Below are positions 1-64,000 of a DNA stretch of 64,000 nucleotides, in pieces. Origin of the DNA: Desulfovibrio sp. (GTDB taxonomy: Bacteria; Desulfobacterota; Desulfovibrionia; Desulfovibrionales; Desulfovibrionaceae); NCBI GenBank assembly GCA_030145055.1, contig JAQYWK010000004.1, forward strand, positions 386,701 to 450,700, read 5' to 3'. Position 1 is the stretch's first letter, and the number at the start of each line of letters is the position of its first letter. The notes under the pieces are model-generated. The model was not told the DNA's origin, searched no databases, and worked only from the letters and a program-made list of their open reading frames with translations. Made by a program: the position numbers and the translations under genes.

Positions 1-292
1 ATTTCGCTGTGCCGGATGCCCGGCAGTTTCCAGTTTCTCCTAGGGCCCACAAAGGAGATCCGTGCAGAACTTTCGCGTTTGGTCACCCCTCTGGCCGAGC
101 CTCTAAGTCAGGCTCATTATGGGATTTAAATATCAACGCTTAGTTGACTCCCGTTGAGGGTTAGATAAAAAGTCATTTCCATGACTGCCTTTACCTCTTG
201 ATTAAAATATACGCCTCTGGGAATAATGCGTCAACACATTCCTAGATTTTATTTAGAACTTTTAATAATACCCTAAATAAACTAACAATTAT
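1..292. other. Left-edge non-coding region, possible structured RNA
   Basis: No convincing reading frame is present. Bases 1-190 are more GC-rich than the flank and hold several short hairpins: GCCGG/CCGGC near 11-26, TCTCCT/AGGAGA near 35-58 and GAGCCT/AGGCTC near 99-117. AGTCA/TGACT lies near 172-187. Such clustered hairpins suit the end of a structured RNA such as 6S RNA, but I could not match conserved 6S, SRP, tmRNA or RNase P motifs. The strand is unknown. Bases 190-292 are AT-rich with nothing recognisable. Confidence 0.3.
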
Positions 293-1303
293 TTAGAAAT
301 AAAGTGCTGTTGGAGCAACGGAATCAGCCTTTTCTGTGCCAGTAAGGACCATTGCCTGAGTAAATTCAGACTTCAATTGATCGATATATTTCTCAGCGCC
401 TTCTTGTAATCCACCCATGGTTGCAATGGAGAAAGGGCGTCCTATCATGACTGCGTCTGCTCCTAGAGCTAGCATTTTAAGAACGTCAATTCCGGTTCTA
501 ACGCCGCCATCAACCATTATGCAGCACTGACCTGCAACAGCTTCGGATATAGCTTGCAGCACTTCGGCTGTTCCAGGGCATGAATCAAGAACGCGTCCGC
601 CATGATTTGAAACAACAATGCCCTTAGCACCGGCATCAATAGCCATCTTTGCTTCATCAGGGGTCATTATTCCTTTTAAGATGAAGTCGGCATTAACGGA
701 TTCGATTATGTCTCGCAATTTACTAATTGGCTTGGGCGTAACAGGCCTGCCCATTTTTCTGAGGGTGATAAGGCCGGCCGCATCAATATCCATTCCGATG
801 ATTTTAGCACCTGTCTGGTCAGCTTTTTCTAATTTCATATGAAGTTCAGCTTCTTCCCACGGCTTGATGAAAGGAATGCCGTGTCCGCCTAATTCTTCAA
901 TCGCGTTAAATCCGCTTTGATAGATGAATTCCGGCACTCCATCTCCGGTGCAACCGATGATTCCTTTCGCTGCACAAGCTTTGAGTTTAGCCGAAATGTA
1001 ATCCGCTTCCTCTATTTTTCCGCCCATATTAAAGGACACTCCGCCAATTGGAGCGGCTAGAACAGGAATATCAAGCTTCATACCCATGATATTTACGCTG
1101 GTGTCGGGTTCACTAAATTCGTGGATGGTGCGCATGTTCAGTTTTATGTTTGCAAGAGCTGTAACATTGTTTTTAAAGCTGGAAGCTGTACCTAATCCGC
1201 CCATTCCGGGCACTTCGCCTGTACAGGCTTTGCCGTTGCATACTGGACAAACCTTACAGTAACCTTTCATTAATTCTTTTGCGTGTTCGCGAACTGTTTT
1301 CAT
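293..1303 (-). CDS. FMN-dependent alpha-hydroxy-acid dehydrogenase
   Basis: A 336-residue cytoplasmic flavoprotein of the glycolate oxidase/L-lactate dehydrogenase family, which oxidises 2-hydroxy acids to 2-oxo acids. The C-terminal half has the FMN/catalytic motif SNHGGRVLD near residue 232 and the phosphate-binding stretch DGGVRTGIDVLKMLALGADA near 265. The N-terminus carries a Cys cluster (CKVCPVCNGKAC, residues 16-27) seen in anaerobe members but not in classic GOX. The ATG is preceded by AGGAG. It is the last gene of a GntR-TSUP-dehydrogenase operon, with an 86-bp gap upstream. The substrate cannot be read from sequence; lactate or glycolate are plausible. Confidence 0.85.
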   Translation of the reverse strand: MKTVREHAKELMKGYCKVCPVCNGKACTGEVPGMGGLGTASSFKNNVTALANIKLNMRTIHEFSEPDTSVNIMGMKLDIPVLAAPIGGVSFNMGGKIEEADYISAKLKACAAKGIIGCTGDGVPEFIYQSGFNAIEELGGHGIPFIKPWEEAELHMKLEKADQTGAKIIGMDIDAAGLITLRKMGRPVTPKPISKLRDIIESVNADFILKGIMTPDEAKMAIDAGAKGIVVSNHGGRVLDSCPGTAEVLQAISEAVAGQCCIMVDGGVRTGIDVLKMLALGADAVMIGRPFSIATMGGLQEGAEKYIDQLKSEFTQAMVLTGTEKADSVAPTALYF

Positions 1304-1389
1304 GTAAATTACTCCTGAATATAAATTAAAGTACTTTCAAAAACATAATTTAGTGACGGCTTATTATCTGTAATGTGAAATTTTTTAAA

Positions 1390-2187
1390 TTAAAAGAGGC
1401 TGATCAGCATTTTAGTTGCTACAATGAAAAGTAAAATTGCAAAAATCATTTTCAGTTTAGCGACTGGCAAGCTGTGAGCCAATTTTGCACCGATCGGGGC
1501 CGTAAGCATGCTTGTGGACACAATACCGAGAAGAGCTGGTAAATATACGTAACCGATTGTCCATTCAGGAAGTCCTTGAGCACCTATGCCTGTCCAAACA
1601 AAACCTGCTGTTCCGGCCAAAGCAATGGGTAGCCCAATTGCCGCGGCGGTACCTATCGCTGTGTGAATTTGAATGTTGCACATGGTCAGGAATGGTACAG
1701 AAAGTGTTCCCCCGCCGATACCTACAAGGCTGGACATAGCCCCGATAAGATTACCTGCTCCGAACATTCCCCATTTTTTAGGTATATCGCGAGAAGCTTT
1801 TGGTTTAAGGCCTAGAAGCATCTGAGATGCTACATAGTATAGGAACACGATGAAGATTACCTTCAAGACAGTTGTATTTAAGTAAGCCGCGAAACAAGAT
1901 CCTAGAAAAGTACCGATCAGAATTCCCGGGGTAATTGTTTTGAAAATATCCCAGCGGATCGCTCCTCTTTTATTATGAGCTTTCATGCTCGAAATAGATG
2001 TGAAAATAATGGTCGCAAGAGAAGTTCCCAAGGCAACATGCATTAGCTGGCCCTCAGTAACTCCTAGTGGTGGAAGTGCAAAATAAAGAATCGGGACAAT
2101 CACAAGCCCGCCGCCAATCCCCAGAAGTCCAGCAAGAACTCCGGCAAATGCACCAAGAATTACAAAAATTAATAAGGTCGTAATCAC
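1390..2187 (-). CDS. TSUP (TauE/SafE) family membrane transporter
   Basis: A 265-residue integral membrane protein with about eight hydrophobic segments. The two family repeats are visible as GLLGIGGGLVIVP near residue 20 and SLVGIGGGTLSVP near 153. TauE/SafE proteins move anions such as sulfite, sulfoacetate or other organosulfur and organic acids; the substrate is unknown here. The start is GTG at 2187, preceded by GAGAGGA. It lies 35 bp downstream of the GntR gene and upstream of the hydroxyacid dehydrogenase, so it may exchange the substrate or product of that enzyme (inference). Confidence 0.85.
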   Translation of the reverse strand: MITTLLIFVILGAFAGVLAGLLGIGGGLVIVPILYFALPPLGVTEGQLMHVALGTSLATIIFTSISSMKAHNKRGAIRWDIFKTITPGILIGTFLGSCFAAYLNTTVLKVIFIVFLYYVASQMLLGLKPKASRDIPKKWGMFGAGNLIGAMSSLVGIGGGTLSVPFLTMCNIQIHTAIGTAAAIGLPIALAGTAGFVWTGIGAQGLPEWTIGYVYLPALLGIVSTSMLTAPIGAKLAHSLPVAKLKMIFAILLFIVATKMLISLF

Positions 2188-2222
2188 GGTCGGTTCCTCT
2201 CTTTATTTTAAACATTTTATAA

Positions 2223-2897
2223 TTAATCAGAGCCGGTCGCAGCAGATTCAACATCTTCGATATGTTGCTCCATTACCTTGCGAGCCATTTCTGAATCGTG
2301 TCTTTCAAATGCTTCAAGTAAATTAAAATGCGCTGTCATAGACTTTTCTAGCCGACGCTTATTTTGCAAAGGTTCAGAGCGGCTTTCATCCATGATCTTA
2401 CTGAGCGCGTTCAGCATGTCTGGAAAAATACTATTGCCTGTTGCCATCGCAACTTCATGATGAAACTGCGCGTCAAGGTCGCTACTCTCTTCGCCCGCAC
2501 GGAGTCTAATTTCTTGATCGCAAACAATCACCTTCATGCGTTTCAACGTTTCATCATCAATAGATATAGCAGCAAGGGCCGCAATTTGCGGTTCAACAAT
2601 TTTTCGAAATTCGAAAATGTCGCTTATGCGTTTCTTTTGATCCGCAAAAGCCTTAGAAAAAGCATCAATAATCTGTGAATCAGCGCCCGCAAGGATATAT
2701 GTTCCGTCACCGCGTCTGCTTTCAACTAAATTTTTGTGCACAAGAGACTTAATCGCTTCACGAACAGAACTGCGAGAAACTTTGAATTTTTCAGCAAGGC
2801 TGCGCTCAGAAGGAAGTTTATCTCCCTGCTGCAATTCACCGGATTTAATAAGCTCCGTTATCTGGTTCGCAACAGATTCATAAACTGGATTCTGCAT
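2223..2897 (-). CDS. GntR-family (FadR/LldR-type) transcriptional regulator
   Basis: A 224-residue regulator. Residues 10-70 form a GntR winged helix (KLPSERSLAEKFKVSRSSVREAIK, then a wing ending RRGDGTYIL). Residues about 90-215 fit an FCD effector domain with the helical QFHHEVAMATGN segment that often supplies metal ligands. LldR- and PdhR-like members respond to lactate, pyruvate or similar acids. First gene of the operon with TSUP and hydroxyacid dehydrogenase genes. Two TGGT-N3-ACCA-type sites sit directly upstream (2914-2957), suggesting autoregulation. No strong ribosome binding site is visible. Confidence 0.88.
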   Translation of the reverse strand: MQNPVYESVANQITELIKSGELQQGDKLPSERSLAEKFKVSRSSVREAIKSLVHKNLVESRRGDGTYILAGADSQIIDAFSKAFADQKKRISDIFEFRKIVEPQIAALAAISIDDETLKRMKVIVCDQEIRLRAGEESSDLDAQFHHEVAMATGNSIFPDMLNALSKIMDESRSEPLQNKRRLEKSMTAHFNLLEAFERHDSEMARKVMEQHIEDVESAATGSD

Positions 2898-2913
2898 ATT
2901 TTAGATGTTCCTA

Positions 2914-2957
2914 TTCGGTCCTACCAATTTTGTTAACAAACAATTGGTCAGACCAAT
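2914..2957. promoter_or_regulatory. Two GntR/FadR-type operators
   Basis: A perfect 15-bp palindrome at 2943-2957 (ATTGGTC-A-GACCAAT) contains TGGTCAGACCA, the FadR/LldR-subfamily pattern TGGT-N3-ACCA. A second copy with one mismatch (CGGTCCTACCA, 2916-2926) lies 29 bp away, closer to the start codon of the GntR gene. Tandem sites about three helical turns apart suit cooperative autorepression. Confidence 0.75.
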
Positions 2958-3000
2958 ATCATTGTTTATTTGATCAGGCAATAGTTTGTGTAGAATAAAA

Positions 3001-3042
3001 AAATCCCCCTTCAGCGGTTAGTGCTGAAGGGGGATTTTTTTA
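3001..3042. terminator. Bidirectional rho-independent terminator
   Basis: Stem AAATCCCCCTTCAGC/GCTGAAGGGGGATTT with a 7-base loop, a T-run on the right and an A-run on the left. On the minus strand it ends the VOC gene and separates it from the GntR operon. Confidence 0.85.
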
Positions 3043-3057
3043 AACTTGATAGTTTGA

Positions 3058-3555
3058 TTACTTTTGGTATGCCCCAGCGGAATAATTCAATTCATAGCTG
3101 TGGCTATATATTTCAACAATGTTTCCGAAGGGATCTTCGCAATATACCATCCGATAAGGCTTTTCCCCAGGGTAATATTCACGAATCGGCATTCGCTGCT
3201 TGCCGCCATTAGCGACTATCTTTGCTGCGAGTCCTTCCACGTCCGGATCCTGAACGCTGTAGTGAAATACGCCTGTCTTCCAGAATTCAAAATTGTTTTT
3301 ACGACGTTCTGAGTTGGGGAATTCAAATAATTCGATACCTATCCTGTCTCCGGTGGAAAGGTGGGCGATCTTAAAACTGCCCCATCCCTCGCCGAATACA
3401 TCGTTGCACATTATTCCAATGGCAGATTCATCCTGTTGGATTTCAGTTGGCGGAATGATAACATACCATCCCATAACTTCGGTGTAGAAATTAACTGCTT
3501 GGTCAAGATCCGTGACAGTTATACCAATGTGTGAAAAAGTTCTTGGGTAAGTCAT
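3058..3555 (-). CDS. VOC-family (glyoxalase/dioxygenase-like) protein
   Basis: A 165-residue protein of the vicinal-oxygen-chelate superfamily. The N-terminal half begins FSHIGITVTDLDQAVNFYTEVMGW, the standard beta-alpha-beta VOC opening with a metal-ligand His. A later YCEDPFGNIVEIYSH segment gives the Glu/His end of the second module. Family members include glyoxalases, extradiol dioxygenases and resistance proteins; the substrate is not predictable. The ATG at 3555 is chosen because GAGGAG lies just upstream; a longer frame reaches 3615 but has no ribosome binding site. It is divergent from an HxlR regulator that probably controls it. Confidence 0.82.
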   Translation of the reverse strand: MTYPRTFSHIGITVTDLDQAVNFYTEVMGWYVIIPPTEIQQDESAIGIMCNDVFGEGWGSFKIAHLSTGDRIGIELFEFPNSERRKNNFEFWKTGVFHYSVQDPDVEGLAAKIVANGGKQRMPIREYYPGEKPYRMVYCEDPFGNIVEIYSHSYELNYSAGAYQK

Positions 3556-3701
3556 AGCGTTTCTCCTCTTTTTTATCGTGTTTAGATAACTTAACTCGTT
3601 ATATTTTTTAAACAAGAGGGCACTTTTAACTTCGGTACGAACCTTTTGGTAAGAATTGAATAATGTCGCATTGATTGCGTCTAAACTTTTTTTGAGGGTA
3701 C

Positions 3702-4046
3702 ATGATCACATTCAAAGGGAAACAGTTTCATTGTCCTGTAGAAGTAACTATGGGCATGATTAGCGGAAAGTGGAAAAGCCTGATTTTATGGCATCTTCAC
3801 GCTGGGGTAATGCGTTATAAAGAGTTGGAGCGCATTGTTCCGGGTGTTAGCCAAAAGATGCTTACTCAGCAGTTGAAGGAAATGGAGGGAGATAATTTAT
3901 TAATTCGTACTGTATACCCTGAAGTTCCGCCCCGTGTTGAATATGAATTGACGGAATTGGGGCATAGTGTTTTCCCTATATTAGAAATGATGCACATTTG
4001 GGCTGTTGAAAAGCTAAGCTATCAAACTGATGAAATAAAAAAATAA
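3702..4046 (+). CDS. HxlR-family transcriptional regulator
   Basis: A 114-residue MarR-like winged-helix regulator. Family hallmarks are CPVEVTMGMISGKWKSLILWHL at the N-terminus (a Cys in the usual HxlR position, residue 11) and RYKELERIVPGVSQKMLTQQLKEME, followed by the wing. HxlR proteins usually control an adjacent divergent gene and often sense aldehydes, quinones or redox state through that Cys. Here the divergent neighbour is the VOC gene, with a 146-bp shared promoter region. Confidence 0.9.
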   Translation: MITFKGKQFHCPVEVTMGMISGKWKSLILWHLHAGVMRYKELERIVPGVSQKMLTQQLKEMEGDNLLIRTVYPEVPPRVEYELTELGHSVFPILEMMHIWAVEKLSYQTDEIKK

Positions 4047-4078
4047 CCCCCGCAGAATTTTAATTCTACGGGGGTAGG
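4047..4078. terminator. Rho-independent terminator
   Basis: Stem CCCCCGCAGAATT/AATTCTACGGGGG between the convergent HxlR and M16 genes. The preceding A-run (4037-4043) gives a T-tract on the minus strand, so it chiefly serves the peptidase gene. Confidence 0.7.
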
Positions 4079-4110
4079 GGGCTAATTAAATAGCAGGTTT
4101 TCTTTTATGG

Positions 4111-6954
4111 CTAAGGCTGAACAGTTAGAGTGTATCTCTTGCTCCAGTCCAGATATTTGTTAATGAGCACTCGTACTTCTGCCGCGCTCATCTTAGCTGC
4201 TTTTTCGATAATCTTAATGTCCATATCAGGCTCGAATCCTCTTACTATCAGGCCTGCAGATTCTCTGCTCCTTGATAGTAAACTCTGATGATCCTGATAG
4301 TATTCGCCTCTCAGAATATTCCTAGCGCGCTGAATTTCATCTTCCGGCAGATCTTCTTTTTGCAGCATGACTACTGTTTTTTCAAATCCAGCCATTGCCT
4401 GTTCTACCTGTTCCGGCTTGGTTCCTATGTAGAAAGCCATGAATCCGGTTTTAGGTGCCTGCCATAGGAAGGCTGTTACTGTGTACCCAAGACCCTGCTT
4501 GTCGCGTAGGTCACGGAACAGTAATCCGCTTTGTCCTGCTAGAGATGCTCTCAGTAGAGAGAGTCCCGCAGTAGCGTCTTCGTCTTCCATTCCGGGCACT
4601 GGGAACACAGCCATGAGGTGTGCCTGATTGCGATCCGGCAGAGTCAGCTCAAGGCTATTCTCAGATCCCCAAGTAGGGGCTGGGATTTCTACAGGCTTAT
4701 CTTTCTTGACCAGTTTCGCATCAAGTTCATAAGCAAAGTCCATAACTGCTTCGCGATCATAATCACCGCAGACAGCTATTACGAATGGGCGTGCTGATTG
4801 TCTGGTCCAGAAGTCACGAATATTTTCTTCCGTGAAATTCATAACCGTTTTCGGCACACCTAAGTGGTAATATGAGTAGCTTCCGTCTTTAAACAGGAAC
4901 GGGAATATGTTTCGGAAGGCAAGGCCCATAGGGCGATCTTCTTTGCGTTTAATAGCTGAAACCTGATCTTGTTTAGCGCGATCAATTTCTTCTGGAGCAA
5001 AACGTGGAGCTGTAAGGATTTCACTGATAAGCGGGAATACGTCAGCTGTGAATTTTGAAGGGAACTTCGAGCTGATTGAGAATATTTCGCGTCCGGCGGA
5101 AGCCCCGATGGAGGTTGCCCGGTCAGAAACGTAATCTTCAAATTCAGTGGCATTCATGCTTGCTGTTCCGCGAGTAAGGCTTTGTGAAACCAGAGCTGAA
5201 AGTCCTTGCTCTTCTATAGATAGATCTGCATCGCCGCCAGTCCAGTACATGGACATCGCGGTGTAGGGCAGAGTTGTGTCTGGAATAAATACAAGCTTGC
5301 TACCGTTGGCAAGTTCAATCGTTGCGGATTCACCCGGGCCGGACATAGCTTTTTCGCTTGCGTCTGCTTTTTTGGTAGTCCAGTTAGCCTCGATAATATC
5401 TTCAATGTTTTTTTCGGTTACTTTTGAACCTTCGGGCATGAGCATGCAGGATGCCAGCTTTTCTGGAACGAAGTACTCGTCGTATAGTTCCTGAAGCTGA
5501 GCGCGGGAAATATTCTTTATATCGTAAAGGTAATTTTCCTCAGCTTGTTGTCCACCTTCGAAGAATTGGAAGTAACCGAGCTTTGATGCAAGTCCGGAAA
5601 GAGTTTCTTTGGTAAGGAAAAGTGAATCTTCAAGATTCATGGAAACGCGGTCCATTTCACGGTCGGTGAACTGGTTGAAATCGATGGAAGACATTTCCAC
5701 CATAAGTTCTTTCCAGAATTCCTCAACTTTGTCAGCATCAAGAGTCGCGAAAATATAAAGCATGCCGGACCGTTCAAGGGTCAGGGATGACACTGAAATG
5801 CTGTCGACCATTCTCTTTTCATATTTGAACTTGCGGTAGAGCTTAGAAGTTTCGCCGCCGCCTAATAGTTCGCAAAGAGTTTCAAGTCCTGCAACTTTCG
5901 CAGAGCTTAAACCGGGAATTGGAAGAGCTGCACCGATGTACGCTTTGTTCCATTTGCCGGGAATTATCTTTACTGTTGTTTTCCCTGTTTCCGGAAATGG
6001 AAATTCGACAGGTGGAACCACAGCCTGTGATGATTTTAAAGATCCACAAAGCCTTTCAGCTTCGATAGCAACTTGCTCAGGATCAATTTTACCGACAACG
6101 CTAAGCAGCATTGACTGCGGCTGATAGAGTCTGTCGATGTATGCGTGAATATCTTCGGAAGATATTTTTTCAACAGTTTCACGGTAGCCGATGATAGGCC
6201 ACTGATAGCTGGTGTCTTTCCATACTATGGATTGCAGAGTCTTGAAGATTCTGCTTCCGGGATTGTCTTCGCCTCTTTCTAATTCGGAAAGAACCACATC
6301 GCGTTCAGACTTAAGTTCTTCTGGATCAATTTTGCCGTTGAACGCCATATCTGTGACGATATCCATGCCGAGCTTCCACTCATTTTCGGGCACTTCAACG
6401 TAATATACAGTGTAGTCGAAACTTGTCGCGGCATTCATATCACCGCCGATAGATTCGATTTCAAGAGCAGTCTGTCCGGGCGCGCGTTTCTCGGTCCCTT
6501 TAAAAACCATATGTTCGAGAAGATGGCTGATGCCGGCCTGATCAGGTGTTTCGTAAGAAGATCCGGCATGAACAAACAGACGTACATTGACCAGAGGAAA
6601 TCTAGTATCTTCCTTTATAAGGAGGGTCATGCCGTTTTTTAGCTTGATTGTGTGCGGGCCTTCTCCCGATGCAAGTACATCGGAAATCTCTTTTTTAAGT
6701 TCAGCTATGGCGGCAGTTTCAGCAGAGTTTTTAGTCTGAGAAGCAGCCTGAGATTCGTTTACGGCTGTAGAAGCTTTTGTAACGATCTCTTCAGACAGGA
6801 CGGTTGCGTCCTGCTTTTTTGTTTGGTCGGTTCTTTCAACCTTACATCCGGCAGTCATTATAAGTACTCCGAGTAGAAGGAGAAGGATGGATAGCTTTGC
6901 AATTCTGAATCCTTTTGCGGTAAAATCAGCCGCGTATTTTTGATGGGGGAACAT
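4111..6954 (-). CDS. M16 (pitrilysin) family zinc peptidase, membrane-anchored
   Basis: A 947-residue two-module M16 peptidase of the PqqL/YhjJ type. A hydrophobic segment near residues 23-37 ends in LIMTAGC, a probable lipobox, so it is likely a periplasmic lipoprotein. The inverted zinc motif HLLEH is at about residue 144, with the downstream Glu in ELERGEDNPGSR. The C-terminal module (from about residue 540) lacks HxxEH, as expected for the non-catalytic half of the clamshell. The ATG at 6954 is preferred over the TTG at 6978 because GGGAG precedes it. It stands alone, convergent with the HxlR gene. Confidence 0.85.
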   Translation of the reverse strand: MFPHQKYAADFTAKGFRIAKLSILLLLLGVLIMTAGCKVERTDQTKKQDATVLSEEIVTKASTAVNESQAASQTKNSAETAAIAELKKEISDVLASGEGPHTIKLKNGMTLLIKEDTRFPLVNVRLFVHAGSSYETPDQAGISHLLEHMVFKGTEKRAPGQTALEIESIGGDMNAATSFDYTVYYVEVPENEWKLGMDIVTDMAFNGKIDPEELKSERDVVLSELERGEDNPGSRIFKTLQSIVWKDTSYQWPIIGYRETVEKISSEDIHAYIDRLYQPQSMLLSVVGKIDPEQVAIEAERLCGSLKSSQAVVPPVEFPFPETGKTTVKIIPGKWNKAYIGAALPIPGLSSAKVAGLETLCELLGGGETSKLYRKFKYEKRMVDSISVSSLTLERSGMLYIFATLDADKVEEFWKELMVEMSSIDFNQFTDREMDRVSMNLEDSLFLTKETLSGLASKLGYFQFFEGGQQAEENYLYDIKNISRAQLQELYDEYFVPEKLASCMLMPEGSKVTEKNIEDIIEANWTTKKADASEKAMSGPGESATIELANGSKLVFIPDTTLPYTAMSMYWTGGDADLSIEEQGLSALVSQSLTRGTASMNATEFEDYVSDRATSIGASAGREIFSISSKFPSKFTADVFPLISEILTAPRFAPEEIDRAKQDQVSAIKRKEDRPMGLAFRNIFPFLFKDGSYSYYHLGVPKTVMNFTEENIRDFWTRQSARPFVIAVCGDYDREAVMDFAYELDAKLVKKDKPVEIPAPTWGSENSLELTLPDRNQAHLMAVFPVPGMEDEDATAGLSLLRASLAGQSGLLFRDLRDKQGLGYTVTAFLWQAPKTGFMAFYIGTKPEQVEQAMAGFEKTVVMLQKEDLPEDEIQRARNILRGEYYQDHQSLLSRSRESAGLIVRGFEPDMDIKIIEKAAKMSAAEVRVLINKYLDWSKRYTLTVQP

Positions 6955-7414
6955 GTCTCTTAAACTCCCGTATGTCAATGGCGTATTGCCGTGAAAATAA
7001 CACTCAATATTTAGTGCAAATCTAATTACCTTACTTGGTCAACTAGAACTAAGCATCGGACGCTATGTGGTCAACGGAAGATTGTAAATAGCAATGGTTT
7101 CATTTTCGAATGCAATTATGTGTAATTTGTTGTAATGCTAATTTTGTTATTTAATGGGGTGGACAATGTCCTATGAAAAAAAAGAAGGTATCAAGTATTT
7201 GCTAATTTGACATCTTTTTGATGTTAGATACTGTAATTGTTCGTATTTATATTTTGTAAAATTAAATAATAAATTTTATCTCTCCCTAATATACAGTACT
7301 GAAAGTCATTTTCTAAGATTGATTGATTGATAAACCAATCAATGGTATACAATATCCCAATCCAAACAAATGATAGTTGCGAGGTATCTTTTAAATAATT
7401 AAATGGAGGTGCGG
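6955..7414. promoter_or_regulatory. Divergent promoter region before frdCAB
   Basis: A 460-bp AT-rich gap between the divergent M16 peptidase and frdC. It holds a perfect inverted repeat at 7322-7343 (ATTGATTG-N6-CAATCAAT), 71 bp before the frdC start. An everted repeat GGACA-A-TGTCC lies at 7161-7171. The first is a good operator candidate for the frd operon. It is not a standard FNR box, because the spacing between TTGAT and ATCAA is 6 rather than 4. Confidence 0.5.
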
Positions 7415-8065
7415 ATGTCTTTCGATTTACCTGTCACGGCTGCCAAGTCGGGCAAAACTGATGCTATTCTGGACTGGCTTCAGATGATTTCCGGTGTAGC
7501 TCTTATCATTTTCGTATTCATGCATATGACTCTTGTTTCAAGCGTACTGATTAATCCAGGAATTATGGACGCTATTGCTCATACGTATGAAGCTAATTAC
7601 ATGGCTCAGGTCGGCGGACCTTTGCTTTTCCTTCTCTTCCTTTTTCATTTTTATCTTGCAGCTCGCAAGATTCCATTCAGGCTTGAAGGCCAGAAGACCA
7701 TCTGGGCTCATGCCAAAATGTTGAACCACAGAGACACTTGGCTCTGGATTGTACAGGCTGCTTCCGCAATGATTATCCTCATTATGGGGTCAATCCACAT
7801 GTGGGCTGTTCTAAGCGATCTACCTATCACTGCTGCTCGCTCCGCTGCTCGTATGCAGTCCGGACCTTGGGTTTACTTCTATCTTCTTCTTGCTCCTCTG
7901 GTTGTTCTGCACGTTGTTGCAGGGCTTTACCGTATTGCAGTTAAGTGGGGTGTTGCTAAGGACTACTCGCGCGAGAAACTCAATAAAATTGCAATTGGCC
8001 TCGGGATTGCTTTTATCGTCATCGGCCTTGCGACAATTGTTCGTTTTATGACTCTGGCAGTGTAA
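7415..8065 (+). CDS. frdC: Fumarate reductase/succinate dehydrogenase cytochrome b subunit
   Basis: A 216-residue membrane anchor with five hydrophobic helices. It is of the Wolinella-type single-polypeptide, di-haem cytochrome b family. Four His residues sit in helices as expected for two haems b: FMHMTLVSS, LFHFYLAARKIP, SIHMWAVLSD and VVLHVVAGLYR. It passes electrons between the menaquinone pool and FrdB. The start at 7415 is supported by GGAGG ending 5 bases upstream; an ATG at 7403 overlaps that Shine-Dalgarno. First gene of frdCAB. Confidence 0.9.
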   Translation: MSFDLPVTAAKSGKTDAILDWLQMISGVALIIFVFMHMTLVSSVLINPGIMDAIAHTYEANYMAQVGGPLLFLLFLFHFYLAARKIPFRLEGQKTIWAHAKMLNHRDTWLWIVQAASAMIILIMGSIHMWAVLSDLPITAARSAARMQSGPWVYFYLLLAPLVVLHVVAGLYRIAVKWGVAKDYSREKLNKIAIGLGIAFIVIGLATIVRFMTLAV

Positions 8066-8074
8066 GGGGGATTG

Positions 8075-9913
8075 ATGCAGACTATATATAAAGACGTACT
8101 AATTATTGGTGCTGGACTAGCTGGAGAACGTGCTGCTGCTGAAGCTGCTGGCGCAGGTTTATCCGCTGTTTGTCTAAGTATTGTTCCAGCAAGACGCTCT
8201 CACTCTGCCGCTGCAATGGGCGGAATGCAGGCTGCTCTTGGTAATAGTGTTATGGGTGAAGGAGACAGCACTGATGTTCACTTTGCAGATACCGTAAAGG
8301 GTTCTGACTGGGGATGTGATCAGGAAGTTGCTCGTTTATTTGCAGACACTGCTCCTATCGAAATGCGTCGCTTGTGTGATTGGGGTGTGCCATGGAACCG
8401 CGTTGTTCCCGGTAAATCCAAATACTTCAAAGGTGGAAAGCAGTTCGACAAAGAAGAAAAAGAAGAAAAACGCGGATTGATCACGGCTCGAAATTTTGGT
8501 GGTACTGCTAAATGGCGTACTTGCTATGTTTCTGATGGTACTGGTCACTCTGTTCTTTATACAATGGATAACCGTTGCGCTCAGCTTGGCGTTGAAGTTC
8601 ACGATAAAAGTGAAGCAATCGCTCTGATTCAAGACGGCAAAACCTGTTACGGTGCTATTGCCCGTTCTCTACGCACTGGTGAGCTTATTGCCTACGTTGC
8701 TAAAGCAACTATGGTCGCTACCGGTGGTTTTGGTAAAATATACAAAGCTTCCACAAATGCTGTCATCTGTGACGGCGGAGTGCATGGCGCAGTGCTAGAC
8801 ACTGGCGTTGTTCCTCTTGGAAATATGGAAGCTGTTCAGTTCCATCCTACAGGGATTGTGCCAACTGATATTCTCGTAACTGAAGGCTGCCGCGGCGATG
8901 GCGGAACTTTGCTTGACGTTAACGAAGAAAGATTCATGCACATATACGAGCCTGATAAAGCTGAGCTTGCTTCTCGTGATGTTGTTGCCCGCTGGATGAC
9001 TCATCACATGCGCCTCGGAAAAGGTGTTCCTTCTCCTTACGGCGAGCATCTCTGGCTTGATATTCGTCACCTCGGCGCAGATCACATCACCGGTAAACTT
9101 CGCGAAGTATATGAAATCTGTACTTCATTTCTCGGAGTTGACCCTATTCACCAGCTTATCCCTGTTCGTCCTACTCAGCATTACAGCATGGGTGGTGTTC
9201 GTACCAATAAAGACGGCGCGGCATACGGACTTAAAGGTTTGTTCTCCGCAGGTGAAGCTGCTTGTTGGGATATGCATGGTTTTAACCGTCTCGGCGGTAA
9301 CTCACTTGCTGAAACAGTCGTTGCCGGCGGTATTGTAGGCGGTAAGATTGTTGAGTTTCTTAAAGATTATGAATGTGAAATTCCTACTGCCGAAATCACT
9401 AGAACTGCCGCTAAACAGCAGCAGCGTATTGATGATATGATCAGCGGTAAGAACGGAAATGAGAACGTATATAAAGTCCGTGAAGCAATGCAGAACGCTC
9501 TAGATAAGGGCGCGCATGTTTTCCGTACTGAAGAAGGTCTGACCGAATGTGTTGAAACACTTCAGGCTGTATTGAAACGCGCAAGAAGCATTGGTTTACA
9601 GACTGACGGATACGGCGCAAGTCCTGAGCTTTCCGCAGCTCTTAAAATCGAAGGACAGGTTAAACTCGCCCTTTGTGTTGCTTACGGAGCCTTACAGCGT
9701 AGAGAGTCTCGCGGAAGTCATAACCGCGAAGATTACCCTGCACGTAACGACCGTGACTGGCTCACTCGTACTCTTGCTTACTGGAAGAACCCTGATGACG
9801 ATCTTCCTACTCTTGAGTATGAAGATGCGACTCCTAGCTTCGAAATGCCTCCGGGAGATCGTGGTTACGGTAAGATGCAGATTATCACCGCAGACAGCAA
9901 AGAGGAGAGCTAG
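8075..9913 (+). CDS. frdA: Fumarate reductase/succinate dehydrogenase flavoprotein subunit
   Basis: A 612-residue catalytic subunit that interconverts fumarate and succinate. The FAD fold starts LIIGAGLAGERAAAEAA. RRSHSAAAMGG contains the His (about residue 43) that binds FAD covalently in this family. QFHPTGI, RPTQHYSMGGV and GEAACWDMHGFNRLGGNS form the active site. The ATG at 8075 is chosen with AGGGGG four bases away; an in-frame TTG at 8072 is too close. It follows frdC by 9 bp. In sulfate reducers the enzyme can work in either direction. Confidence 0.93.
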   Translation: MQTIYKDVLIIGAGLAGERAAAEAAGAGLSAVCLSIVPARRSHSAAAMGGMQAALGNSVMGEGDSTDVHFADTVKGSDWGCDQEVARLFADTAPIEMRRLCDWGVPWNRVVPGKSKYFKGGKQFDKEEKEEKRGLITARNFGGTAKWRTCYVSDGTGHSVLYTMDNRCAQLGVEVHDKSEAIALIQDGKTCYGAIARSLRTGELIAYVAKATMVATGGFGKIYKASTNAVICDGGVHGAVLDTGVVPLGNMEAVQFHPTGIVPTDILVTEGCRGDGGTLLDVNEERFMHIYEPDKAELASRDVVARWMTHHMRLGKGVPSPYGEHLWLDIRHLGADHITGKLREVYEICTSFLGVDPIHQLIPVRPTQHYSMGGVRTNKDGAAYGLKGLFSAGEAACWDMHGFNRLGGNSLAETVVAGGIVGGKIVEFLKDYECEIPTAEITRTAAKQQQRIDDMISGKNGNENVYKVREAMQNALDKGAHVFRTEEGLTECVETLQAVLKRARSIGLQTDGYGASPELSAALKIEGQVKLALCVAYGALQRRESRGSHNREDYPARNDRDWLTRTLAYWKNPDDDLPTLEYEDATPSFEMPPGDRGYGKMQIITADSKEES

Positions 9914-9915
9914 CC

Positions 9916-10653
9916 GTGGGAAGACAGCTAAAATTCAAAATATTCAGATTTAATCCGCAGAATCCTGAATCCGTACCTCGTATGGAAGTTTTCAGTCTGG
10001 ACGAAACTGATAGCATGACCCTTTTTATTGCTTTGAACCGCATCCGTGAAGAACAGGATGGATCATTGCAGTTCGAATTCTGTTGCCGTGCTGGTATCTG
10101 TGGCTCTTGTGCAATGGTTATCAACGGAAGACCAGGTCTTGCTTGTCATACTAAGACCAAGGATCTCCCTGACGAAATCACATTGACTCCTCTACCAGTT
10201 TTCGAATTGGTAGGCGACTTATCTGTTGATACAGGTTCATGGTTCCGTGAAATGTACAATAAGGTTGAGTCATGGGTTCACACTGATAAAGTGTTTGATC
10301 CTAATGCAATTGAAGATCCTATGGATAATGCTATTGCGGAAGAAATCTACGAACTCGACCGTTGTGTTGAGTGTGGTAGCTGTGTTGCCGCTTGTGGTAC
10401 TGCACGCCTTCGTGATGACTTCATGGGTGCAACTGCTCTTAACCGTTTAGGTCGTTTTGTTATTGATCCTCGCGACAAGCGTACCGATGAACAATACTTC
10501 GAAGTTATCGGTTCTGACGAAGGTATTTTCGGCTGCATGGGCTTACTGGCCTGTGAAGATGTTTGTCCGAAGAATCTTCCGCTCATGAATCAGCTTAGCT
10601 ACCTCCGTCGTAAGATGGGAGTTGTCGCTCTTAAGCAGATATTCAAGAAGTAA
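9916..10653 (+). CDS. frdB: Fumarate reductase/succinate dehydrogenase iron-sulfur subunit
   Basis: A 245-residue electron-transfer subunit. The N-terminal plant-type [2Fe-2S] domain has CCRAGICGSC followed by a distal Cys (about residues 55-76). The C-terminal ferredoxin-like domain has CVECGSCVAAC for a [4Fe-4S] cluster and CMGLLACEDVCP for the third cluster. The start is GTG at 9916, two bases after the frdA stop, with AGAGGAG upstream. The order C-A-B matches epsilon- and deltaproteobacterial operons. A terminator follows. Confidence 0.93.
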   Translation: MGRQLKFKIFRFNPQNPESVPRMEVFSLDETDSMTLFIALNRIREEQDGSLQFEFCCRAGICGSCAMVINGRPGLACHTKTKDLPDEITLTPLPVFELVGDLSVDTGSWFREMYNKVESWVHTDKVFDPNAIEDPMDNAIAEEIYELDRCVECGSCVAACGTARLRDDFMGATALNRLGRFVIDPRDKRTDEQYFEVIGSDEGIFGCMGLLACEDVCPKNLPLMNQLSYLRRKMGVVALKQIFKK

Positions 10654-10678
10654 AATAAGCCTTACAAATAGAATGATA

Positions 10679-10714
10679 AAACTCCCGGTAGGTTACGCCT
10701 GCCGGGAGTTTTTG
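10679..10714 (+). terminator. Terminator of frdCAB
   Basis: Stem ACTCCCGGTAGG/CCTGCCGGGAGT with a 5-base loop, followed by TTTTTG. Confidence 0.85.
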
Positions 10715-10824
10715 TGTGCTTGACCTGATTACGTAAGTCTATTACCGGTTTTTCTTCTGTTGGAAATATAGCACTCAAAATTGAAGTTTTATTATAAGTA
10801 ATTTTCAAGTTACGGGAGTTCATT

Positions 10825-10995
10825 ATGGAAAATAATGCTACTGCAGATTTGCAGAAAAATGAAGAGAAGGGCGACTCAACAGTATACGTACCGTACCCCG
10901 GCGCAGATACTAAATACAAAGATAATCACCGTGATTGGCGTATATACAATCCCGAGAAATATCTTGATCCGAATTGGTCCCCTGATAAAGAGTAA
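10825..10995 (+). CDS. Small conserved-looking hypothetical protein (56 aa)
   Basis: A 56-residue frame with good translation signals: ACGGGAG ends 7 bases before ATG. It has its own strong downstream terminator (11019-11053) and lies after the frd terminator, so it is a stand-alone unit. The protein is acidic and lysine-rich at the N-terminus. The C-terminal half is rich in aromatic residues (YVPYPGADTKYKDNHRDWRIYNPEKYL, then DPNW), which argues for real coding pressure. There is no signal peptide or membrane segment and the function is unknown. Confidence 0.7.
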   Translation: MENNATADLQKNEEKGDSTVYVPYPGADTKYKDNHRDWRIYNPEKYLDPNWSPDKE

Positions 10996-11018
10996 TCGGG
11001 GTATATTTGGGTAGTATA

Positions 11019-11053
11019 GACTGTAGGAGTTCATCTCCTACGGTCTTTTTTTT
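11019..11053 (+). terminator. Terminator after the 56-aa gene
   Basis: Stem GACTGTAGGAG/CTCCTACGGTC with a 5-base loop and an eight-T tail. Confidence 0.9.
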
Positions 11054-11070
11054 GTCCCGTTAAGAATTGA

Positions 11071-11526
11071 CTACTTTTGCCAAATGTAGAAATTATCTCT
11101 TTGCTCTATGCCGTCATCAAGACCGAGCTTTTTTATTTTGTGAATATTATTTTTAGGCATTTGTCCGCAACGCGGTTCTAAGAAAGTAAATTTGTCACAC
11201 CCGTCCACGTCAGAACATTCCCAGCATCCTTCGTAATCTTTAGAAAGACAACAATCCATGATTTCGCAGGGAACGCCAGAACATCCGCCACCTGTGCGGC
11301 AAGGTTTATCGCACTTAGTTTCTGCAAGGGCTGTTAAGACATTTTCAAACTCATCATATTTATTAAATTGTGCGCCGAAAGGGCTTTTGGTTTTGGCGTA
11401 TTTATCAAGCCCTATTTCTAGTAAATGGTTTTTAAGTGCACCTGCCAGCTTGCTATATTCGTTTTGATAATGAATGCAGTCGGGGCAGTATATTCCGCAA
11501 TACGCGGTTTTATCTATTGATTTCAT
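11071..11526 (-). CDS. DUF3795 cysteine-rich protein
   Basis: A 151-residue protein with many Cys residues: AYCGIYCPDC near the N-terminus, then CDKPCRTGGGCSGVPCEIMDC and CWECSDVDGCDKF. This spacing is typical of DUF3795 proteins, presumed metal- or Fe-S-binding and of unknown role. The start at 11526 is chosen because GGAG lies 7 bases upstream; the longer frame begins with TTG upstream of that site. It sits 8 bp after the IMPACT-family gene and is probably cotranscribed with it. Confidence 0.8.
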   Translation of the reverse strand: MKSIDKTAYCGIYCPDCIHYQNEYSKLAGALKNHLLEIGLDKYAKTKSPFGAQFNKYDEFENVLTALAETKCDKPCRTGGGCSGVPCEIMDCCLSKDYEGCWECSDVDGCDKFTFLEPRCGQMPKNNIHKIKKLGLDDGIEQRDNFYIWQK

Positions 11527-11534
11527 TTTCACTC

Positions 11535-12164
11535 CTATAACCAAACATCTTCATCATCCACCATGATTTCGGCCGTTCCACTTGTTTCTTCAATTACTAC
11601 TTTCGTGAAAGCTTCTACTTGATCAGACGGCATTATTAAACTGAATGTAATGTCTGCTCCGAAAGTCTGTTCTTTTATATTCGCTTTGAAATCTTCAAGC
11701 ATTCTCCTAAGCATTCCTTCCTGACCGTATCCTATCTCAATCGTTACAATACGCATGGGAACTTTCATCACAATTTCAAGAGCTTCAAGCCCTTGCTGTA
11801 CCGCACCTGAATAAGCGCGGACCAGGCCGCCTGTGCCTAAAAGAATGCCGCCGAAATATCTTGTTACGACAACTCCGATATCTCCGATTCCGCTACCCTG
11901 TAGAACTTGGAGCATTGGTTTGCCTGCTGTGCCTTGAGGTTCTCCATCGTCACTCATTCCCATATCACCCGTTTGAGATGGGCCAGCAATAAACGCAGAG
12001 CAGTGATGTCTGGCATCAGGAAATTCATTTTTTATTGCGGAAATAAACGATTTTGCTTCATCCCTGCTTTGAACACGGCAGATGTCACATATGAATCTGC
12101 TTTTTTTTATAACATCTTCAGTGCGAATGGACGGTCCGGGTACAGGGTATGCTTTGTTTTTCAT
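11535..12164 (-). CDS. YigZ/IMPACT family protein
   Basis: A 209-residue protein of the UPF0029/IMPACT family. The N-terminal domain has KSRFICDICRVQSRDEAKSFISAIK, the conserved AGPSQTGDMGMSDDGEPQGTAGKPML loop and VVVTRYFGGILLGTGGLVRAYSGA. A C-terminal DUF1949 domain (about residues 135-195) has a ferredoxin-like fold. Family members bind nucleic acid or ribosomes and affect translation under stress, but the exact role is unknown. First gene of a two-gene unit with the DUF3795 gene. Confidence 0.9.
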   Translation of the reverse strand: MKNKAYPVPGPSIRTEDVIKKSRFICDICRVQSRDEAKSFISAIKNEFPDARHHCSAFIAGPSQTGDMGMSDDGEPQGTAGKPMLQVLQGSGIGDIGVVVTRYFGGILLGTGGLVRAYSGAVQQGLEALEIVMKVPMRIVTIEIGYGQEGMLRRMLEDFKANIKEQTFGADITFSLIMPSDQVEAFTKVVIEETSGTAEIMVDDEDVWL

Positions 12165-12270
12165 AAATTGAGATAGCTCATAATTGTTATTAAAAATGGT
12201 AATTAGCTTAACTGTGAACCCGATTATTAGCTTTTAATGCAAGAATAGTTAAAATAAAAGTAATATTAAC

Positions 12271-12298
12271 TTGACTTGGTAATAGTAATTGTTATTAT
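12271..12298 (+). promoter_or_regulatory. Candidate sigma-70 promoter
   Basis: TTGACT at 12271-12276 and TATTAT at 12293-12298, 16 bases apart, in AT-rich sequence 57 bp before the next start codon. Confidence 0.45.
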
Positions 12299-12354
12299 TT
12301 AATCAAGGCGAATGGGATAGGAGCTTTATTAAATAGTTAAATAAGGAGACGGTT

Positions 12355-12699
12355 ATGGGAAGCTTACGTGAATACAGAAATTGGGACATCGATTGGGACA
12401 TGACGCCAGAGGATGCGGTGACACTTTACTTGGAATGGGGAAACCACCCATGGAATAGTCAGTTTACTCCGGTCACTTCAAAGTTAGATTTCACAAACTA
12501 TTTTACCGTATATATGTGGGACGATAGGCCACGAGTTCTATTTGTCCGCAGAAATTCGGAGGAAGCCCGTGAACTGCTTAGTTTAGATCTGCCTAGAGAC
12601 ATGGCAGAAAGATTTAATAAGTCTGTTGGCGGCTTGAAGGGTAACTATCCCATCAATGAAGAAGTTCGAGAATGGATTGAAACCCAAATGAACAATTAG
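12355..12699 (+). CDS. Small cytoplasmic protein of unknown function (114 aa)
   Basis: A well-supported gene: AAGGAG lies upstream of ATG, a sigma-70-like promoter precedes it and a hairpin terminator follows. The 114-residue product is acidic and rich in Trp (WDIDWDM, YLEWGNHPW, YMWDDRPR), with no signal peptide or membrane segment. The central part (TVYMWDDRPRVLFVRR) could be a beta-strand pair and the C-terminus is probably helical. I recall similar small proteins in Desulfovibrio genomes but know of no function. Confidence 0.8.
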   Translation: MGSLREYRNWDIDWDMTPEDAVTLYLEWGNHPWNSQFTPVTSKLDFTNYFTVYMWDDRPRVLFVRRNSEEARELLSLDLPRDMAERFNKSVGGLKGNYPINEEVREWIETQMNN

Positions 12700-12729
12700 C
12701 TCCCATCTCCTTATTGCCTAACCCGAAGT

Positions 12730-12758
12730 GGAGGTCGATTATGTCGGCCTCCTCTTAC
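12730..12758 (+). terminator. Probable terminator
   Basis: Stem GGAGGTCGA/TCGGCCTCC with a 5-base loop, followed by a weak T-rich stretch (TCTTACTTTTG). Confidence 0.6.
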
Positions 12759-12933
12759 TTTTGTTCTGTATTTGGATAGCTTAGATCGTTCCTTATCCGT
12801 AAATCCATATTAGTGAGTATGTTTAAAAAAAACGATTATACTTGAATTGCTTATTTCCAGATGCTAGAATCTAAAGATATTAATAGTAATTAATTTATTA
12901 GAGTTTAAGTTTTTTTGTAATTAGGTGTGCTGT

Positions 12934-12954
12934 TTCAACAGACATTCTGTTGAA
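12934..12954. promoter_or_regulatory. Perfect inverted repeat before sensor kinase gene
   Basis: TTCAACAGA-CAT-TCTGTTGAA has two perfect 9-bp arms and ends 32 bp before the kinase ATG. It may be an operator or a leader hairpin near the ribosome binding site. Confidence 0.5.
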
Positions 12955-12986
12955 TGTTATTTGCGACAATTTAGAGGCTGACTAAA

Positions 12987-15281
12987 ATGGCAAAGGGAAT
13001 ATTTCACGGTTCAATACAAAAAAAGCTGACTTTAATAGTTTTGCTGGCAACCTTGCCTGCGTTTTTGGGACACCTCTGGGCAGAAACAACAACTCGCATG
13101 GAAGCTATTGAGGCTGCAAAAAAAGATACTTCTATTATCTTACGCGGATTCAGTGAAATACAGAGGCGCATCAGTGAATCTACGCGCACTTTATTGCAAA
13201 CTATAGTTGCAATCCCTGAGGTGAGAGACCTCAATGTGGATAAAACAAAAATTCTTTTATCCACTCTGCTCGAAGCAAATCCCATATATACTAATGTTCT
13301 ACTATTGAACCTAGAAGGAGATGTTCTTGTTGCTGGTAAAGGTAATCCTAAAGGGATGAACTTTTCTGACCGCAAACAGTTTCAGGATGCCATGGGAACA
13401 AAGAAGTTTTCTTCCGGGGAATTTGTTGTAGGAAAGGTTACTCGTAAGGCAATTTTCCCCTTTGCTATGCCCATTCTCAACCTCGATGGTGAGCCGAAAG
13501 GAGCTATTATTATTGGTGTTGATTTAAGTTACTACGGAAAGTTTTTCGAGAGTGGATCGTTTCCAGAAGATTCTTTTTTTGGCATGTGTGACCACAGGGG
13601 TAACAGGCTTTTCAGATATCCTATCAAACCCAATATTTCCCTTGGAAAGCCTATTAAGGATACTGTATTTAATGCGGCCAGTAGTTCGAAAAAAACTGGA
13701 ACCCTTGTTAGTGCTGGGACGGATAACTTGACGCGTGTTATTGCCTATGAACCGTTATTTCTTGATTCAAAAACTGAGCCTTACATGTATATGTTCATGG
13801 GATTTGATCGGAGCAAAGTTTTAGCAAGAGCTGATTCTTTGCTTATCCAGGGAATGTTTACTACAGCTGTATCCCTCTGTCTCGCTCTTGTTATTGCCTG
13901 GGTGCTCGGAGGAAGGAGTATTGCAAAAAGCTTAGAAAAGTTAACCACGATAGTTCAAAAGCTAGGTAAAGAAGATGTTAAATCTCCAAGTGGAATAGAC
14001 TATTCTGATGGTGAAATTGGGCGTCTGGGAAAAGCGTTTGATGTAATGGTTAAGTTGCTCCGCTTACGTGAAGTTGAAAGAAATCAGGCCCTTTACCGTT
14101 TGAGTGAAAATGAGGAACAATCTCGAATTCTTTTAGATGCAAACCCGTCTGGGATTTGTTTAATAAATCCTAATAAATGGTTCATTGAGTTTGCCAATCC
14201 TGCCTTCATGACGCTTTTTGAACTTCGTCCAGAAGATCTCGGGGGGCTGCGCTTGAATGAACTCCACCCTGCTAAAGAATTTAGGGGTATTGGTAGAGAA
14301 TATCAGAAGCATTTTAATAAAGAAATTTCATTTTCTCCTGCAGTTCAATGTTTGTCACGTAGCGGAAGGTCAATGTTAATCGATATTTCTTCTGCTACTG
14401 TAACCATTCACGGACGCGAGCTAATGGCAGGATTTTTCACCGATATTACCGAACGCAAACAAACGGAAGCTTATATTATTCAGGCTGAAAAAATGATGTC
14501 AGTGGGAGGGTTGGCGGCTGGTATGGCGCATGAAATAAACAACCCTTTATCAGCAATCGTCGGAAGTGCGCAGAATCTTCATAATCGCATACTCAATGAC
14601 AGTGCCAAGAATAGGGAGGCGGCTGACTTTTGCGGTATAAGTCTTGATAAGATCCATGAATATCTAGATATTCGTGAAGCGCCTAAAATGATCAAGACTA
14701 TAAGAGAATCTGTTCAGCGGGCTGCTGATATTGTAACAAAAATGCTTAGATTCAGTAGTAAAAGGGATTACAAAGCGTGCGAGCATGATATTGAAGCTTT
14801 ATTGGATACTACATTGGATTTGGCGGCTAGCGATTACGATTTAAAAAAGAATTATGATTTCAGAAGTGTAGCAATTAATCGTAAGTACGAGTTAAATCTT
14901 CGCCCTATTCTTTGTGATAGTACACAACTTCAGCAGGTTTTCCTGAACATATTCAAAAATGCTGCAGAAGCTATGATTGAAAAAAAATACGAAAATGAGA
15001 AACCACAAATAAATCTCAGGGTGCATGAAGAGGATGGTATGGCGGTTATTGAAATTGAGGATAACGGCCCTGGTATTGATGCGGAAATAGCAAAGCACAT
15101 CTTCGAACCTTTCTACACCACTAAGCCTGTCGGCAAGGGGACCGGTCTTGGTCTTTCTGTGTCGTACTTCATCATTACGGATCAACATAACGGACAGATG
15201 TTTGTAGAGTCCGTGCCCGGAGAGTGGACTCGGTTCACTGTTAAATTGCCGTTTAGAAATGGCCCCAATATGGAGACATGA
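12987..15281 (+). CDS. Membrane sensor histidine kinase (dCache-HAMP-PAS)
   Basis: A 764-residue kinase. A short N-terminal membrane helix (about 13-27) is followed by a large periplasmic double-Cache domain (about 35-285), a second helix with ALVIAWVLGG (about 290-310), HAMP and a PAS domain (about 375-490). HisKA carries the phospho-accepting His in GMAHEINNPLSA (about residue 515). The ATPase domain has the N box near IFKNAAEAM, DNGPGI and GTGLGLSVSY. No receiver domain or adjacent response regulator is visible, so the partner is unknown. Cache domains typically bind small acids or amino acids. Confidence 0.9.
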   Translation: MAKGIFHGSIQKKLTLIVLLATLPAFLGHLWAETTTRMEAIEAAKKDTSIILRGFSEIQRRISESTRTLLQTIVAIPEVRDLNVDKTKILLSTLLEANPIYTNVLLLNLEGDVLVAGKGNPKGMNFSDRKQFQDAMGTKKFSSGEFVVGKVTRKAIFPFAMPILNLDGEPKGAIIIGVDLSYYGKFFESGSFPEDSFFGMCDHRGNRLFRYPIKPNISLGKPIKDTVFNAASSSKKTGTLVSAGTDNLTRVIAYEPLFLDSKTEPYMYMFMGFDRSKVLARADSLLIQGMFTTAVSLCLALVIAWVLGGRSIAKSLEKLTTIVQKLGKEDVKSPSGIDYSDGEIGRLGKAFDVMVKLLRLREVERNQALYRLSENEEQSRILLDANPSGICLINPNKWFIEFANPAFMTLFELRPEDLGGLRLNELHPAKEFRGIGREYQKHFNKEISFSPAVQCLSRSGRSMLIDISSATVTIHGRELMAGFFTDITERKQTEAYIIQAEKMMSVGGLAAGMAHEINNPLSAIVGSAQNLHNRILNDSAKNREAADFCGISLDKIHEYLDIREAPKMIKTIRESVQRAADIVTKMLRFSSKRDYKACEHDIEALLDTTLDLAASDYDLKKNYDFRSVAINRKYELNLRPILCDSTQLQQVFLNIFKNAAEAMIEKKYENEKPQINLRVHEEDGMAVIEIEDNGPGIDAEIAKHIFEPFYTTKPVGKGTGLGLSVSYFIITDQHNGQMFVESVPGEWTRFTVKLPFRNGPNMET

Positions 15282-15599
15282 GATCTGTCTTAATTCTTGG
15301 ACGAGAGCAGATACCGTGTCGCAAATCAATTTATTATTCCCATATCTTCTAGGTATTTATACTGGTATTACAGTGTATTAGCAGCGCATTTTCTGTGCTG
15401 TACGTAATAGGACCATTTGCTACTTGTGTTCCGTATAAAAATAAGTAGGATGATTCATCTTTTGATTGCGAAATCGAAATTTTATTTAAACGCACCAACT
15501 TGCTGACAATTCTTTCGGAAACGGTTTCCGAAAGGCATGGACTGGATTTCTGGACTACATGCAATAGATTGCGGCGTTATGATTCTCAAGGAGGCTTAG
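15282..15599. promoter_or_regulatory. Intergenic region with 23-bp palindrome
   Basis: A 318-bp gap with no credible gene. Bases 15512-15534 form a perfect palindrome with a single central G: arms CTTTCGGAAAC and GTTTCCGAAAG. It ends 65 bp before the aminotransferase start and has no T-tract, so it looks like an operator rather than a terminator. The GGAAAC/GTTTCC arms recall LacI/GalR-type sites, though those usually have an even CG centre. Confidence 0.65.
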
Positions 15600-16790
15600 A
15601 TGCCTGTTAAATTTGCAGATCGGATGTCTACCGTCCACAGATCTTTCATTCGTGAAATACTCAAAGTAACTCAAGATAGCTCTATAATTTCTTTTGCCGG
15701 TGGTTTACCAAACCCTGAACTGTTTCCTGTTGCAGAACTTGAAGCAGCCGCAGTTGGCGTGATGCAGGATAATGGTCCGCAGTCTTTGCAGTATTCTACT
15801 ACCGAAGGCTTCCTTCCTCTGCGCGAGTACATTGCTGCTCGTTATAAAGAGAAAAAGGGCATTGATGTCAGTCCTGATGAGATCATCATTACTTCCGGAT
15901 CACAGCAGTGCCTTGATCTACTCGGAAAGGTCCTCCTTAATGCTGGTGATAACGTAATTATTGAACGGCCCGGTTATTTGGGTGCGATACAGTCTTTTTC
16001 AATGTTCCAGGCTAATTTTATTACTGTCGATCTCGAAGATGACGGCCCTAATCTGAAAGAGCTTGAAGCCGCATTAGATAATGAAAATGTAAAAATGTTT
16101 TATGCTGTTACAAATTTCCAGAATCCGTCTGGCCTGACTTACAGTGCTGAAAAGCGGGCAGGTGTAGCCAAACTTATGAAAGGGCGTGATACTCTGTTCA
16201 TTGAAGATGATCCTTACGGAGAACTTCGTTTCAGGGGTGAATCACATCCTCCTGTTGTCAGAGGATATCTTGACGAGGGTGGCGTGTTGCTTGGTTCCTT
16301 CTCTAAGGTTGCGGCCCCCGGGTTCAGACTTGGTTGGATGGTTTGCGGCGGCGAAATGCGCGATAAACTTATTATCGCCAAGCAGGCTTCCGATTTACAT
16401 ACAAGTACTTTTGCTCAGCAGGTTATTCATCGTTACCTTACTGATAATGTTCTGGATGATCATATTGAAAAGATTAAGGAACGCTACGGAAGGCAGAGAG
16501 ATGTGATGGTTGAATCTATCGCTAAATATTTTCCTGCCGAAGTTACCATTACTGAGCCGGAGGGTGGGATGTTCTTGTGGGCGACTCTTCCTGAGTCTTT
16601 GTCTGCAATGGATTTCTTCGATGAAGCCATTAAAAGTAAAGTCGCATTCGTTCCTGGCCGTCCTTTCTTTGTTGATGATAGCGGGGAAAATACTTTCCGT
16701 CTTAATTTCTCTAATTCAGATGAGAAGAAGATTGTTGAAGGTATCAAACGTTTAGGTGAAGGGCTTAAGGAATTTATCGCTAAAGCATAG
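15600..16790 (+). CDS. PLP-dependent aminotransferase (class I/II, LysN/AadR-like)
   Basis: A 396-residue fold-type I aminotransferase of the 2-aminoadipate/valine/aromatic group that is related to MocR C-terminal domains. Visible motifs are ISFAGGLPNPELFP at the N-terminus, GSQQCLDLLGKVLLNAGD, a PLP-contacting YAVTNFQNPSG, FIEDDPYGELRF and GSFSKVAAPGFRLGW, in which Lys236 forms the Schiff base. A conserved Arg lies in TFRLNFSN near the C-terminus. AGGAG precedes the ATG at a normal distance. It is monocistronic between a palindromic operator and a weak hairpin terminator. The exact amino donor is not predictable. Confidence 0.88.
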   Translation: MPVKFADRMSTVHRSFIREILKVTQDSSIISFAGGLPNPELFPVAELEAAAVGVMQDNGPQSLQYSTTEGFLPLREYIAARYKEKKGIDVSPDEIIITSGSQQCLDLLGKVLLNAGDNVIIERPGYLGAIQSFSMFQANFITVDLEDDGPNLKELEAALDNENVKMFYAVTNFQNPSGLTYSAEKRAGVAKLMKGRDTLFIEDDPYGELRFRGESHPPVVRGYLDEGGVLLGSFSKVAAPGFRLGWMVCGGEMRDKLIIAKQASDLHTSTFAQQVIHRYLTDNVLDDHIEKIKERYGRQRDVMVESIAKYFPAEVTITEPEGGMFLWATLPESLSAMDFFDEAIKSKVAFVPGRPFFVDDSGENTFRLNFSNSDEKKIVEGIKRLGEGLKEFIAKA

Positions 16791-16819
16791 TTCCTGTATT
16801 TTTTATGATTTATTTGAGG

Positions 16820-16850
16820 AGGTACAGGTTATTAATCTGTACCTTCTCTT
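16820..16850 (+). terminator. Weak terminator hairpin
   Basis: Stem AGGTACAG/CTGTACCT with a 9-base AT-rich loop, followed by TCTCTT. Confidence 0.5.
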
Positions 16851-17007
16851 ACATTTAAGCTCTAAAACGATTAACTTTCTAAGTCATTGGCTACATAAGA
16901 CAATACTTCGTTTTTTCAGAGTCTTGATAAGATTTGGTACAATATGACCTACGAGAATAATTAGAGATTACATGTTCACAGCTTGCCCGAATATTTTTTT
17001 TCTAATA

Positions 17008-17030
17008 GTATAATGACATTCATATTATAC
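17008..17030. promoter_or_regulatory. Inverted repeat before PocR-domain gene
   Basis: GTATAAT-N9-ATTATAC, 25 bp before the start codon. It overlaps likely -10 sequences, so it may be an operator, but chance is not excluded in such AT-rich DNA. Confidence 0.35.
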
Positions 17031-17055
17031 AACATATTAAAGTAAGAGGTTTTTT

Positions 17056-17553
17056 ATGTTTATGACCGACTTATTATCGAAAGATCAGTGGACTGATTTG
17101 GAAAAAACTATTCATAATGATTGGAATTTCAACGCTAGTGCCTATGATGCTAAGGGAATGACCTTCACTGGTTTCAAGAACTTTGTAAATCCGTTATGCT
17201 CCGAAATAAAATCTCACCCCGAAGGCATTCAAGCCATCTGTTCAGTCGCCCACCAGCATATGGCCCAGCTGGCTCGGGACACAGGAAAAAGTGTTATTGA
17301 ACAGTGCGACGCAGGAATGTTAAAAATTTGTACTCCCATCATCATTGATGGTGAGTTCATTGGCATTGTTGGCGGATGTGGGCGGGTACCTGATGAATCA
17401 GAAATTGAAACCTTCACGGTACACAAATCCATCAGTATTCCTCTTAATGATGTAGAAATGCTCGCCAAGGATGTTCCAAACATATCCAATGGGAAAGCTC
17501 AGGATCTGGCCACATTCCTTGAAAAATTTGTTGCTGACATTCCCCGGCCTTAA
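17056..17553 (+). CDS. Stand-alone PocR-type sensory domain protein
   Basis: A 165-residue protein that appears to be only a PocR ligand-binding domain, a PAS-like fold usually fused to AraC regulators or kinases. Characteristic parts are LCSEIKSHPEGIQAICSVAHQHM and CDAGMLKICTPIIIDGEFIGIVGGCG, with conserved Cys residues that could bind a metal or sense redox. There is no output domain, signal peptide or membrane helix. AGAGG stands upstream of the ATG. It could act by protein-protein contact, or bind a small ligand such as a hydrocarbon or thiol (speculative). Confidence 0.78.
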   Translation: MFMTDLLSKDQWTDLEKTIHNDWNFNASAYDAKGMTFTGFKNFVNPLCSEIKSHPEGIQAICSVAHQHMAQLARDTGKSVIEQCDAGMLKICTPIIIDGEFIGIVGGCGRVPDESEIETFTVHKSISIPLNDVEMLAKDVPNISNGKAQDLATFLEKFVADIPRP

Positions 17554-18095
17554 AAAAAACTGAATTGACGACTTTAATCCAGATGGGGTAACCTATCTGG
17601 ATTTCCTATGTGCAATTTAAGATATCAGTGATGGACTCCTTGGGTCGCTTGAGAATTTCGGTTGCCTCCTCGCATATTCTTGCATCCAGCTTAGTGAATG
17701 AAAAGCAGACTGGAAAATTAGTTTTAACGGAAAAAGATTCGTGAGTATCGTCCTGCACCGTATTTGCGGGTCAGAGTTTCAAATTCTTTACGGGGAATCA
17801 GAGATAGAATTTGACGAAGGATCGTGTTCACATAAGCTATGTCCTAAATCCTCTCAATATGCAGTTTTTTCTCTCATCTGCATATTATAAATTGAGAAGG
17901 TTTTGGATGTTTTTTTTTGAAAGTCATTCAAAGATGTTTATTGAATGACTTGCGCTTGAAAAATCTACAAACATGCGATATCCACTGTTATCAACGGATC
18001 TTAGCCGGACAGCAATTTATATAAACTAAAGATAATTCCCCTTCTATTAATATCGTTTTTAGAAGTTATGTTAATCGCAAACCAGAGGTTTAGTC
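17554..18095. promoter_or_regulatory. Gene-free region with strong inverted repeat
   Basis: A 542-bp gap in which I find no supported gene. A weak hairpin near 17579-17600 (CCAGAT/ATCTGG) may end the PocR-domain transcript. At 17921-17951 there is a perfect 11-bp inverted repeat, AAGTCATTCAA-N9-TTGAATGACTT, preceded rather than followed by a T-run. It is therefore not a plus-strand terminator. It lies about 145 bp before the CoA-disulfide reductase gene and may be its regulator site. Confidence 0.45.
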
Positions 18096-19802
18096 ATGTC
18101 AGAACATGTAGTTGTCATAGGTGCAGTTGCGCTTGGGCCAAAAGCGGCTTGCCGTTTTAAACGACTCAGACAGGATGCCAAAGTAACTCTTATCGACCGT
18201 GATGATATTTTTTCTTACGGCGGTTGCGGGATTCCTTACTTTATTTCAGGTGATGTTTCGGAAGCTACCGCGCTCCGTACTACCGCGTTTCATATGGTAA
18301 GAGACGAGCCATTTTTTAGAGATATCAAAGGTGTTGATGTACTTTCCAGCACCGAAGCCACCAAAATTGATCGCGAAAAAAAACAGGTTCATGTCACGAA
18401 CCTGAAAACTGGCGACAAGAGCGTTCTTGATTACGACAAGCTCGTAATCGGAACTGGTGCTACCCCCCGCAAATTATCTCTTCCCGGTGAAGATCTGGAA
18501 AATGTATATTACGTAGGTAATATGCATGATGCTGAAAAAATTAAGCAAGGCATCACTGAAGGTAAATACGGTAAAGCTGTTGTTGTCGGAGCCGGATTCA
18601 TCGGTCTCGAAATGGCGGAAGCTTTCGCTGATATGTGGGGAATTGAAACTACAGTAGTTGAAATTTTTGACCAAATTCTTCCTCGTATGGTCAGCCCTGT
18701 TCTAGCAAAGATGGGTCAGAACCATATGCAGGAACAAGGTGTGAAGTTTAAACTCGGCCAGACAGTCACCCGCATTGAGGGTGATGGTAAAGTTGAAAGA
18801 GTTGTAACTCCCGGCGGCACAATTGATGCTGATATAGTTATCATTTCCGCAGGTGTTATCCCTAATGACAAGCTCGCCAAAGATTGCGGTCTTGATTGCG
18901 GTGAACGTGGCGGTATTCTTGTTGATGAAACAATGCGTACTTCTGATCCAGAAATTTTCTCAGGCGGTGACTGCGTTGTAATTGAAAATGCTGTCGACGG
19001 TTCTCCATTTTACTTGCCAATGGGGTCTATGGCCAACAGGCAGGGGCGCATTATCGGCGGGAACCTTGCCGGACGGAGCGAAACATTTCCTCCTGCAGCT
19101 GGATCTTTTGTTGTTAAATTATTCGAAAAATCCATGGCGGGAACCGGTATGTCTCTCGGTGGGGCAAAACAAGCTGGGTTCGATGCTGTCAGTGTAATAC
19201 TTATCATGGCTGATAGAGCTCATTTTTACCCTGAAAAGGACATGATGACTCTCGAAATGATCGTTGATAAACCGACTCGCAGAGTACTTGGTTTGCAGGG
19301 ATATGCTTCAAGTGGCGACGCAATGGTTGGACGTATTAATGCTGTCGCAGGTATGATGAAGTTCAAGCCAACTATTGAAGACGTTAGTAATTTGGAAGTC
19401 GCGTATTCTCCGCCGTTTGCATCAGCAATGGATGTTATTAACTCCATCGCAAATATGGCTGATGATGCTCTCGCTGGAATGAATCATGGGCATGGTCCTG
19501 ATGTTTTTGCAGAACTCTGGGCTGATCGTGAATGTGGTGATTATTGCTTCCTTGATGTTCGTGAAAAAGCAGACGCAGAGCCTTTCCTCGCGAAATATCC
19601 CGAGCATTGGCACAATATTCCGCAAGGCGAAATTCCAGCTCGTTTTGAGGAACTTCCAAAAGATAAAAAACTTGTTCTTGTATGTAATACTGGCGGCCGT
19701 TCATACGAAGCGCAGATTATGTTAGATGGACTTGGTTTTAAACATGTGTTGAATACTCAAGGCGGCATGGCCACAATTAAGGCATATGGTGTTGATATCT
19801 AG
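18096..19802 (+). CDS. CoA-disulfide reductase/NADH-persulfide reductase with rhodanese domain
   Basis: A 568-residue fusion. The N-terminal part (to about 450) is a FAD/NAD(P)H pyridine-nucleotide-disulfide oxidoreductase of the CoADR/Nox/Npsr group, with the single active Cys in YGGCGIPYFISG. An NADH-binding fold GAGFIGLEMAEAF and a second FAD motif (FSGGDCV) are also visible. The C-terminal part (about 470-565) is a rhodanese domain with active Cys in VCNTGGRS. Such fusions reduce CoA-persulfide, polysulfide or other persulfides and can lower sulfane sulfur or oxygen stress. The dinucleotide motif is IGAVALGPKAA rather than a classical GxGxxG. Confidence 0.9.
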   Translation: MSEHVVVIGAVALGPKAACRFKRLRQDAKVTLIDRDDIFSYGGCGIPYFISGDVSEATALRTTAFHMVRDEPFFRDIKGVDVLSSTEATKIDREKKQVHVTNLKTGDKSVLDYDKLVIGTGATPRKLSLPGEDLENVYYVGNMHDAEKIKQGITEGKYGKAVVVGAGFIGLEMAEAFADMWGIETTVVEIFDQILPRMVSPVLAKMGQNHMQEQGVKFKLGQTVTRIEGDGKVERVVTPGGTIDADIVIISAGVIPNDKLAKDCGLDCGERGGILVDETMRTSDPEIFSGGDCVVIENAVDGSPFYLPMGSMANRQGRIIGGNLAGRSETFPPAAGSFVVKLFEKSMAGTGMSLGGAKQAGFDAVSVILIMADRAHFYPEKDMMTLEMIVDKPTRRVLGLQGYASSGDAMVGRINAVAGMMKFKPTIEDVSNLEVAYSPPFASAMDVINSIANMADDALAGMNHGHGPDVFAELWADRECGDYCFLDVREKADAEPFLAKYPEHWHNIPQGEIPARFEELPKDKKLVLVCNTGGRSYEAQIMLDGLGFKHVLNTQGGMATIKAYGVDI

Positions 19803-19849
19803 TTTGTTACAATTATTCTGTAATTAATTTAAATATTAAGTTTACTAGA

Positions 19850-19897
19850 GACTCAAGGCAAAGTGTACTAAATGTGCTTTTGCCTTGAGTCTTTTTT
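19850..19897 (+). terminator. Terminator
   Basis: Stem GACTCAAGGCAAA/TTTGCCTTGAGTC with a 16-base loop and a CTTTTTTA tail, after the CoADR gene. Confidence 0.85.
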
Positions 19898-20015
19898 ATT
19901 TTTCATTATTGCTATACATATTCAATTGGTATACTATACTTTCCTAAGCGAGAGTTATTGGAAAATTTAGTAATTTTTAATAGTATTAAATACGGTAATA
20001 TTTAAGAGAGGTCTT

Positions 20016-20411
20016 ATGAGGTTTCTAATTATTGACGATGATGAAACCGTCCACATGTATCTGACAAAGCTCTTGTCTTCGTATGCACGTTGTGAATCGG
20101 TTATTAGTGGTGCTGAAGCGATTGATGCTTTTAGAAAAGCAGTTGAGGATAAAGATCCTTTCGATACTGTCTTCATGGATATCCTCATGCCGGAGATGGA
20201 TGGACACGCTGCAACCAAAGAGCTTCGGGCTCTGGAAGTCGAACTCGGTATTAATGGTCCAGATGAGTTTAAACTCGTTATGATAACCTCTCTTAATGAT
20301 ACTAAAAATGTCAGCCAAGCATTCTTTAAGGGATATGCTAGCTGTTATATAGTAAAGCCTTTCAGTAAGGTTCGAGTTTTAAACGAACTTCGCGAGAATG
20401 ATATTTTGTAA
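20016..20411 (+). CDS. Single-domain response regulator (CheY-like)
   Basis: A 131-residue stand-alone receiver domain. The acidic pocket is LIIDDDETVH, the phospho-acceptor Asp55 is in VFMDILMPEMDG, and the Thr/Lys switch residues are in MITSLND and YIVKPFSK. There is no output domain, so it probably signals by protein contact or serves as a phosphate sink or relay. It is flanked by its own terminator and has no kinase next to it. The HPt protein at 45.0 kb and orphan kinase at 13 kb are possible but unproven partners. Confidence 0.9.
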   Translation: MRFLIIDDDETVHMYLTKLLSSYARCESVISGAEAIDAFRKAVEDKDPFDTVFMDILMPEMDGHAATKELRALEVELGINGPDEFKLVMITSLNDTKNVSQAFFKGYASCYIVKPFSKVRVLNELRENDIL

Positions 20412-20434
20412 CGATACATTTTTCATGGTTATGC

Positions 20435-20474
20435 AAAAGGTGCAATTTGGTATATACAGATTGCACCTTTTTTT
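20435..20474 (+). terminator. Terminator of receiver gene
   Basis: Stem AAAAGGTGCAAT/ATTGCACCTTTT with a 13-base loop and a long T-tail. Confidence 0.88.
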
Positions 20475-20568
20475 TATGCAATCAAACCACTAGTTGACGA
20501 GAGAGTGGTCGTAGTACATATTATTTCTGGTTGTTTAGAGCTAGTCTTAATTAAATAAGGAGATTTAT

Positions 20569-20955
20569 ATGTTTCTTAAAAAGATAACTACTTTTTTTAT
20601 GTGTGCATTGCTTGCTATGTCTCTGTCTGGATGTGGAGCTGTTCTGCTTGGTGGAGCCGCAGCAGGTGGAACTTATGTGTATGTAGCTGGAGAGGCTAGC
20701 CGTCAATACAAAGCAAACTTGGGTACGACTTATCAGTCCGCACTCAAAACTTGTCAGGCACTTGGGTTAAAAGTTGAGAAAAAAGCTAAAAGACTCAGTG
20801 ATGCTTCTATTAAAGCTATTGATGTTGATACTGGAGTTTCCATTAGTATTAAAAGTGTTTCATCTACTATTTCAGAAGTATCTGTTAGATATGGAATACT
20901 CGGTGATGAGCAGGCTTCTCAAAGAATTTTATCTGGAATTAAAAGTAATTTGTAA
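20569..20955 (+). CDS. DUF3568-type lipoprotein
   Basis: A 128-residue exported lipoprotein. The signal peptide MFLKKITTFFMCALLAM is followed by the lipobox LSGC (Cys22). A Gly/Ala-rich stretch (VLLGGAAAGGTYVYVAGE) follows, then a domain matching DUF3568 small proteins: a TTYQSALKTCQALGL helix and three strands. The function is unknown; an envelope role is likely. A GGAG ribosome binding site precedes the ATG and a strong terminator follows. Confidence 0.85.
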   Translation: MFLKKITTFFMCALLAMSLSGCGAVLLGGAAAGGTYVYVAGEASRQYKANLGTTYQSALKTCQALGLKVEKKAKRLSDASIKAIDVDTGVSISIKSVSSTISEVSVRYGILGDEQASQRILSGIKSNL

Positions 20956-20983
20956 TTCTACTGTTTGTTTTCAATTACATGAA

Positions 20984-21027
20984 TCAAAGGGTTCCAAGCT
21001 AAGCTTGGAACCCTTTTTTACTTGGGC
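20984..21027 (+). terminator. Terminator
   Basis: Near-perfect stem GGGTTCCAAGC/GCTTGGAACCC with a very short loop and TTTTTT tail, after the DUF3568 gene. Confidence 0.9.
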
Positions 21028-21042
21028 AATTCCACTTTAATT

Positions 21043-21086
21043 AAAAAATCCCCCTAATGAATGATAATTCAAGAGGGGGACTTTTT
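21043..21086. terminator. Second terminator hairpin, bidirectional
   Basis: AAAAAATCCCCCT/AGGGGGACTTTTT with an 18-base loop. It faces the small gene on the minus strand. Confidence 0.65.
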
Positions 21087-21119
21087 ACGAAGCACATGTT
21101 GAGAGTTGTTTTTGTAATT

Positions 21120-21323
21120 CTATGAGTATTTCTTAGAATCACTTGCTGAATCCATCTGGTGGAAGTCCGCATTCATGATATTAGCGCGGTCATCCTGATG
21201 AATGTTCCAGTCATCTGTGTTTAGAACGAATATTTTGCATTCCTTTCCAGATGTTTCGCTCATAGTTTGAATCTTGGGTGTGATTTTAATCTGCTTCATT
21301 GCGGCAGGCTGCTTGTTTTTCAT
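21120..21323 (-). CDS. Small hypothetical protein (67 aa)
   Basis: A 67-residue frame starting MKNKQPAAMKQIKI, chosen because AGGGGGA lies 6 bases before that ATG. The longer frame to 21404 has no such signal. The product is hydrophilic: a basic N-terminal third, then an acidic, Asp-rich part (VLNTDDWNIHQDDRANIMNA). There is no signal peptide. It ends before a terminator hairpin. I do not recognise it. Confidence 0.55.
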   Translation of the reverse strand: MKNKQPAAMKQIKITPKIQTMSETSGKECKIFVLNTDDWNIHQDDRANIMNADFHQMDSASDSKKYS

Positions 21324-21548
21324 GATTTCCCCCTTTGCTGAGTAGTTACACTTCATATTAAGTATATAACTCTTTGAGAGGGACAAAACAACGCTTGATT
21401 TCAAAAAAAACGAAAGAAAAATTGAATCCCATTGTATTACTTAAGTTATTTTTATAAAATTCTTTAACATGCTTAAATAATGCGTAAATATGTGTATGTT
21501 TTGATAAGATTCAACGATTGCAGTGGGTTTTAAAAAGTGTTTAATTGC

Positions 21549-22571
21549 TTATTTTTTAAGTTCAAACATCATCAAAATGGTCTGTTGTAGTGGCGAAAAA
21601 TTATCATCTGAAATAATGTATATAAAAGTCCTGCCATCCTCGTTGGTTACGGTGTCTAATCCTTCAAAATTGTCTAAGGGCAGTGACTTTGGAATTCTTA
21701 AGAGTTCCTTTGGAATTAGTTTTGAACCTGATTTCAGAGGGGGATTGTTGATTACACAGAGTCTTATTTGTAATGATCCCGGACCAGTGTAGCTCCTTTC
21801 CAAAGTAAGAATGTTTCTGTTTGGCAGGTTTGCAGCTGAAGTTGGACGGAAATCGGGAACTCTTTCGTATTCTAAATTAATCCAATTCCCATCGTTTTTA
21901 ATTGCCGCAAATGAATTGCTACCAAAAATATTATCCCCTTCGGCAATAGCAAGAAGTCTGTCATTTGGCAGCAAGAGTAGAGACTCTATACCTCCATTAT
22001 TAGATAATTTATCCATTCCTTGAGGCAAGCTGACTTTTGTTGGAGGGCCGGATAGATCCAGCTCTTTTCCTGAATTGTAGTGATTAATGCGGTGCACACG
22101 TTCATAAGCTACCAGATATCCAGACCCCGGCGCTCGGCTCAGTGCTTCTGCGTCCGCATTGTATTTTATTGCGAAGGTTTCCCCTTTAAGATTGAGTAGT
22201 TGTCCAAGCTCAGCCTCGGTGCTGACTCCGATAAGTTGACCTTTTTTAGAATAAAGTAATTTTCCTCTCAGCCAAAATCCCATATCTGTAATTGTAAGGA
22301 ATGAGTCGCGGCTGTCGCTTACTATCAGGTCGGAAAAACCTCCGAAGGCAGGATGCGTACCATCAATAATGATGGCTCCCATATATTTAAGTTGCGAAAC
22401 GTTTAGATCGACAATTTCGCCTTCAAGCGGTCCTATAGGTTTTGAGGACAGTTTGATTTCGATGGGATTCGCTACTGGTTGCTCTGCATTCTTTAGTTTA
22501 GTAGACGCCCCGAAGATCATTAAGAATGATACACATATAAGAATTGTTAAAAATATTGTGATTTTTTTCAT
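21549..22571 (-). CDS. Exported esterase-like phytase-family beta-propeller protein
   Basis: A 340-residue protein with an N-terminal signal or anchor segment (KKITIFLTILICVSFLMIFGAS). The mature part matches the phytase-like (PF13449) family: FGGFSDLIVSDSRDSFLTITDMGFW, YLVAYERVHRINHY, IESLLLLPNDRLLAIAEGD and a C-terminal LDNFEGLDTV... ISDDNFSPLQQT. These are probably propeller blades carrying acidic metal ligands. The actual substrate is uncertain and phytase activity should not be assumed. It is monocistronic, with a shared intergenic region upstream that also serves the divergent sensor kinase. Confidence 0.82.
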   Translation of the reverse strand: MKKITIFLTILICVSFLMIFGASTKLKNAEQPVANPIEIKLSSKPIGPLEGEIVDLNVSQLKYMGAIIIDGTHPAFGGFSDLIVSDSRDSFLTITDMGFWLRGKLLYSKKGQLIGVSTEAELGQLLNLKGETFAIKYNADAEALSRAPGSGYLVAYERVHRINHYNSGKELDLSGPPTKVSLPQGMDKLSNNGGIESLLLLPNDRLLAIAEGDNIFGSNSFAAIKNDGNWINLEYERVPDFRPTSAANLPNRNILTLERSYTGPGSLQIRLCVINNPPLKSGSKLIPKELLRIPKSLPLDNFEGLDTVTNEDGRTFIYIISDDNFSPLQQTILMMFELKK

Positions 22572-22744
22572 GTTTAATCCGTTTGTTAGATAATATTTAC
22601 GACAATCTTAAAACTATAACGTATATGATGACAATTGCGGTATAGTTTTTGTATAGTAAGAAATGTAATTCTTAGCGAAATTTTAGAATAGTAAATAACT
22701 TAGATTTTTTATAATTTGTTTCATTAAAACGGAGAGCAACACAA

Positions 22745-25393
22745 GTGAGAAATATATTCACTACGTTTGCATTGATAGTATTAATATTTTCATCGACGGT
22801 GTCCATGGCGGAAAGCGAGAAAAAAAATATCCTTTTCCTCAATTCCTACCAGAATGGGTATGCGTGGTCAGATGATATTCTTGAAGGGGCCAGAGAAGTC
22901 CTTAATTCGAGTGGTATGGTCGTTGATATGCATATCGAATATATGGATACAAAGAGGTTTAAGAGTGATGAGTTTATGGAAATTCTTCATTCTTATTACG
23001 CATTTAAATATAGAGGTTATAAATTTTCGGCAATCATAGCTTCAGACAATAACGCTCTGAATTTTGTGTTGAAATATCAGGACAGTTTTTTTCCGGAAGT
23101 TCCGGTAATTTTTTGCGGCATTAATGATTTTAAACCGGAGCAGATTGAGGGAAAAAGTAATTATGCTGGAGTCCTCGAAAACCCTGATATCGGAGCTAAT
23201 GTAGAGCTTGCTCTTAAGTTTAAGAAGGGGCTTAAGAAAATAGTAATTGTCGGAGATAAGTCTGTAACCTCGCGCGCTATAATTCAACAGATTAAAGATG
23301 CCGCGCCAGATTTTGCAGGGCGCGTAGAGTTTGAGTACTGGAACGACCTGCCACTGACAGAACTACTTGCAAAGTCTAGAAAAATGGGACGCGATGAAGT
23401 TCTGCTGTTCACGCCGTTCTATAAGGGAGCGCACGGTGAACTATATAGCGCCGAAGAGGTGCTACAAGTTATTTCAAAGAATTCTCCTGTGATGGTTTTT
23501 AGTGTCTGGGAGTTCTTGCTTGGGCACGGTATTATCGGGGGGAAATTGCTCTCCGGTCAGGATCAGGGGCGTCAGGCTGCTTTGATGGTAGTTGACGTTC
23601 TAAAGACTGGTAAGATGCCTATACCTAGGGTGTTAAAAGATTCTAATGAGATTTATATGTTTGATTATAACATGCTCAAAAAGTATCATATTAACGAAGA
23701 CTTATTGCCCGAAGATAGTGTTATAATCAATGGACCAGATTATTTTTACAAACTGAATAAGCAACTGTTCTGGACAATTATAATCTCAATGGTTGCGCTC
23801 AGCATTATTCTGATTTTTCTTGTTATTTCGATATTGCAACGCAGAAAGGTTGAAAAAACGATCAAAGCACAGTTGTCTTTTCAAGAAATTCTGATGGATA
23901 CGATACCGCTTCAGATTTGCTGGAAGGATAAAAGGCAGAGATACTTAGGTGCGAACCAGTCATTTACAGATTTTTTCGAAATGGATGATCCTTCTGGAAT
24001 TATTGGGCTTGATGATACAATACTGAGGCCGAACAAGGAGTTCGCAGAGCAGGCCGCAATTTGGGATCAGCAGGTCATAGATTCAGGTGAGCAGAGGTTG
24101 CGTATCAGCTGGGTTATGACTTCTGAGGGAGCTGACCCTGTCTGGCTCGAAATTAATAAGGTTCCACTTTATAACGAAAAAAGGGATGTTGTAGGGACTC
24201 TTTCAACTGCAGAGGATGTCACCCGCCGTGTTAACCTTGAAAAGCAGCTCCTCCAGTCACAAAAAATGGAAGCTATCGGCACACTTGCTGGCGGAATAGC
24301 TCATGACTTCAATAATATTCTGACCTCCATCATAAATTCAATAGATCTCGCCATGACGGATGTGGAAGAGGGGACTATAACATGGACAGATCTTGATAGA
24401 GCGATAAAAGCAGCTCAACGCGGAAGCCGTGTTGTTAAGCAGATTCTTACTTTCAGCCGTCCTTCACAGGAAGGTTTTAAACCTACTGATATAGGCGAGG
24501 TTGTGAGTGAAACTGTAGATTTCATTAAAGCTTCACTTCCACGCAATATAGGTGTTTTCGCTAATGTTTCTGATGGAGTTCCGTTGATAATGGCGGATCC
24601 GACTCAGATTCATCAGATCATTATGAACCTGTGTACCAATTCATTTCAGTCGCTTCGCCAGAGTGGTGGTGAGATTGAAGTATCCCTTAAAACTGTTGAA
24701 GTTGCAGATGAACAGGGACAGTTCATGCGTGTGCGTCCCGGAAGATATATTGAGCTTGCAATCTGCGATAATGGACCAGGCATTCCCGCAGATATTCTGG
24801 ATAAAATTTTTGATCCGTTCTTCACAACTAAAGGTAAAGCAGAAGGTACCGGTTTAGGACTTGCTGTTGTGCATGGTCTGATTAAAGGTCATGGGGGAGG
24901 CGTGAGTGTCTCCAGTTCACCCAATACTAGAACTTGTTTTGAAATTTATCTTCCTGTTAAGGGGAAACTTGCTGACGTAAGTTTAAAAACTTATGGGCCT
25001 TTGCCGCTTGGCAAAGAGAATATACTTTTTGTGGAAGATGACGAGGACCAACTTGAAACCACACCAAGAATTCTTGAAAGTCTTGGCTATACGGTGACAG
25101 CATTTGCTTCGCCTGCGGAAGCATTTAAACTGATATGCAAGGAACCGGATCTTTTCGACTTGATTATCACAGATTACGATATGCCCGAAACTAATGGTGT
25201 TGATTTGGCAAAAGACATTCAAAATGTTGCGCCCGAGATTCCGGTGCTTATAGTTTCCGGCAGACGTAATTTTTTGAACTTTGCGTCCGAAATACGAAAT
25301 GTCAGGAAAGTCTTAATGAAACCTTATAGTAAGACCATAATTGCTGATGCAATAAGGGAAGTTCTTACTGCCTCGGAGAAAACTGATGGGTAG
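22745..25393 (+). CDS. Hybrid histidine kinase with ABC-substrate-binding sensor domain
   Basis: An 882-residue kinase. A signal segment (1-22) leads to a periplasmic domain of the ABC_sub_bind type (about 25-330: [47 protein letters not shown]). One membrane helix (about 342-364) and a PAS domain (about 375-500) follow. HisKA has His520 in [14 protein letters not shown]; the ATPase has DNGPGIP and [12 protein letters not shown]; a C-terminal receiver has Asp810 in ITDYDMPE. The start is GTG. It overlaps the NtrC-type regulator gene by 8 bp, and both lie directly upstream of the lactate operon, the position of the D. vulgaris DVU3022/3023 system. It probably senses an organic acid. Confidence 0.88.
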
Positions 25394-26831
25394 AATCCTG
25401 ATAATTGATGATGACGTCCAAGTTTGCGAAACTATAGGCAGTTTGATCATTCGCTCCGGGCATGAAGGAGCTTATGCGCATAATCTGGCAGATGGTATGG
25501 AAAAAGTTGAAGCTGATCCCTTTGATTTAGTCTTTTTAGATATCTCATTGCCGGATGGTAATGGCCTTGATTATTTGGCACGAGTAAAGGCCGCACTTGG
25601 TTTTCCAGAAGTGATAATTCTTACTGGGAAAGGTGACGATGATGGTGCTGAACTGGCTATCCAGGGCGGAGCGTGGGATTTCCTAGTAAAACCTTCATCC
25701 ATAAAGCAGATATCATTATCCATGAGAAGAGCTTTAGACTTTCATAACGAAAAGCAAAACAAAGCACAGCGTGTTGCTCTTAATTTAGATAATATTGTTG
25801 GGAAAAGTCCCGAAATCAAGCGTTGTTACGATTTGATTGCTCATGCGGCAGGATCTGATGCCAACGTTCTGATCACAGGTGAGACAGGAACAGGTAAGGA
25901 GCTTTTCGCGCAAACCATTCATGAGAATTCTCTTCGCGTAAATAATAATTTTGTCGTGGTTGACTGCGCTTCGCTCACCGAATCTCTGATTGAAAGCACG
26001 CTGTTCGGTCATAAGCGTGGATCATTTACTGGCGCTCAGACTGACCGCAAGGGGCTGGTTCAGTTAGCTGATAATGGCACCTTGTTTCTCGATGAGGTCG
26101 GTGAAATGTCTCTTTCAATACAGAAATCCTTTTTAAGGGTTCTTCAGGAGCGGACTTATCGACCTGTCGGTGAAAATAAGGAGTTTAAAAGCGATTTCAG
26201 GCTTGTAGCTGCTACGAATAGGGATCTTGAAGCCATGGTCGCAAAAGGTGAGTTTCGTCAGGACTTGCTCTACCGCATTAAGACTATACACTTAACATTG
26301 CCGCCGCTCAGGGACAGAGTCGGTGATATTAGAGAGCTTACTGATTTTCATTTACGTCGTTTACGTACACAGTATGAAGTGCCCCCGAAAGTTGCAAATT
26401 CTGATTTTTATGACGTTTTGAATAATTACAACTGGCCTGGTAACGTGCGCCAGTTGTTCAATATATTGGAGCAAGCCTTCGTTGCATGCGGTAGTGGTAA
26501 TACTATTTATGCCATGCACTTATCCGATGATCTGCGTATTAAAATGGCTAAGTCCAATCTTAAAAAGACGGTAAAAACAGCTCCGATCGCGGTTTTAGAC
26601 GTTGCTCCTAAAACCGTTGCCCCTTTAGTTGAGGAGTCTTCAGCAGCTCTTGATGGTTTGTTTACGGATGATTTGCCGCCCCTTAAGAATTTTAAAGGGC
26701 TTGCTGAGAAAAGATATCTTGAAGAGCTGCTTTCTCGCTACAAAGGAGAAACTTCCGCTATTTTGAAGGTTTCTGGCCTTTCGCGTTCTCATTTTTATGC
26801 GTTGCTAAAAAAGCATGAGATTAAAGATTAG
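25386..26831 (+). CDS. Sigma-54-dependent NtrC-family response regulator (LurR-like)
   Basis: A 481-residue activator. The receiver domain (1-120) has Asp52 in FLDISLPDGNG. The AAA+ domain (about 137-370) has Walker A GETGTGKE, the sigma-54 contact loop GSFTGA, Walker B LFLDEVGEM and an R-finger region. A Fis-type HTH ends the protein (AILKVSGLSRSHFYALLKKHEI). By position next to por it corresponds to the D. vulgaris regulator DVU3023 (LurR), recalled as an activator of lactate oxidation. GSFTGA replaces the usual GAFTGA, a tolerated change in this family. The matching inverted repeats at 27028-27178 are its likely targets. Confidence 0.9.
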   Translation: MGRILIIDDDVQVCETIGSLIIRSGHEGAYAHNLADGMEKVEADPFDLVFLDISLPDGNGLDYLARVKAALGFPEVIILTGKGDDDGAELAIQGGAWDFLVKPSSIKQISLSMRRALDFHNEKQNKAQRVALNLDNIVGKSPEIKRCYDLIAHAAGSDANVLITGETGTGKELFAQTIHENSLRVNNNFVVVDCASLTESLIESTLFGHKRGSFTGAQTDRKGLVQLADNGTLFLDEVGEMSLSIQKSFLRVLQERTYRPVGENKEFKSDFRLVAATNRDLEAMVAKGEFRQDLLYRIKTIHLTLPPLRDRVGDIRELTDFHLRRLRTQYEVPPKVANSDFYDVLNNYNWPGNVRQLFNILEQAFVACGSGNTIYAMHLSDDLRIKMAKSNLKKTVKTAPIAVLDVAPKTVAPLVEESSAALDGLFTDDLPPLKNFKGLAEKRYLEELLSRYKGETSAILKVSGLSRSHFYALLKKHEIKD

Positions 26832-26933
26832 CCTCTCGTAAACCTTGAAGCTAGCGTGGTCCCTCACAACGTCCCTAGGGCATAGTTGCAGGGGGAAGCG
26901 CATTTTATTAAATTTTATCTCAATCTATCAAAA

Positions 26934-26981
26934 AGGTCTTAATTTAATGAGTGTTAACACTCATTAAATTAAGCCCTTTTT
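26934..26981. terminator. Long-stem bidirectional terminator
   Basis: A perfect 36-bp palindrome at 26938-26973 forms a stem running from CTTAATTTAATGAGT to ACTCATTAAATTAAG around GTTAAC. It is extended by GG/CC, with A-run and T-run flanks. It ends the regulator transcript and isolates the por promoter region. Confidence 0.85.
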
Positions 26982-27027
26982 TCGTTGGTAAAGCCCAGGT
27001 TTGGGTGTATAGTACATTCTAAAATAT

Positions 27028-27178
27028 CTGTCCGTTTTTTAGGACAGTCTGTTGTCCAGAAAAACGGACACGGTGGTTGTTAGTGAAAGCTCTCGGTAAT
27101 GCTGGAAATAGGGGGTTTAGCCTTGTCAGAATTCATAGTCTGAAAAAAAAGACTTGTAATTGTCTGTTTTTCCAGACT
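27028..27178 (+). promoter_or_regulatory. Array of four inverted-repeat activator sites before por
   Basis: Four sites share the form [TA]GTC[CT]-N8-[GA]GAC[TA]. Site 1 is TGTCC-N8-GGACA at 27029-27046 (one more pair outside, C/G), site 2 TGTCC-N8-GGACA at 27053-27070, site 3 AGTCT-N8-AGACT at 27137-27154 and site 4 TGTCT-N8-AGACT at 27161-27178. All spacers are 8 bp and A- or T-rich. Sites 1-2 and 3-4 are each 24 bp apart, and the two pairs are 108 bp apart. This resembles an enhancer for the adjacent NtrC-type regulator. Confidence 0.72.
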
Positions 27179-27261
27179 TGTCGTGCTTTCAATATTGCTT
27201 GTATTTGAAGGGTTTGTGCATAAATATATGTTTTAATTGAATTTAAAGATGTGGGAACGGT

Positions 27262-27278
27262 TTGGCACAAAAATTGGA
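27262..27278 (+). promoter_or_regulatory. Sigma-54-like -24/-12 promoter of por operon
   Basis: TTGGCAC-AAAAA-TTGGA fits the consensus TGGCAC-N5-TTGC except that the -12 GC is GG. It lies about 84 bp after the last activator site and 103 bp before the por start codon. Confidence 0.6.
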
Positions 27279-27368
27279 ATAGTGCTGAATGAGTATTCAA
27301 TCGTGTGCCTGTAACAAGGCTCTGTGCGAAGCGTTTCTTTTCACAGGTTGTTTCTCTAAATTTTCTAA

Positions 27369-30905
<3,537 letters not shown>

Positions 30906-30921
30906 AATTCTCAACAGCTTC

Positions 30922-30960
30922 CGGGCGATCCTTACGGGTCGCCCGTAGGCACCCCTTTTT
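30922..30960 (+). promoter_or_regulatory. Intercistronic attenuator-like hairpin
   Basis: Stem CGGGCGATCC/GGGTCGCCCG with a TTAC loop, then a short spacer and TTTTT. It lies between por and the lactate permease. The T-tract is displaced by about 10 bases, so partial termination or 3'-end protection of por mRNA is plausible. Confidence 0.55.
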
Positions 30961-31039
30961 ATGCGGAATTGAAGGTGATGGTTTTTTCGAATTGTAATGC
31001 GGTTACAAAATTTTAACTTTCTAAGAGGAGAAAAGTAAT

Positions 31040-32713
31040 ATGCTTACTTTAATGGCTCTAGCACCAATCCTAACGGTGTTTTTCTTCCTGGTAGTTCTAC
31101 GTTGGCCTGCTAAAAAAGCAATGCCTCTGGCGCTTGCCGTAGTAACAATCCTTGCGTTCTTTCAATGGCAGGTTCCTGGAACAGTAATTTCTGCTTCCAT
31201 CATTCAGGGTATTGCCATCTGTATCGCGATTTTGTGGATCGTGTTCGGTGCACTGTTCATGCTTAACACATTGACTAACAGTGGTGCTCTTGCAACCATT
31301 CGTGCCGGTTTCATGGATATCACTCCTGACCGTCGAATTCAGGCAATCATTGTTGCATGGTGTTTCGGTTCATTTATTGAAGGAGCGGCTGGTTTCGGTA
31401 CTCCTGCTGCTGTTTGTGCTCCTCTTCTTATGGCTCTCGGCTTCCCAGCAATGGGTGCGGTTACTGTAGCGCTGATCATTCAGTCTACACCTGTTTCTTT
31501 CGGCGCAGTTGGTACACCAATTCTGCTTGGAGTTAAAACAGGTCTTGATAACCCAATCGTTCACGACATCTTGGCTGCAAACAACATTGCATTCATGGAC
31601 TACATTTTCGAAATCGGTCGTAACGTAGCTCTCATTCACGGTATTATCGGGATCATGATTCCTACCTTCCTTGCAGTAATTCTTACTCGTTTCTTCGGTA
31701 AGGAAAAGTCTATCAAGAAAGGCCTCGAAATTCTTCCTTTCACAATCTTTGCTGGTCTCGCAGTAACAGTTCCTTACGTACTTACTGCATGGTTCCTCGG
31801 ACCTGAGTTCCCATCAATCGTTGGTGGCCTTGTTGGTCTTTCTCTCGTAGTACTTGCTGCTAAGAATAACTTCCTTACTCCTAAAGTTGCATGGGACTTC
31901 GCTCCACGTGAAGAATGGCCTAAGCATTGGATGGGAACATGGGAACCTAAGTTCGCTGCTGCTCCTGCACACATGACTCTTCTCAAGGCTTGGATGCCCT
32001 ACGTCCTAGTCGGTGTCTTCCTCGTTCTTTCCCGTAAGGTTGTATGGATCAAGAGCCTTCTCGTATCTGTAACTATCCCGGTTACTGATGTTTTCGGAAC
32101 TGGCCTTGGATACGTAATCAAGCCTTTGTATGTTCCTGGATTTATCTTCGTACTTGCTATCGCCTGCGCATTCTTCATTCAGAGAATGAAGTTTTCTGAC
32201 CTTAAGTCAGCCGCTGGTCAGTCCTTAAAGACAACAGTTCAGGCTTCCTTCGCTCTTGGATTCGCAATCCCTATGGTTCGCGTATTCATTAACTCCGGCG
32301 CAAAGTTCAACGAATCTGGCTTGCTTGCAATGCCAATGGAACTTGCAAACGGTGTTGCTCAGATCGCTGGTTCAGCATGGACCGGACTTGCAGCAGTTAT
32401 CGGAGCAATGGGCGCATTCATCGCTGGATCAAATACTGTATCCAACATGATGTTCTCTCTCTTCCAGTTCGGTGTTGCTTCCCAGATCGACGTACCTCAG
32501 TCCATTATTGTGGCACTACAGGCAGTCGGTGGAGCAGCTGGTAACATGATCACAGTTCATAACGTTGTTGCAGCCGCAGCAGTTGTTGGACTCATGGACC
32601 GTGAAGGTGAAATTATCCGTAAAACTCTTATCCCTCTTACCTACTACCTTATAGCTGCAGCAATCCTCGGATTGATTCTAGCTAATATAGGTTGGGGTGT
32701 GGTACTCTCTTAA
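31040..32713 (+). CDS. lctP: L-lactate permease (LctP family)
   Basis: A 557-residue inner-membrane transporter with about 13-14 hydrophobic helices. Family signatures are [32 protein letters not shown] and [19 protein letters not shown] near the C-terminus. LctP/LldP proteins import lactate (and glycolate) with protons. It is the second gene of the operon, 134 bp after por, with AGAGGAG before the ATG. The adjacent GlcDF-like and Lut enzymes oxidise what it imports. Confidence 0.94.
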
Positions 32714-32742
32714 ATAAGACGAATTATATAACGTTTATTAGA

Positions 32743-32772
32743 AAGGGAGGGGAACTTTGTTTCCCCTCCCAA
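32743..32772 (+). promoter_or_regulatory. Strong intercistronic hairpin without U-tract
   Basis: Perfect 10-bp stem GGGAGGGGAA/TTCCCCTCCC with a 6-base loop between permease and dehydrogenase genes. No T-tract follows, so it is more likely an mRNA processing or stability element than a terminator. Confidence 0.6.
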
Positions 32773-32802
32773 TTTGAAAAAGATATTTCAAGGAGAATAA
32801 AA

Positions 32803-34188
32803 ATGGGTGCTGAAAAGCTTATCAAAGATTTCGAGGCAATAGTTGGTTCCGGTGGAGTGTTGTCGAGTGAGTCTGACCGTCATGCCTACTCTTATGATGC
32901 AGCAGTTCTCGATTCCGCACTGCCTGCTTTCGTCGTTAAGCCTAATAATACTGAACAACTTGGTCCTATTACCAAACTTTGTAATCAGCACGGCCTGCCT
33001 TTAACCGTTCGCGGAGCAGGAACAAATCTTTCCGGCGGAACCATTCCACATCCTGGTGGAATTGTTGTTCTGACCAATGGCCTTAATAAAATTATTGAGA
33101 TCAACGAAGAAGATCTCTACGCAGTTGTTGAACCTGGTGTTGTTACAGCGCAGTTCGCTGCAGAAGTCGCAAAACGCGGTCTTTTTTATCCTCCAGATCC
33201 AGGTAGCCAGGCTGTTTCCACTCTTGGTGGTAACGTAGCCGAAAATGCTGGTGGCCTTCGCGGTCTTAAGTACGGCGTTACCAAAGATTACGTTATGGGA
33301 ATGGACTTCTTTGATGTTAACGGCGATCTCATTAAATCCGGTTCACGCACAGTCAAATGTGTAACAGGGTACAATCTTGCTGGACTTATGGTTGCTTCCG
33401 AAGGAACTCTCGGAGTTTTCAGCAACATCATTTTCAAGCTTGTTCCTCCTCCTAAAGCTCAGAAAGCTATGATGGCTGTTTTTGATGACATTGATAAAGC
33501 CTCTGAAACTGTGGCAGCAATTATTGCTAACCACATCGTTCCTTGTACGCTCGAATTGCTTGATCACGTAACAATTAAATATGTTGAAGCATTCACTAAA
33601 GCGGGTCTTCCAACAGAAGCTCAGGCTATTCTCTTAATCGAAGTTGATGGTCATCCTGCTGAAGTCGCTGATGATGCTCAGAAAATTGTTAACATATGTA
33701 ATAAAACTGGTGCTACATCTGTTAAAGCTGCTGAAACAGCTGAAGAACGTGAAGCACTCTGGTTTGCTCGTCGCAATGCGCTACCGGCTCTTGCCCGTGC
33801 ACGGCCTACAACAGTTCTTGAAGATGCAACTGTTCCACGTAGTCAGATTCCAGCAATGATTCGCGGCCTGAATAAGATTGCTGATAAGTACAAATTGTCT
33901 ATTGGTACTTTCGGTCACGCTGGAGATGGTAACCTCCACCCGACTATTCTGTGTGATAACAGAGACAAGCAGGAATTCCACCGCGTAGAAGAAGCTGTTA
34001 ACGAAATTTTCGATGTAGCTCTTTCTCTTAAAGGAACTCTTTCCGGTGAACATGGAATCGGAATGGCTAAGTCTAAGTGGATGATAAAGGAAACTAATCA
34101 GGCCACTCTTGATTACTCCCTCAGAATGAAGAAAGCGATTGATCCAAAGGGAATTCTTAATCCCGGAAAAATCATTGAGGGTAGCTAA
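32803..34188 (+). CDS. glcD: FAD-linked D-lactate/glycolate dehydrogenase subunit (GlcD-like)
   Basis: A 461-residue flavoprotein of the VAO/PCMH family. FAD-binding motifs are LPLTVRGAGTNLSGGTIPHPGG, PDPGSQAVSTLGGNVAENAGG and GLKYGVTKDYV. The C-terminal FAD oxidase domain ends FGHAGDGNLHP... GTLSGEHGIGMAKSKWM. It oxidises D-lactate (or glycolate) and passes electrons to the GlcF-like Fe-S partner. The start at 32803 is set by AGGAG 7 bases upstream; a longer frame runs back into the permease gene but has no signal. The next gene begins immediately after its stop codon. Equivalent to DVU3027. Confidence 0.92.
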   Translation: MGAEKLIKDFEAIVGSGGVLSSESDRHAYSYDAAVLDSALPAFVVKPNNTEQLGPITKLCNQHGLPLTVRGAGTNLSGGTIPHPGGIVVLTNGLNKIIEINEEDLYAVVEPGVVTAQFAAEVAKRGLFYPPDPGSQAVSTLGGNVAENAGGLRGLKYGVTKDYVMGMDFFDVNGDLIKSGSRTVKCVTGYNLAGLMVASEGTLGVFSNIIFKLVPPPKAQKAMMAVFDDIDKASETVAAIIANHIVPCTLELLDHVTIKYVEAFTKAGLPTEAQAILLIEVDGHPAEVADDAQKIVNICNKTGATSVKAAETAEEREALWFARRNALPALARARPTTVLEDATVPRSQIPAMIRGLNKIADKYKLSIGTFGHAGDGNLHPTILCDNRDKQEFHRVEEAVNEIFDVALSLKGTLSGEHGIGMAKSKWMIKETNQATLDYSLRMKKAIDPKGILNPGKIIEGS

Positions 34189-35487
34189 ATGTCTGATGTG
34201 AAAAAATTAGCTGAAAAGCTTATGGCACTGGACGACCAGATGGTCGCCTGTATGAAGTGCGGCATGTGTCAGGCCGTTTGTCCTGTCTTTGCTGAAACCA
34301 TGCAGGAAGCAGATGTTACTCGCGGCAAGATTGCCCTTCTTGAGAAGCTCGCACACGAGATGATTAAAGATGCCGATCAGGTAAACGAAAAGCTGAATAG
34401 ATGTTTACTCTGTGGCTCTTGCGAAGCTAACTGTCCTAGTGGCGTTAAGATTATGGATATTTTTATCCAAGCTCGCGTTATCGTTACCGAGTACAAAGGA
34501 TTATCCACAGCTAAGAAACTTATTTTCAAAGGTCTTTTGACCCGTCCAAAGTTGTTTAACTTACTGACAGATGTTAGTGCTAAGTTTCAGGGACCATTTG
34601 CCAGCGTAGCTGACAAGTCTGCAGGAACTGCTAGCTGTGCAATGCTAAATCCGCTTCTTGGTGAACGTCACTTTATGCCGCTCACTAAAAAGCCTTTCAG
34701 AAAAGATTACCCTAGTATTGATTCTCCTCGCGGAGTCAGCGGACTTAAGGTCGCATTCTTCCCCGGTTGTGTGGTAGATAAAATGTACCCGCATGTAGGG
34801 CACGCTGCGATAAAAGTGCTTGAACACCATGGTGTCGGAATCTTCTTGCCGAAAGGTCAGGCCTGTTGCGGTATTCCTACCCTTGCATCCGGAGATCAGG
34901 ATTCATTTATAGTTCTGATGAAGCAAAACATTAAAGCATTTGAAGATGGTAATTTTGATTATCTAGTTACTCCTTGTGCTACTTGTACTGCTACTATCAA
35001 AGAAACATGGATCAAAATGATCAAAGATGAAGATCCTATTTTCATAGAGAAAGTATCGGACCTTGCTGACAAGACTATGGATATTACTCAGTTCTTGATT
35101 GATGTTGTGGGTATCAGTGTTCCCGCTGAGTCTAAAGAGGGCGGTAAGGTCGTGACATATCATGATCCTTGTCACCTTGCGAAGTCTCTTGGCGTTACGG
35201 CTCAGCCTCGCGCACTGCTTAAGAAAAATGACAAATACGAATTTAAAGAAATGAACGAAGCTAACCGTTGCTGTGGCTGCGGAGGTAGTTTCAACTTATA
35301 CCATTATGATCTGTCAAAAAGTATCGGCGAACGCAAAGCTGATAACGTTAGAGCTGTTGGAGCGGAAGTCGTGACTACTTCATGTCCTGCCTGTATGATG
35401 CAGCTTGGGGATATGCTTTCGCAGTCCGGTGGCGGGATCGAAGTCAAGCACGTGCTTGAAATTTATGCGGATTCATTAGAAAAATAG
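34189..35487 (+). CDS. glcF: Iron-sulfur partner of lactate/glycolate dehydrogenase (GlcF-like)
   Basis: A 432-residue protein with two N-terminal [4Fe-4S] motifs (CMKCGMCQAVCPVF and CLLCGSCEANCPSG, about residues 21-85). Two CCG (cysteine-rich) domains follow: CCGIPTLASGD with CATCTAT, and CCGCGGSFN with CPACMMQ. CCG domains bind noncubane clusters, as in HdrB, and relay electrons to quinone or Hdr-type partners. Its ATG directly abuts the TAA of glcD, so translation is coupled. A short hairpin (35496-35523) follows before pta. Confidence 0.92.
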   Translation: MSDVKKLAEKLMALDDQMVACMKCGMCQAVCPVFAETMQEADVTRGKIALLEKLAHEMIKDADQVNEKLNRCLLCGSCEANCPSGVKIMDIFIQARVIVTEYKGLSTAKKLIFKGLLTRPKLFNLLTDVSAKFQGPFASVADKSAGTASCAMLNPLLGERHFMPLTKKPFRKDYPSIDSPRGVSGLKVAFFPGCVVDKMYPHVGHAAIKVLEHHGVGIFLPKGQACCGIPTLASGDQDSFIVLMKQNIKAFEDGNFDYLVTPCATCTATIKETWIKMIKDEDPIFIEKVSDLADKTMDITQFLIDVVGISVPAESKEGGKVVTYHDPCHLAKSLGVTAQPRALLKKNDKYEFKEMNEANRCCGCGGSFNLYHYDLSKSIGERKADNVRAVGAEVVTTSCPACMMQLGDMLSQSGGGIEVKHVLEIYADSLEK

Positions 35488-35495
35488 TGTATTCT

Positions 35496-35523
35496 GGTCC
35501 AGATTGTAACTACAGTCTGGACT
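35496..35523 (+). promoter_or_regulatory. Hairpin between glcF and pta
   Basis: GGTCCAGA/TCTGGACT with a 12-base loop and no strong T-tract. It may modulate the pta-ackA part of the operon. Confidence 0.4.
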
Positions 35524-35686
35524 AGTTTGCAAAAAAGCGTTTTTATAGCGGCGGTTGGTTTGTTTATAGGGTAGTAGGAAAGTATAGTTACTTCCGCCCG
35601 TTGCCTTTTAGGCCGAACAGCGTGTTCTTTTGTCTGATCCGGAAACCAGATACCCAACCGTTCACGCGCCATACAGGAGATTTCCA

Positions 35687-37804
35687 GTGTCGAATAATTT
35701 ATATATTACTGCCACCGAAGAGAAGAGCGGTAAATCTGCAATTGCTTTAGGAGTAATGCAGCTGCTGCTCAGAGATATACAGCATGTCGCAATGTTCAGA
35801 CCTATCATTAATGATAACCAGACTGGCTCCCGTGATCACGATATTAATCTAATTATGAGCTATTTTAATCTTGATATTGAGTACGAAGATACTTATGCGT
35901 ACACGTTAAAAGAAGCTCGTGAACTTATTAATGGCGGCAAACATTCACTTCTTCTCGAAAATATTCTTAATAAATATAGCCAGCTGGAAGAGAAGTACGA
36001 CTTTGTTCTCTGTGAGGGGACCGATTTTCAGGGTAAAGATCAGAACTTTGAATTTGATATCAATGCTGAGATTGCAGCTAATCTCGGTTGTCCTGTTTTG
36101 CTTGTTGCTAACGGCAGAGGCAAAACAACGGAAGATATTATCGCATCCACTCAGCTCGTAATTGATGCACTTGAAGATAAAGGTGTTGATACAGTTGCCG
36201 CAGTAATTAACAGAATTACCGCTCCTGAGTCTGACATGGCTGAGATTCTTTCCAGCATAAAATGTAAGACCAGATGCGCTCAGGATCTTCTTGTATATAC
36301 AATTGAAGAAGATGAAAGTCTCGGGAACCCAAGCATGAGCGATGTGCGTAAATGGTTAGACGCTTCAGTTCTATATGGACACGGCAGGCTTGATACGCTT
36401 GTTGATGATTACGTTATTGCTGCTATGCGTATCGGTAACTTCCTTGAGTATATTGAATCAGGTAGCCTGATCATCACTCCGGGTGATCGTTCAGATATTA
36501 TTTTGGCTAGTCTTGCTTCCAGGTTGTCGACATCTTTCCCTGATATTTCAGGAATTCTCCTTACTGGCGGATTGCAGCCAAGTTCAAGTGTGCACAGGTT
36601 AATCGAAGGGTGGACAGGTGTTCCGATTCCTATTTTATCCGTAGACACAAACACCTACCGTACAACACAGGTTCTTAGTGAACTCTATGGTCGAATTGAC
36701 CCAGAAGATCAGCGAAAAACTGCCTCTGCTCTTGGAACATTCGAGTCTCACGTTAATATTAATGAACTTCGCGAGCGTTTAGTTGCCACCAAGTCAGACA
36801 AGGTTACTCCTAAGATGTTTGAGTACAAGCTTGTTCAGAAAGCTAAAGCGAATAAGCAGACTATAGTTCTTCCAGAAGGAACTGCCGAAAGAATACTTCG
36901 CGCAGCGGATATGCTTACTCGCCGTGGGGTTGCTAACATCGTTTTGCTTGGTAAAGCTGATGAAGTAGGAGCTAAAATTTCAGCTCTGGGTCTTGATATG
37001 CATGACGTCAGAATACTTGACCCTGAATCTTCTCCTCAGTTCGAAGACTACTGTAACACCTATTTCAAGCTACGTGAGCATAAAGGCATCCGCATGTCTG
37101 ACGCTAGAGACAGAATGCTTGACCCAACTTACTTCGGGTCCATGATGGTTTACAAAGGCGATGCAGACGGAATGGTGTCAGGATCTGTTACTACAACAGC
37201 GCAGACTATTCGTCCTGCATTCGAGTTTATTAAAACCAAGCCCGGTGCGTCCATTGTTTCCAGTGTGTTCCTGATGTGTCTAAAAGACCGCGTTCTAGTC
37301 TTTGGTGATTGCGCAGTTAATCCTAATCCTAATGCTGAACAGCTTGCCGAAATCGCTCTCAGTTCTGCTGCCACAGCGAAAATTTTCGGTGTCGAGCCAA
37401 GGGTAGCTTTACTTTCATACTCAACAGGCCAGTCCGGTAAGGGCGCCGACGTTGAAAAGGTTAAAGAAGCTGTACGCATCGCAAAAGAGCGTAATCCTGA
37501 CCTTTTGATTGAAGGCCCACTACAGTATGACGCTGCAATCGACCCTTCTGTTGCAATGACTAAACTACCGGATAGTGAAGTAGCAGGGCGTGCAACAGTA
37601 TTTATTTTCCCCGACCTGAATACAGGTAACAATACTTATAAAGCCGTTCAACGTTCAGCTGAACAGTCTGTTGCAATCGGACCTGTTTTACAGGGGCTTA
37701 ATAAGCCGGTCAATGACCTTTCCAGAGGTTGTACTGTTCCCGATATTGTAAATACTGTAGCGATAACAGCAGTTCAAGCTCAAGCTGAAAAGGGACTTAT
37801 ATAA
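35687..37804 (+). CDS. pta: Phosphate acetyltransferase (two-domain)
   Basis: A 705-residue enzyme converting acetyl-CoA and phosphate to acetyl-phosphate. The N-terminal part (to about 350) is the P-loop-like/DRTGG regulatory region (ITATEEKSGKSAIALG). The C-terminal part (about 370-705) is the catalytic PTA_PTB domain (VLPEGTAERILRAADML, DADGMVSGSVTTTAQTIRPA, PNAEQLAEIA, FPDLNTGNNTYKAVQRS). The start is taken as GTG at 35687 because AGGAG lies 7 bases upstream and the product matches E. coli-type length; an upstream TTG frame is unsupported. Its stop abuts the ackA ATG. Confidence 0.94.
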   Translation: MSNNLYITATEEKSGKSAIALGVMQLLLRDIQHVAMFRPIINDNQTGSRDHDINLIMSYFNLDIEYEDTYAYTLKEARELINGGKHSLLLENILNKYSQLEEKYDFVLCEGTDFQGKDQNFEFDINAEIAANLGCPVLLVANGRGKTTEDIIASTQLVIDALEDKGVDTVAAVINRITAPESDMAEILSSIKCKTRCAQDLLVYTIEEDESLGNPSMSDVRKWLDASVLYGHGRLDTLVDDYVIAAMRIGNFLEYIESGSLIITPGDRSDIILASLASRLSTSFPDISGILLTGGLQPSSSVHRLIEGWTGVPIPILSVDTNTYRTTQVLSELYGRIDPEDQRKTASALGTFESHVNINELRERLVATKSDKVTPKMFEYKLVQKAKANKQTIVLPEGTAERILRAADMLTRRGVANIVLLGKADEVGAKISALGLDMHDVRILDPESSPQFEDYCNTYFKLREHKGIRMSDARDRMLDPTYFGSMMVYKGDADGMVSGSVTTTAQTIRPAFEFIKTKPGASIVSSVFLMCLKDRVLVFGDCAVNPNPNAEQLAEIALSSAATAKIFGVEPRVALLSYSTGQSGKGADVEKVKEAVRIAKERNPDLLIEGPLQYDAAIDPSVAMTKLPDSEVAGRATVFIFPDLNTGNNTYKAVQRSAEQSVAIGPVLQGLNKPVNDLSRGCTVPDIVNTVAITAVQAQAEKGLI

Positions 37805-39013
37805 ATGAAAATATTAGTAATAAACGCAGGAAGCTCATCCATTAAGTATCAGCTTCTCGACGCAAAAAGCGGATGCGCTCTTGCTTCCGGTATAGTTGAG
37901 CGTATTGGTGAAGATATGGGTAGTCTTACTCATAAAGGTTTCATCGGCACTGCGACTGAATATAAAGAAAAAATGGAATGCCCTTTCCCTACTCACAGAG
38001 AAGGGATGCATGAAGTTGTAAAGCTTTTGGTGGACCCTGAAAAAGGCGCTATCAAAGATCACACTGAAATATCTGGAATCGGTCACCGCATAGTTCATGG
38101 CGGAGAGCGCTTTTATGCGCCAGTTGAAATTGATGAAGATGTTCTTCAGGGAATCAGAGATGTTATTCCTTTGGCTCCACTTCATAATCCTGGTCATGTT
38201 ATTGGTATTGAAGTTGCGATGGAACTTTTCCCTGGCGTTAGACAGGTTGCTGTTTTTGACACATCTTTTCACCAGACAATGGAACCAAAAGCATATCAGT
38301 TTGGTGTTCCGTATGAACTTTATGAAGAATTCGGTGTTAGGCGTTACGGTTTTCATGGAACATCTCATAAATTCGTGGCCCGTGAAGCAGCTAAATACCT
38401 CGATAAACCGATGGAAGAGTGCAATCTCGTAACTGTTCACCTTGGTAATGGAGCATCACTTTGTGCCATTAAAAACGGTAAATGTTATGATACCTCCATG
38501 GGCTTAACTCCTCTTGGTGGAATCATAATGGGTACTCGTTGTGGAGATATTGACCCTGCTATTATCGGGTTCATCTGTGATAAAAAAGGAATGAGCGTTG
38601 CCGAAGTCGAACATATGCTCACTCACGAAAGCGGGCTGAAAGGCATCTGTGGATCAAATGATCTGCGCGATATCCATACTCGTATTGCAGAAGGTGACGA
38701 GCGCGCGATACTTGCGCTTGAAATGGCAACTCATAGAGTTCGCCAGTTTATTGGTTCATATTTCTTTGAACTAGGCAAAGTTGATGCCGTAGTATTCACT
38801 GCGGGAATCGGCGAAAATGATCCTGAATACAGAGCAAAAACCTGTGCGGATCTCGAAAACTTTGGTATTGTAATGGACAAAGATAGAAACTGGAACTGGG
38901 ATAGAACTCCATCAGCAATCAGTGCAGACGGCAGTCCAGTGAAGGTTTTGGTTATCGCAACAAACGAAGAACTTGAAATTGCTAATGATACTGTAGCAGT
39001 TCTCGGACTTTAG
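37805..39013 (+). CDS. ackA: Acetate kinase
   Basis: A 402-residue enzyme making ATP and acetate from acetyl-phosphate, the substrate-level ATP step of lactate oxidation. Family signatures are MKILVINAGSSSIKYQLLD at the N-terminus, GHRIVHGGE, FDTSFHQTM, RRYGFHGTSHKFV and GLTPLGGIIMGTRCGDIDP, with FTAGIGEND near the C-terminus. Length is typical. It begins directly after pta with no gap. A 217-nt non-coding, probably structured stretch separates it from lutC. Confidence 0.97.
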   Translation: MKILVINAGSSSIKYQLLDAKSGCALASGIVERIGEDMGSLTHKGFIGTATEYKEKMECPFPTHREGMHEVVKLLVDPEKGAIKDHTEISGIGHRIVHGGERFYAPVEIDEDVLQGIRDVIPLAPLHNPGHVIGIEVAMELFPGVRQVAVFDTSFHQTMEPKAYQFGVPYELYEEFGVRRYGFHGTSHKFVAREAAKYLDKPMEECNLVTVHLGNGASLCAIKNGKCYDTSMGLTPLGGIIMGTRCGDIDPAIIGFICDKKGMSVAEVEHMLTHESGLKGICGSNDLRDIHTRIAEGDERAILALEMATHRVRQFIGSYFFELGKVDAVVFTAGIGENDPEYRAKTCADLENFGIVMDKDRNWNWDRTPSAISADGSPVKVLVIATNEELEIANDTVAVLGL

Positions 39014-39230
39014 GACATAGCTCTTAAGGATAATTCGGGGCCGGGAGTGGAAGTCTCTGTGTCGGAATAAATGGATGGTCTGGGTCGTCCCCTAAGTGGA
39101 ACTACCCAGAATAAACAGACCCTGGATCAGACTGTAGAAGTACTGAGATGCTGCAACCGAGTGGAAGTCGATGCTGCGTTATCCTAGGGCTTATTAACGG
39201 GTAATAATTACCCATGATCGTGGAGAAAAA
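39014..39230 (+). ncRNA. Candidate structured leader RNA upstream of lutC
   Basis: A long-range helix closes the element: GCTC/GGGC and AGGATAA/TTATCCT join 39020-39033 with 39179-39190. Inside, TCTGGGT (39079-39085) pairs perfectly with ACCCAGA (39104-39110), and shorter hairpins follow. GTGGA occurs at 39047, 39096, 39161 and 39220, the last being the lutC ribosome binding site; in total eight GGA triplets are present. A small perfect hairpin GGGTAA/TTACCC (39199-39213) sits just before that site. It matches no riboswitch class I know. The GGA pattern suggests CsrA-type control (inference). Confidence 0.55.
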
Positions 39231-39857
39231 ATGACAGTCAAATCCGAAAATGTCAAACTTTTCACTGAAAAAGCTGAACTAGTCTCGGCCGTAGTGTCAG
39301 AGGTTTCCTCGTTAGCTGAGGCCTATCAGTATACAATTGATCTTTGCGGTAAAAAAGAAGCGTGCAAGCTATTGGTTTCAGGGTGCGAAGAAGGTCTTTC
39401 CGATAAAGCCGACGCACTTTGCGAAACCAAAATTGGTAAAACAATTGCCGCTCCTTCCCTCAATAAAAAACAATTTTCAGCCCTTGAGAAACAGTGCGTA
39501 GATAATGGCTTTCAGCTTCTGAAAGACGGACTCCGCAAACACTTAGGTGGCATTGATATCGGATTTACTTTTGCCGATCACGGCATTGCAGAGACCGGAA
39601 CTATCGTACTTAACTCCCGCAGTGAAGAACTCAGAATAGCAACAATGATCAGCGAAGTTCACGTTGCTGTTCTTCCAAAATCAAAGATTGTCGCAGATTC
39701 GTATGCGTTAGAATCCTACATGGAAGAGTGCATGCGCAAGGCTGATTATACAGCATTTATTACCGGTCCAAGCCGTACTGCTGATATTGAGCGTGTTCTT
39801 GCCATCGGTGTACATGGACCGCTGGAACTTCACATTCTTCTTTTGGAGGACAAATAA
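39231..39857 (+). CDS. lutC: LUD-domain protein LutC
   Basis: A 208-residue LUD (lactate utilisation) domain protein, the LutC/YkgG type. Features are IDIGFTFADHGIAETGTIVLNS, where the GIAETGT signature is clear, and EVHVAVLPKSKIV. It belongs to the LutABC complex that oxidises L-lactate to pyruvate in many bacteria. GTGGAG serves as ribosome binding site. Its TAA shares one base with the ATG of the next gene, so the two are translationally coupled. The leader RNA candidate lies directly upstream. Confidence 0.9.
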   Translation: MTVKSENVKLFTEKAELVSAVVSEVSSLAEAYQYTIDLCGKKEACKLLVSGCEEGLSDKADALCETKIGKTIAAPSLNKKQFSALEKQCVDNGFQLLKDGLRKHLGGIDIGFTFADHGIAETGTIVLNSRSEELRIATMISEVHVAVLPKSKIVADSYALESYMEECMRKADYTAFITGPSRTADIERVLAIGVHGPLELHILLLEDK

Positions 39858-42013
39858 TGCAGGATGCTAAAAGTTTTAAAGAGTATAAAGGGCAAGTCAG
39901 AGAAGCTTTAGGTGACGAATTTCTACGGACTGCAATGGATAATTTCGCAATTGCCTACCGTACAAGCAGGGCAAATGCATTTAAAGACATTGATGATAAA
40001 GCTCTGATAAAAGATATTGCTGATGCAAAAGCATGTTCCACTGCGAATATGGACGAGCTCTACGCTCAGTTCAAAGAAGAAGCAGAAAAGAACGGCGCTG
40101 TTGTTCATCTAGCCGCAGATGCTCAAGAAGCTAACGAAATTATTGCTCGTATCGCAAAAGACGAGAATTGCACTAAAATTGTGAAGTCAAAATCAATGAC
40201 TGCTGAGGAAACCCTTCTAAATCACCACTTGGAAGCAGAGAACCTTGAAGTTGTCGAAACGGATCTAGGTGAGTGGATCATTCAGCTTCGTGATGAAGGT
40301 CCTAGCCACATGGTTATGCCTGCTATCCATCTTTCCCGCCATCAGGTAAGCGATACGTTCACTGATGCTACTGGCAAAAAGCAGGATGCTGATATTCAGA
40401 AGCTTGTTAAAGTTGCTCGTCGTGAACTTCGCCAAAAATTTACTGAAGCCGATATGGGTGTTTCCGGTTGTAACTTCGCAATAGCGGAGACTGGGACCAT
40501 TGGTATCGTAACTAACGAAGGTAACGCTAGACTCGTTACCACGTTGCCTAGAGTCCATGTTGCTCTTATGGGGCTTGATAAGCTTACACCAAAATTACAT
40601 GACGCTTTACGCGTTCTCAGAGCTTTACCTCGTAATGCTACCGGACAGGCGATTACTTCCTATGTTACTTGGATCACTGGGACTAACGAGTGCGCAGTGG
40701 CTGAGGGTGACAAGAAGAAAGTACATTTCGTATTTTTGGACAATGGAAGACGTGCTCTCGCGAAAGATCCGATGTTCTCTCAGGTGCTGCAATGCGTACG
40801 TTGCGGAGCATGTGCCAATGTCTGTCCTGTTTACCGCATGGTTGGTGGACACAAGATGGGCCATATTTATATCGGGGCTATCGGCCTCATTCTCACTTAC
40901 TTCTTTCATGGAACTGATAAGGCGAAGAACCTTGTACAGAACTGTATTAACTGCGGTGCCTGTAAAGAAATATGCGCCGGAGGAATAGATCTTCCCGGAC
41001 TTATTAAAGAGATTCATGCTAGAATTCAGGACGAGGAAGGGCATCCGCTTTCATCTGCTCTTCTCGGAAAAATGATGAAAAACCGCAAATTGTTCCACAA
41101 GTTCCTGCGCATCGCGAAATATGCTCAGAAACCTGTAGCAGGAAATGACGGTTTCCTTCGTCACCTCCCTATGATTTTTGCGCCTGACCATGATTTTAGA
41201 TCATTGCCAGTAGTTGCAGAAGTTCCATTTAGAGACATGTGGCCAAAAGTTAAGCCTGTAAAAATAGCTGACCCCAAATATAAAGTCGCGATTTTCTCCG
41301 GCTGTGTTCAGGATTTCGTATATCCGGAACAGTCCGTTGCAACAGTTGAAAGTATGCGTGGCAAGGGTGTTGAACTTGAGTACCCTATGGATCAGTCTTG
41401 TTGTGGACTTCCGCTTCAGATGATGGGCGAAAAAGTTGCAGGTCGTGACGTAGCCATTCAGAATATGGAAGCATTTGAAAAATCAGACTGCGAGTATATT
41501 TTGACCATGTGTGCATCCTGTGCATCGCATCTCAAACACAACTATCCTAAGATGCTCGGACATGATCCGAAGTACGCTATCCGCGTTCAGGAATTTGCAG
41601 ATAAGGTTATTGATTACAGCTCATTCATGAATGATGTTGTCGGAATTGATGAAGATGATTTCAGACAGACGAAGGGTGAGAAGGTTACCTATCACGCTCC
41701 TTGTCATCTTTGCAGAGGACTGGATGTTAAAGCTGCGCCTCGCGAATTGATGGTCAAGGCGGGACTCGAATATGTTGAATGTGCTGAAGAAGAGGTCTGT
41801 TGTGGATTTGGTGGAACTTACTCAGTAAAATTCCCCAAAATATCAGAACAGCTTCTTTCGAAGAAAATGGACAACGTAGAAGCGACCCGTGCAGATGTTC
41901 TTCTTACTGACTGCCCTGGTTGCGTAATGCAGCTTCGCGGCGGAGCTAATAAGAATGGTCTTGATTTAGAAGTAAAACACGTCGCAGAGCTTATAGCCGA
42001 GCGCAGAAAATAA
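39857..42013 (+). CDS. lutB: Fused LutB-LutA type lactate dehydrogenase iron-sulfur protein
   Basis: A 718-residue fusion. The N-terminal LUD domain (about 60-300) contains VSGCNFAIAETGTIGIVTNEGN. Two [4Fe-4S] motifs follow (CVRCGACANVCPVY near 313 and CINCGACKEICAGG near 365). The C-terminal third holds two CCG domains (CCGLPLQMMGE with CASCASH, and CCGFGGTYSVKF with CPGCVMQLRGG), equal to LutA. In Bacillus LutA and LutB are separate; fused forms are known in Desulfovibrio (DVU3033). Last gene of the operon, followed by a terminator-like hairpin. Confidence 0.9.
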   Translation: MQDAKSFKEYKGQVREALGDEFLRTAMDNFAIAYRTSRANAFKDIDDKALIKDIADAKACSTANMDELYAQFKEEAEKNGAVVHLAADAQEANEIIARIAKDENCTKIVKSKSMTAEETLLNHHLEAENLEVVETDLGEWIIQLRDEGPSHMVMPAIHLSRHQVSDTFTDATGKKQDADIQKLVKVARRELRQKFTEADMGVSGCNFAIAETGTIGIVTNEGNARLVTTLPRVHVALMGLDKLTPKLHDALRVLRALPRNATGQAITSYVTWITGTNECAVAEGDKKKVHFVFLDNGRRALAKDPMFSQVLQCVRCGACANVCPVYRMVGGHKMGHIYIGAIGLILTYFFHGTDKAKNLVQNCINCGACKEICAGGIDLPGLIKEIHARIQDEEGHPLSSALLGKMMKNRKLFHKFLRIAKYAQKPVAGNDGFLRHLPMIFAPDHDFRSLPVVAEVPFRDMWPKVKPVKIADPKYKVAIFSGCVQDFVYPEQSVATVESMRGKGVELEYPMDQSCCGLPLQMMGEKVAGRDVAIQNMEAFEKSDCEYILTMCASCASHLKHNYPKMLGHDPKYAIRVQEFADKVIDYSSFMNDVVGIDEDDFRQTKGEKVTYHAPCHLCRGLDVKAAPRELMVKAGLEYVECAEEEVCCGFGGTYSVKFPKISEQLLSKKMDNVEATRADVLLTDCPGCVMQLRGGANKNGLDLEVKHVAELIAERRK

Positions 42014-42020
42014 CTTTAGT

Positions 42021-42050
42021 TTCCCCGGCTGTCGCATGATAGCCGGGGAA
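42021..42050 (+). terminator. Hairpin ending the lactate operon
   Basis: Stem CCCCGGCT/AGCCGGGG (with inner TC/GA), followed by AAATCAATTTT, so a weak T-tract. It is probably an operon-end terminator or 3'-protecting hairpin. Confidence 0.6.
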
Positions 42051-42063
42051 ATCAATTTTCAAC

Positions 42064-42190
42064 AGAGCGGCATGAATAGACATTGCCTCCAAGACCGACT
42101 CCTTCACCTCGCAACTGAATAGTATCGGGTCTTCTGCCGCATAATCAAGGCTTTTCCATTCGCTCGCCCGGTGGGAAAGCCTTTTTTTAG
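42064..42190 (+). ncRNA. Candidate small RNA with intrinsic terminator
   Basis: A 127-nt stretch with no reading frame. CGGCA (near 42068) can pair with TGCCG (near 42135) to close a domain, and AAGACC/GGTCTT closes an inner arm whose loop is unpaired and C-rich (CTCCTTCACCTC), like anti-Shine-Dalgarno loops of regulatory RNAs. A 12-bp terminator stem AAGGCTTTTCC/GGGAAAGCCTT with seven T ends it (42147-42188). It could instead be a long untranslated tail of the lactate operon. Confidence 0.42.
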
Positions 42191-42292
42191 TTAATATCTT
42201 TATGGTGCGGAATTAAGACCGTGCGAATCAGAGAAAATATTGGTAAATTGTTGTTAATGAATTTATTATTTTTTAAAAATCAGGAGTTTTTA

Positions 42293-42595
42293 ATGATTAA
42301 GCATATTGTTATGTGGACACTGAAGGATGAGGCCGCAGGCGGCACCGGGGCTGAAAACGGTCTTAAAATGAAAGAAATTTTAGAAAAACTGTCTGGTAAA
42401 ATTGATGGGCTTATACATATTGAAGTAAGCGTAGAAATTTTTGAAGCAGTACCTGACTGTAATGTTGTTTTATACTCTGAATTTGAGACGAAACAGGATC
42501 TTGATTTTTATCAGGTTCACCCATTACACAAAGAATGTGGAACATTTATAAAGCAGATCGCAGCTTCAAGAAGTGCTGTTGATTATGTAATTTAA
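42293..42595 (+). CDS. Dabb (stress-responsive A/B barrel) domain protein
   Basis: A 100-residue protein of the dimeric alpha-beta barrel (Dabb) family, opening MIKHIVMWTLKDEA, where the strand and His are typical, and ending HPLHKECGTFIKQIAASRSAVDYVI. Family members are small, cytoplasmic and stress-induced or of unknown enzymatic role. The start at 42293 is set by CAGGAG; a longer frame from 42221 has no signal. It is monocistronic with a strong terminator. Confidence 0.88.
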   Translation: MIKHIVMWTLKDEAAGGTGAENGLKMKEILEKLSGKIDGLIHIEVSVEIFEAVPDCNVVLYSEFETKQDLDFYQVHPLHKECGTFIKQIAASRSAVDYVI

Positions 42596-42617
42596 AAGTT
42601 TTTTGTACTAGATTTAA

Positions 42618-42655
42618 GGCGTTGGTAGTTAATTAACTATCAACGCCTTTTTTTT
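42618..42655 (+). terminator. Terminator of Dabb gene
   Basis: Very long hairpin: GGCGTTGGTAGTTAA pairs with TTAACTATCAACGCC almost perfectly, then eight T. Confidence 0.92.
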
Positions 42656-43097
42656 GTTTTGTATTTGGTGTTTTCGAGAACAATTTGAAGATAATCATAA
42701 TGGAGTAAATGTACATCATGGTGAGCGCTTACTCGTGGTGTGTGGCAGCATCATTTTCAAGACTGTTAATATTACTATCCTGTGTAATCATGTTCTTTAG
42801 TAATCATCAAAAAGGTGTGTATTTTTTTTATTAGAGTCAAAAAAAATGTTGGTTTTCAAATAATGAAACAATTATAAATAGATTTTTAAAGTTGCAAGCG
42901 TATATAATTGTTTTTTTTAATGAAAATGTATTATTTAAAAGGTAGTTAAAATGTTTATCAAGTTTACCGTTTTTATATAAAATACTTTTAATAAACCTCT
43001 AAGTTGTGTATATTAAGGTCAGTATTCAGAGTTTGACGGATTGTCGATGTCCTCTGAGTCACTTTTTGTATTAATAATTTAGCAGGAGAGGGGTCCT
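42656..43097. other. AT-rich intergenic region before chemoreceptor gene
   Basis: About 440 bp of very AT-rich sequence with many T-runs. It presumably contains the promoter of the chemoreceptor gene; I cannot single out one promoter. No gene or clear repeat was seen. Confidence 0.5.
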
Positions 43098-44909
43098 ATG
43101 TTTAAAAATTTATCAATCGGATCCAGGTTTTTCTTTCTTTTAGCTCTTATGGTTGTTTTTTTAGTGGTTACCGGAGCTCTCTTCCTCGGCGCCATTAGAG
43201 ATATTACTGAGTACGGGGTAAACGAAACCCAGAAAGTGATGCTTACAGACCAGAAAGATAAAATCCTTGTCGCCACTAAGAGCATGGCTCTTTCGCTTGG
43301 TGAAGAATTGAAGGTTGTCAAAGGTGATGATGAAAGACTTGAATTCATACGCCATGCCTTAGATCCTATTAGGTATGAAGAAGATAATTCTGGTTACTTC
43401 TTTGTATATAAAGGGACTTTAAACATGGTTATGCCGCCTAATAAGTCTTTACAAGGTAAGGATCTTAAGGGTTTAAAAGACCAAAATGGTGTATTCGTTA
43501 TTCAGGAACTGGATAAGGTTGCGCACAGCGGCGGAGGCTATGTTGCTTACGATTTTGAAAAGCCTGGGGCTGGAATTCAGCCTAAGATTAGTTATGCTCA
43601 GATGATTCCTGGAACGAACTTATGGATAGGTACTGGCGTATACATTGATAATATTGATCGTGAAAAAGAGCGTATTGGCGGAGCTATGAATGCTAGCGCT
43701 AATGCCATTACCATGAAGATAGTACTGGGCGCGGGTGGAATATTCCTTATTTTTATCCTTCCGCTGAGTTTGTACTTGATCAAAACGATTGTAGCTCCAT
43801 TGCGCGAAGCAACTGAAGCAGCAACAGCAGTCGCAGAAGGTAATCTTGATGTCAGTCTTGATCCGCAAGGCAGAAATGAAATTTCGACCTTGCAGATGGC
43901 CCTTAACTCTATGGTTTCGACGCTTTCTGAAAATATTGAAAGTATTAAGGTTAAGAGCGATGAAGCTCAAGAGCAGACTCGAATTGCGAAGGCCGCAGCG
44001 GCTGAGGCTCAGGAAGCAACAAAGCGTGCTGAAGGAGCTAAGAAGGAAGGAATGTTAGCCGCAGCTGAAAAATTACAGAGTGTAATTGATCGAGTCTCAA
44101 CAATTACTGATGAAGTAACAAGCAGTGCCGATGAGATTCTAAGCGGTAGTGAATTCCAGAAGCAGCGAGTTACTGAAACCGCGACTGCAATGGAAGAAAT
44201 GAATGCAACTGTTCTTGAGGTTGCGCGAAACGCTTCCGAGACAAATGAAAGTTCTGAATTGTCCATGCAGAAGGCGAGTGAAGGTTCCAAAATGGTTCAG
44301 GAAACCGTTGATGCCATGACCGACATTCAGCAAAGGACCGCTGTTCTTAAAGAAACAATGGAGCAACTTGGCACACAGTCTGTCGAAATCGGAAATGTGC
44401 TTGGTGTCATTAATGATATTGCTGACCAGACAAACTTGCTCGCTCTCAATGCCGCAATCGAGGCTGCTAGAGCTGGTGAAGCCGGTAGAGGGTTTGCAGT
44501 TGTTGCCGATGAAGTCCGTAAGCTCGCAGAGAAGACCATTGGAGCAACAGAAGAAGTTGAAAGCAGTATTAATTCTATTCAGAAGCTTGCACGCGAAAAT
44601 GTTAAGGGTATGGATGCAACTGTTAGTGCAGTTGAAAAGGCCACGGACCTATCTCGCGAGTCTGGCCATATGTTGGGAGAAATCGTCGATTTAGCCAAAA
44701 ACTCAGCAGATCAGGTTCGCTCAATAGCAACGGCTGCCGAACAGCAGTCTGCGACATCGGAAGAGATTAACCGCAGTGTTGGTGAAATTGATTCGATGAC
44801 TGAAGAGAACTCTAAAAATAGTCAACGGGCATCTGAGGGGACTCAAAACTTGTCTGAAGAAGTTAAAATTCTGCTCGCGTTAGTTGAAGAACTGAAGCAA
44901 GGTGAATAA
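43098..44909 (+). CDS. Methyl-accepting chemotaxis protein with Cache sensor
   Basis: A 603-residue receptor. Membrane helix 1 (about 10-32) is followed by a periplasmic single-Cache domain of the sCache_2 type (about 40-195: [18 protein letters not shown]... [16 protein letters not shown]). Helix 2 (about 203-225), HAMP (about 226-280) and a long cytoplasmic coiled coil follow. The conserved hairpin tip is [38 protein letters not shown] (in part). There is no terminal CheR-binding pentapeptide. The ligand is probably a small organic acid (inference from Cache type). AGGAGAGGGG precedes the ATG. Confidence 0.93.
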
Positions 44910-44934
44910 AATGAATGTTAATTGATATGTAATA

Positions 44935-44966
44935 GGGCCTAGACCATTAGGTTTAGGCCCTTTTTT
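44935..44966 (+). terminator. Terminator of chemoreceptor gene
   Basis: Stem GGGCCTA/TAGGCCC with a 12-base loop and TTTTTT tail. Confidence 0.82.
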
Positions 44967-44999
44967 AGATTCATTAGATCATTTTAGGCCGGAGGGGCA

Positions 45000-45323
45000 G
45001 TGGGTTGTGAACAATTGGAGATAGCTCAAAGATACCTTACAGATCAGTTGGAATTAAATCCGACTGAGTTGGACGTATTTCTTAAAGAGGTTACAAGCTC
45101 TTTGCGAGGAATCATGGATAGACTTGATGAGGCTATTGATGAAGGTGATTTTGATGAGATAATAATCACTGCGCATACTCTTAAGGGCAGTCTTGGGAAT
45201 TTGGGGTTAGCAGAAATGAGTATGGTAGCAAAGAATATTGAACTCGGAGCACAAAGCCCCACTCCTGCTCATTTGGCTTGCTATTTCATGCGTCTGAAAA
45301 GAGAGCTTGCCTGTCTTTTATAA
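45000..45323 (+). CDS. Stand-alone histidine phosphotransfer (HPt) protein
   Basis: A 107-residue HPt domain. The phosphorylatable His59 is in IIITAHTLKGSLGNLGLAEMS, with the usual preceding acidic helix and following AKNIELGAQS. There are no other domains. The start is GTG at 45000 with GGAGG close upstream. HPt proteins relay phosphate between hybrid kinases and response regulators. The hybrid kinase at 22.7 kb has a receiver but no HPt, so a partnership is possible but unproven. It lies between a chemoreceptor terminator and a bidirectional terminator. Confidence 0.88.
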   Translation: MGCEQLEIAQRYLTDQLELNPTELDVFLKEVTSSLRGIMDRLDEAIDEGDFDEIIITAHTLKGSLGNLGLAEMSMVAKNIELGAQSPTPAHLACYFMRLKRELACLL

Positions 45324-45337
45324 AATTTAAAATAGAT

Positions 45338-45384
45338 CTAAGAAAGAAAGCCCGGAAGTAATCTTCCGGGCTTTCTTTCTTTAG
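45338..45384. terminator. Bidirectional terminator
   Basis: AAAGAAAGCCCGGAAG/CTTCCGGGCTTTCTTT with a 5-base loop, between the convergent HPt and hydrolase genes. Confidence 0.92.
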
Positions 45385-46343
45385 GTGTTTAAAAATCTGA
45401 CAGCTCGTCCTTCAGACCAGAGCTGTTTTTCTTGAGGCAAGTCGGTAAATCCCACATGGCCGCCATAGTTCGGGATTTGCAACGACAAATTGTTATTGTT
45501 TTGCGCTTCTATGATTGGATAGCATTCAGGAGAAAGGAAAGGGTCATCCTTTGCGCTTAAGATTAATGTTGGGACTTTGATCCTGTGTAGAAATTGTTTG
45601 CACGAGGCTTTTTCATAATAATCAAAAGCGTCTTTAAATCCGTGAATGGGCGCGGTGTACGCATTGTCGAATTCGATAAGATTTTTGAGGCCTGCCAATT
45701 TTTTAAGCGGAAAAAGTTCCGGGAATTGCATGCTCTTGGCTTTAACTTTTTTCTTAAGAGAATGTAAAAAATATTGATTGTATATTATATTGGATGGCTT
45801 ACATAGCTGTTTGGCAGAAGACGTAAGGTCGCAGGGGACGGAAATTCCGATGCCCCTTATGACTTCGGATGGAACCATTTCAGGTGTTTCCCCTAAATAT
45901 TTCATAACTTGATTGCCACCAACGCTAAACCCTATAAGGGCTGCGTCCTCATATATTCCATGTTTAAGTCCGTATTCGAGGACTGTGTGGATATCTTCTG
46001 TTTGCCCGCTATGATACATTTGCGGTTTTTTGTTCATGACATTACCGCAGCCTCTAAAATTGTAAGTAATGCAATCCCATCCCGAAAGAACCATGGCTCG
46101 AGCCATGCCAAGCATGTAGTGTCTTCGTGAGTTTCCTTCGAGTCCATGAACAATTACAGCGAGTCTTGTGCTCCCAGCTAAGTGCCAGTCAATATCTAGA
46201 AAATCACCGTCAGGGGTGTCTATTTTTCTTCTGATGACAGGTGGAAGAGAAACTTTTCTGAAAAGTCGTGGAAAGATGGTCTGAAGGTGACCGGATTGGA
46301 GGGGGAACTTTGGTTTAAATGGCGGTGGCTGCAATAAGGGCAT
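45381..46343 (-). CDS. YheT-type alpha/beta hydrolase
   Basis: A 320-residue hydrolase of the YheT/ABHD1-3 group. Family features are SGHLQTIFPRLFR at the N-terminus, VHGLEGNSRRHYMLGMARAM, YNFRGCGN (oxyanion region), nucleophile Ser in IGFSVGGNQVMKYLG, an Asp in LSAKDDPFLSPE and the catalytic His in NYGGHVGF. Substrates are probably esters or lipids. There is no signal peptide, so it is cytoplasmic. It is monocistronic. Confidence 0.9.
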   Translation of the reverse strand: MPLLQPPPFKPKFPLQSGHLQTIFPRLFRKVSLPPVIRRKIDTPDGDFLDIDWHLAGSTRLAVIVHGLEGNSRRHYMLGMARAMVLSGWDCITYNFRGCGNVMNKKPQMYHSGQTEDIHTVLEYGLKHGIYEDAALIGFSVGGNQVMKYLGETPEMVPSEVIRGIGISVPCDLTSSAKQLCKPSNIIYNQYFLHSLKKKVKAKSMQFPELFPLKKLAGLKNLIEFDNAYTAPIHGFKDAFDYYEKASCKQFLHRIKVPTLILSAKDDPFLSPECYPIIEAQNNNNLSLQIPNYGGHVGFTDLPQEKQLWSEGRAVRFLNT

Positions 46344-46482
46344 TTGGTAAGAATATCCGTCCTTTGGTTTACGTCTTTGAAACCAGATTGTGATTTATGA
46401 ATGAAAATAGGGGTGAACCGATTCAATTAAAGATATACTGAGTCTTGGCTTGTGTCAAAAGCAGACGTGAACCTTTATTCGA

Positions 46483-47040
46483 TTATTGTAACAAAAGCTT
46501 AAGCCCGATCATAATCAGAACAATTCCGCCTACCAGCTCGGCTATGTGGCTGTAACGTGATGCTGCGGAGAATTTTCTGCCGATCTGAATTCCGATAGCT
46601 GTTAGTACGAAAGCTGTGATCCCTATCAAAATTGACGGCATGACTATTGGGTAGTCCAGAATGGAAAAGGAGAGGCCCACAGCAAGCGCATCAAGGCTGG
46701 TGGCAACTGACAAAAATATAAGTGAAAATCCGACTGTAGGATCTTTATCAACTTCACATGAGTCGTCTTTCTGGAAAGATTCATACATCATTTTACCACC
46801 GACAAATGCGAGCAATACGAATGAAATCCACGGGGCGTAAACCTCGACCATGGATTTTACAGTAAGGCCAGCCCCCCAGCCTAAAAGTGGCATTACTCCT
46901 TGAAAAAGGCCAAAGCTGAGCGCAAGCCTGAAAGTCTGACGTCCTGTAACTTTAGACATACAGAGGCCGCAGGCAACAGCGATAGTGAAGGCGTCCATTG
47001 CAAGGGCTACGGATATTATTATTATTTCGTATAAGGGCAT
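46483..47040 (-). CDS. mntP: Manganese efflux pump MntP
   Basis: A 185-residue membrane protein of the MntP/YebN (DUF204) family with six helices in two repeats. Conserved acidic residues lie in ALAMDAFTIAVACG (helix 1) and SVATSLDALAVGLSFS (mid-protein). It exports Mn(II) to prevent manganese poisoning. No yybP-ykoY riboswitch was found in the leader. It is separated from glyA by the glyA terminator. Confidence 0.92.
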   Translation of the reverse strand: MPLYEIIIISVALAMDAFTIAVACGLCMSKVTGRQTFRLALSFGLFQGVMPLLGWGAGLTVKSMVEVYAPWISFVLLAFVGGKMMYESFQKDDSCEVDKDPTVGFSLIFLSVATSLDALAVGLSFSILDYPIVMPSILIGITAFVLTAIGIQIGRKFSAASRYSHIAELVGGIVLIMIGLKLLLQ

Positions 47041-47160
47041 AGGGGAGATTCTTGTCCGATCAAATTTATAAAGGTTTTGTGAGCAGCAAAATACCTACAT
47101 AGGAACTTGAAACTTGTTAAGTAAAACTTTGGCTAAAAATATGGTGTGGGTAAACTATTT

Positions 47161-47205
47161 AAAAAATAGTGCCGGAAACTCAAATAATTAATTTGAGTTT
47201 CCGGC
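47161..47205 (-). terminator. Terminator of glyA
   Basis: Perfect stem GCCGGAAACTCAAAT/ATTTGAGTTTCCGGC with a short loop; on the minus strand it is followed by a T-rich run. Confidence 0.9.
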
Positions 47206-47223
47206 AACAAATGAAGCGTTTAT

Positions 47224-48480
47224 TTATAGTCCTGGAACAGGAAAAGAGGAACAGAAAGATTCAATTTCACTTCTAGTCTGTTTCGCCAATTCCAGATCAT
47301 TTGGATTTTTAAGGGTCTTAACCATCCATCCCGCGAGTTTGATCATATCGTCTTCTTTCATGCCGCGAGTCGTGGCGGCAGGAGTTCCGATTCTAATTCC
47401 ACTCGGTTTAAGTGGTGGATTAGGATCATCAGGAATTATCTGCTTGTTGGTTGTTATTGATACTGAATCAAGAACCTCCTCTGCAAGCTTACCGTCTATT
47501 CCAAAACTTTTCTCGGTATCAATAACCATCATGTGGTTATCAGTTCCACCAGTGACAAGGCTCGCGCCGGACTTCGTTAATTCAGTTGCAAGCGTTTTAG
47601 CGTTGGTGAGAACTTGTAGCCCGTATTTGTGAAAGTCCTGTTCTGCGGCCTTTTTCAGGGTGATTGCTATACCCGCAATGGTATTCATGTGCGGTCCTCC
47701 TTGGAGGCCTGGGAATACCGCTTTGTCGATTCGGGCAGCATATTCTTTTTTGCATAGAATGATTCCGCCGCGTGGACCTCTTAGGGACTTATGGGAAGTT
47801 GTCGTTACAATATCGAATCCGAAATCAAACGGATTGCGCATAACATTTCCTGCGACAAGTCCTCCATAATGCGAGGCGTCAGTCATTGTTATAGCGCCAA
47901 CTTCGTCGGCAATTTTTTTGAAAGATGTATAGTCCAGGTCGCGTGGGTAGGAAGTGTATCCACAAAGAATCATCTTCGGCTTATGTTCGAGCGCTGTTTT
48001 GCGAAGCTCATCAAAGTCGATGGAACCGTCAATAGGATTTGTTTTGTAACGGATGAAGTTGAATAGCTTACCCATAAATGAGACTGGTGCGCCGTGCGTC
48101 AGGTGTCCACCATGAGAAAGATCCATCGCTAGAATAGTATCGCCGGGTTCAAGTAAACCGAGATATACGGCTTGATTCATAGGAGATCCTGAAAGAGGCT
48201 GAACATTCGCGTGTTCGCAACGGAAAACCTCTTTTGCCCGTTCTCTGGCGATATCTTCGATGGTGTCAGTAAATTCCTGACCTCCGTAGTAACGTCTACC
48301 TGGATAACCTTCGGAATATTTGTTGGTAAACACGCTACCTAATGCACAGAGGACTTCTGGATAGGTATAGTTCTCGGATGGGATAAGTTCGATGCCGGCT
48401 TGTTGCCGACGCTCTTCACCCTCAAGGGCTGCAAAAATGTTTGAGTCTGATTTTTTGAGAAGATCGCGATAAGAATTCAT
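47224..48480 (-). CDS. glyA: Serine hydroxymethyltransferase
   Basis: A 418-residue PLP enzyme converting serine and tetrahydrofolate to glycine and 5,10-methylene-THF. Signatures are IELIPSENYTYPEVL, NKYSEGYPGRRYYGG, MDLSHGGHLTHG and TTTSHKSLRGPRGGII, where the Lys forms the Schiff base. The GIRIGTPAATTRG motif is near the C-terminus. The start at 48480 (MNSYRD) is chosen with AGGAG five bases upstream; an in-frame GTG two codons earlier overlaps that site. It is controlled by a ZTP riboswitch in its leader. Confidence 0.96.
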   Translation of the reverse strand: MNSYRDLLKKSDSNIFAALEGEERRQQAGIELIPSENYTYPEVLCALGSVFTNKYSEGYPGRRYYGGQEFTDTIEDIARERAKEVFRCEHANVQPLSGSPMNQAVYLGLLEPGDTILAMDLSHGGHLTHGAPVSFMGKLFNFIRYKTNPIDGSIDFDELRKTALEHKPKMILCGYTSYPRDLDYTSFKKIADEVGAITMTDASHYGGLVAGNVMRNPFDFGFDIVTTTSHKSLRGPRGGIILCKKEYAARIDKAVFPGLQGGPHMNTIAGIAITLKKAAEQDFHKYGLQVLTNAKTLATELTKSGASLVTGGTDNHMMVIDTEKSFGIDGKLAEEVLDSVSITTNKQIIPDDPNPPLKPSGIRIGTPAATTRGMKEDDMIKLAGWMVKTLKNPNDLELAKQTRSEIESFCSSFPVPGL

Positions 48481-48520
48481 GGGCACTCCTTTGTTTGTTT
48501 CCTTGTTAAAGGAAAAGGAT

Positions 48521-48610
48521 GCACGTCGTGTGACGTGGCCCAGGCGAGCGGCAAAAACTAGTTCCGTGTTTCCTCGTGGTTTATTCCACTTAAGATCGCC
48601 AGTTACACGG
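48521..48610 (-). promoter_or_regulatory. ZTP (pfl) riboswitch of glyA
   Basis: On the minus strand the 5' part is closed by CCGTGT/ACACGG and contains AACTGGCG, the hairpin AGTGG-AATAA-ACCAC and GAGGAAAC. A linker leads to the 3' pseudoknot domain GCCGCTCGCCTGGGC. This is the conserved pfl/ZTP layout, including the hallmark CGCCTGGGC. A hairpin CACGTC/GACGTG and AAGGAA/TTCCTT structures lie between it and the glyA start as expression platform. ZTP signals shortage of 10-formyl-THF and turns glyA on. Confidence 0.88.
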
Positions 48611-48690
48611 AGTATGTATAAATAGCAGGCCTAAAAACTAGCAATAGAATTTAAATCTGTAAACTAATTTATTAAGCCTGCTAAAATTTA

Positions 48691-49128
48691 TTAAACAGCG
48701 CCCAGTTTGTATCTGATGCGCAGAATGCCATCTTCAAAGCTATGAGAAGCGATCTTGAATTCACCAATTTCGCTGGTGTTTTCAACGTGCTCTCCGATGC
48801 AAGGACAGGTGTCGAAATCACCAATTTGAATGATTTTAACAGTCTCTGCGTCTTCGGGAAGCCTTTCCAGATTGAATAGTTCTTCTGCTTCTTCAGTAAG
48901 CATAAGATCGTCGGTTACTGGAAGGTTCGCTGAAATAGCCGCGTTTACGGTCATTTCTATTTCTGCTGCTTCTTCGTCTGACATACCGCGCTTGTACTTG
49001 TAGTCGCATTTAGATTTTTTCTTGTTAATGTGCGCACTGAAACAACGACCACATTTAAATTTGCGATCCATTGCTGAATTTAACATATGTTCTGCTGTAT
49101 GCATTCTAGTAAGGGGATCTTTGCCCAT
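48691..49128 (-). CDS. AlaX-type alanyl-tRNA editing domain protein
   Basis: A 145-residue stand-alone editing domain related to the tRNA-SAD second additional domain of AlaRS/ThrRS. Zinc ligands are visible as HTAEHML (HxxxH, residues 8-12) and CPCIGEHV near 108-115. An unusual Cys-rich insert is present (FKCGRCFSAHINKKKSKCDY). Such proteins hydrolyse mischarged tRNA, usually Ser-tRNA(Ala). It lies between the glyA riboswitch and an unassigned AT-rich region and could be transcribed alone. Confidence 0.85.
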   Translation of the reverse strand: MGKDPLTRMHTAEHMLNSAMDRKFKCGRCFSAHINKKKSKCDYKYKRGMSDEEAAEIEMTVNAAISANLPVTDDLMLTEEAEELFNLERLPEDAETVKIIQIGDFDTCPCIGEHVENTSEIGEFKIASHSFEDGILRIRYKLGAV

Positions 49129-49716
49129 GATAAAATCCTTTTGTTGTGAAATAAATATGTTGCAGATTTAGTAATAACTAACTGCGGGATTTCCATTCTT
49201 TCATTTCTTCATTAATTAAATAATCAATCTTCAATTTGTATATTTAGCTAATTAATTCAAGATAAGCTCCATATTTGGTAGCTGATTTATTCTTAGAATT
49301 AATAACTTTTTGAACGCGAGCTAATTATTCGCTCGCTGTTTCGTCGTGAAACTGTCATGAATCGGCTATAAAACCAACTAAAAAAGGCTTTACTAAAAAG
49401 TTAAGCCTTTCAAATAATATGCAACGATTCAATATCAGAAATCTTTTCATCTAATTCATCTAATACTTAGCTTAATCAAATTCTAACGACTCAAAGATAT
49501 CAATAAAAAACTAATCAGTAGTAAGCTTCTTAATATCCACATCTTTCTGCTTACGCGTATAACTACGCATAGTCTCGTATCCGTCATTACCTACGATTAT
49601 ACTTGTTTCGGATAGCGCTTTTATGTGAACCTCTTGTCCTGTTTTCTTTTGAACCATCTGGGGTATCTGTTCTTGGCCCTATCACGACTGCAGCTATTTT
49701 ACATTTTAAAGTAGTT
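49129..49716. other. AT-rich intergenic region
   Basis: About 590 bp without a credible gene. A hairpin AAAGGCTT/AAGCCTTT lies at 49383-49411 without a proper T-tract. A short minus-strand frame (49587-49769) overlaps the regulator gene end and lacks support. Otherwise nothing recognisable. Confidence 0.5.
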
Positions 49717-50613
49717 TTACTCGTCGGGTTTAGAATACTTTTTGAAATGATTTGAAAGCGCGTTCCCAAGCTCTTTTAGTAGAGGAGTGTCCACGCTCCA
49801 AGATTGCCAATACATAGGAACCGACACCCTCATTTCCGGGAGCAGATCAATAAGTTTACCAGAGTCTAGTTCATCGGGTATTTGAAATTCTCCCACCATT
49901 CCATATGCATATTCTCTGCGAATTGCGTCCACAAAAGGTTCTGATGATGGAATATAAAAAATAGGATGTGTGATCTTCACTTCAGGGAAAGCCATCTCAA
50001 GCATTTTGCCTTGGGCTTCGTCTTTTCGGTTAAAGACTGCCGCTGGCGCTTTTGTCACGTTCTTAAGTGTGAAACCATCCTTAAACCACTTATCTCGAAA
50101 TGCCGGGGTACAGACACATATGTAATCTAATGTTGTTAGGTATTGTCTTCTACTACTTTTTAAAGGGGTAGAGTCGGTGCCGATACACCCAACCACCTCA
50201 CCGCGTTTAAGAAGCTCTTGCGTTTGGTTTTCGTCATCAACATACAGATCCAGAAGTACTCGGTTTTCCTTTAAAAACCCATCAAGAGCATCAAACAACC
50301 ATGTTGCGAGGCTATCAGCATTAACCCCGAGGGGTAGCACTGTGAAATTATTTGGATCAACTAAATCTGTATCTTCGGTAAGTTCATGTTCCAAAAGCCG
50401 GACCTGCCGTAAATGCTTGATGAGTTTACGACCAGCATCTGTCGGTTCAGGAGGAACTGAACGGACTATTAATACCTGACCTAGTTGTTCTTCGAAGTTT
50501 TTTATCCGCTGAGATATCGCAGATTGTGTGAGATTCAGCTTTATGGATGCTTTGTCGAATCCACCTTCCTCAATCACTGCCGTAAGTGCTTCTAAAAATT
50601 TATAATCTAACAT
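49717..50613 (-). CDS. argP: LysR-family regulator of ArgP/LysG type
   Basis: A 298-residue LysR regulator. The HTH is LDYKFLEALTAVIEEGGFDKASIKLNLTQSAISQRIKNFE (in part), followed by VRSVPPEPTDAGRKLIKHLRQV, matching the ArgP/LysG subfamily. A substrate-binding domain fills residues 90-290. ArgP proteins sense lysine and arginine and activate a divergent exporter; here the divergent gene 103 bp away is exactly such an exporter. The assignment rests on this pairing and on family motifs. Confidence 0.88.
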   Translation of the reverse strand: MLDYKFLEALTAVIEEGGFDKASIKLNLTQSAISQRIKNFEEQLGQVLIVRSVPPEPTDAGRKLIKHLRQVRLLEHELTEDTDLVDPNNFTVLPLGVNADSLATWLFDALDGFLKENRVLLDLYVDDENQTQELLKRGEVVGCIGTDSTPLKSSRRQYLTTLDYICVCTPAFRDKWFKDGFTLKNVTKAPAAVFNRKDEAQGKMLEMAFPEVKITHPIFYIPSSEPFVDAIRREYAYGMVGEFQIPDELDSGKLIDLLPEMRVSVPMYWQSWSVDTPLLKELGNALSNHFKKYSKPDE

Positions 50614-50715
50614 GGGTACATTATAAGCAAAATTAATAATAAATGAAAATATTTAATTTTACTAATTTAGATCGACTGCCTATGGTTGCATCAACTTAAA
50701 CAACGGAGAAAATGA

Positions 50716-51336
50716 ATGTCCATGATGTTACCATATTTGCAGGGTTTTGGAACTGGAGGGGGGCTGATTGTAGCCATTGGAGCACAGAATGCTTTTGTTC
50801 TTACTCAAAGTATTAAGAAGAATCATCATTTGAAAGTCTGTCTGGTATGCGCGTTGTGTGATGCTGTTTTAATTGCGCTCGGCGTGCTCGGGACAGGGGA
50901 TCTTGTTGCGTCCCATCCAATGCTGATTAAGCCTGCGGCATGGGGCGGGGCATTATTTCTTGCGTGGTATGGCTTTGGCTCGTTCAGGTCCGCGATAAAA
51001 GGGGGCAAACTTGAAACCGAGGAAGTCACGACTACAGGAGTTCGTTCTATTATTATGCTTACTCTTGCGATTACTTTACTGAATCCACACGTATATTTGG
51101 ATACGATAGTCATGCTTGGCTCAATTAGTGGACAGTATAATGGAGATGCACGATATTTCTTTGGATTCGGCGCTGTGAGTGCCTCATTTGTATGGTTTTA
51201 TACTTTAGGATTTGGAGGTCGCGCGCTTGCGCCTCTCTTTAAAAAGCCAGTAACTTGGCGTGTTTTGGATACTCTCGTAGGCGTTACCATGTGGGTCATT
51301 GCTTTGAAGCTTTATGAAAAAGCTATGAGTGTTTGA
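50716..51336 (+). CDS. argO: LysE/ArgO-family amino-acid exporter
   Basis: A 206-residue inner-membrane protein with six helices. The LysE signature GGLIVAIGAQNAFVLTQSIKKNHH is near the N-terminus, and TLLNPHVYLDTIVMLGSI near residue 120 supplies the conserved Asn-Pro. It exports basic amino acids (arginine or lysine). GGAG lies 8 bases before the ATG. It is divergent from an ArgP-like activator, the classical exporter-regulator pair. Confidence 0.9.
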   Translation: MSMMLPYLQGFGTGGGLIVAIGAQNAFVLTQSIKKNHHLKVCLVCALCDAVLIALGVLGTGDLVASHPMLIKPAAWGGALFLAWYGFGSFRSAIKGGKLETEEVTTTGVRSIIMLTLAITLLNPHVYLDTIVMLGSISGQYNGDARYFFGFGAVSASFVWFYTLGFGGRALAPLFKKPVTWRVLDTLVGVTMWVIALKLYEKAMSV

Positions 51337-51450
51337 TTGTAAAAAGTAGAAATAGCGATTCCCCGAATTTTAAAAATAAGTTAAAAGAAAAATAGCATTC
51401 ACCATATCGGTTCATTATCATTAACAATGACTGACTAAAAAGGAGCTATT

Positions 51451-52806
51451 ATGAAAAAGCACTTGTTTAAAGTCGGAATTTTTACGATTTTTCTTGTCAC
51501 TTTGTTTATTTTTTCGGTGCAACCTTCCTTTGCGGATGCATCCTCAAAAGCTGCCCCATACAAGGTTGGCAAGTGGTTGCCTTCAGATCAGCAAACATTG
51601 AATGATTGGCGCACCGATCTCATTCAGCAGACGGATGCAACTGGTAAGGTTCCTTTGCTTCCTGTTCTTCAGGAATTCAAAGATATGATTGAGAATGATC
51701 CTGAACTTTTTATGCTCTTTACCGAAATGTTCAATCAGGTGCCAACCAGGCCACCATACGATAAAGACGCAACTGGAAGACCTCAGATCAGGAATTATAA
51801 TCACATGCTGCAACTGATGAATGCCATCATGACCCGCGCTCCTGAATTTAATAAAACCGGTATGGTGGGGTTCCCGATAAATACTATTTTAAACTGGCCC
51901 ATGGGGACGCCAGCCGGAACAGCTGCTTTTTTAAATGAGAAGGTTAACCGTCAGCTTAAGAAAATTTTGAATCAATGGGCGGTGTATTTAAGTTCGCCGG
52001 ATTCTCGTTATGTTCTAAGTAATGATCCTGAAAGAGGCTGGTTTGGACGAGATGCAAAAGAAGCTATGCCTACTTTTGCAAAGGATTTTATATGTGATCC
52101 TAAGAAACCATATTACGGGTTCAAATCATGGGATGATTTCTTTACACGTGTTTTCCGTGAAGGACGCCGTCCTGTGGCATCACCTAAGGATGACTATGTT
52201 ATCAGCAACGCATGTGAGTCTGCACCGTATAAACTGGCCAGAGATGTTAAGGTGCGTGACAAGTTCTGGATCAAAGGTCAGCCGTATTCCCTTACGCATA
52301 TGTTGGGCGATGAAGAGCTTGCCAAACAGTTTGCAGGTGGAACAATTTATCAGGCTTTTCTAAGTGCTCTCAGCTACCACCGTTGGCATGCCCCTGTGAG
52401 TGGAAAAATTGTGAAAACTCAGATCATAGATGGTTCATATTATGCTGGAGCACAAAGTGTGGGGTTTGATCCTGCCTCGCCTAACGATTCTCAAGGATAC
52501 ATAACACAAGTAGCCGCCAGAGGACTGGTTTTGATAGAAGCTGATAATCCTGACATTGGATTAATGGCGATAATGTTTATCGGAATGTCTGAAGTTTCAT
52601 CTAATGAAATTACTGTTTATGAAGGACAGCATGTAACGAAGGGTGATCAGTTAGGAATGTTTCACTTTGGTGGGTCGACACATACCCTCATATTCAGACC
52701 TGGCGTGAACCTTGAATTTGACCTGCACGGTCAGAAGCCGGGACTGCATTCCAATAATATTCTTCTTGGATCTAGGATTGCGACAGTAAAAAAGACGAAG
52801 AAATAA
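51451..52806 (+). CDS. Exported phosphatidylserine-decarboxylase-like protein
   Basis: A 451-residue protein with a cleavable-looking signal peptide (MKKHLFKVGIFTIFLVTLFIFSVQPSFADA). The C-terminal part (about 200-440) is a PSD-family domain: YHRWHAPVSGKIVKTQIIDGSYYAG, LIEADNPDIGLMAIMFIGMSEVSS and FHFGGSTHTLIF. GGST is the expected self-cleavage site yielding the pyruvoyl group. The extended N-terminal part resembles soluble PSD-like decarboxylases (the group of fungal PsiD). A signal peptide on such a protein suggests periplasmic action on an amino acid or lipid; the substrate is unknown. Confidence 0.83.
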   Translation: MKKHLFKVGIFTIFLVTLFIFSVQPSFADASSKAAPYKVGKWLPSDQQTLNDWRTDLIQQTDATGKVPLLPVLQEFKDMIENDPELFMLFTEMFNQVPTRPPYDKDATGRPQIRNYNHMLQLMNAIMTRAPEFNKTGMVGFPINTILNWPMGTPAGTAAFLNEKVNRQLKKILNQWAVYLSSPDSRYVLSNDPERGWFGRDAKEAMPTFAKDFICDPKKPYYGFKSWDDFFTRVFREGRRPVASPKDDYVISNACESAPYKLARDVKVRDKFWIKGQPYSLTHMLGDEELAKQFAGGTIYQAFLSALSYHRWHAPVSGKIVKTQIIDGSYYAGAQSVGFDPASPNDSQGYITQVAARGLVLIEADNPDIGLMAIMFIGMSEVSSNEITVYEGQHVTKGDQLGMFHFGGSTHTLIFRPGVNLEFDLHGQKPGLHSNNILLGSRIATVKKTKK

Positions 52807-52870
52807 TTCTGCTCACTAAAGCAATCTCTTTAGAAAAAGGGATTGCTTGGTGAGAGGGGAGTCGTAAAAC

Positions 52871-52908
52871 CAAAAAAAAGGCTTAATCATGCGATTAAGC
52901 CTTTTAAA
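52871..52908 (-). terminator. Terminator of first tRNA-fMet
   Basis: Stem AAGGCTTAATC/GATTAAGCCTT with A/T runs on both sides. On the minus strand it ends the tRNA transcript; on the plus strand it may serve the PSD-like gene. Confidence 0.85.
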
Positions 52909-52918
52909 TAAGTCTAAA

Positions 52919-52995
<77 letters not shown>

Positions 52996-53162
52996 TCACT
53001 TGAGAATATAAATACACATTCTCGTATTTGCTGTCAACATTAAATATTGATATTTGCAAATTATTTCGAATATTATCAAGGTCTTAATAAAAATTGGTTC
53101 AACTCATAAGTGAACCGGACCTTGTCTCGGGAACTTTTCTGAAATATCAGAGCAGTTAATTC

Positions 53163-53205
53163 TTCCCGAAAAAAAAAGAACCTGTCAGACGACTAGGTTC
53201 ATCGT
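53163..53205 (-). terminator. Terminator of second tRNA-fMet
   Basis: Stem GAACCT/AGGTTC (with inner AGTC/GAC-like pairs), followed on the minus strand by nine T. Confidence 0.78.
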
Positions 53206-53215
53206 AAAATCTTTG

Positions 53216-53292
<77 letters not shown>

Positions 53293-53336
53293 TCACTGAG
53301 AGCATGTCTACAGTCCAATGTGTAGGGTGTCAATGT

Positions 53337-53381
53337 AAAAAAAAAGTATATTTAAAAAACATTTAAAATATACTTTTTTTG
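53337..53381. terminator. AT-rich bidirectional terminator
   Basis: AAAAAAAGTATATTT and AAATATACTTTTTTT form a stem-loop directly after the membrane-protein gene (minus strand). Confidence 0.7.
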
Positions 53382-53389
53382 CGAGGGTG

Positions 53390-53986
53390 CTATTTAGTAC
53401 TGTTTGTTGTTGGGGCCTTACTACTTATTACTTTTATTGGGAATACTTCTGTTATGTAGAGGGAAAAAAATGCAAATGACATTAATAATATTATTAAACC
53501 GATAATTGAAGAATTTATTTTTAGGCCACCGGGACCTATTTCAACTTCGCTTGTTGGAGCTTGTTCTGCTGGGTCGAGTTGCTCTCGATGTTTCATGTCA
53601 AAATCAAATTGTTTCCAAGCGAGAATAAAGCCGCCTGCAACTAGCAGTAGAACAATTCCAAATAAGGCGTAATTTAATATATATTGTTGTTTTAGTACGT
53701 CGACGCGGTGTTGAAGTTCTTCTGCACCTGTTTTGTAAAATGTCTTTTGGTATTCAGTATATTCTTTCAACACATCATTATGATATTTAAATTTATGATC
53801 ATCTTTTATTAGGTATTCGCTAATAGCTGTTTGATTATTGGGAGGGAAAAGTAGGTGTAAATATCTTTCTGTAATATTAATTTTAAGTTGGGGGGCAGGA
53901 TAACTTGGGGTCTTAGATGCAGTCGGAGATGCAATGAGTAGAGCAGTAAAGAATAGCATTAAAAAAATAATTTTCTTGGCTTTCAT
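53390..53986 (-). CDS. Exported two-helix membrane protein of unknown function
   Basis: A 198-residue protein. A signal segment (KAKKIIFLMLFFTALLIASPTAS) is followed by a periplasmic part of about 75 residues with a probable helix (YHNDVLKEYTEYQKTFYKTGAEELQHRVDVLK). Membrane helices are at about 104-124 (YALFGIVLLLVAGGFILAW) and 160-182, with a cytoplasmic loop (FDFDMKHREQLDPAEQ) between them. The start at 53986 is preferred to the GTG three codons upstream because GGGTGG precedes it. It is enclosed by initiator tRNA repeats. I do not recognise a family. Confidence 0.72.
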   Translation of the reverse strand: MKAKKIIFLMLFFTALLIASPTASKTPSYPAPQLKINITERYLHLLFPPNNQTAISEYLIKDDHKFKYHNDVLKEYTEYQKTFYKTGAEELQHRVDVLKQQYILNYALFGIVLLLVAGGFILAWKQFDFDMKHREQLDPAEQAPTSEVEIGPGGLKINSSIIGLIILLMSFAFFSLYITEVFPIKVISSKAPTTNSTK

Positions 53987-54146
53987 AGCGACCACCCTTT
54001 GAAATATGTCTAATTGTAATTATAATTAAAATAAGCAATGGGGTTTGTAAAGGTTTTGTTTGTGAATATATGTATGTGCGTAATTGTGAATATTAATTAA
54101 TTGGGCGATATATTAGGGTGTGAGCTAAATGATGAGAGGCAATATA

Positions 54147-54186
54147 CCCAAAAAAAAGGCTTAATCTTTCGATTAAGCCTTTTAAT
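54147..54186 (-). terminator. Terminator of third tRNA-fMet
   Basis: Stem AAGGCTTAATC/GATTAAGCCTT with flanking A/T runs; almost identical to the terminator of copy 1. Confidence 0.85.
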
Positions 54187-54195
54187 AAGTCTAAA

Positions 54196-54272
<77 letters not shown>

Positions 54273-54358
54273 TCACTGAGAGCATGTCTACAGTTCGACC
54301 CATTCCTTGTCAATAGCTATTTACAAAATTACTAATATTTCTTATCTCATCTCTCGAT

Positions 54359-55099
54359 ATGACAAAAAACTATGACCTTTCTCTCGTAATCCCTGTTTAT
54401 AATGAGCAGGATAATTTGCGAAAACTAATGCAGGAAATTGATTCGGCCTTAGAGCCGCTTAATATTTCATATGAAGTTGTGTTTGTGGATGATGGCAGCA
54501 AGGACGCAAGTTTGGCTGTTTTAAATGAAATTTCGACAGCCTACGAAGCTGCCAGATATATATCATTTGCAGAAAACAGAGGACAGTCCGCCGCCTTTTG
54601 CGCAGGTTTCGATGAAGCCCGCGCTCCGCGAGTTGCCACAATGGATGCTGATCTACAAAATGATCCCGCAGATCTTCCGGCTATGTTATCCCTTTATAAC
54701 GAAGGATATAAGATGGTTATCGGATGGCGTGGTAAACGCAAAGATGTGTGGATCAAAAGAGTTGGCTCCAAATTCGCTAACGCTGTGAGAAATAAACTTA
54801 CAAAAGAATCTGTCAAAGATACTGGCTGTTCTTTAAAAATTATGGACACAGAAACTGTTTGCGCAATTCCTCGCTTTAACGGAATGCACCGTTTTCTGCC
54901 GACTCTTATGAAGATGCAGGGCGCTACCGTTGCGGAAACTAAGGTTAATCATCGCGAGCGTCATGAGGGTGAATCCAAGTACGGAACACTCGATAGGGCT
55001 ATCGCTGGTGGGCTTGACCTTCTCGGCGTGTGCTGGTTGCAGAACCGTCATTTTTCATATTCAGTTAAAGAGCGTAGCAGCGACAAAGATAATTCATGA
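54359..55099 (+). CDS. Family 2 glycosyltransferase (DPM1/GtrB-like)
   Basis: A 246-residue GT2 enzyme. The nucleotide-sugar fold starts LSLVIPVYNEQDNLRKL, with VVFVDDGSKDAS and the metal-binding ATMDADLQNDPADLP. A later GCSLKIMD and HRERHEGESKYG are typical of undecaprenyl/dolichyl-phosphate sugar transferases. There are no C-terminal membrane helices, unlike GtrB, so it is a soluble or peripheral form. It overlaps the next gene by 4 bp (ATGA). Confidence 0.88.
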   Translation: MTKNYDLSLVIPVYNEQDNLRKLMQEIDSALEPLNISYEVVFVDDGSKDASLAVLNEISTAYEAARYISFAENRGQSAAFCAGFDEARAPRVATMDADLQNDPADLPAMLSLYNEGYKMVIGWRGKRKDVWIKRVGSKFANAVRNKLTKESVKDTGCSLKIMDTETVCAIPRFNGMHRFLPTLMKMQGATVAETKVNHRERHEGESKYGTLDRAIAGGLDLLGVCWLQNRHFSYSVKERSSDKDNS

Positions 55100-55785
55100 C
55101 ATCCGAGAGAAGTGATACAAAAGTAAGTATCAAGGCTCTTATCAAAGGGCTGACAATGCTAGGGGTGCTTGCTTTATCAGTCTATTTGGTAAGATACGCA
55201 GGGCTGTCAGAAGCTCTTGATACCAAGTGGATAGATGACCACGTCACCTCACGCGGAATGACTGGGGTAATGCTCTATGTGGGTATTGCCGCGTTCTTTT
55301 CTGCCATTGGATTTCCGCGTCAGCTTATCTGTTTTATGGGTGGATACGCGTATGGATTTGCTTTGGGAGCACTGCTTGGAACCATTGGTACAGGGCTTGG
55401 TTGTGCATTTGCTTTTACCTACGCACGGTTAGTCGGGCGCTCGTTTATTCAAAGCAAATTTGGCGCCCGTATTCAAAAAGTGGACGATTTCTTAAGTCGA
55501 AGCCCATTTAATATGGCGCTCACAATCCGCTTTTTTCCGCTGGGAAGTAATGTCATAACGAACCTTCTTGCGGGAGTTACCAGTATTCCCGCGATACCTT
55601 TTATTCTTGGCTCCACAATTGGATATCTGCCGCAGAATATAGTCTTCGCACTCTTCGGAAGCGGAGTGAATGTCTCATCAACCATGCAGATGGTTATGGC
55701 AGTTATTCTGTTTGTATTGTCGACTTTGTTAGGTTTTAAAATCTACCAAAAGTATCGCAATCAAGCCGAAGCTGTTGTTGAATAA
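55096..55785 (+). CDS. VTT-domain (TVP38/TMEM64 family) membrane protein
   Basis: A 229-residue membrane protein with about five helices. The VTT/SNARE-assoc domain shows FFSAIGFPRQLICFMGGYAYGFALGALLGTIGTGLGC, RFFPLGSNVITNLLAGVTSIPAIPF and GYLPQNIVFALFGSG. Such proteins act in membrane-lipid flipping or homeostasis. It is translationally coupled to the upstream glycosyltransferase, so a role in handling a lipid-linked sugar is plausible (inference). A strong terminator follows. Confidence 0.88.
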   Translation: MTSERSDTKVSIKALIKGLTMLGVLALSVYLVRYAGLSEALDTKWIDDHVTSRGMTGVMLYVGIAAFFSAIGFPRQLICFMGGYAYGFALGALLGTIGTGLGCAFAFTYARLVGRSFIQSKFGARIQKVDDFLSRSPFNMALTIRFFPLGSNVITNLLAGVTSIPAIPFILGSTIGYLPQNIVFALFGSGVNVSSTMQMVMAVILFVLSTLLGFKIYQKYRNQAEAVVE

Positions 55786-55802
55786 GGTTGATAGTTTTAA
55801 TA

Positions 55803-55846
55803 AGAAAAAGCCCTGTCAGAGTTATCTGGCAGGGCTTTATTTTTTG
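55803..55846. terminator. Terminator
   Basis: Stem AAAGCCCTGTCAGA/TCTGGCAGGGCTTT with a 4-base loop and TATTTTTT. It separates convergent VTT and PAP2 genes. Confidence 0.9.
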
Positions 55847-55864
55847 CTAAGCTTTTGAATAAAA

Positions 55865-56464
55865 TTAAAGTCGAAGTTTTTCGGGAAGTTTATCTTTTAT
55901 TAGATGACTCCAGATCAGCCATACTGAAATTGCTACACATGCTCCCATGGCCCAACCTGCGCACACATCGGTAGGGAAGTGCTTTCCTAAGTATAATCTT
56001 GAATATCCTACCGATAATGGCAAAAAAAGCATCCACGGACGAAGTTTGCGGAAAAAGAACATGCACATCAGCGCGAAGGTCATTGAGTTAGAAGCGTGTG
56101 CGGATGGGTATGAGTTACCTCTTTCTTTTAACGGCTGAAAATCGAGCGGTCTGCGTTGCCACTGACCATCCTCACGAAAATATGTGAGTGGTAGTGAATT
56201 CAGAGGACGAACTCTGCCTATAGTTTTTTTTATTAACCCTGTTGAGAAATCAGCAATTCCCATAGATGCGATGATGACCAGCATCACGATAAGAATTTTA
56301 GGTCCCTTTTTATAAATGCCGAATGCTGTGGCGATCAGTATGATTACCCATAGGAGAGCGGCAGAAGAAACTAGCGGCATCACCTGATCTAACCAGTGTT
56401 TTCTGAATATCTGATTAGCAAGTATGAAGAATTGCATGTCGAAAGTTTGTGTTAAAAAAACCAC
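55865..56464 (-). CDS. PAP2-family lipid phosphatase
   Basis: A 199-residue membrane phosphatase with about five helices. The three PAP2 motifs are present: KKTIGRVRPLNSLP (KxxxxxxRP), SYPSAHAS (PSGH-type, with PSAH here) and SRLYLGKHFPTDVCAGW (SRxxxxxHxxxD). It dephosphorylates lipid phosphates such as undecaprenyl-diphosphate or lipid A in the periplasm. The start is GTG at 56464, supported by CAGGAG 8 bases upstream. It is divergent from a glycosyltransferase gene. Confidence 0.88.
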   Translation of the reverse strand: MVFLTQTFDMQFFILANQIFRKHWLDQVMPLVSSAALLWVIILIATAFGIYKKGPKILIVMLVIIASMGIADFSTGLIKKTIGRVRPLNSLPLTYFREDGQWQRRPLDFQPLKERGNSYPSAHASNSMTFALMCMFFFRKLRPWMLFLPLSVGYSRLYLGKHFPTDVCAGWAMGACVAISVWLIWSHLIKDKLPEKLRL

Positions 56465-56665
56465 TTATTTCTCCTGATTAACCGTTTATCTTGGCAAGTT
56501 GCCTGTTTCCGATTAACATTCCGCGCGTCGGCGTAATGATATTTGTCTTTAAGATTGGCAAATATCAGTATAAGCGATAGCTCGCAAGGGACGCTTCCTT
56601 CGAATAATAAATTAATTGTCATTATAAAAACAGAATTAATACATACCGTTTCTCTGAAATATAAT

Positions 56666-57775
56666 ATGAAAAAAATAGCCATCATTTTACCGCGCTTCAG
56701 CCGTTATGGCGGAGTTGAGAGATTTGGATATAATCTTAGTCAGACTTTGGCTGAGCAGGGTTATGCTGTAGATTTTATCTGTTCACGCTCAGAAGAAGAA
56801 CCTCCGCAAGGCGTAAATGTAATCACGGTAGGACGCTATGGTCTTTGCCGCGCTGGAAAGCTGTTATGGTTTGTCCTAGCCGCGGAAAGAGTGCGCAAAA
56901 ACGGAAATTATGATTTATGCATAAGCCTTGGAAAATCGCTTAATCAAGATATTCTGCGTATAGGCGGTGGGCCTCTTGAATCATTCTGGAATCTATCACG
57001 CAGAGCATGGCCCGCAGGATTTGCGCGCAGTTTTAAGATGTTCCGTAGACGCACTGCACTGGTTAACTTGCTCATAAAATATATTGAAAGGGCGCAAGTT
57101 AGCTCAGGTTGCCGCATGGTCTGCGTTTCGCACCATGTTAAGGAATGGATGATTGAATCGCATCCTGCTATGAGTGAGCAGGAAATAGGGGTGGTCTACA
57201 ACAAGCCGGACCTTTCTCTTTTCGCCAAACCGAGCGCAGAGCAAAGAGCGGAAAGCCGTGCTGAATTTTCTTTGACCGATAATGATGTTGTAATCTCGAC
57301 TGCCACCACAAATTTTGCGCTAAAGGGCGTTTCAAGTCTGATCAAGGCCTTGGCGCAGTTGCCTGATAATTATCATTTGCATGTTGCGGGCGGGCGTAAT
57401 GCCGCAAAGTATCAAGCGTTAGCCGCAGAATTAGGTGTGGCAAAACGCGTAAAATTTCTTGGTAAGGTAACAGATATGCCGCGTTTCTACGGCAATTCAG
57501 ACATATTTGTTCTGGCTTCATATTATGACGCGTGCTCAAATTCAGTTCTGGAAGCACTAGCTTGCGGTCTACCCGTGTTAAGTTCCCGTGATAATGGGAG
57601 TAGCTATTTTCTTCCAGAGAATAGAATTTTCGATGATCCCTCAGATTATATGAAACTCAAAGATATGATTAAAATAGCGGTGAATCAAAAAGACGAAACC
57701 AAATTTGAATGGGACGAAAATATCCCATGCGGAGTAGAGCCATACTTAGAAATGGTAAAAGAAATGCTAAAATAA
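56666..57775 (+). CDS. Family 4 glycosyltransferase (WaaG-like)
   Basis: A 369-residue GT4 enzyme of the type used for lipopolysaccharide core synthesis. The N-terminus is IAIILPRFSRYGGVERFGYNLSQTL. The C-terminal domain has NFALKGVSSLIKALAQLPDNYHLHVAGG, VKFLGKVTDMPRFYGNSDIFVLASYYDACSNSVLEAL (in part) and CGLPVLSSRDNG with its E-x7-E region. The start at 56666 (MKKIAIIL) is chosen as the natural fold start, although the ribosome binding site is weak; the longer frame begins at 56543. Confidence 0.87.
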   Translation: MKKIAIILPRFSRYGGVERFGYNLSQTLAEQGYAVDFICSRSEEEPPQGVNVITVGRYGLCRAGKLLWFVLAAERVRKNGNYDLCISLGKSLNQDILRIGGGPLESFWNLSRRAWPAGFARSFKMFRRRTALVNLLIKYIERAQVSSGCRMVCVSHHVKEWMIESHPAMSEQEIGVVYNKPDLSLFAKPSAEQRAESRAEFSLTDNDVVISTATTNFALKGVSSLIKALAQLPDNYHLHVAGGRNAAKYQALAAELGVAKRVKFLGKVTDMPRFYGNSDIFVLASYYDACSNSVLEALACGLPVLSSRDNGSSYFLPENRIFDDPSDYMKLKDMIKIAVNQKDETKFEWDENIPCGVEPYLEMVKEMLK

Positions 57776-57790
57776 CTCCTTCTATTGTTA

Positions 57791-57828
57791 AAGAAAGCCC
57801 CTCAATTTATATTTGAGGGGCTTTTAAA
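57791..57828. terminator. Bidirectional terminator
   Basis: Stem AAAGCCCCTCAA/TTGAGGGGCTTT with a 7-base loop, between convergent GT4 and hisF. Confidence 0.9.
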
Positions 57829-57853
57829 TTAGCATCTATGAACTTTGAAAATG

Positions 57854-58633
57854 CTACCAAGTGCTGCGGGTCTTAACACCCTTGGAAGCCATGTGCTCTT
57901 TTAATTCGGGGATGGTATATTCACCGTAATGTACGATGGAAGCTATGAGGGCTGCTGTTGCGCGTCCTTCTGTTACTGCTTCTACCATGTGATCAGGGTG
58001 ACCAGCACCACCGGAAGCTATAACTGGTACGGTTACGCTTGTAGCAATTAGCTTGGTCAGCTCGAGATCGTATCCGTCCTTTGTTCCATCTGCGTCGATG
58101 GAGTTTAGGCAGATTTCGCCAGCTCCGAGAGCTTCGCAGGTTTTAGCCCATTCAAGAGCGTCGAGTCCCATGAATTTGCGTCCGCCGTTGATTACTACTT
58201 CGAATCCAGATGGAATCTGTTCGGACTTTTCTACGCGTTTAACGTCCATTCCAAGTACGATACACTGTGAACCGAAAGCCGCCGCACCCTGACTGATGAT
58301 GTCTGGATTTTTAACAGCGCCTGAGTTTACGGATACTTTTTCTGCTCCTGCCATGAGTACCGCGCGCATATCTTCGACAGAGTTAATTCCTCCGCCTACA
58401 GAAAATGGAATGAATATTTCAGATGCGACACGCTCAACTACATCAAGGAATATTCCGCGTCCTTCAGATGATGCTGTTATGTCGTAAAAAACAATTTCGT
58501 CAGCGCCTTGTTCGTAATAACGTTTTGCTGTTTCGACTGGGTCGCCGATATCAACGTTATTTTCGAATTTAACACCTTTGGTGAGGACTCCGTTGCGTAC
58601 ATCAAGACATGGTATGACTCGTTTGCTAAGCAT
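57854..58633 (-). CDS. hisF: Imidazole glycerol phosphate synthase cyclase subunit
   Basis: A 259-residue TIM-barrel enzyme that with HisH makes imidazole-glycerol phosphate and AICAR in histidine synthesis. Signatures are [15 protein letters not shown] with catalytic Asp11, [32 protein letters not shown] and [14 protein letters not shown] near the C-terminus. It overlaps hisH by 8 bp. AICAR released here is the precursor of ZTP, the ligand of the glyA riboswitch 10 kb away. Confidence 0.96.
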
Positions 58634-59264
58634 CTTTGACCTCTTTGCAGTAATTGTAAAAATTGGAAATCATTTTCAGGCCGGGGGTCCCGCTCTTTTC
58701 AGGGTGGAACTGTACAGCCCAAAGTCCTTCGCGTCCGTGTATAGAGCAGAAAGGGCGACCGTATGTAGTTTCGCCGATAATGAATTTTTCTTCGGGAGCA
58801 GGGTAGTAGCTGTGTACGAAGTAGAAGTATGCTTCCGGATCGATATCTTTAAAAAGAACACAGTCCTGCTTGAGATCAATCTGATTCCAACCCATGTGTG
58901 GGACGCGGATAGGAATGCCTTCGTAATCAACCCATGATGGATTGAAAAGTCTGCATTCTCCGGGAATAACAGAGAGAGCTTTGGTATCGTTTTCTTCGCT
59001 GTAATCGAGAAGAATCTGACAACCTACACAGATTCCGAGTAGAGGCTTTTTCTGTGCAACTAAATCTTTTAATAGAGCGTCTAGACCGCCGGAAGTGAGC
59101 TCATCCATTGCCTGTCCGGCAGCGCCTACACCGGGAAAAATTATACCGGTAGCTTTGGAGAGTTCTTCGGGGTCGGAAGTAATTACGTTTGGAATACCTA
59201 ATTTATTCAGCGCGCGCTGAACACTGGTTTGATTTCCAGCCTTATAGTCGAGAATGGCCAGCAT
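58626..59264 (-). CDS. hisH: Imidazole glycerol phosphate synthase glutaminase subunit
   Basis: A 212-residue class-I glutamine amidotransferase that feeds ammonia to HisF. The nucleophile Cys is in [13 protein letters not shown]. The catalytic His/Glu pair is in [11 protein letters not shown], and the oxyanion strand is [15 protein letters not shown]. It is first in a hisH-hisF unit; other his genes are not in the window. It starts with ATG at 59264; the upstream 250 bp contains only AT-rich sequence and no leader attenuator that I can see. Confidence 0.96.
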
Positions 59265-59515
59265 GAGATGGACCCCCTTATGTTTAATGTCTCTTTTGGT
59301 CCGCTAAATAATTTCAATCAAACTGCCTGATTGTGAAAGCGTATAAAAGGGATAATCAATTCTGTCTTATATAAGGGGCTAGTAAAAAAAACGAAGGAAA
59401 ACAAGAGAAAAAGGGGAATAATATTTTTTTGTGGGGAAAATGTTGTAAATATAGAAGTGCAGGTGAGGCTGCCAGATGGTGTGCAAGAAGAGATTGCTAG
59501 ATGGCGTAGCGGGAT

Positions 59516-60328
59516 CTATTTAGCAAGAATTCGTAAGTATAAATCGCCTTTAAATGGACCGAGTTTGCGTCCTTGTCCTTTAAGTCGAATAGGTCTGCCT
59601 ATTACAAAATCGCGAGGAAGAGTTATTTCAAGTGTTTTAGATATCTTCTTGATGCCCTGCTGAATAGTGATGCGTATACTGCGTCCTGGAATAAGTGTTG
59701 AAGCGGGGAAGAATACGGTTTGCTCATCATCCATTTGCCCTGTCATCCAAGACTTTATACCACCAAAAAGTCCTTTTGAAACATCTACAGAGACAGCTTT
59801 ATCTCCCCAGTTCATGTTTAGTTTGCGCTCTTTGCCATTGGCGGATGCGGATTTAAAGGGTTTGTCTTTTCCGATTTGGCTGTAAATATCTTCAAAGACC
59901 TGTTTTGCAAATGGATCGTTTAAAATATCTTTGAGGACATCTTCCTCTTTCTGATAAAATGAACGGCTTTGCTGAGCAGATGTTGAACTTTTAGCTTTAT
60001 GTGCGTCGGCACGCGCAGTTTTTTGCTGTTTTTTATATGCCTTAGCGCCTTCTGATGCGGTCTTTTGGTCAGCGCTGGAATCAAAGTTACGCTTCTGGCT
60101 TGTGTATTTGCGTTCACCTGCGGCTGATGAATCGCCTGAGGAGTTGCGCATAACATTTGTCAGAAATACGTACGCTTCGTTAAGTTGTCTAAATTTTCGT
60201 GCAGCGTCAGGACTGGGGTTAAGATCGGGATGCATGGTAAACGCAAGTTTTCGAAACGAGCGTTTAATATCTGCAAGCGTTGCATCCGAGCTTATGTTTA
60301 ATATGTGCTGTGCTGTACGAGTATTCAT
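59516..60328 (-). CDS. J-domain co-chaperone (DnaJ-like)
   Basis: A 270-residue protein with an N-terminal J-domain (about 6-60) including the HPD motif (AFTMHPDLNPSPDAARKFRQLNEAY). A charged Lys/Ala-rich linker (about 65-140) follows. The C-terminal domain resembles the DnaJ substrate-binding fold (GRSIRITIQQGIKKISKTLEITLPRDFVIGRPIRLKGQG, in part). It lacks the zinc-finger domain, so it is a type II/III J-protein that would stimulate DnaK. Third gene of a compact operon, 5 bp after the YkgJ-type gene. Confidence 0.87.
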   Translation of the reverse strand: MNTRTAQHILNISSDATLADIKRSFRKLAFTMHPDLNPSPDAARKFRQLNEAYVFLTNVMRNSSGDSSAAGERKYTSQKRNFDSSADQKTASEGAKAYKKQQKTARADAHKAKSSTSAQQSRSFYQKEEDVLKDILNDPFAKQVFEDIYSQIGKDKPFKSASANGKERKLNMNWGDKAVSVDVSKGLFGGIKSWMTGQMDDEQTVFFPASTLIPGRSIRITIQQGIKKISKTLEITLPRDFVIGRPIRLKGQGRKLGPFKGDLYLRILAK

Positions 60329-60333
60329 GTGTT

Positions 60334-60771
60334 CTAGTCGTCGTCAGTTATTAAGGCGTTCGGAGCCACATCAGGATCATGCTGGCGCAAGCCTTCGGCG
60401 CGGATATATTCTTTGCCTTGAATTACGAACTGCTTGTGTCCGGCTTCTTTATTAATTCCCGGGCAGTAATCCTGAATCATTTCCCAGCTCATTTCATCAA
60501 TAAGATTGCCTCGGAAAAAAGGCCATGCTCGGCAAATGTCAGGTCTGCCGGGATGCACTCCGCATCCATCATTAAAAAATACACAGTACCCGTCTTCACG
60601 GCTCTGGAGGCGGATTTTACCATTTACGGTTTCGCTATATTTCTCGACCATCTTTTCAACGGGTAAGCCAAGGTGGTCAGCCAGACGCTGTCTGTCTTTG
60701 GGTGTCATAATAATACCACCCTCACCGTGACAGCAGTGGCCGCATCTTTTACAATCAAACGCTTGAATCAT
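60334..60771 (-). CDS. YkgJ-family cysteine-cluster protein
   Basis: A 145-residue protein with the CxxCxxxCC cluster (CKRCGHCCHGEGG, residues 6-18). Downstream Cys residues (DGYCVFFNDGCGVHPGRPDICRAWPFF) complete a probable metal or Fe-S site. Family function is not settled; some members are described as oxidoreductase-like. Its ATG overlaps the stop of the upstream CoA-binding gene by 4 bp. Confidence 0.88.
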   Translation of the reverse strand: MIQAFDCKRCGHCCHGEGGIIMTPKDRQRLADHLGLPVEKMVEKYSETVNGKIRLQSREDGYCVFFNDGCGVHPGRPDICRAWPFFRGNLIDEMSWEMIQDYCPGINKEAGHKQFVIQGKEYIRAEGLRQHDPDVAPNALITDDD

Positions 60772-61190
60772 AATTTTTTGCCTATAAGTCTTTTATGGTC
60801 GACCATTGTACATCTGTCTTCAACGACAGTAATATTTTTATCGGTGAGGATTTCTCGTGCTTCAGGACTGAATATTCCCTGCTGCATCCAGAAAACCTTC
60901 GGAAGTCTTTCAAGTTTTAAGCATTCTTTAGCATGATCTGAGCAATACTCAGATGCTCTGAATACATCAATCAAGTCAATTTGTTGAGGAATATCAGTAA
61001 TAGACTGATACGTTTTAAGTCCCCAAACATTTTCCCTTTTAGGGTGAACTGGGATAACGGTATATCCTGCTTCAATTAGGTAACGTCCTACCATATCAAC
61101 TGGCCGGCCCGGTTTATCAACCGCTCCAATCACAGCAATGACCTTGACCTCATTTAGAAGTGCGGCTAGTTTTTTCTCATCTAATAACAT
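60768..61190 (-). CDS. CoA-binding (YccU-type) protein
   Basis: A 140-residue Rossmann-fold protein: VKVIAVIGAVDKPGRPVDMVGRYLIEAGYTVIPVHPKRENVWGLKTYQSI, then VFRASEYCSDHAKECLKL and VFWMQQGIFS, typical of the YccU/CoA_binding_2 family. It binds CoA-like nucleotides; no enzymatic role is established. The start at 61190 (MLLDEKK) is chosen with AGGAG upstream, though its spacing of 12 bases is long; a frame from 61256 has a poorer signal. First gene of the YccU-YkgJ-J operon. Confidence 0.85.
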   Translation of the reverse strand: MLLDEKKLAALLNEVKVIAVIGAVDKPGRPVDMVGRYLIEAGYTVIPVHPKRENVWGLKTYQSITDIPQQIDLIDVFRASEYCSDHAKECLKLERLPKVFWMQQGIFSPEAREILTDKNITVVEDRCTMVDHKRLIGKKL

Positions 61191-61357
61191 TATATAACTG
61201 TTCTCCTGAGACGACTGAAACTCGTGCATGCTACAGTAAAGCACTATGACTTGCAAAGTTCTCTTTTGATGTAATCAAATAAATTTAATATTTTCTATAT
61301 AGCTTATAATGAACGGTTTTAAAAACGTAATTATCATAATGAAGAGGATCTTACACA

Positions 61358-62590
61358 ATGAGTAATATTGAACAAAATATAGCTGTTCCGCGTGAAGAGC
61401 TTGAAAGGCGCTGGGCAAAGTGCCGTAGATTTATGGCTGACATCGCTCCTGAAGCCGGAGGGCTACTTTCTTTCTCAAGACTGCAACTTTATTATTTAGC
61501 CGGAACATTTGTAAATGGCGCACTCTGGCTGCCCGCTGAAGGTGAGCCTGTCTTATTTGTACGGAAGTCTGTTGAAAGGGCGCGGATTGAAAGCGCTGTA
61601 AAAAACATTTGTCCATTTAGATCATTCAAGGATCTAATCCCGCTTGCAAAAGAAGCCGGACAGCCTTTATCTGAAATTGTCGGAGCGGAGACTGCAGGGC
61701 TTACTTGGCAACTTGGTGAAATGCTCACTTCACGTTTGCCGGATGTTAAATTTGTTCCGTCAGACACGGTACTTGCTCTCTCAAGAGCTGTAAAGTCCGA
61801 GTGGGAACTGGAAATTATGCGTAGGGTAGGGGAGTTGCATAATACTGCACTTGTCAGCATTTTACCTGAAATAATCAAACCTGGTATGAATGAGCGCGAA
61901 ATAGCGCATTTTATATGGAACGTCTTTTTCGAACTAGGTCATCAGGGACATATGCGCATGCAGGCCTTTGGTGAGGAAATGTTTCTCGGTCATGTTTCTG
62001 CCGGAGATTCCGGTGTATATCCCAGCTCATTTAACGGTCCGCTCGGTATGCGCGGAGTGCATCCTGCGTCTCCGTTTATGGGGAGCGGAGATAAAAAATG
62101 GGATAAAGGCGGGCTGCTTGCCACAGACGTTGGTTTTGTCCTTGAAGGATATCACACTGACAAGACACAGGTTTTCTGGGCAGGGTCTAAAGATTCTGTT
62201 CCGCGCAAAGTTATGGATGCACAGAATTTCTGTAAGGACATGCAAGATTTAGCTGCTGAGAATTTAAAGCCGGGTGTTACGCCTAGCTCTATTTACGCGC
62301 TACTAGTTAAAGAGGCTGAAAAGCATGGCTATGCCGAAGGGTTTATGGGAATTGGTGAAAGTAAGGTTCCATTTATCGGGCACGGCATAGGGCTTACTAT
62401 TGATGGTTTTCCGCCCATTGCAAAAGGGTTTGACCTTCCTATTGAAGAAGGGATGGTCTTTGCTCTTGAGCCGAAACAGAGCATTCCCGGTGTAGGAATG
62501 GTTGGTGTGGAGAATACTTTTGAAGTGACCAAAGATGGAGCGGTCTCTATTACTGGTGATAATTATGATATGATATTTATTGAAACTTAA
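61358..62590 (+). CDS. M24-family Xaa-Pro aminopeptidase-like protein
   Basis: A 410-residue protein with an N-terminal creatinase-like domain (about 10-165) and a C-terminal pita-bread domain. The five metal ligands are visible as Asp in LATDVGFVLEGYHTDKTQVFW (two), His in FIGHGIGL, Glu in ALEPK and Glu in VGVENTFEV. It is likely a dinuclear Mn/Co peptidase cleaving X-Pro peptides in the cytoplasm, though creatinase-like or other activity is possible. The following gene starts 24 bp later. Confidence 0.9.
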   Translation: MSNIEQNIAVPREELERRWAKCRRFMADIAPEAGGLLSFSRLQLYYLAGTFVNGALWLPAEGEPVLFVRKSVERARIESAVKNICPFRSFKDLIPLAKEAGQPLSEIVGAETAGLTWQLGEMLTSRLPDVKFVPSDTVLALSRAVKSEWELEIMRRVGELHNTALVSILPEIIKPGMNEREIAHFIWNVFFELGHQGHMRMQAFGEEMFLGHVSAGDSGVYPSSFNGPLGMRGVHPASPFMGSGDKKWDKGGLLATDVGFVLEGYHTDKTQVFWAGSKDSVPRKVMDAQNFCKDMQDLAAENLKPGVTPSSIYALLVKEAEKHGYAEGFMGIGESKVPFIGHGIGLTIDGFPPIAKGFDLPIEEGMVFALEPKQSIPGVGMVGVENTFEVTKDGAVSITGDNYDMIFIET

Positions 62591-62613
62591 GCGAAGGCCG
62601 GAGATGTTTTTGT

Positions 62614-63501
62614 ATGGGGAAATTATTTATAATTTTAGTGCTTACTGTGTCCGTCTTTTTTCCGTTCAACGCATATTCAGTTGACGTTATAAAGCCTCAA
62701 GCGCCTTCTTCAGTGAAAGACGTACGCGGAGATTATTTTAATGAACTGTATGTTTTAATAATGGAAGCTACAAAGCATGATTTTGGAGAATATCTGGTTG
62801 AAAAAAAATCGTTATATTCTCCTCAGGAAAGGACTCTCCTTGAAATTGTTTCTGGAAAAAAAGTTAATGTAGCCATCCAAGTGGCTAGATCTGAGTGGGA
62901 GAAGAAGACAATCCCTATATATATTCCTGTTGGAAAGGGTTTGATGAGTTATCGTTTGTTTCTTGTTAAGAAGGATGATTTATCTACCTTTAGCAAAGTT
63001 AAAACTCTTGATGAATTAAAGAAAATTAAAATGGGTCTTCAGGTGCAATGGACTATAACTCGTGCGTTGAAGCCACAAGGTTTTCGTATAGTTGATGGAA
63101 CATCTTATGAAGGGATGTTTGGCATGTTAAACCGAGGTAGGTTTAAATGTTTTCCAAGAGGCCTCAATGAGATCTATCCTGAATTTAATGAGTGGAAACC
63201 CCGTTGCCCGGATATGGTAATTGAGCCGACATTATCTCTTTTTGTTCCATTGCCAAACTTTATATTCGTTTCACCTGCGTATCCGAGGCTTGCTGAAAGA
63301 ATGGAGATTGGCCTTAAAAGGATTATCGCAAATGGCGAGTTCGATAAGCTTTTTGAAACGCATCATGGTAAAGTTTTTTCAAAAGCAAGACTTGATGAGC
63401 GAACCATATTTTATGCTTCCAATCCACTACTGACACCAGAATCTTTGAAAGCTGTTCAGACTTACAAGAAAATAATGTTATGGGATAAGGTGAAACAATA
63501 G
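62614..63501 (+). CDS. Periplasmic solute-binding-like protein (SBP_bac_3 type)
   Basis: A 295-residue exported protein. A signal peptide (MGKLFIILVLTVSVFFPFNAYS) is followed by a domain like amino-acid-type ABC binding proteins: YFNELYVLIMEATKHDFGEYLV, a central loop VKTLDELKKIKMGLQVQWTITRALKPQGF and GLKRIIANGEFDKLFETHHGKV. No transporter genes are adjacent, and a Cys pair (Cys171, Cys185) is unusual for this family. It may instead be a sensor-associated binding protein. It is close behind the peptidase gene (24 bp) and probably cotranscribed. Confidence 0.75.
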   Translation: MGKLFIILVLTVSVFFPFNAYSVDVIKPQAPSSVKDVRGDYFNELYVLIMEATKHDFGEYLVEKKSLYSPQERTLLEIVSGKKVNVAIQVARSEWEKKTIPIYIPVGKGLMSYRLFLVKKDDLSTFSKVKTLDELKKIKMGLQVQWTITRALKPQGFRIVDGTSYEGMFGMLNRGRFKCFPRGLNEIYPEFNEWKPRCPDMVIEPTLSLFVPLPNFIFVSPAYPRLAERMEIGLKRIIANGEFDKLFETHHGKVFSKARLDERTIFYASNPLLTPESLKAVQTYKKIMLWDKVKQ

Positions 63502-63523
63502 TGGATGGACTGATGATCAAGCC

Positions 63524-63574
63524 AAATATAAAGCCCCTGATGCAGAGTGTCTCTCCGCGTCAGGGGCTTTTTAA
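63524..63574. terminator. Bidirectional terminator
   Basis: Stem AAAGCCCCTGA/TCAGGGGCTTT with extra GC/GC pairs and a T/A run each side, between convergent genes. Confidence 0.88.
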
Positions 63575-63591
63575 TAACTAACTTTTAAGTT

Positions 63592-64000
63592 TTATTTTAC
63601 GTCAATATTAAGTCCAGTGTCTGTCTTCTTAATTGACGGGGCAGGAGTGTCCCCTTTGAGATCCATTACCATGCGCAATTTATCCTCGTACATTCCTATT
63701 CTAAACTTCGAAAAGATCGGATTTTCCGGCTTCAAAGTGGTGGGCCCAAAGTACTCCCAGCTTCCGTGTATATCAACAACCAGTCGGTCAGGATTACGCA
63801 GAAAGAAGGAAGTATAAGACAGCGGTGAACCACCCAAATCTAGGTTGATTCTAGTTTTTCGCCCAATATCTTTAAAGTAAATGGAGTTAAGTCGTCCGCT
63901 CTGTATTGCCGCTTTAAAGGTAGGCTTTGAAGCGGCTGTGATAGTACCGTTTTGTACGTCTGCAATGGCAGACGCATTAAAATTCATATCAGTGCCGTTT
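63592..64000 (-). CDS. AMIN-domain protein, truncated by the window edge
   Basis: The minus-strand frame is open to the edge of the window, so only the C-terminal 136 residues are seen. The first in-window Met (63987) is probably internal. The segment fits an AMIN domain: LNSIYFKDIGRKTRINLDLGG, NPDRLVVDIHGSWE and FRIGMYEDKLRMVMDLKG, as found at peptidoglycan amidases and secretins that target the cell envelope. The N-terminal part and any catalytic domain lie outside. Confidence 0.82.
   Translation of the reverse strand, partial: NGTDMNFNASAIADVQNGTITAASKPTFKAAIQSGRLNSIYFKDIGRKTRINLDLGGSPLSYTSFFLRNPDRLVVDIHGSWEYFGPTTLKPENPIFSKFRIGMYEDKLRMVMDLKGDTPAPSIKKTDTGLNIDVK

Follow-up and report, generated by a model that had tools for sequence, protein, structure and literature searches.

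Enhancers of the NtrC/NifA type carry several dimer sites, placed some 100 bp or further upstream of a -24/-12 promoter, and bacterial enhancers are usually described as distance-tolerant. In Desulfovibrio vulgaris, LurR activates the lactate operon with lactate, and three 16-bp sites of the GTCC-N8-AGAC type before por were bound by LurR in gel shift, as described in the main text of PMC6456213. According to the same text, most lurR-bearing genomes have 1 to 4 sites, three being commonest; in D. vulgaris, por falls by no more than about 2-fold when lurR is deleted, and it is also served by a sigma-70 promoter. The accounts given of DAP-chip work (PMC3333781) and in PMC4641369 agree with the LurR system, and Fig. 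8b of the latter plots promoter-to-site distances.

A similar layout is found in the window, by which we mean the whole stretch of 64,000 nucleotides analysed here. The motif, the lurSR neighbours and the operon match the published D. vulgaris system, and we therefore consider it very probable that array and promoter together are the place where LurR activates sigma-54-dependent transcription of the central lactate operon. The array would thus belong to an already known kind. The features of the locus are as follows.

22745..25393, + strand: lurS-like hybrid sensor kinase gene (PAS_4, HisKA, HATPase_c and receiver domains)
25386..26831, + strand: lurR-like NtrC-type response regulator gene (Response_reg, Sigma54_activat, AAA_lid_14)
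26938..26973, no strand assigned: 36-bp perfect palindrome followed by a T-run, after lurR; probable (bidirectional) terminator with 16 pairs and T-rich tails on both strands
27029..27046, no strand assigned: predicted LurR site 1 (distal pair), by pattern match
27053..27070, no strand assigned: predicted LurR site 2 (distal pair), whose counterpart is the terminator-doubling site in most genus-mates
27137..27154, no strand assigned: predicted LurR site 3, with a strict counterpart only in the nearest relative among 17 genus loci
27161..27178, no strand assigned: predicted LurR site 4, the proximal site; from the start of its 16-bp core to the -24 TGG downstream is 101 bp
27221..27233, no strand assigned: IHF-type element TAAATATATGTTT, in agreement with the consensus at 7 of 9 positions; many relatives have a stronger copy
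27263..27278, + strand: sigma-54-type -24/-12 element TGGCAC-N5-TTGGA, an exact pattern match, at the same place in relatives
27381..30905, + strand: por, pyruvate:ferredoxin oxidoreductase, first operon gene (TIGR02176 above cut-off)
31040..42013, + strand: remaining genes of the lactate operon (lactate permease; D-lactate dehydrogenase, GlcD-like and Fe-S; pta; ack; lldG-like and lldH, for L-lactate dehydrogenase)

The four repeats are as the preliminary description had them: 18-bp sites within 150 bp, in two pairs at 24 bp, with the pairs 108 bp apart. The array is far beyond chance. In the 64-kb window, WGTCY-N8-RGACW has 6 matches against 0.56 expected, a number reached in none of 100 shuffles; the two matches outside the array lie at 37095 and 45967. 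Pairs of GTCY-N8-RGAC 4 to 30 bp apart occur at two places in the whole 3.9-Mb genome, both in the array, and a reversed-pattern control gave no such pair. A lone GTCY-N8-RGAC means little, with 124 in the genome versus 290 for the reversed control. When further LurR targets were sought in this genome with the site-plus-promoter pattern, it matched only the por upstream region, with 1 match for the control.

The regulator gene just upstream, also part of the preliminary description, does encode receiver, sigma-54 AAA+ and lid domains, and a hybrid kinase gene precedes it. Its sigma-54 contact loop reads GSFTGA. For DVU3023, the loop is given as GAFTGA (PMC4641369). Orthologues of lurR are 76 to 93% identical in 15 of 16 genus-mates and 65% in the remaining one, and lurR adjoins por in 17/17 genus loci. 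The genome has a single rpoN gene and one lactate permease gene, with no second permease gene found. For these sulfate reducers, the operon is the chief means of drawing carbon and electrons from lactate.

We compared the locus with relatives in two ways. The lurR-anchored set covered 58 related genomes and gave 30 LurR loci, 23 of them with por within 1500 nt. In 22 of these 23 loci, a LurR site starts 99 to 101 bp upstream of the sigma-54 TGG; this proximal site is strict in 21 of the 22 and has one mismatch in L020. The exception, L044, has no strict site. Absence of the repeats from orthologous por promoters, named beforehand as a test, was thus not what we found, and strict or one-mismatch sites recur at a fixed distance. 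The same cannot be said of the 24-bp pairing, for which a search had also been proposed: among the loci seen, it is confined to the genus of the window. There the distal pair is 23 to 24 bp apart in 17/17 loci (14 at 24 bp and 3 at 23 bp, with three of the 17 pairs counted with one mismatch). Among these 17 loci, a fourth strict intergenic site is present only in the window and in its nearest relative (L017, LurR 93% identical), and L025 has an extra one-mismatch site elsewhere. The preliminary description had taken the regular layout as a sign that two dimer pairs bind cooperatively; because 24 bp is about 2.3 helical turns, it offers by itself no argument for two dimers on one face.

The pattern-anchored comparison searched 348 genomes of the order for a site, 70 to 100 nucleotides and a promoter. 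A match was found in 123 of them, at 141 places by hand count, as opposed to 27 control matches. After duplicate removal, 142 promoter records comprised 87 that precede por (recognised by its N-terminal motif) and 55 before other genes or background. The layout was found at por in 17/17 genomes of the genus of the window (L020 by one mismatch), in 33 of 36 genomes of group g5 with one more cut by a contig end, and in 8/8, 9/10 and 12/16 genomes of groups g36, g43 and g29; this search found it in none of the 14 genomes of g51. In the 87 por promoters, the proximal site starts 98 to 106 bp upstream of TGG: at 98 bp in 1, 99 in 14, 100 in 32, 101 in 12, 102 in 14, 103 in 11, 104 in 2 and 106 in 1. 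These promoters are mutually related and come mostly from a search limited to 86 to 116 bp, so the sample is selected and the lurR-anchored set serves as its check. For statistics, the 87 spacers were reduced to one representative for each of 52 clusters at 55% identity. Among the representatives, the standard deviation of the distance from proximal site to TGG was 1.6 bp, as against 31.2 bp for the step to the next LurR site (n = 48) and 40.7 bp for promoter to ATG. Promoters of MSIGV-type lactate permeases have a distance of 99 to 102 bp.

Exceptions were sought over 40 to 260 bp among at least 80 named loci listed, unrelated regulators included. Among these, most lurR-type loci with a promoter call lay at 98 to 106 bp, and many loci gave no call. 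Others lay at 90 to 92 bp, namely loci of Humidesulfovibrio and Desulfocurvus, where the gene that follows begins with MND or MNE, and L211; over the comparisons together, Humidesulfovibrio/Desulfocurvus-type loci range from 87 to 92 bp. A distance of 169 to 172 bp was seen in four listed loci (three Solidesulfovibrio and one Desulfovibrio sp. DV), and one of 237 bp in L180.

TGGCACN5TTGSW has one exact match in the window, at 27263-27278, where a -24/-12-like element had been described downstream of the repeats; with up to two mismatches, the 53 matches found in the window are at the chance level of 50.7. Set against tGGcacg ... tTGCt, the window promoter has the -24 element and TTG but has GG in place of the -12 C. 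This had been read as making the promoter weak and activator-dependent. Activator dependence is a property of all sigma-54 promoters and does not come from the GG, and a missing -12 C is usual at these promoters, being seen in 86 of the 87 por promoters. TTGC at -12 is found in the 87-92-bp class and in the four 169-172-bp loci. A scan for sigma-70 promoters gave one plus-strand candidate at 26985-27013 (9/12 matches), which was rejected, with 2 found on both strands versus 1.1 expected.

Between proximal site and promoter, the relatives share a conserved element, YAA-N4-YTG, about 42 bp upstream of TGG in their por promoters. Read on the opposite strand, it corresponds to WATCARNNNNTTR, the IHF consensus given in the text of PMC3897727. 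When the spacers are aligned on the promoter, conservation shows at -41, -40, -34 and -33 (0.35 to 0.58 bits versus a shuffle maximum of 0.24). When small shifts are allowed, the letters that stand out are Y-A-A (-42 to -40) and Y-T-G (-35 to -33), A -41 is present in 50/52, and the information of the element is 9.2 bits versus 5.3 (standard deviation 0.22) in 30 shuffled sets. Without realignment, the reverse complement of the IHF consensus reaches a z of 10.9 at -42, where the best of 2,000 permutations reaches 10.4; an IHF site in the opposite orientation showed no enrichment (6.69 versus 6.63). In the MSIGV permease promoters, which lie outside the matrix, the best match is at -42 or -43 in 5/5, with scores of 9.0 to 14.0. 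The 95% level of the null for the matrix score is 7.6, and only 63% of the training spacers exceed it. In six 92-bp promoters, two of which score under 7.6, the best match shifts to -35, and the distance from LurR site to element therefore stays 41 bp. Five other promoters of this class (87 to 91 bp) score 1.7 to 8.4, Solidesulfovibrio-type loci 5.7 to 9.6, and L179, L225, L200 and L184 score 9.2, 10.1, 3.9 and 2.3. The copy in the window, with 7/9 against a null mean best of 6.66, is not beyond chance when taken alone. Four genes of the HU/IHF family are present in the genome; none of their proteins passes the NCBIfam IHF cut-offs of 111 to 115, the best scores being 90.9 to 98.4 bits. The preliminary description had missed both this element and the separate terminator before the array.

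From its consensus and position, we regard the conserved spacer element as a probable IHF site; judging by the relatives, the layout around this probable point of DNA bending seems unusually rigid. A constant distance would also arise with no constraint at all if the loci had a common ancestor and few insertions since, and all loci are related; the spacers of g36 and the Desulfomicrobium-like spacers are alike within their own groups. We think this unlikely, however, since the 52 clusters, drawn at 55% identity, differ in this length with a standard deviation of just 1.6 bp, against 31 to 41 bp for intervals next to it that are about as long, and since the distance recurs at the permease promoters and in L179 and L225, which come from other groups. 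It is somewhat less unlikely, though still improbable, that the fixed distance reflects a different role of the element, either as the binding site of a factor other than IHF or as a sigma-70 promoter. Bare GTAAC reaches a z of 9.0 there and half a Pho box one of 7.9, and positions -74, -29, -24, -19 and -1, outside the IHF consensus, are also conserved beyond shuffles. The PhoB site of D. vulgaris given in the main text of PMC6456213 has GTAAC-N4-CTG on its opposite strand, which is similar and one base longer. Against these, the IHF consensus scores higher than GTAAC, the Pho-box half and all 2,000 permutations, and an extended -10 scores only 6.9.

The palindrome after lurR is flanked by AAAAAGG and CCCTTTTTT, and its region (26925-26990) folds with -26.4 kcal/mol. 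In most relatives within the genus, such a hairpin coincides with the array itself. The counterpart of distal site 2 is a longer hairpin with a T-run in 15/17 genus loci (14 of 16 tabulated, and L020); it is weak in L017 and is not terminator-like in the window and L032. In L018-L031, the distal LurR site was seen as the core of an intrinsic terminator hairpin. The distal site is a terminator-like hairpin in 11 of 33 loci of g5. Counted across every locus, terminator-like hairpins occur at 25 of 157 distal sites and at 0 of 88 proximal ones (Fisher 1e-5, kinship ignored), and on the minus strand at 3/157 distal sites; a looser rule gives 36/157 versus 0/87. A general terminator scan recovers the hairpins at L029:3056-3085 and L136:892-921. 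In L172, the gene before the distal site is not lurR; its reading frame we take, by likeness, to encode a 3-methyladenine glycosylase. Judged by titles and the starts of abstracts, no literature on overlap of terminators and operators was recognised.

The por leader (27283-27383) is conserved in the genus, the same stretch recurring in L017-L032, and folds into hairpins; several genus-mates carry AACCTTGC...GCAAGGTT in it, followed by a T-run, attenuator-like. A leader RNA was rejected as a candidate: 8 Rfam matches up to an E of 1 were all far below gathering scores, and all lay on the palindrome.

The frequency of hairpins at distal site 2 in the genus raises the question of whether the distal repeats act, in part or entirely, as terminator hairpins in RNA and not as operators. 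This is very improbable: the sites in the window have no T-run, a separate terminator precedes the array, and the proximal site is never terminator-like. Scarcely more probable is that the main user of the sites is a different NtrC-type regulator that recognises this motif, for instance a paralogue resembling NrfR. The genome is rich in enhancer-binding proteins, the second-best match to LurR within it being 48% identical, and NrfR binds the same sites in vitro in D. vulgaris, as stated in the main text of PMC6456213. On the other side, lurR stands beside the sites in every one of the genus loci. Three putative nrfH loci (L230, L232 and L234, the gene after the promoter being taken as nrfH from its start) also differ in layout, with sites of the same type 32 to 34 bp apart and 120 to 122 bp from the promoter.

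LurR is the regulator we favour. In the mechanism proposed here, LurS would phosphorylate LurR on lactate or a related signal, and LurR dimers would bind the GTCY-N8-RGAC sites, possibly cooperatively, and assemble into an AAA+ ring. Either IHF itself or an HU-family protein resembling it would bend the spacer of about 85 bp at the element midway and so bring the LurR ring, by looping, onto sigma-54 polymerase held at 27263-27278, which would then open the promoter with ATP hydrolysis. Ring formation, bending and opening are attributed here from the protein families concerned; the sequence itself shows the anatomy.

Taken together, the data may be read to mean that LurR promoters are a rigid module with a degenerate -12, that distal sites double as terminators, and that the window split both functions and, in its lineage, added a fourth intergenic site. 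We hold this joint reading tentatively, at a little under even chances. If it is true, the module consists of a LurR site, about 41 bp, an IHF-type element, about 42 bp and a sigma-54 promoter, kept over several genera despite sequence drift. Distal sites would repeatedly have become the intrinsic terminator of the upstream gene, which is lurR in one genus and, for one locus or more of a second, a gene resembling a glycosylase. One inverted repeat would therefore serve as both DNA operator and RNA hairpin, a double use that would provide compact insulation between regulator gene and target. The near-constant spacing in dozens of promoters, the movable element of the 92-bp class and the exceptions at 169 to 172 bp make a natural series. 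Bacterial enhancers are usually regarded as distance-tolerant; such a series could serve as a direct test of the role of IHF-directed looping.

What deserves testing is the constant module, along with the double use of the repeats. Fixed spacing, IHF-type element and operator-terminator overlap were not found in the main text of the LurR paper (PMC6456213), and part of the geometry may be in print in its supplementary site tables or in Fig. 8b of PMC4641369. As far as the published texts describe it (PMC6456213; PMC3333781), the LurR/LurSR system of DVU3025-3033 in D. vulgaris Hildenborough, which was not among the compared loci, shares with the window the upstream regulator-kinase pair, 16-bp sites of the GTCC-N8-AGAC type and por as the first gene. 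Its sigma-54 promoter is also without the -12 C (TTGTTA), like the one predicted in the window (PMC6456213). The window has four sites in two 24-bp pairs, whereas the main text of PMC6456213 places three sites in D. vulgaris at -389, -350 and -250; in the published numbering, whose convention was not seen, -250 and -136 are 114 apart. D. vulgaris has pta-N between ack and lldG, whereas the ORF list of the window holds no ORF of at least 120 aa in the corresponding 217-bp gap (39014-39230). IHF acts at the D. vulgaris sigma-54 promoter orp, where, by the account in PMC3897727, an IHF-type element lies between activator sites and promoter, as the putative one does in the window; the near-constant spacing over many genera is a feature of the present set, known from comparison alone. 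With several predicted dimer sites that begin roughly 100 bp before a -24/-12 element, the array resembles enhancers of the NtrC/NifA type; those enhancers are usually described as distance-tolerant, whereas the proximal LurR site is nearly fixed.
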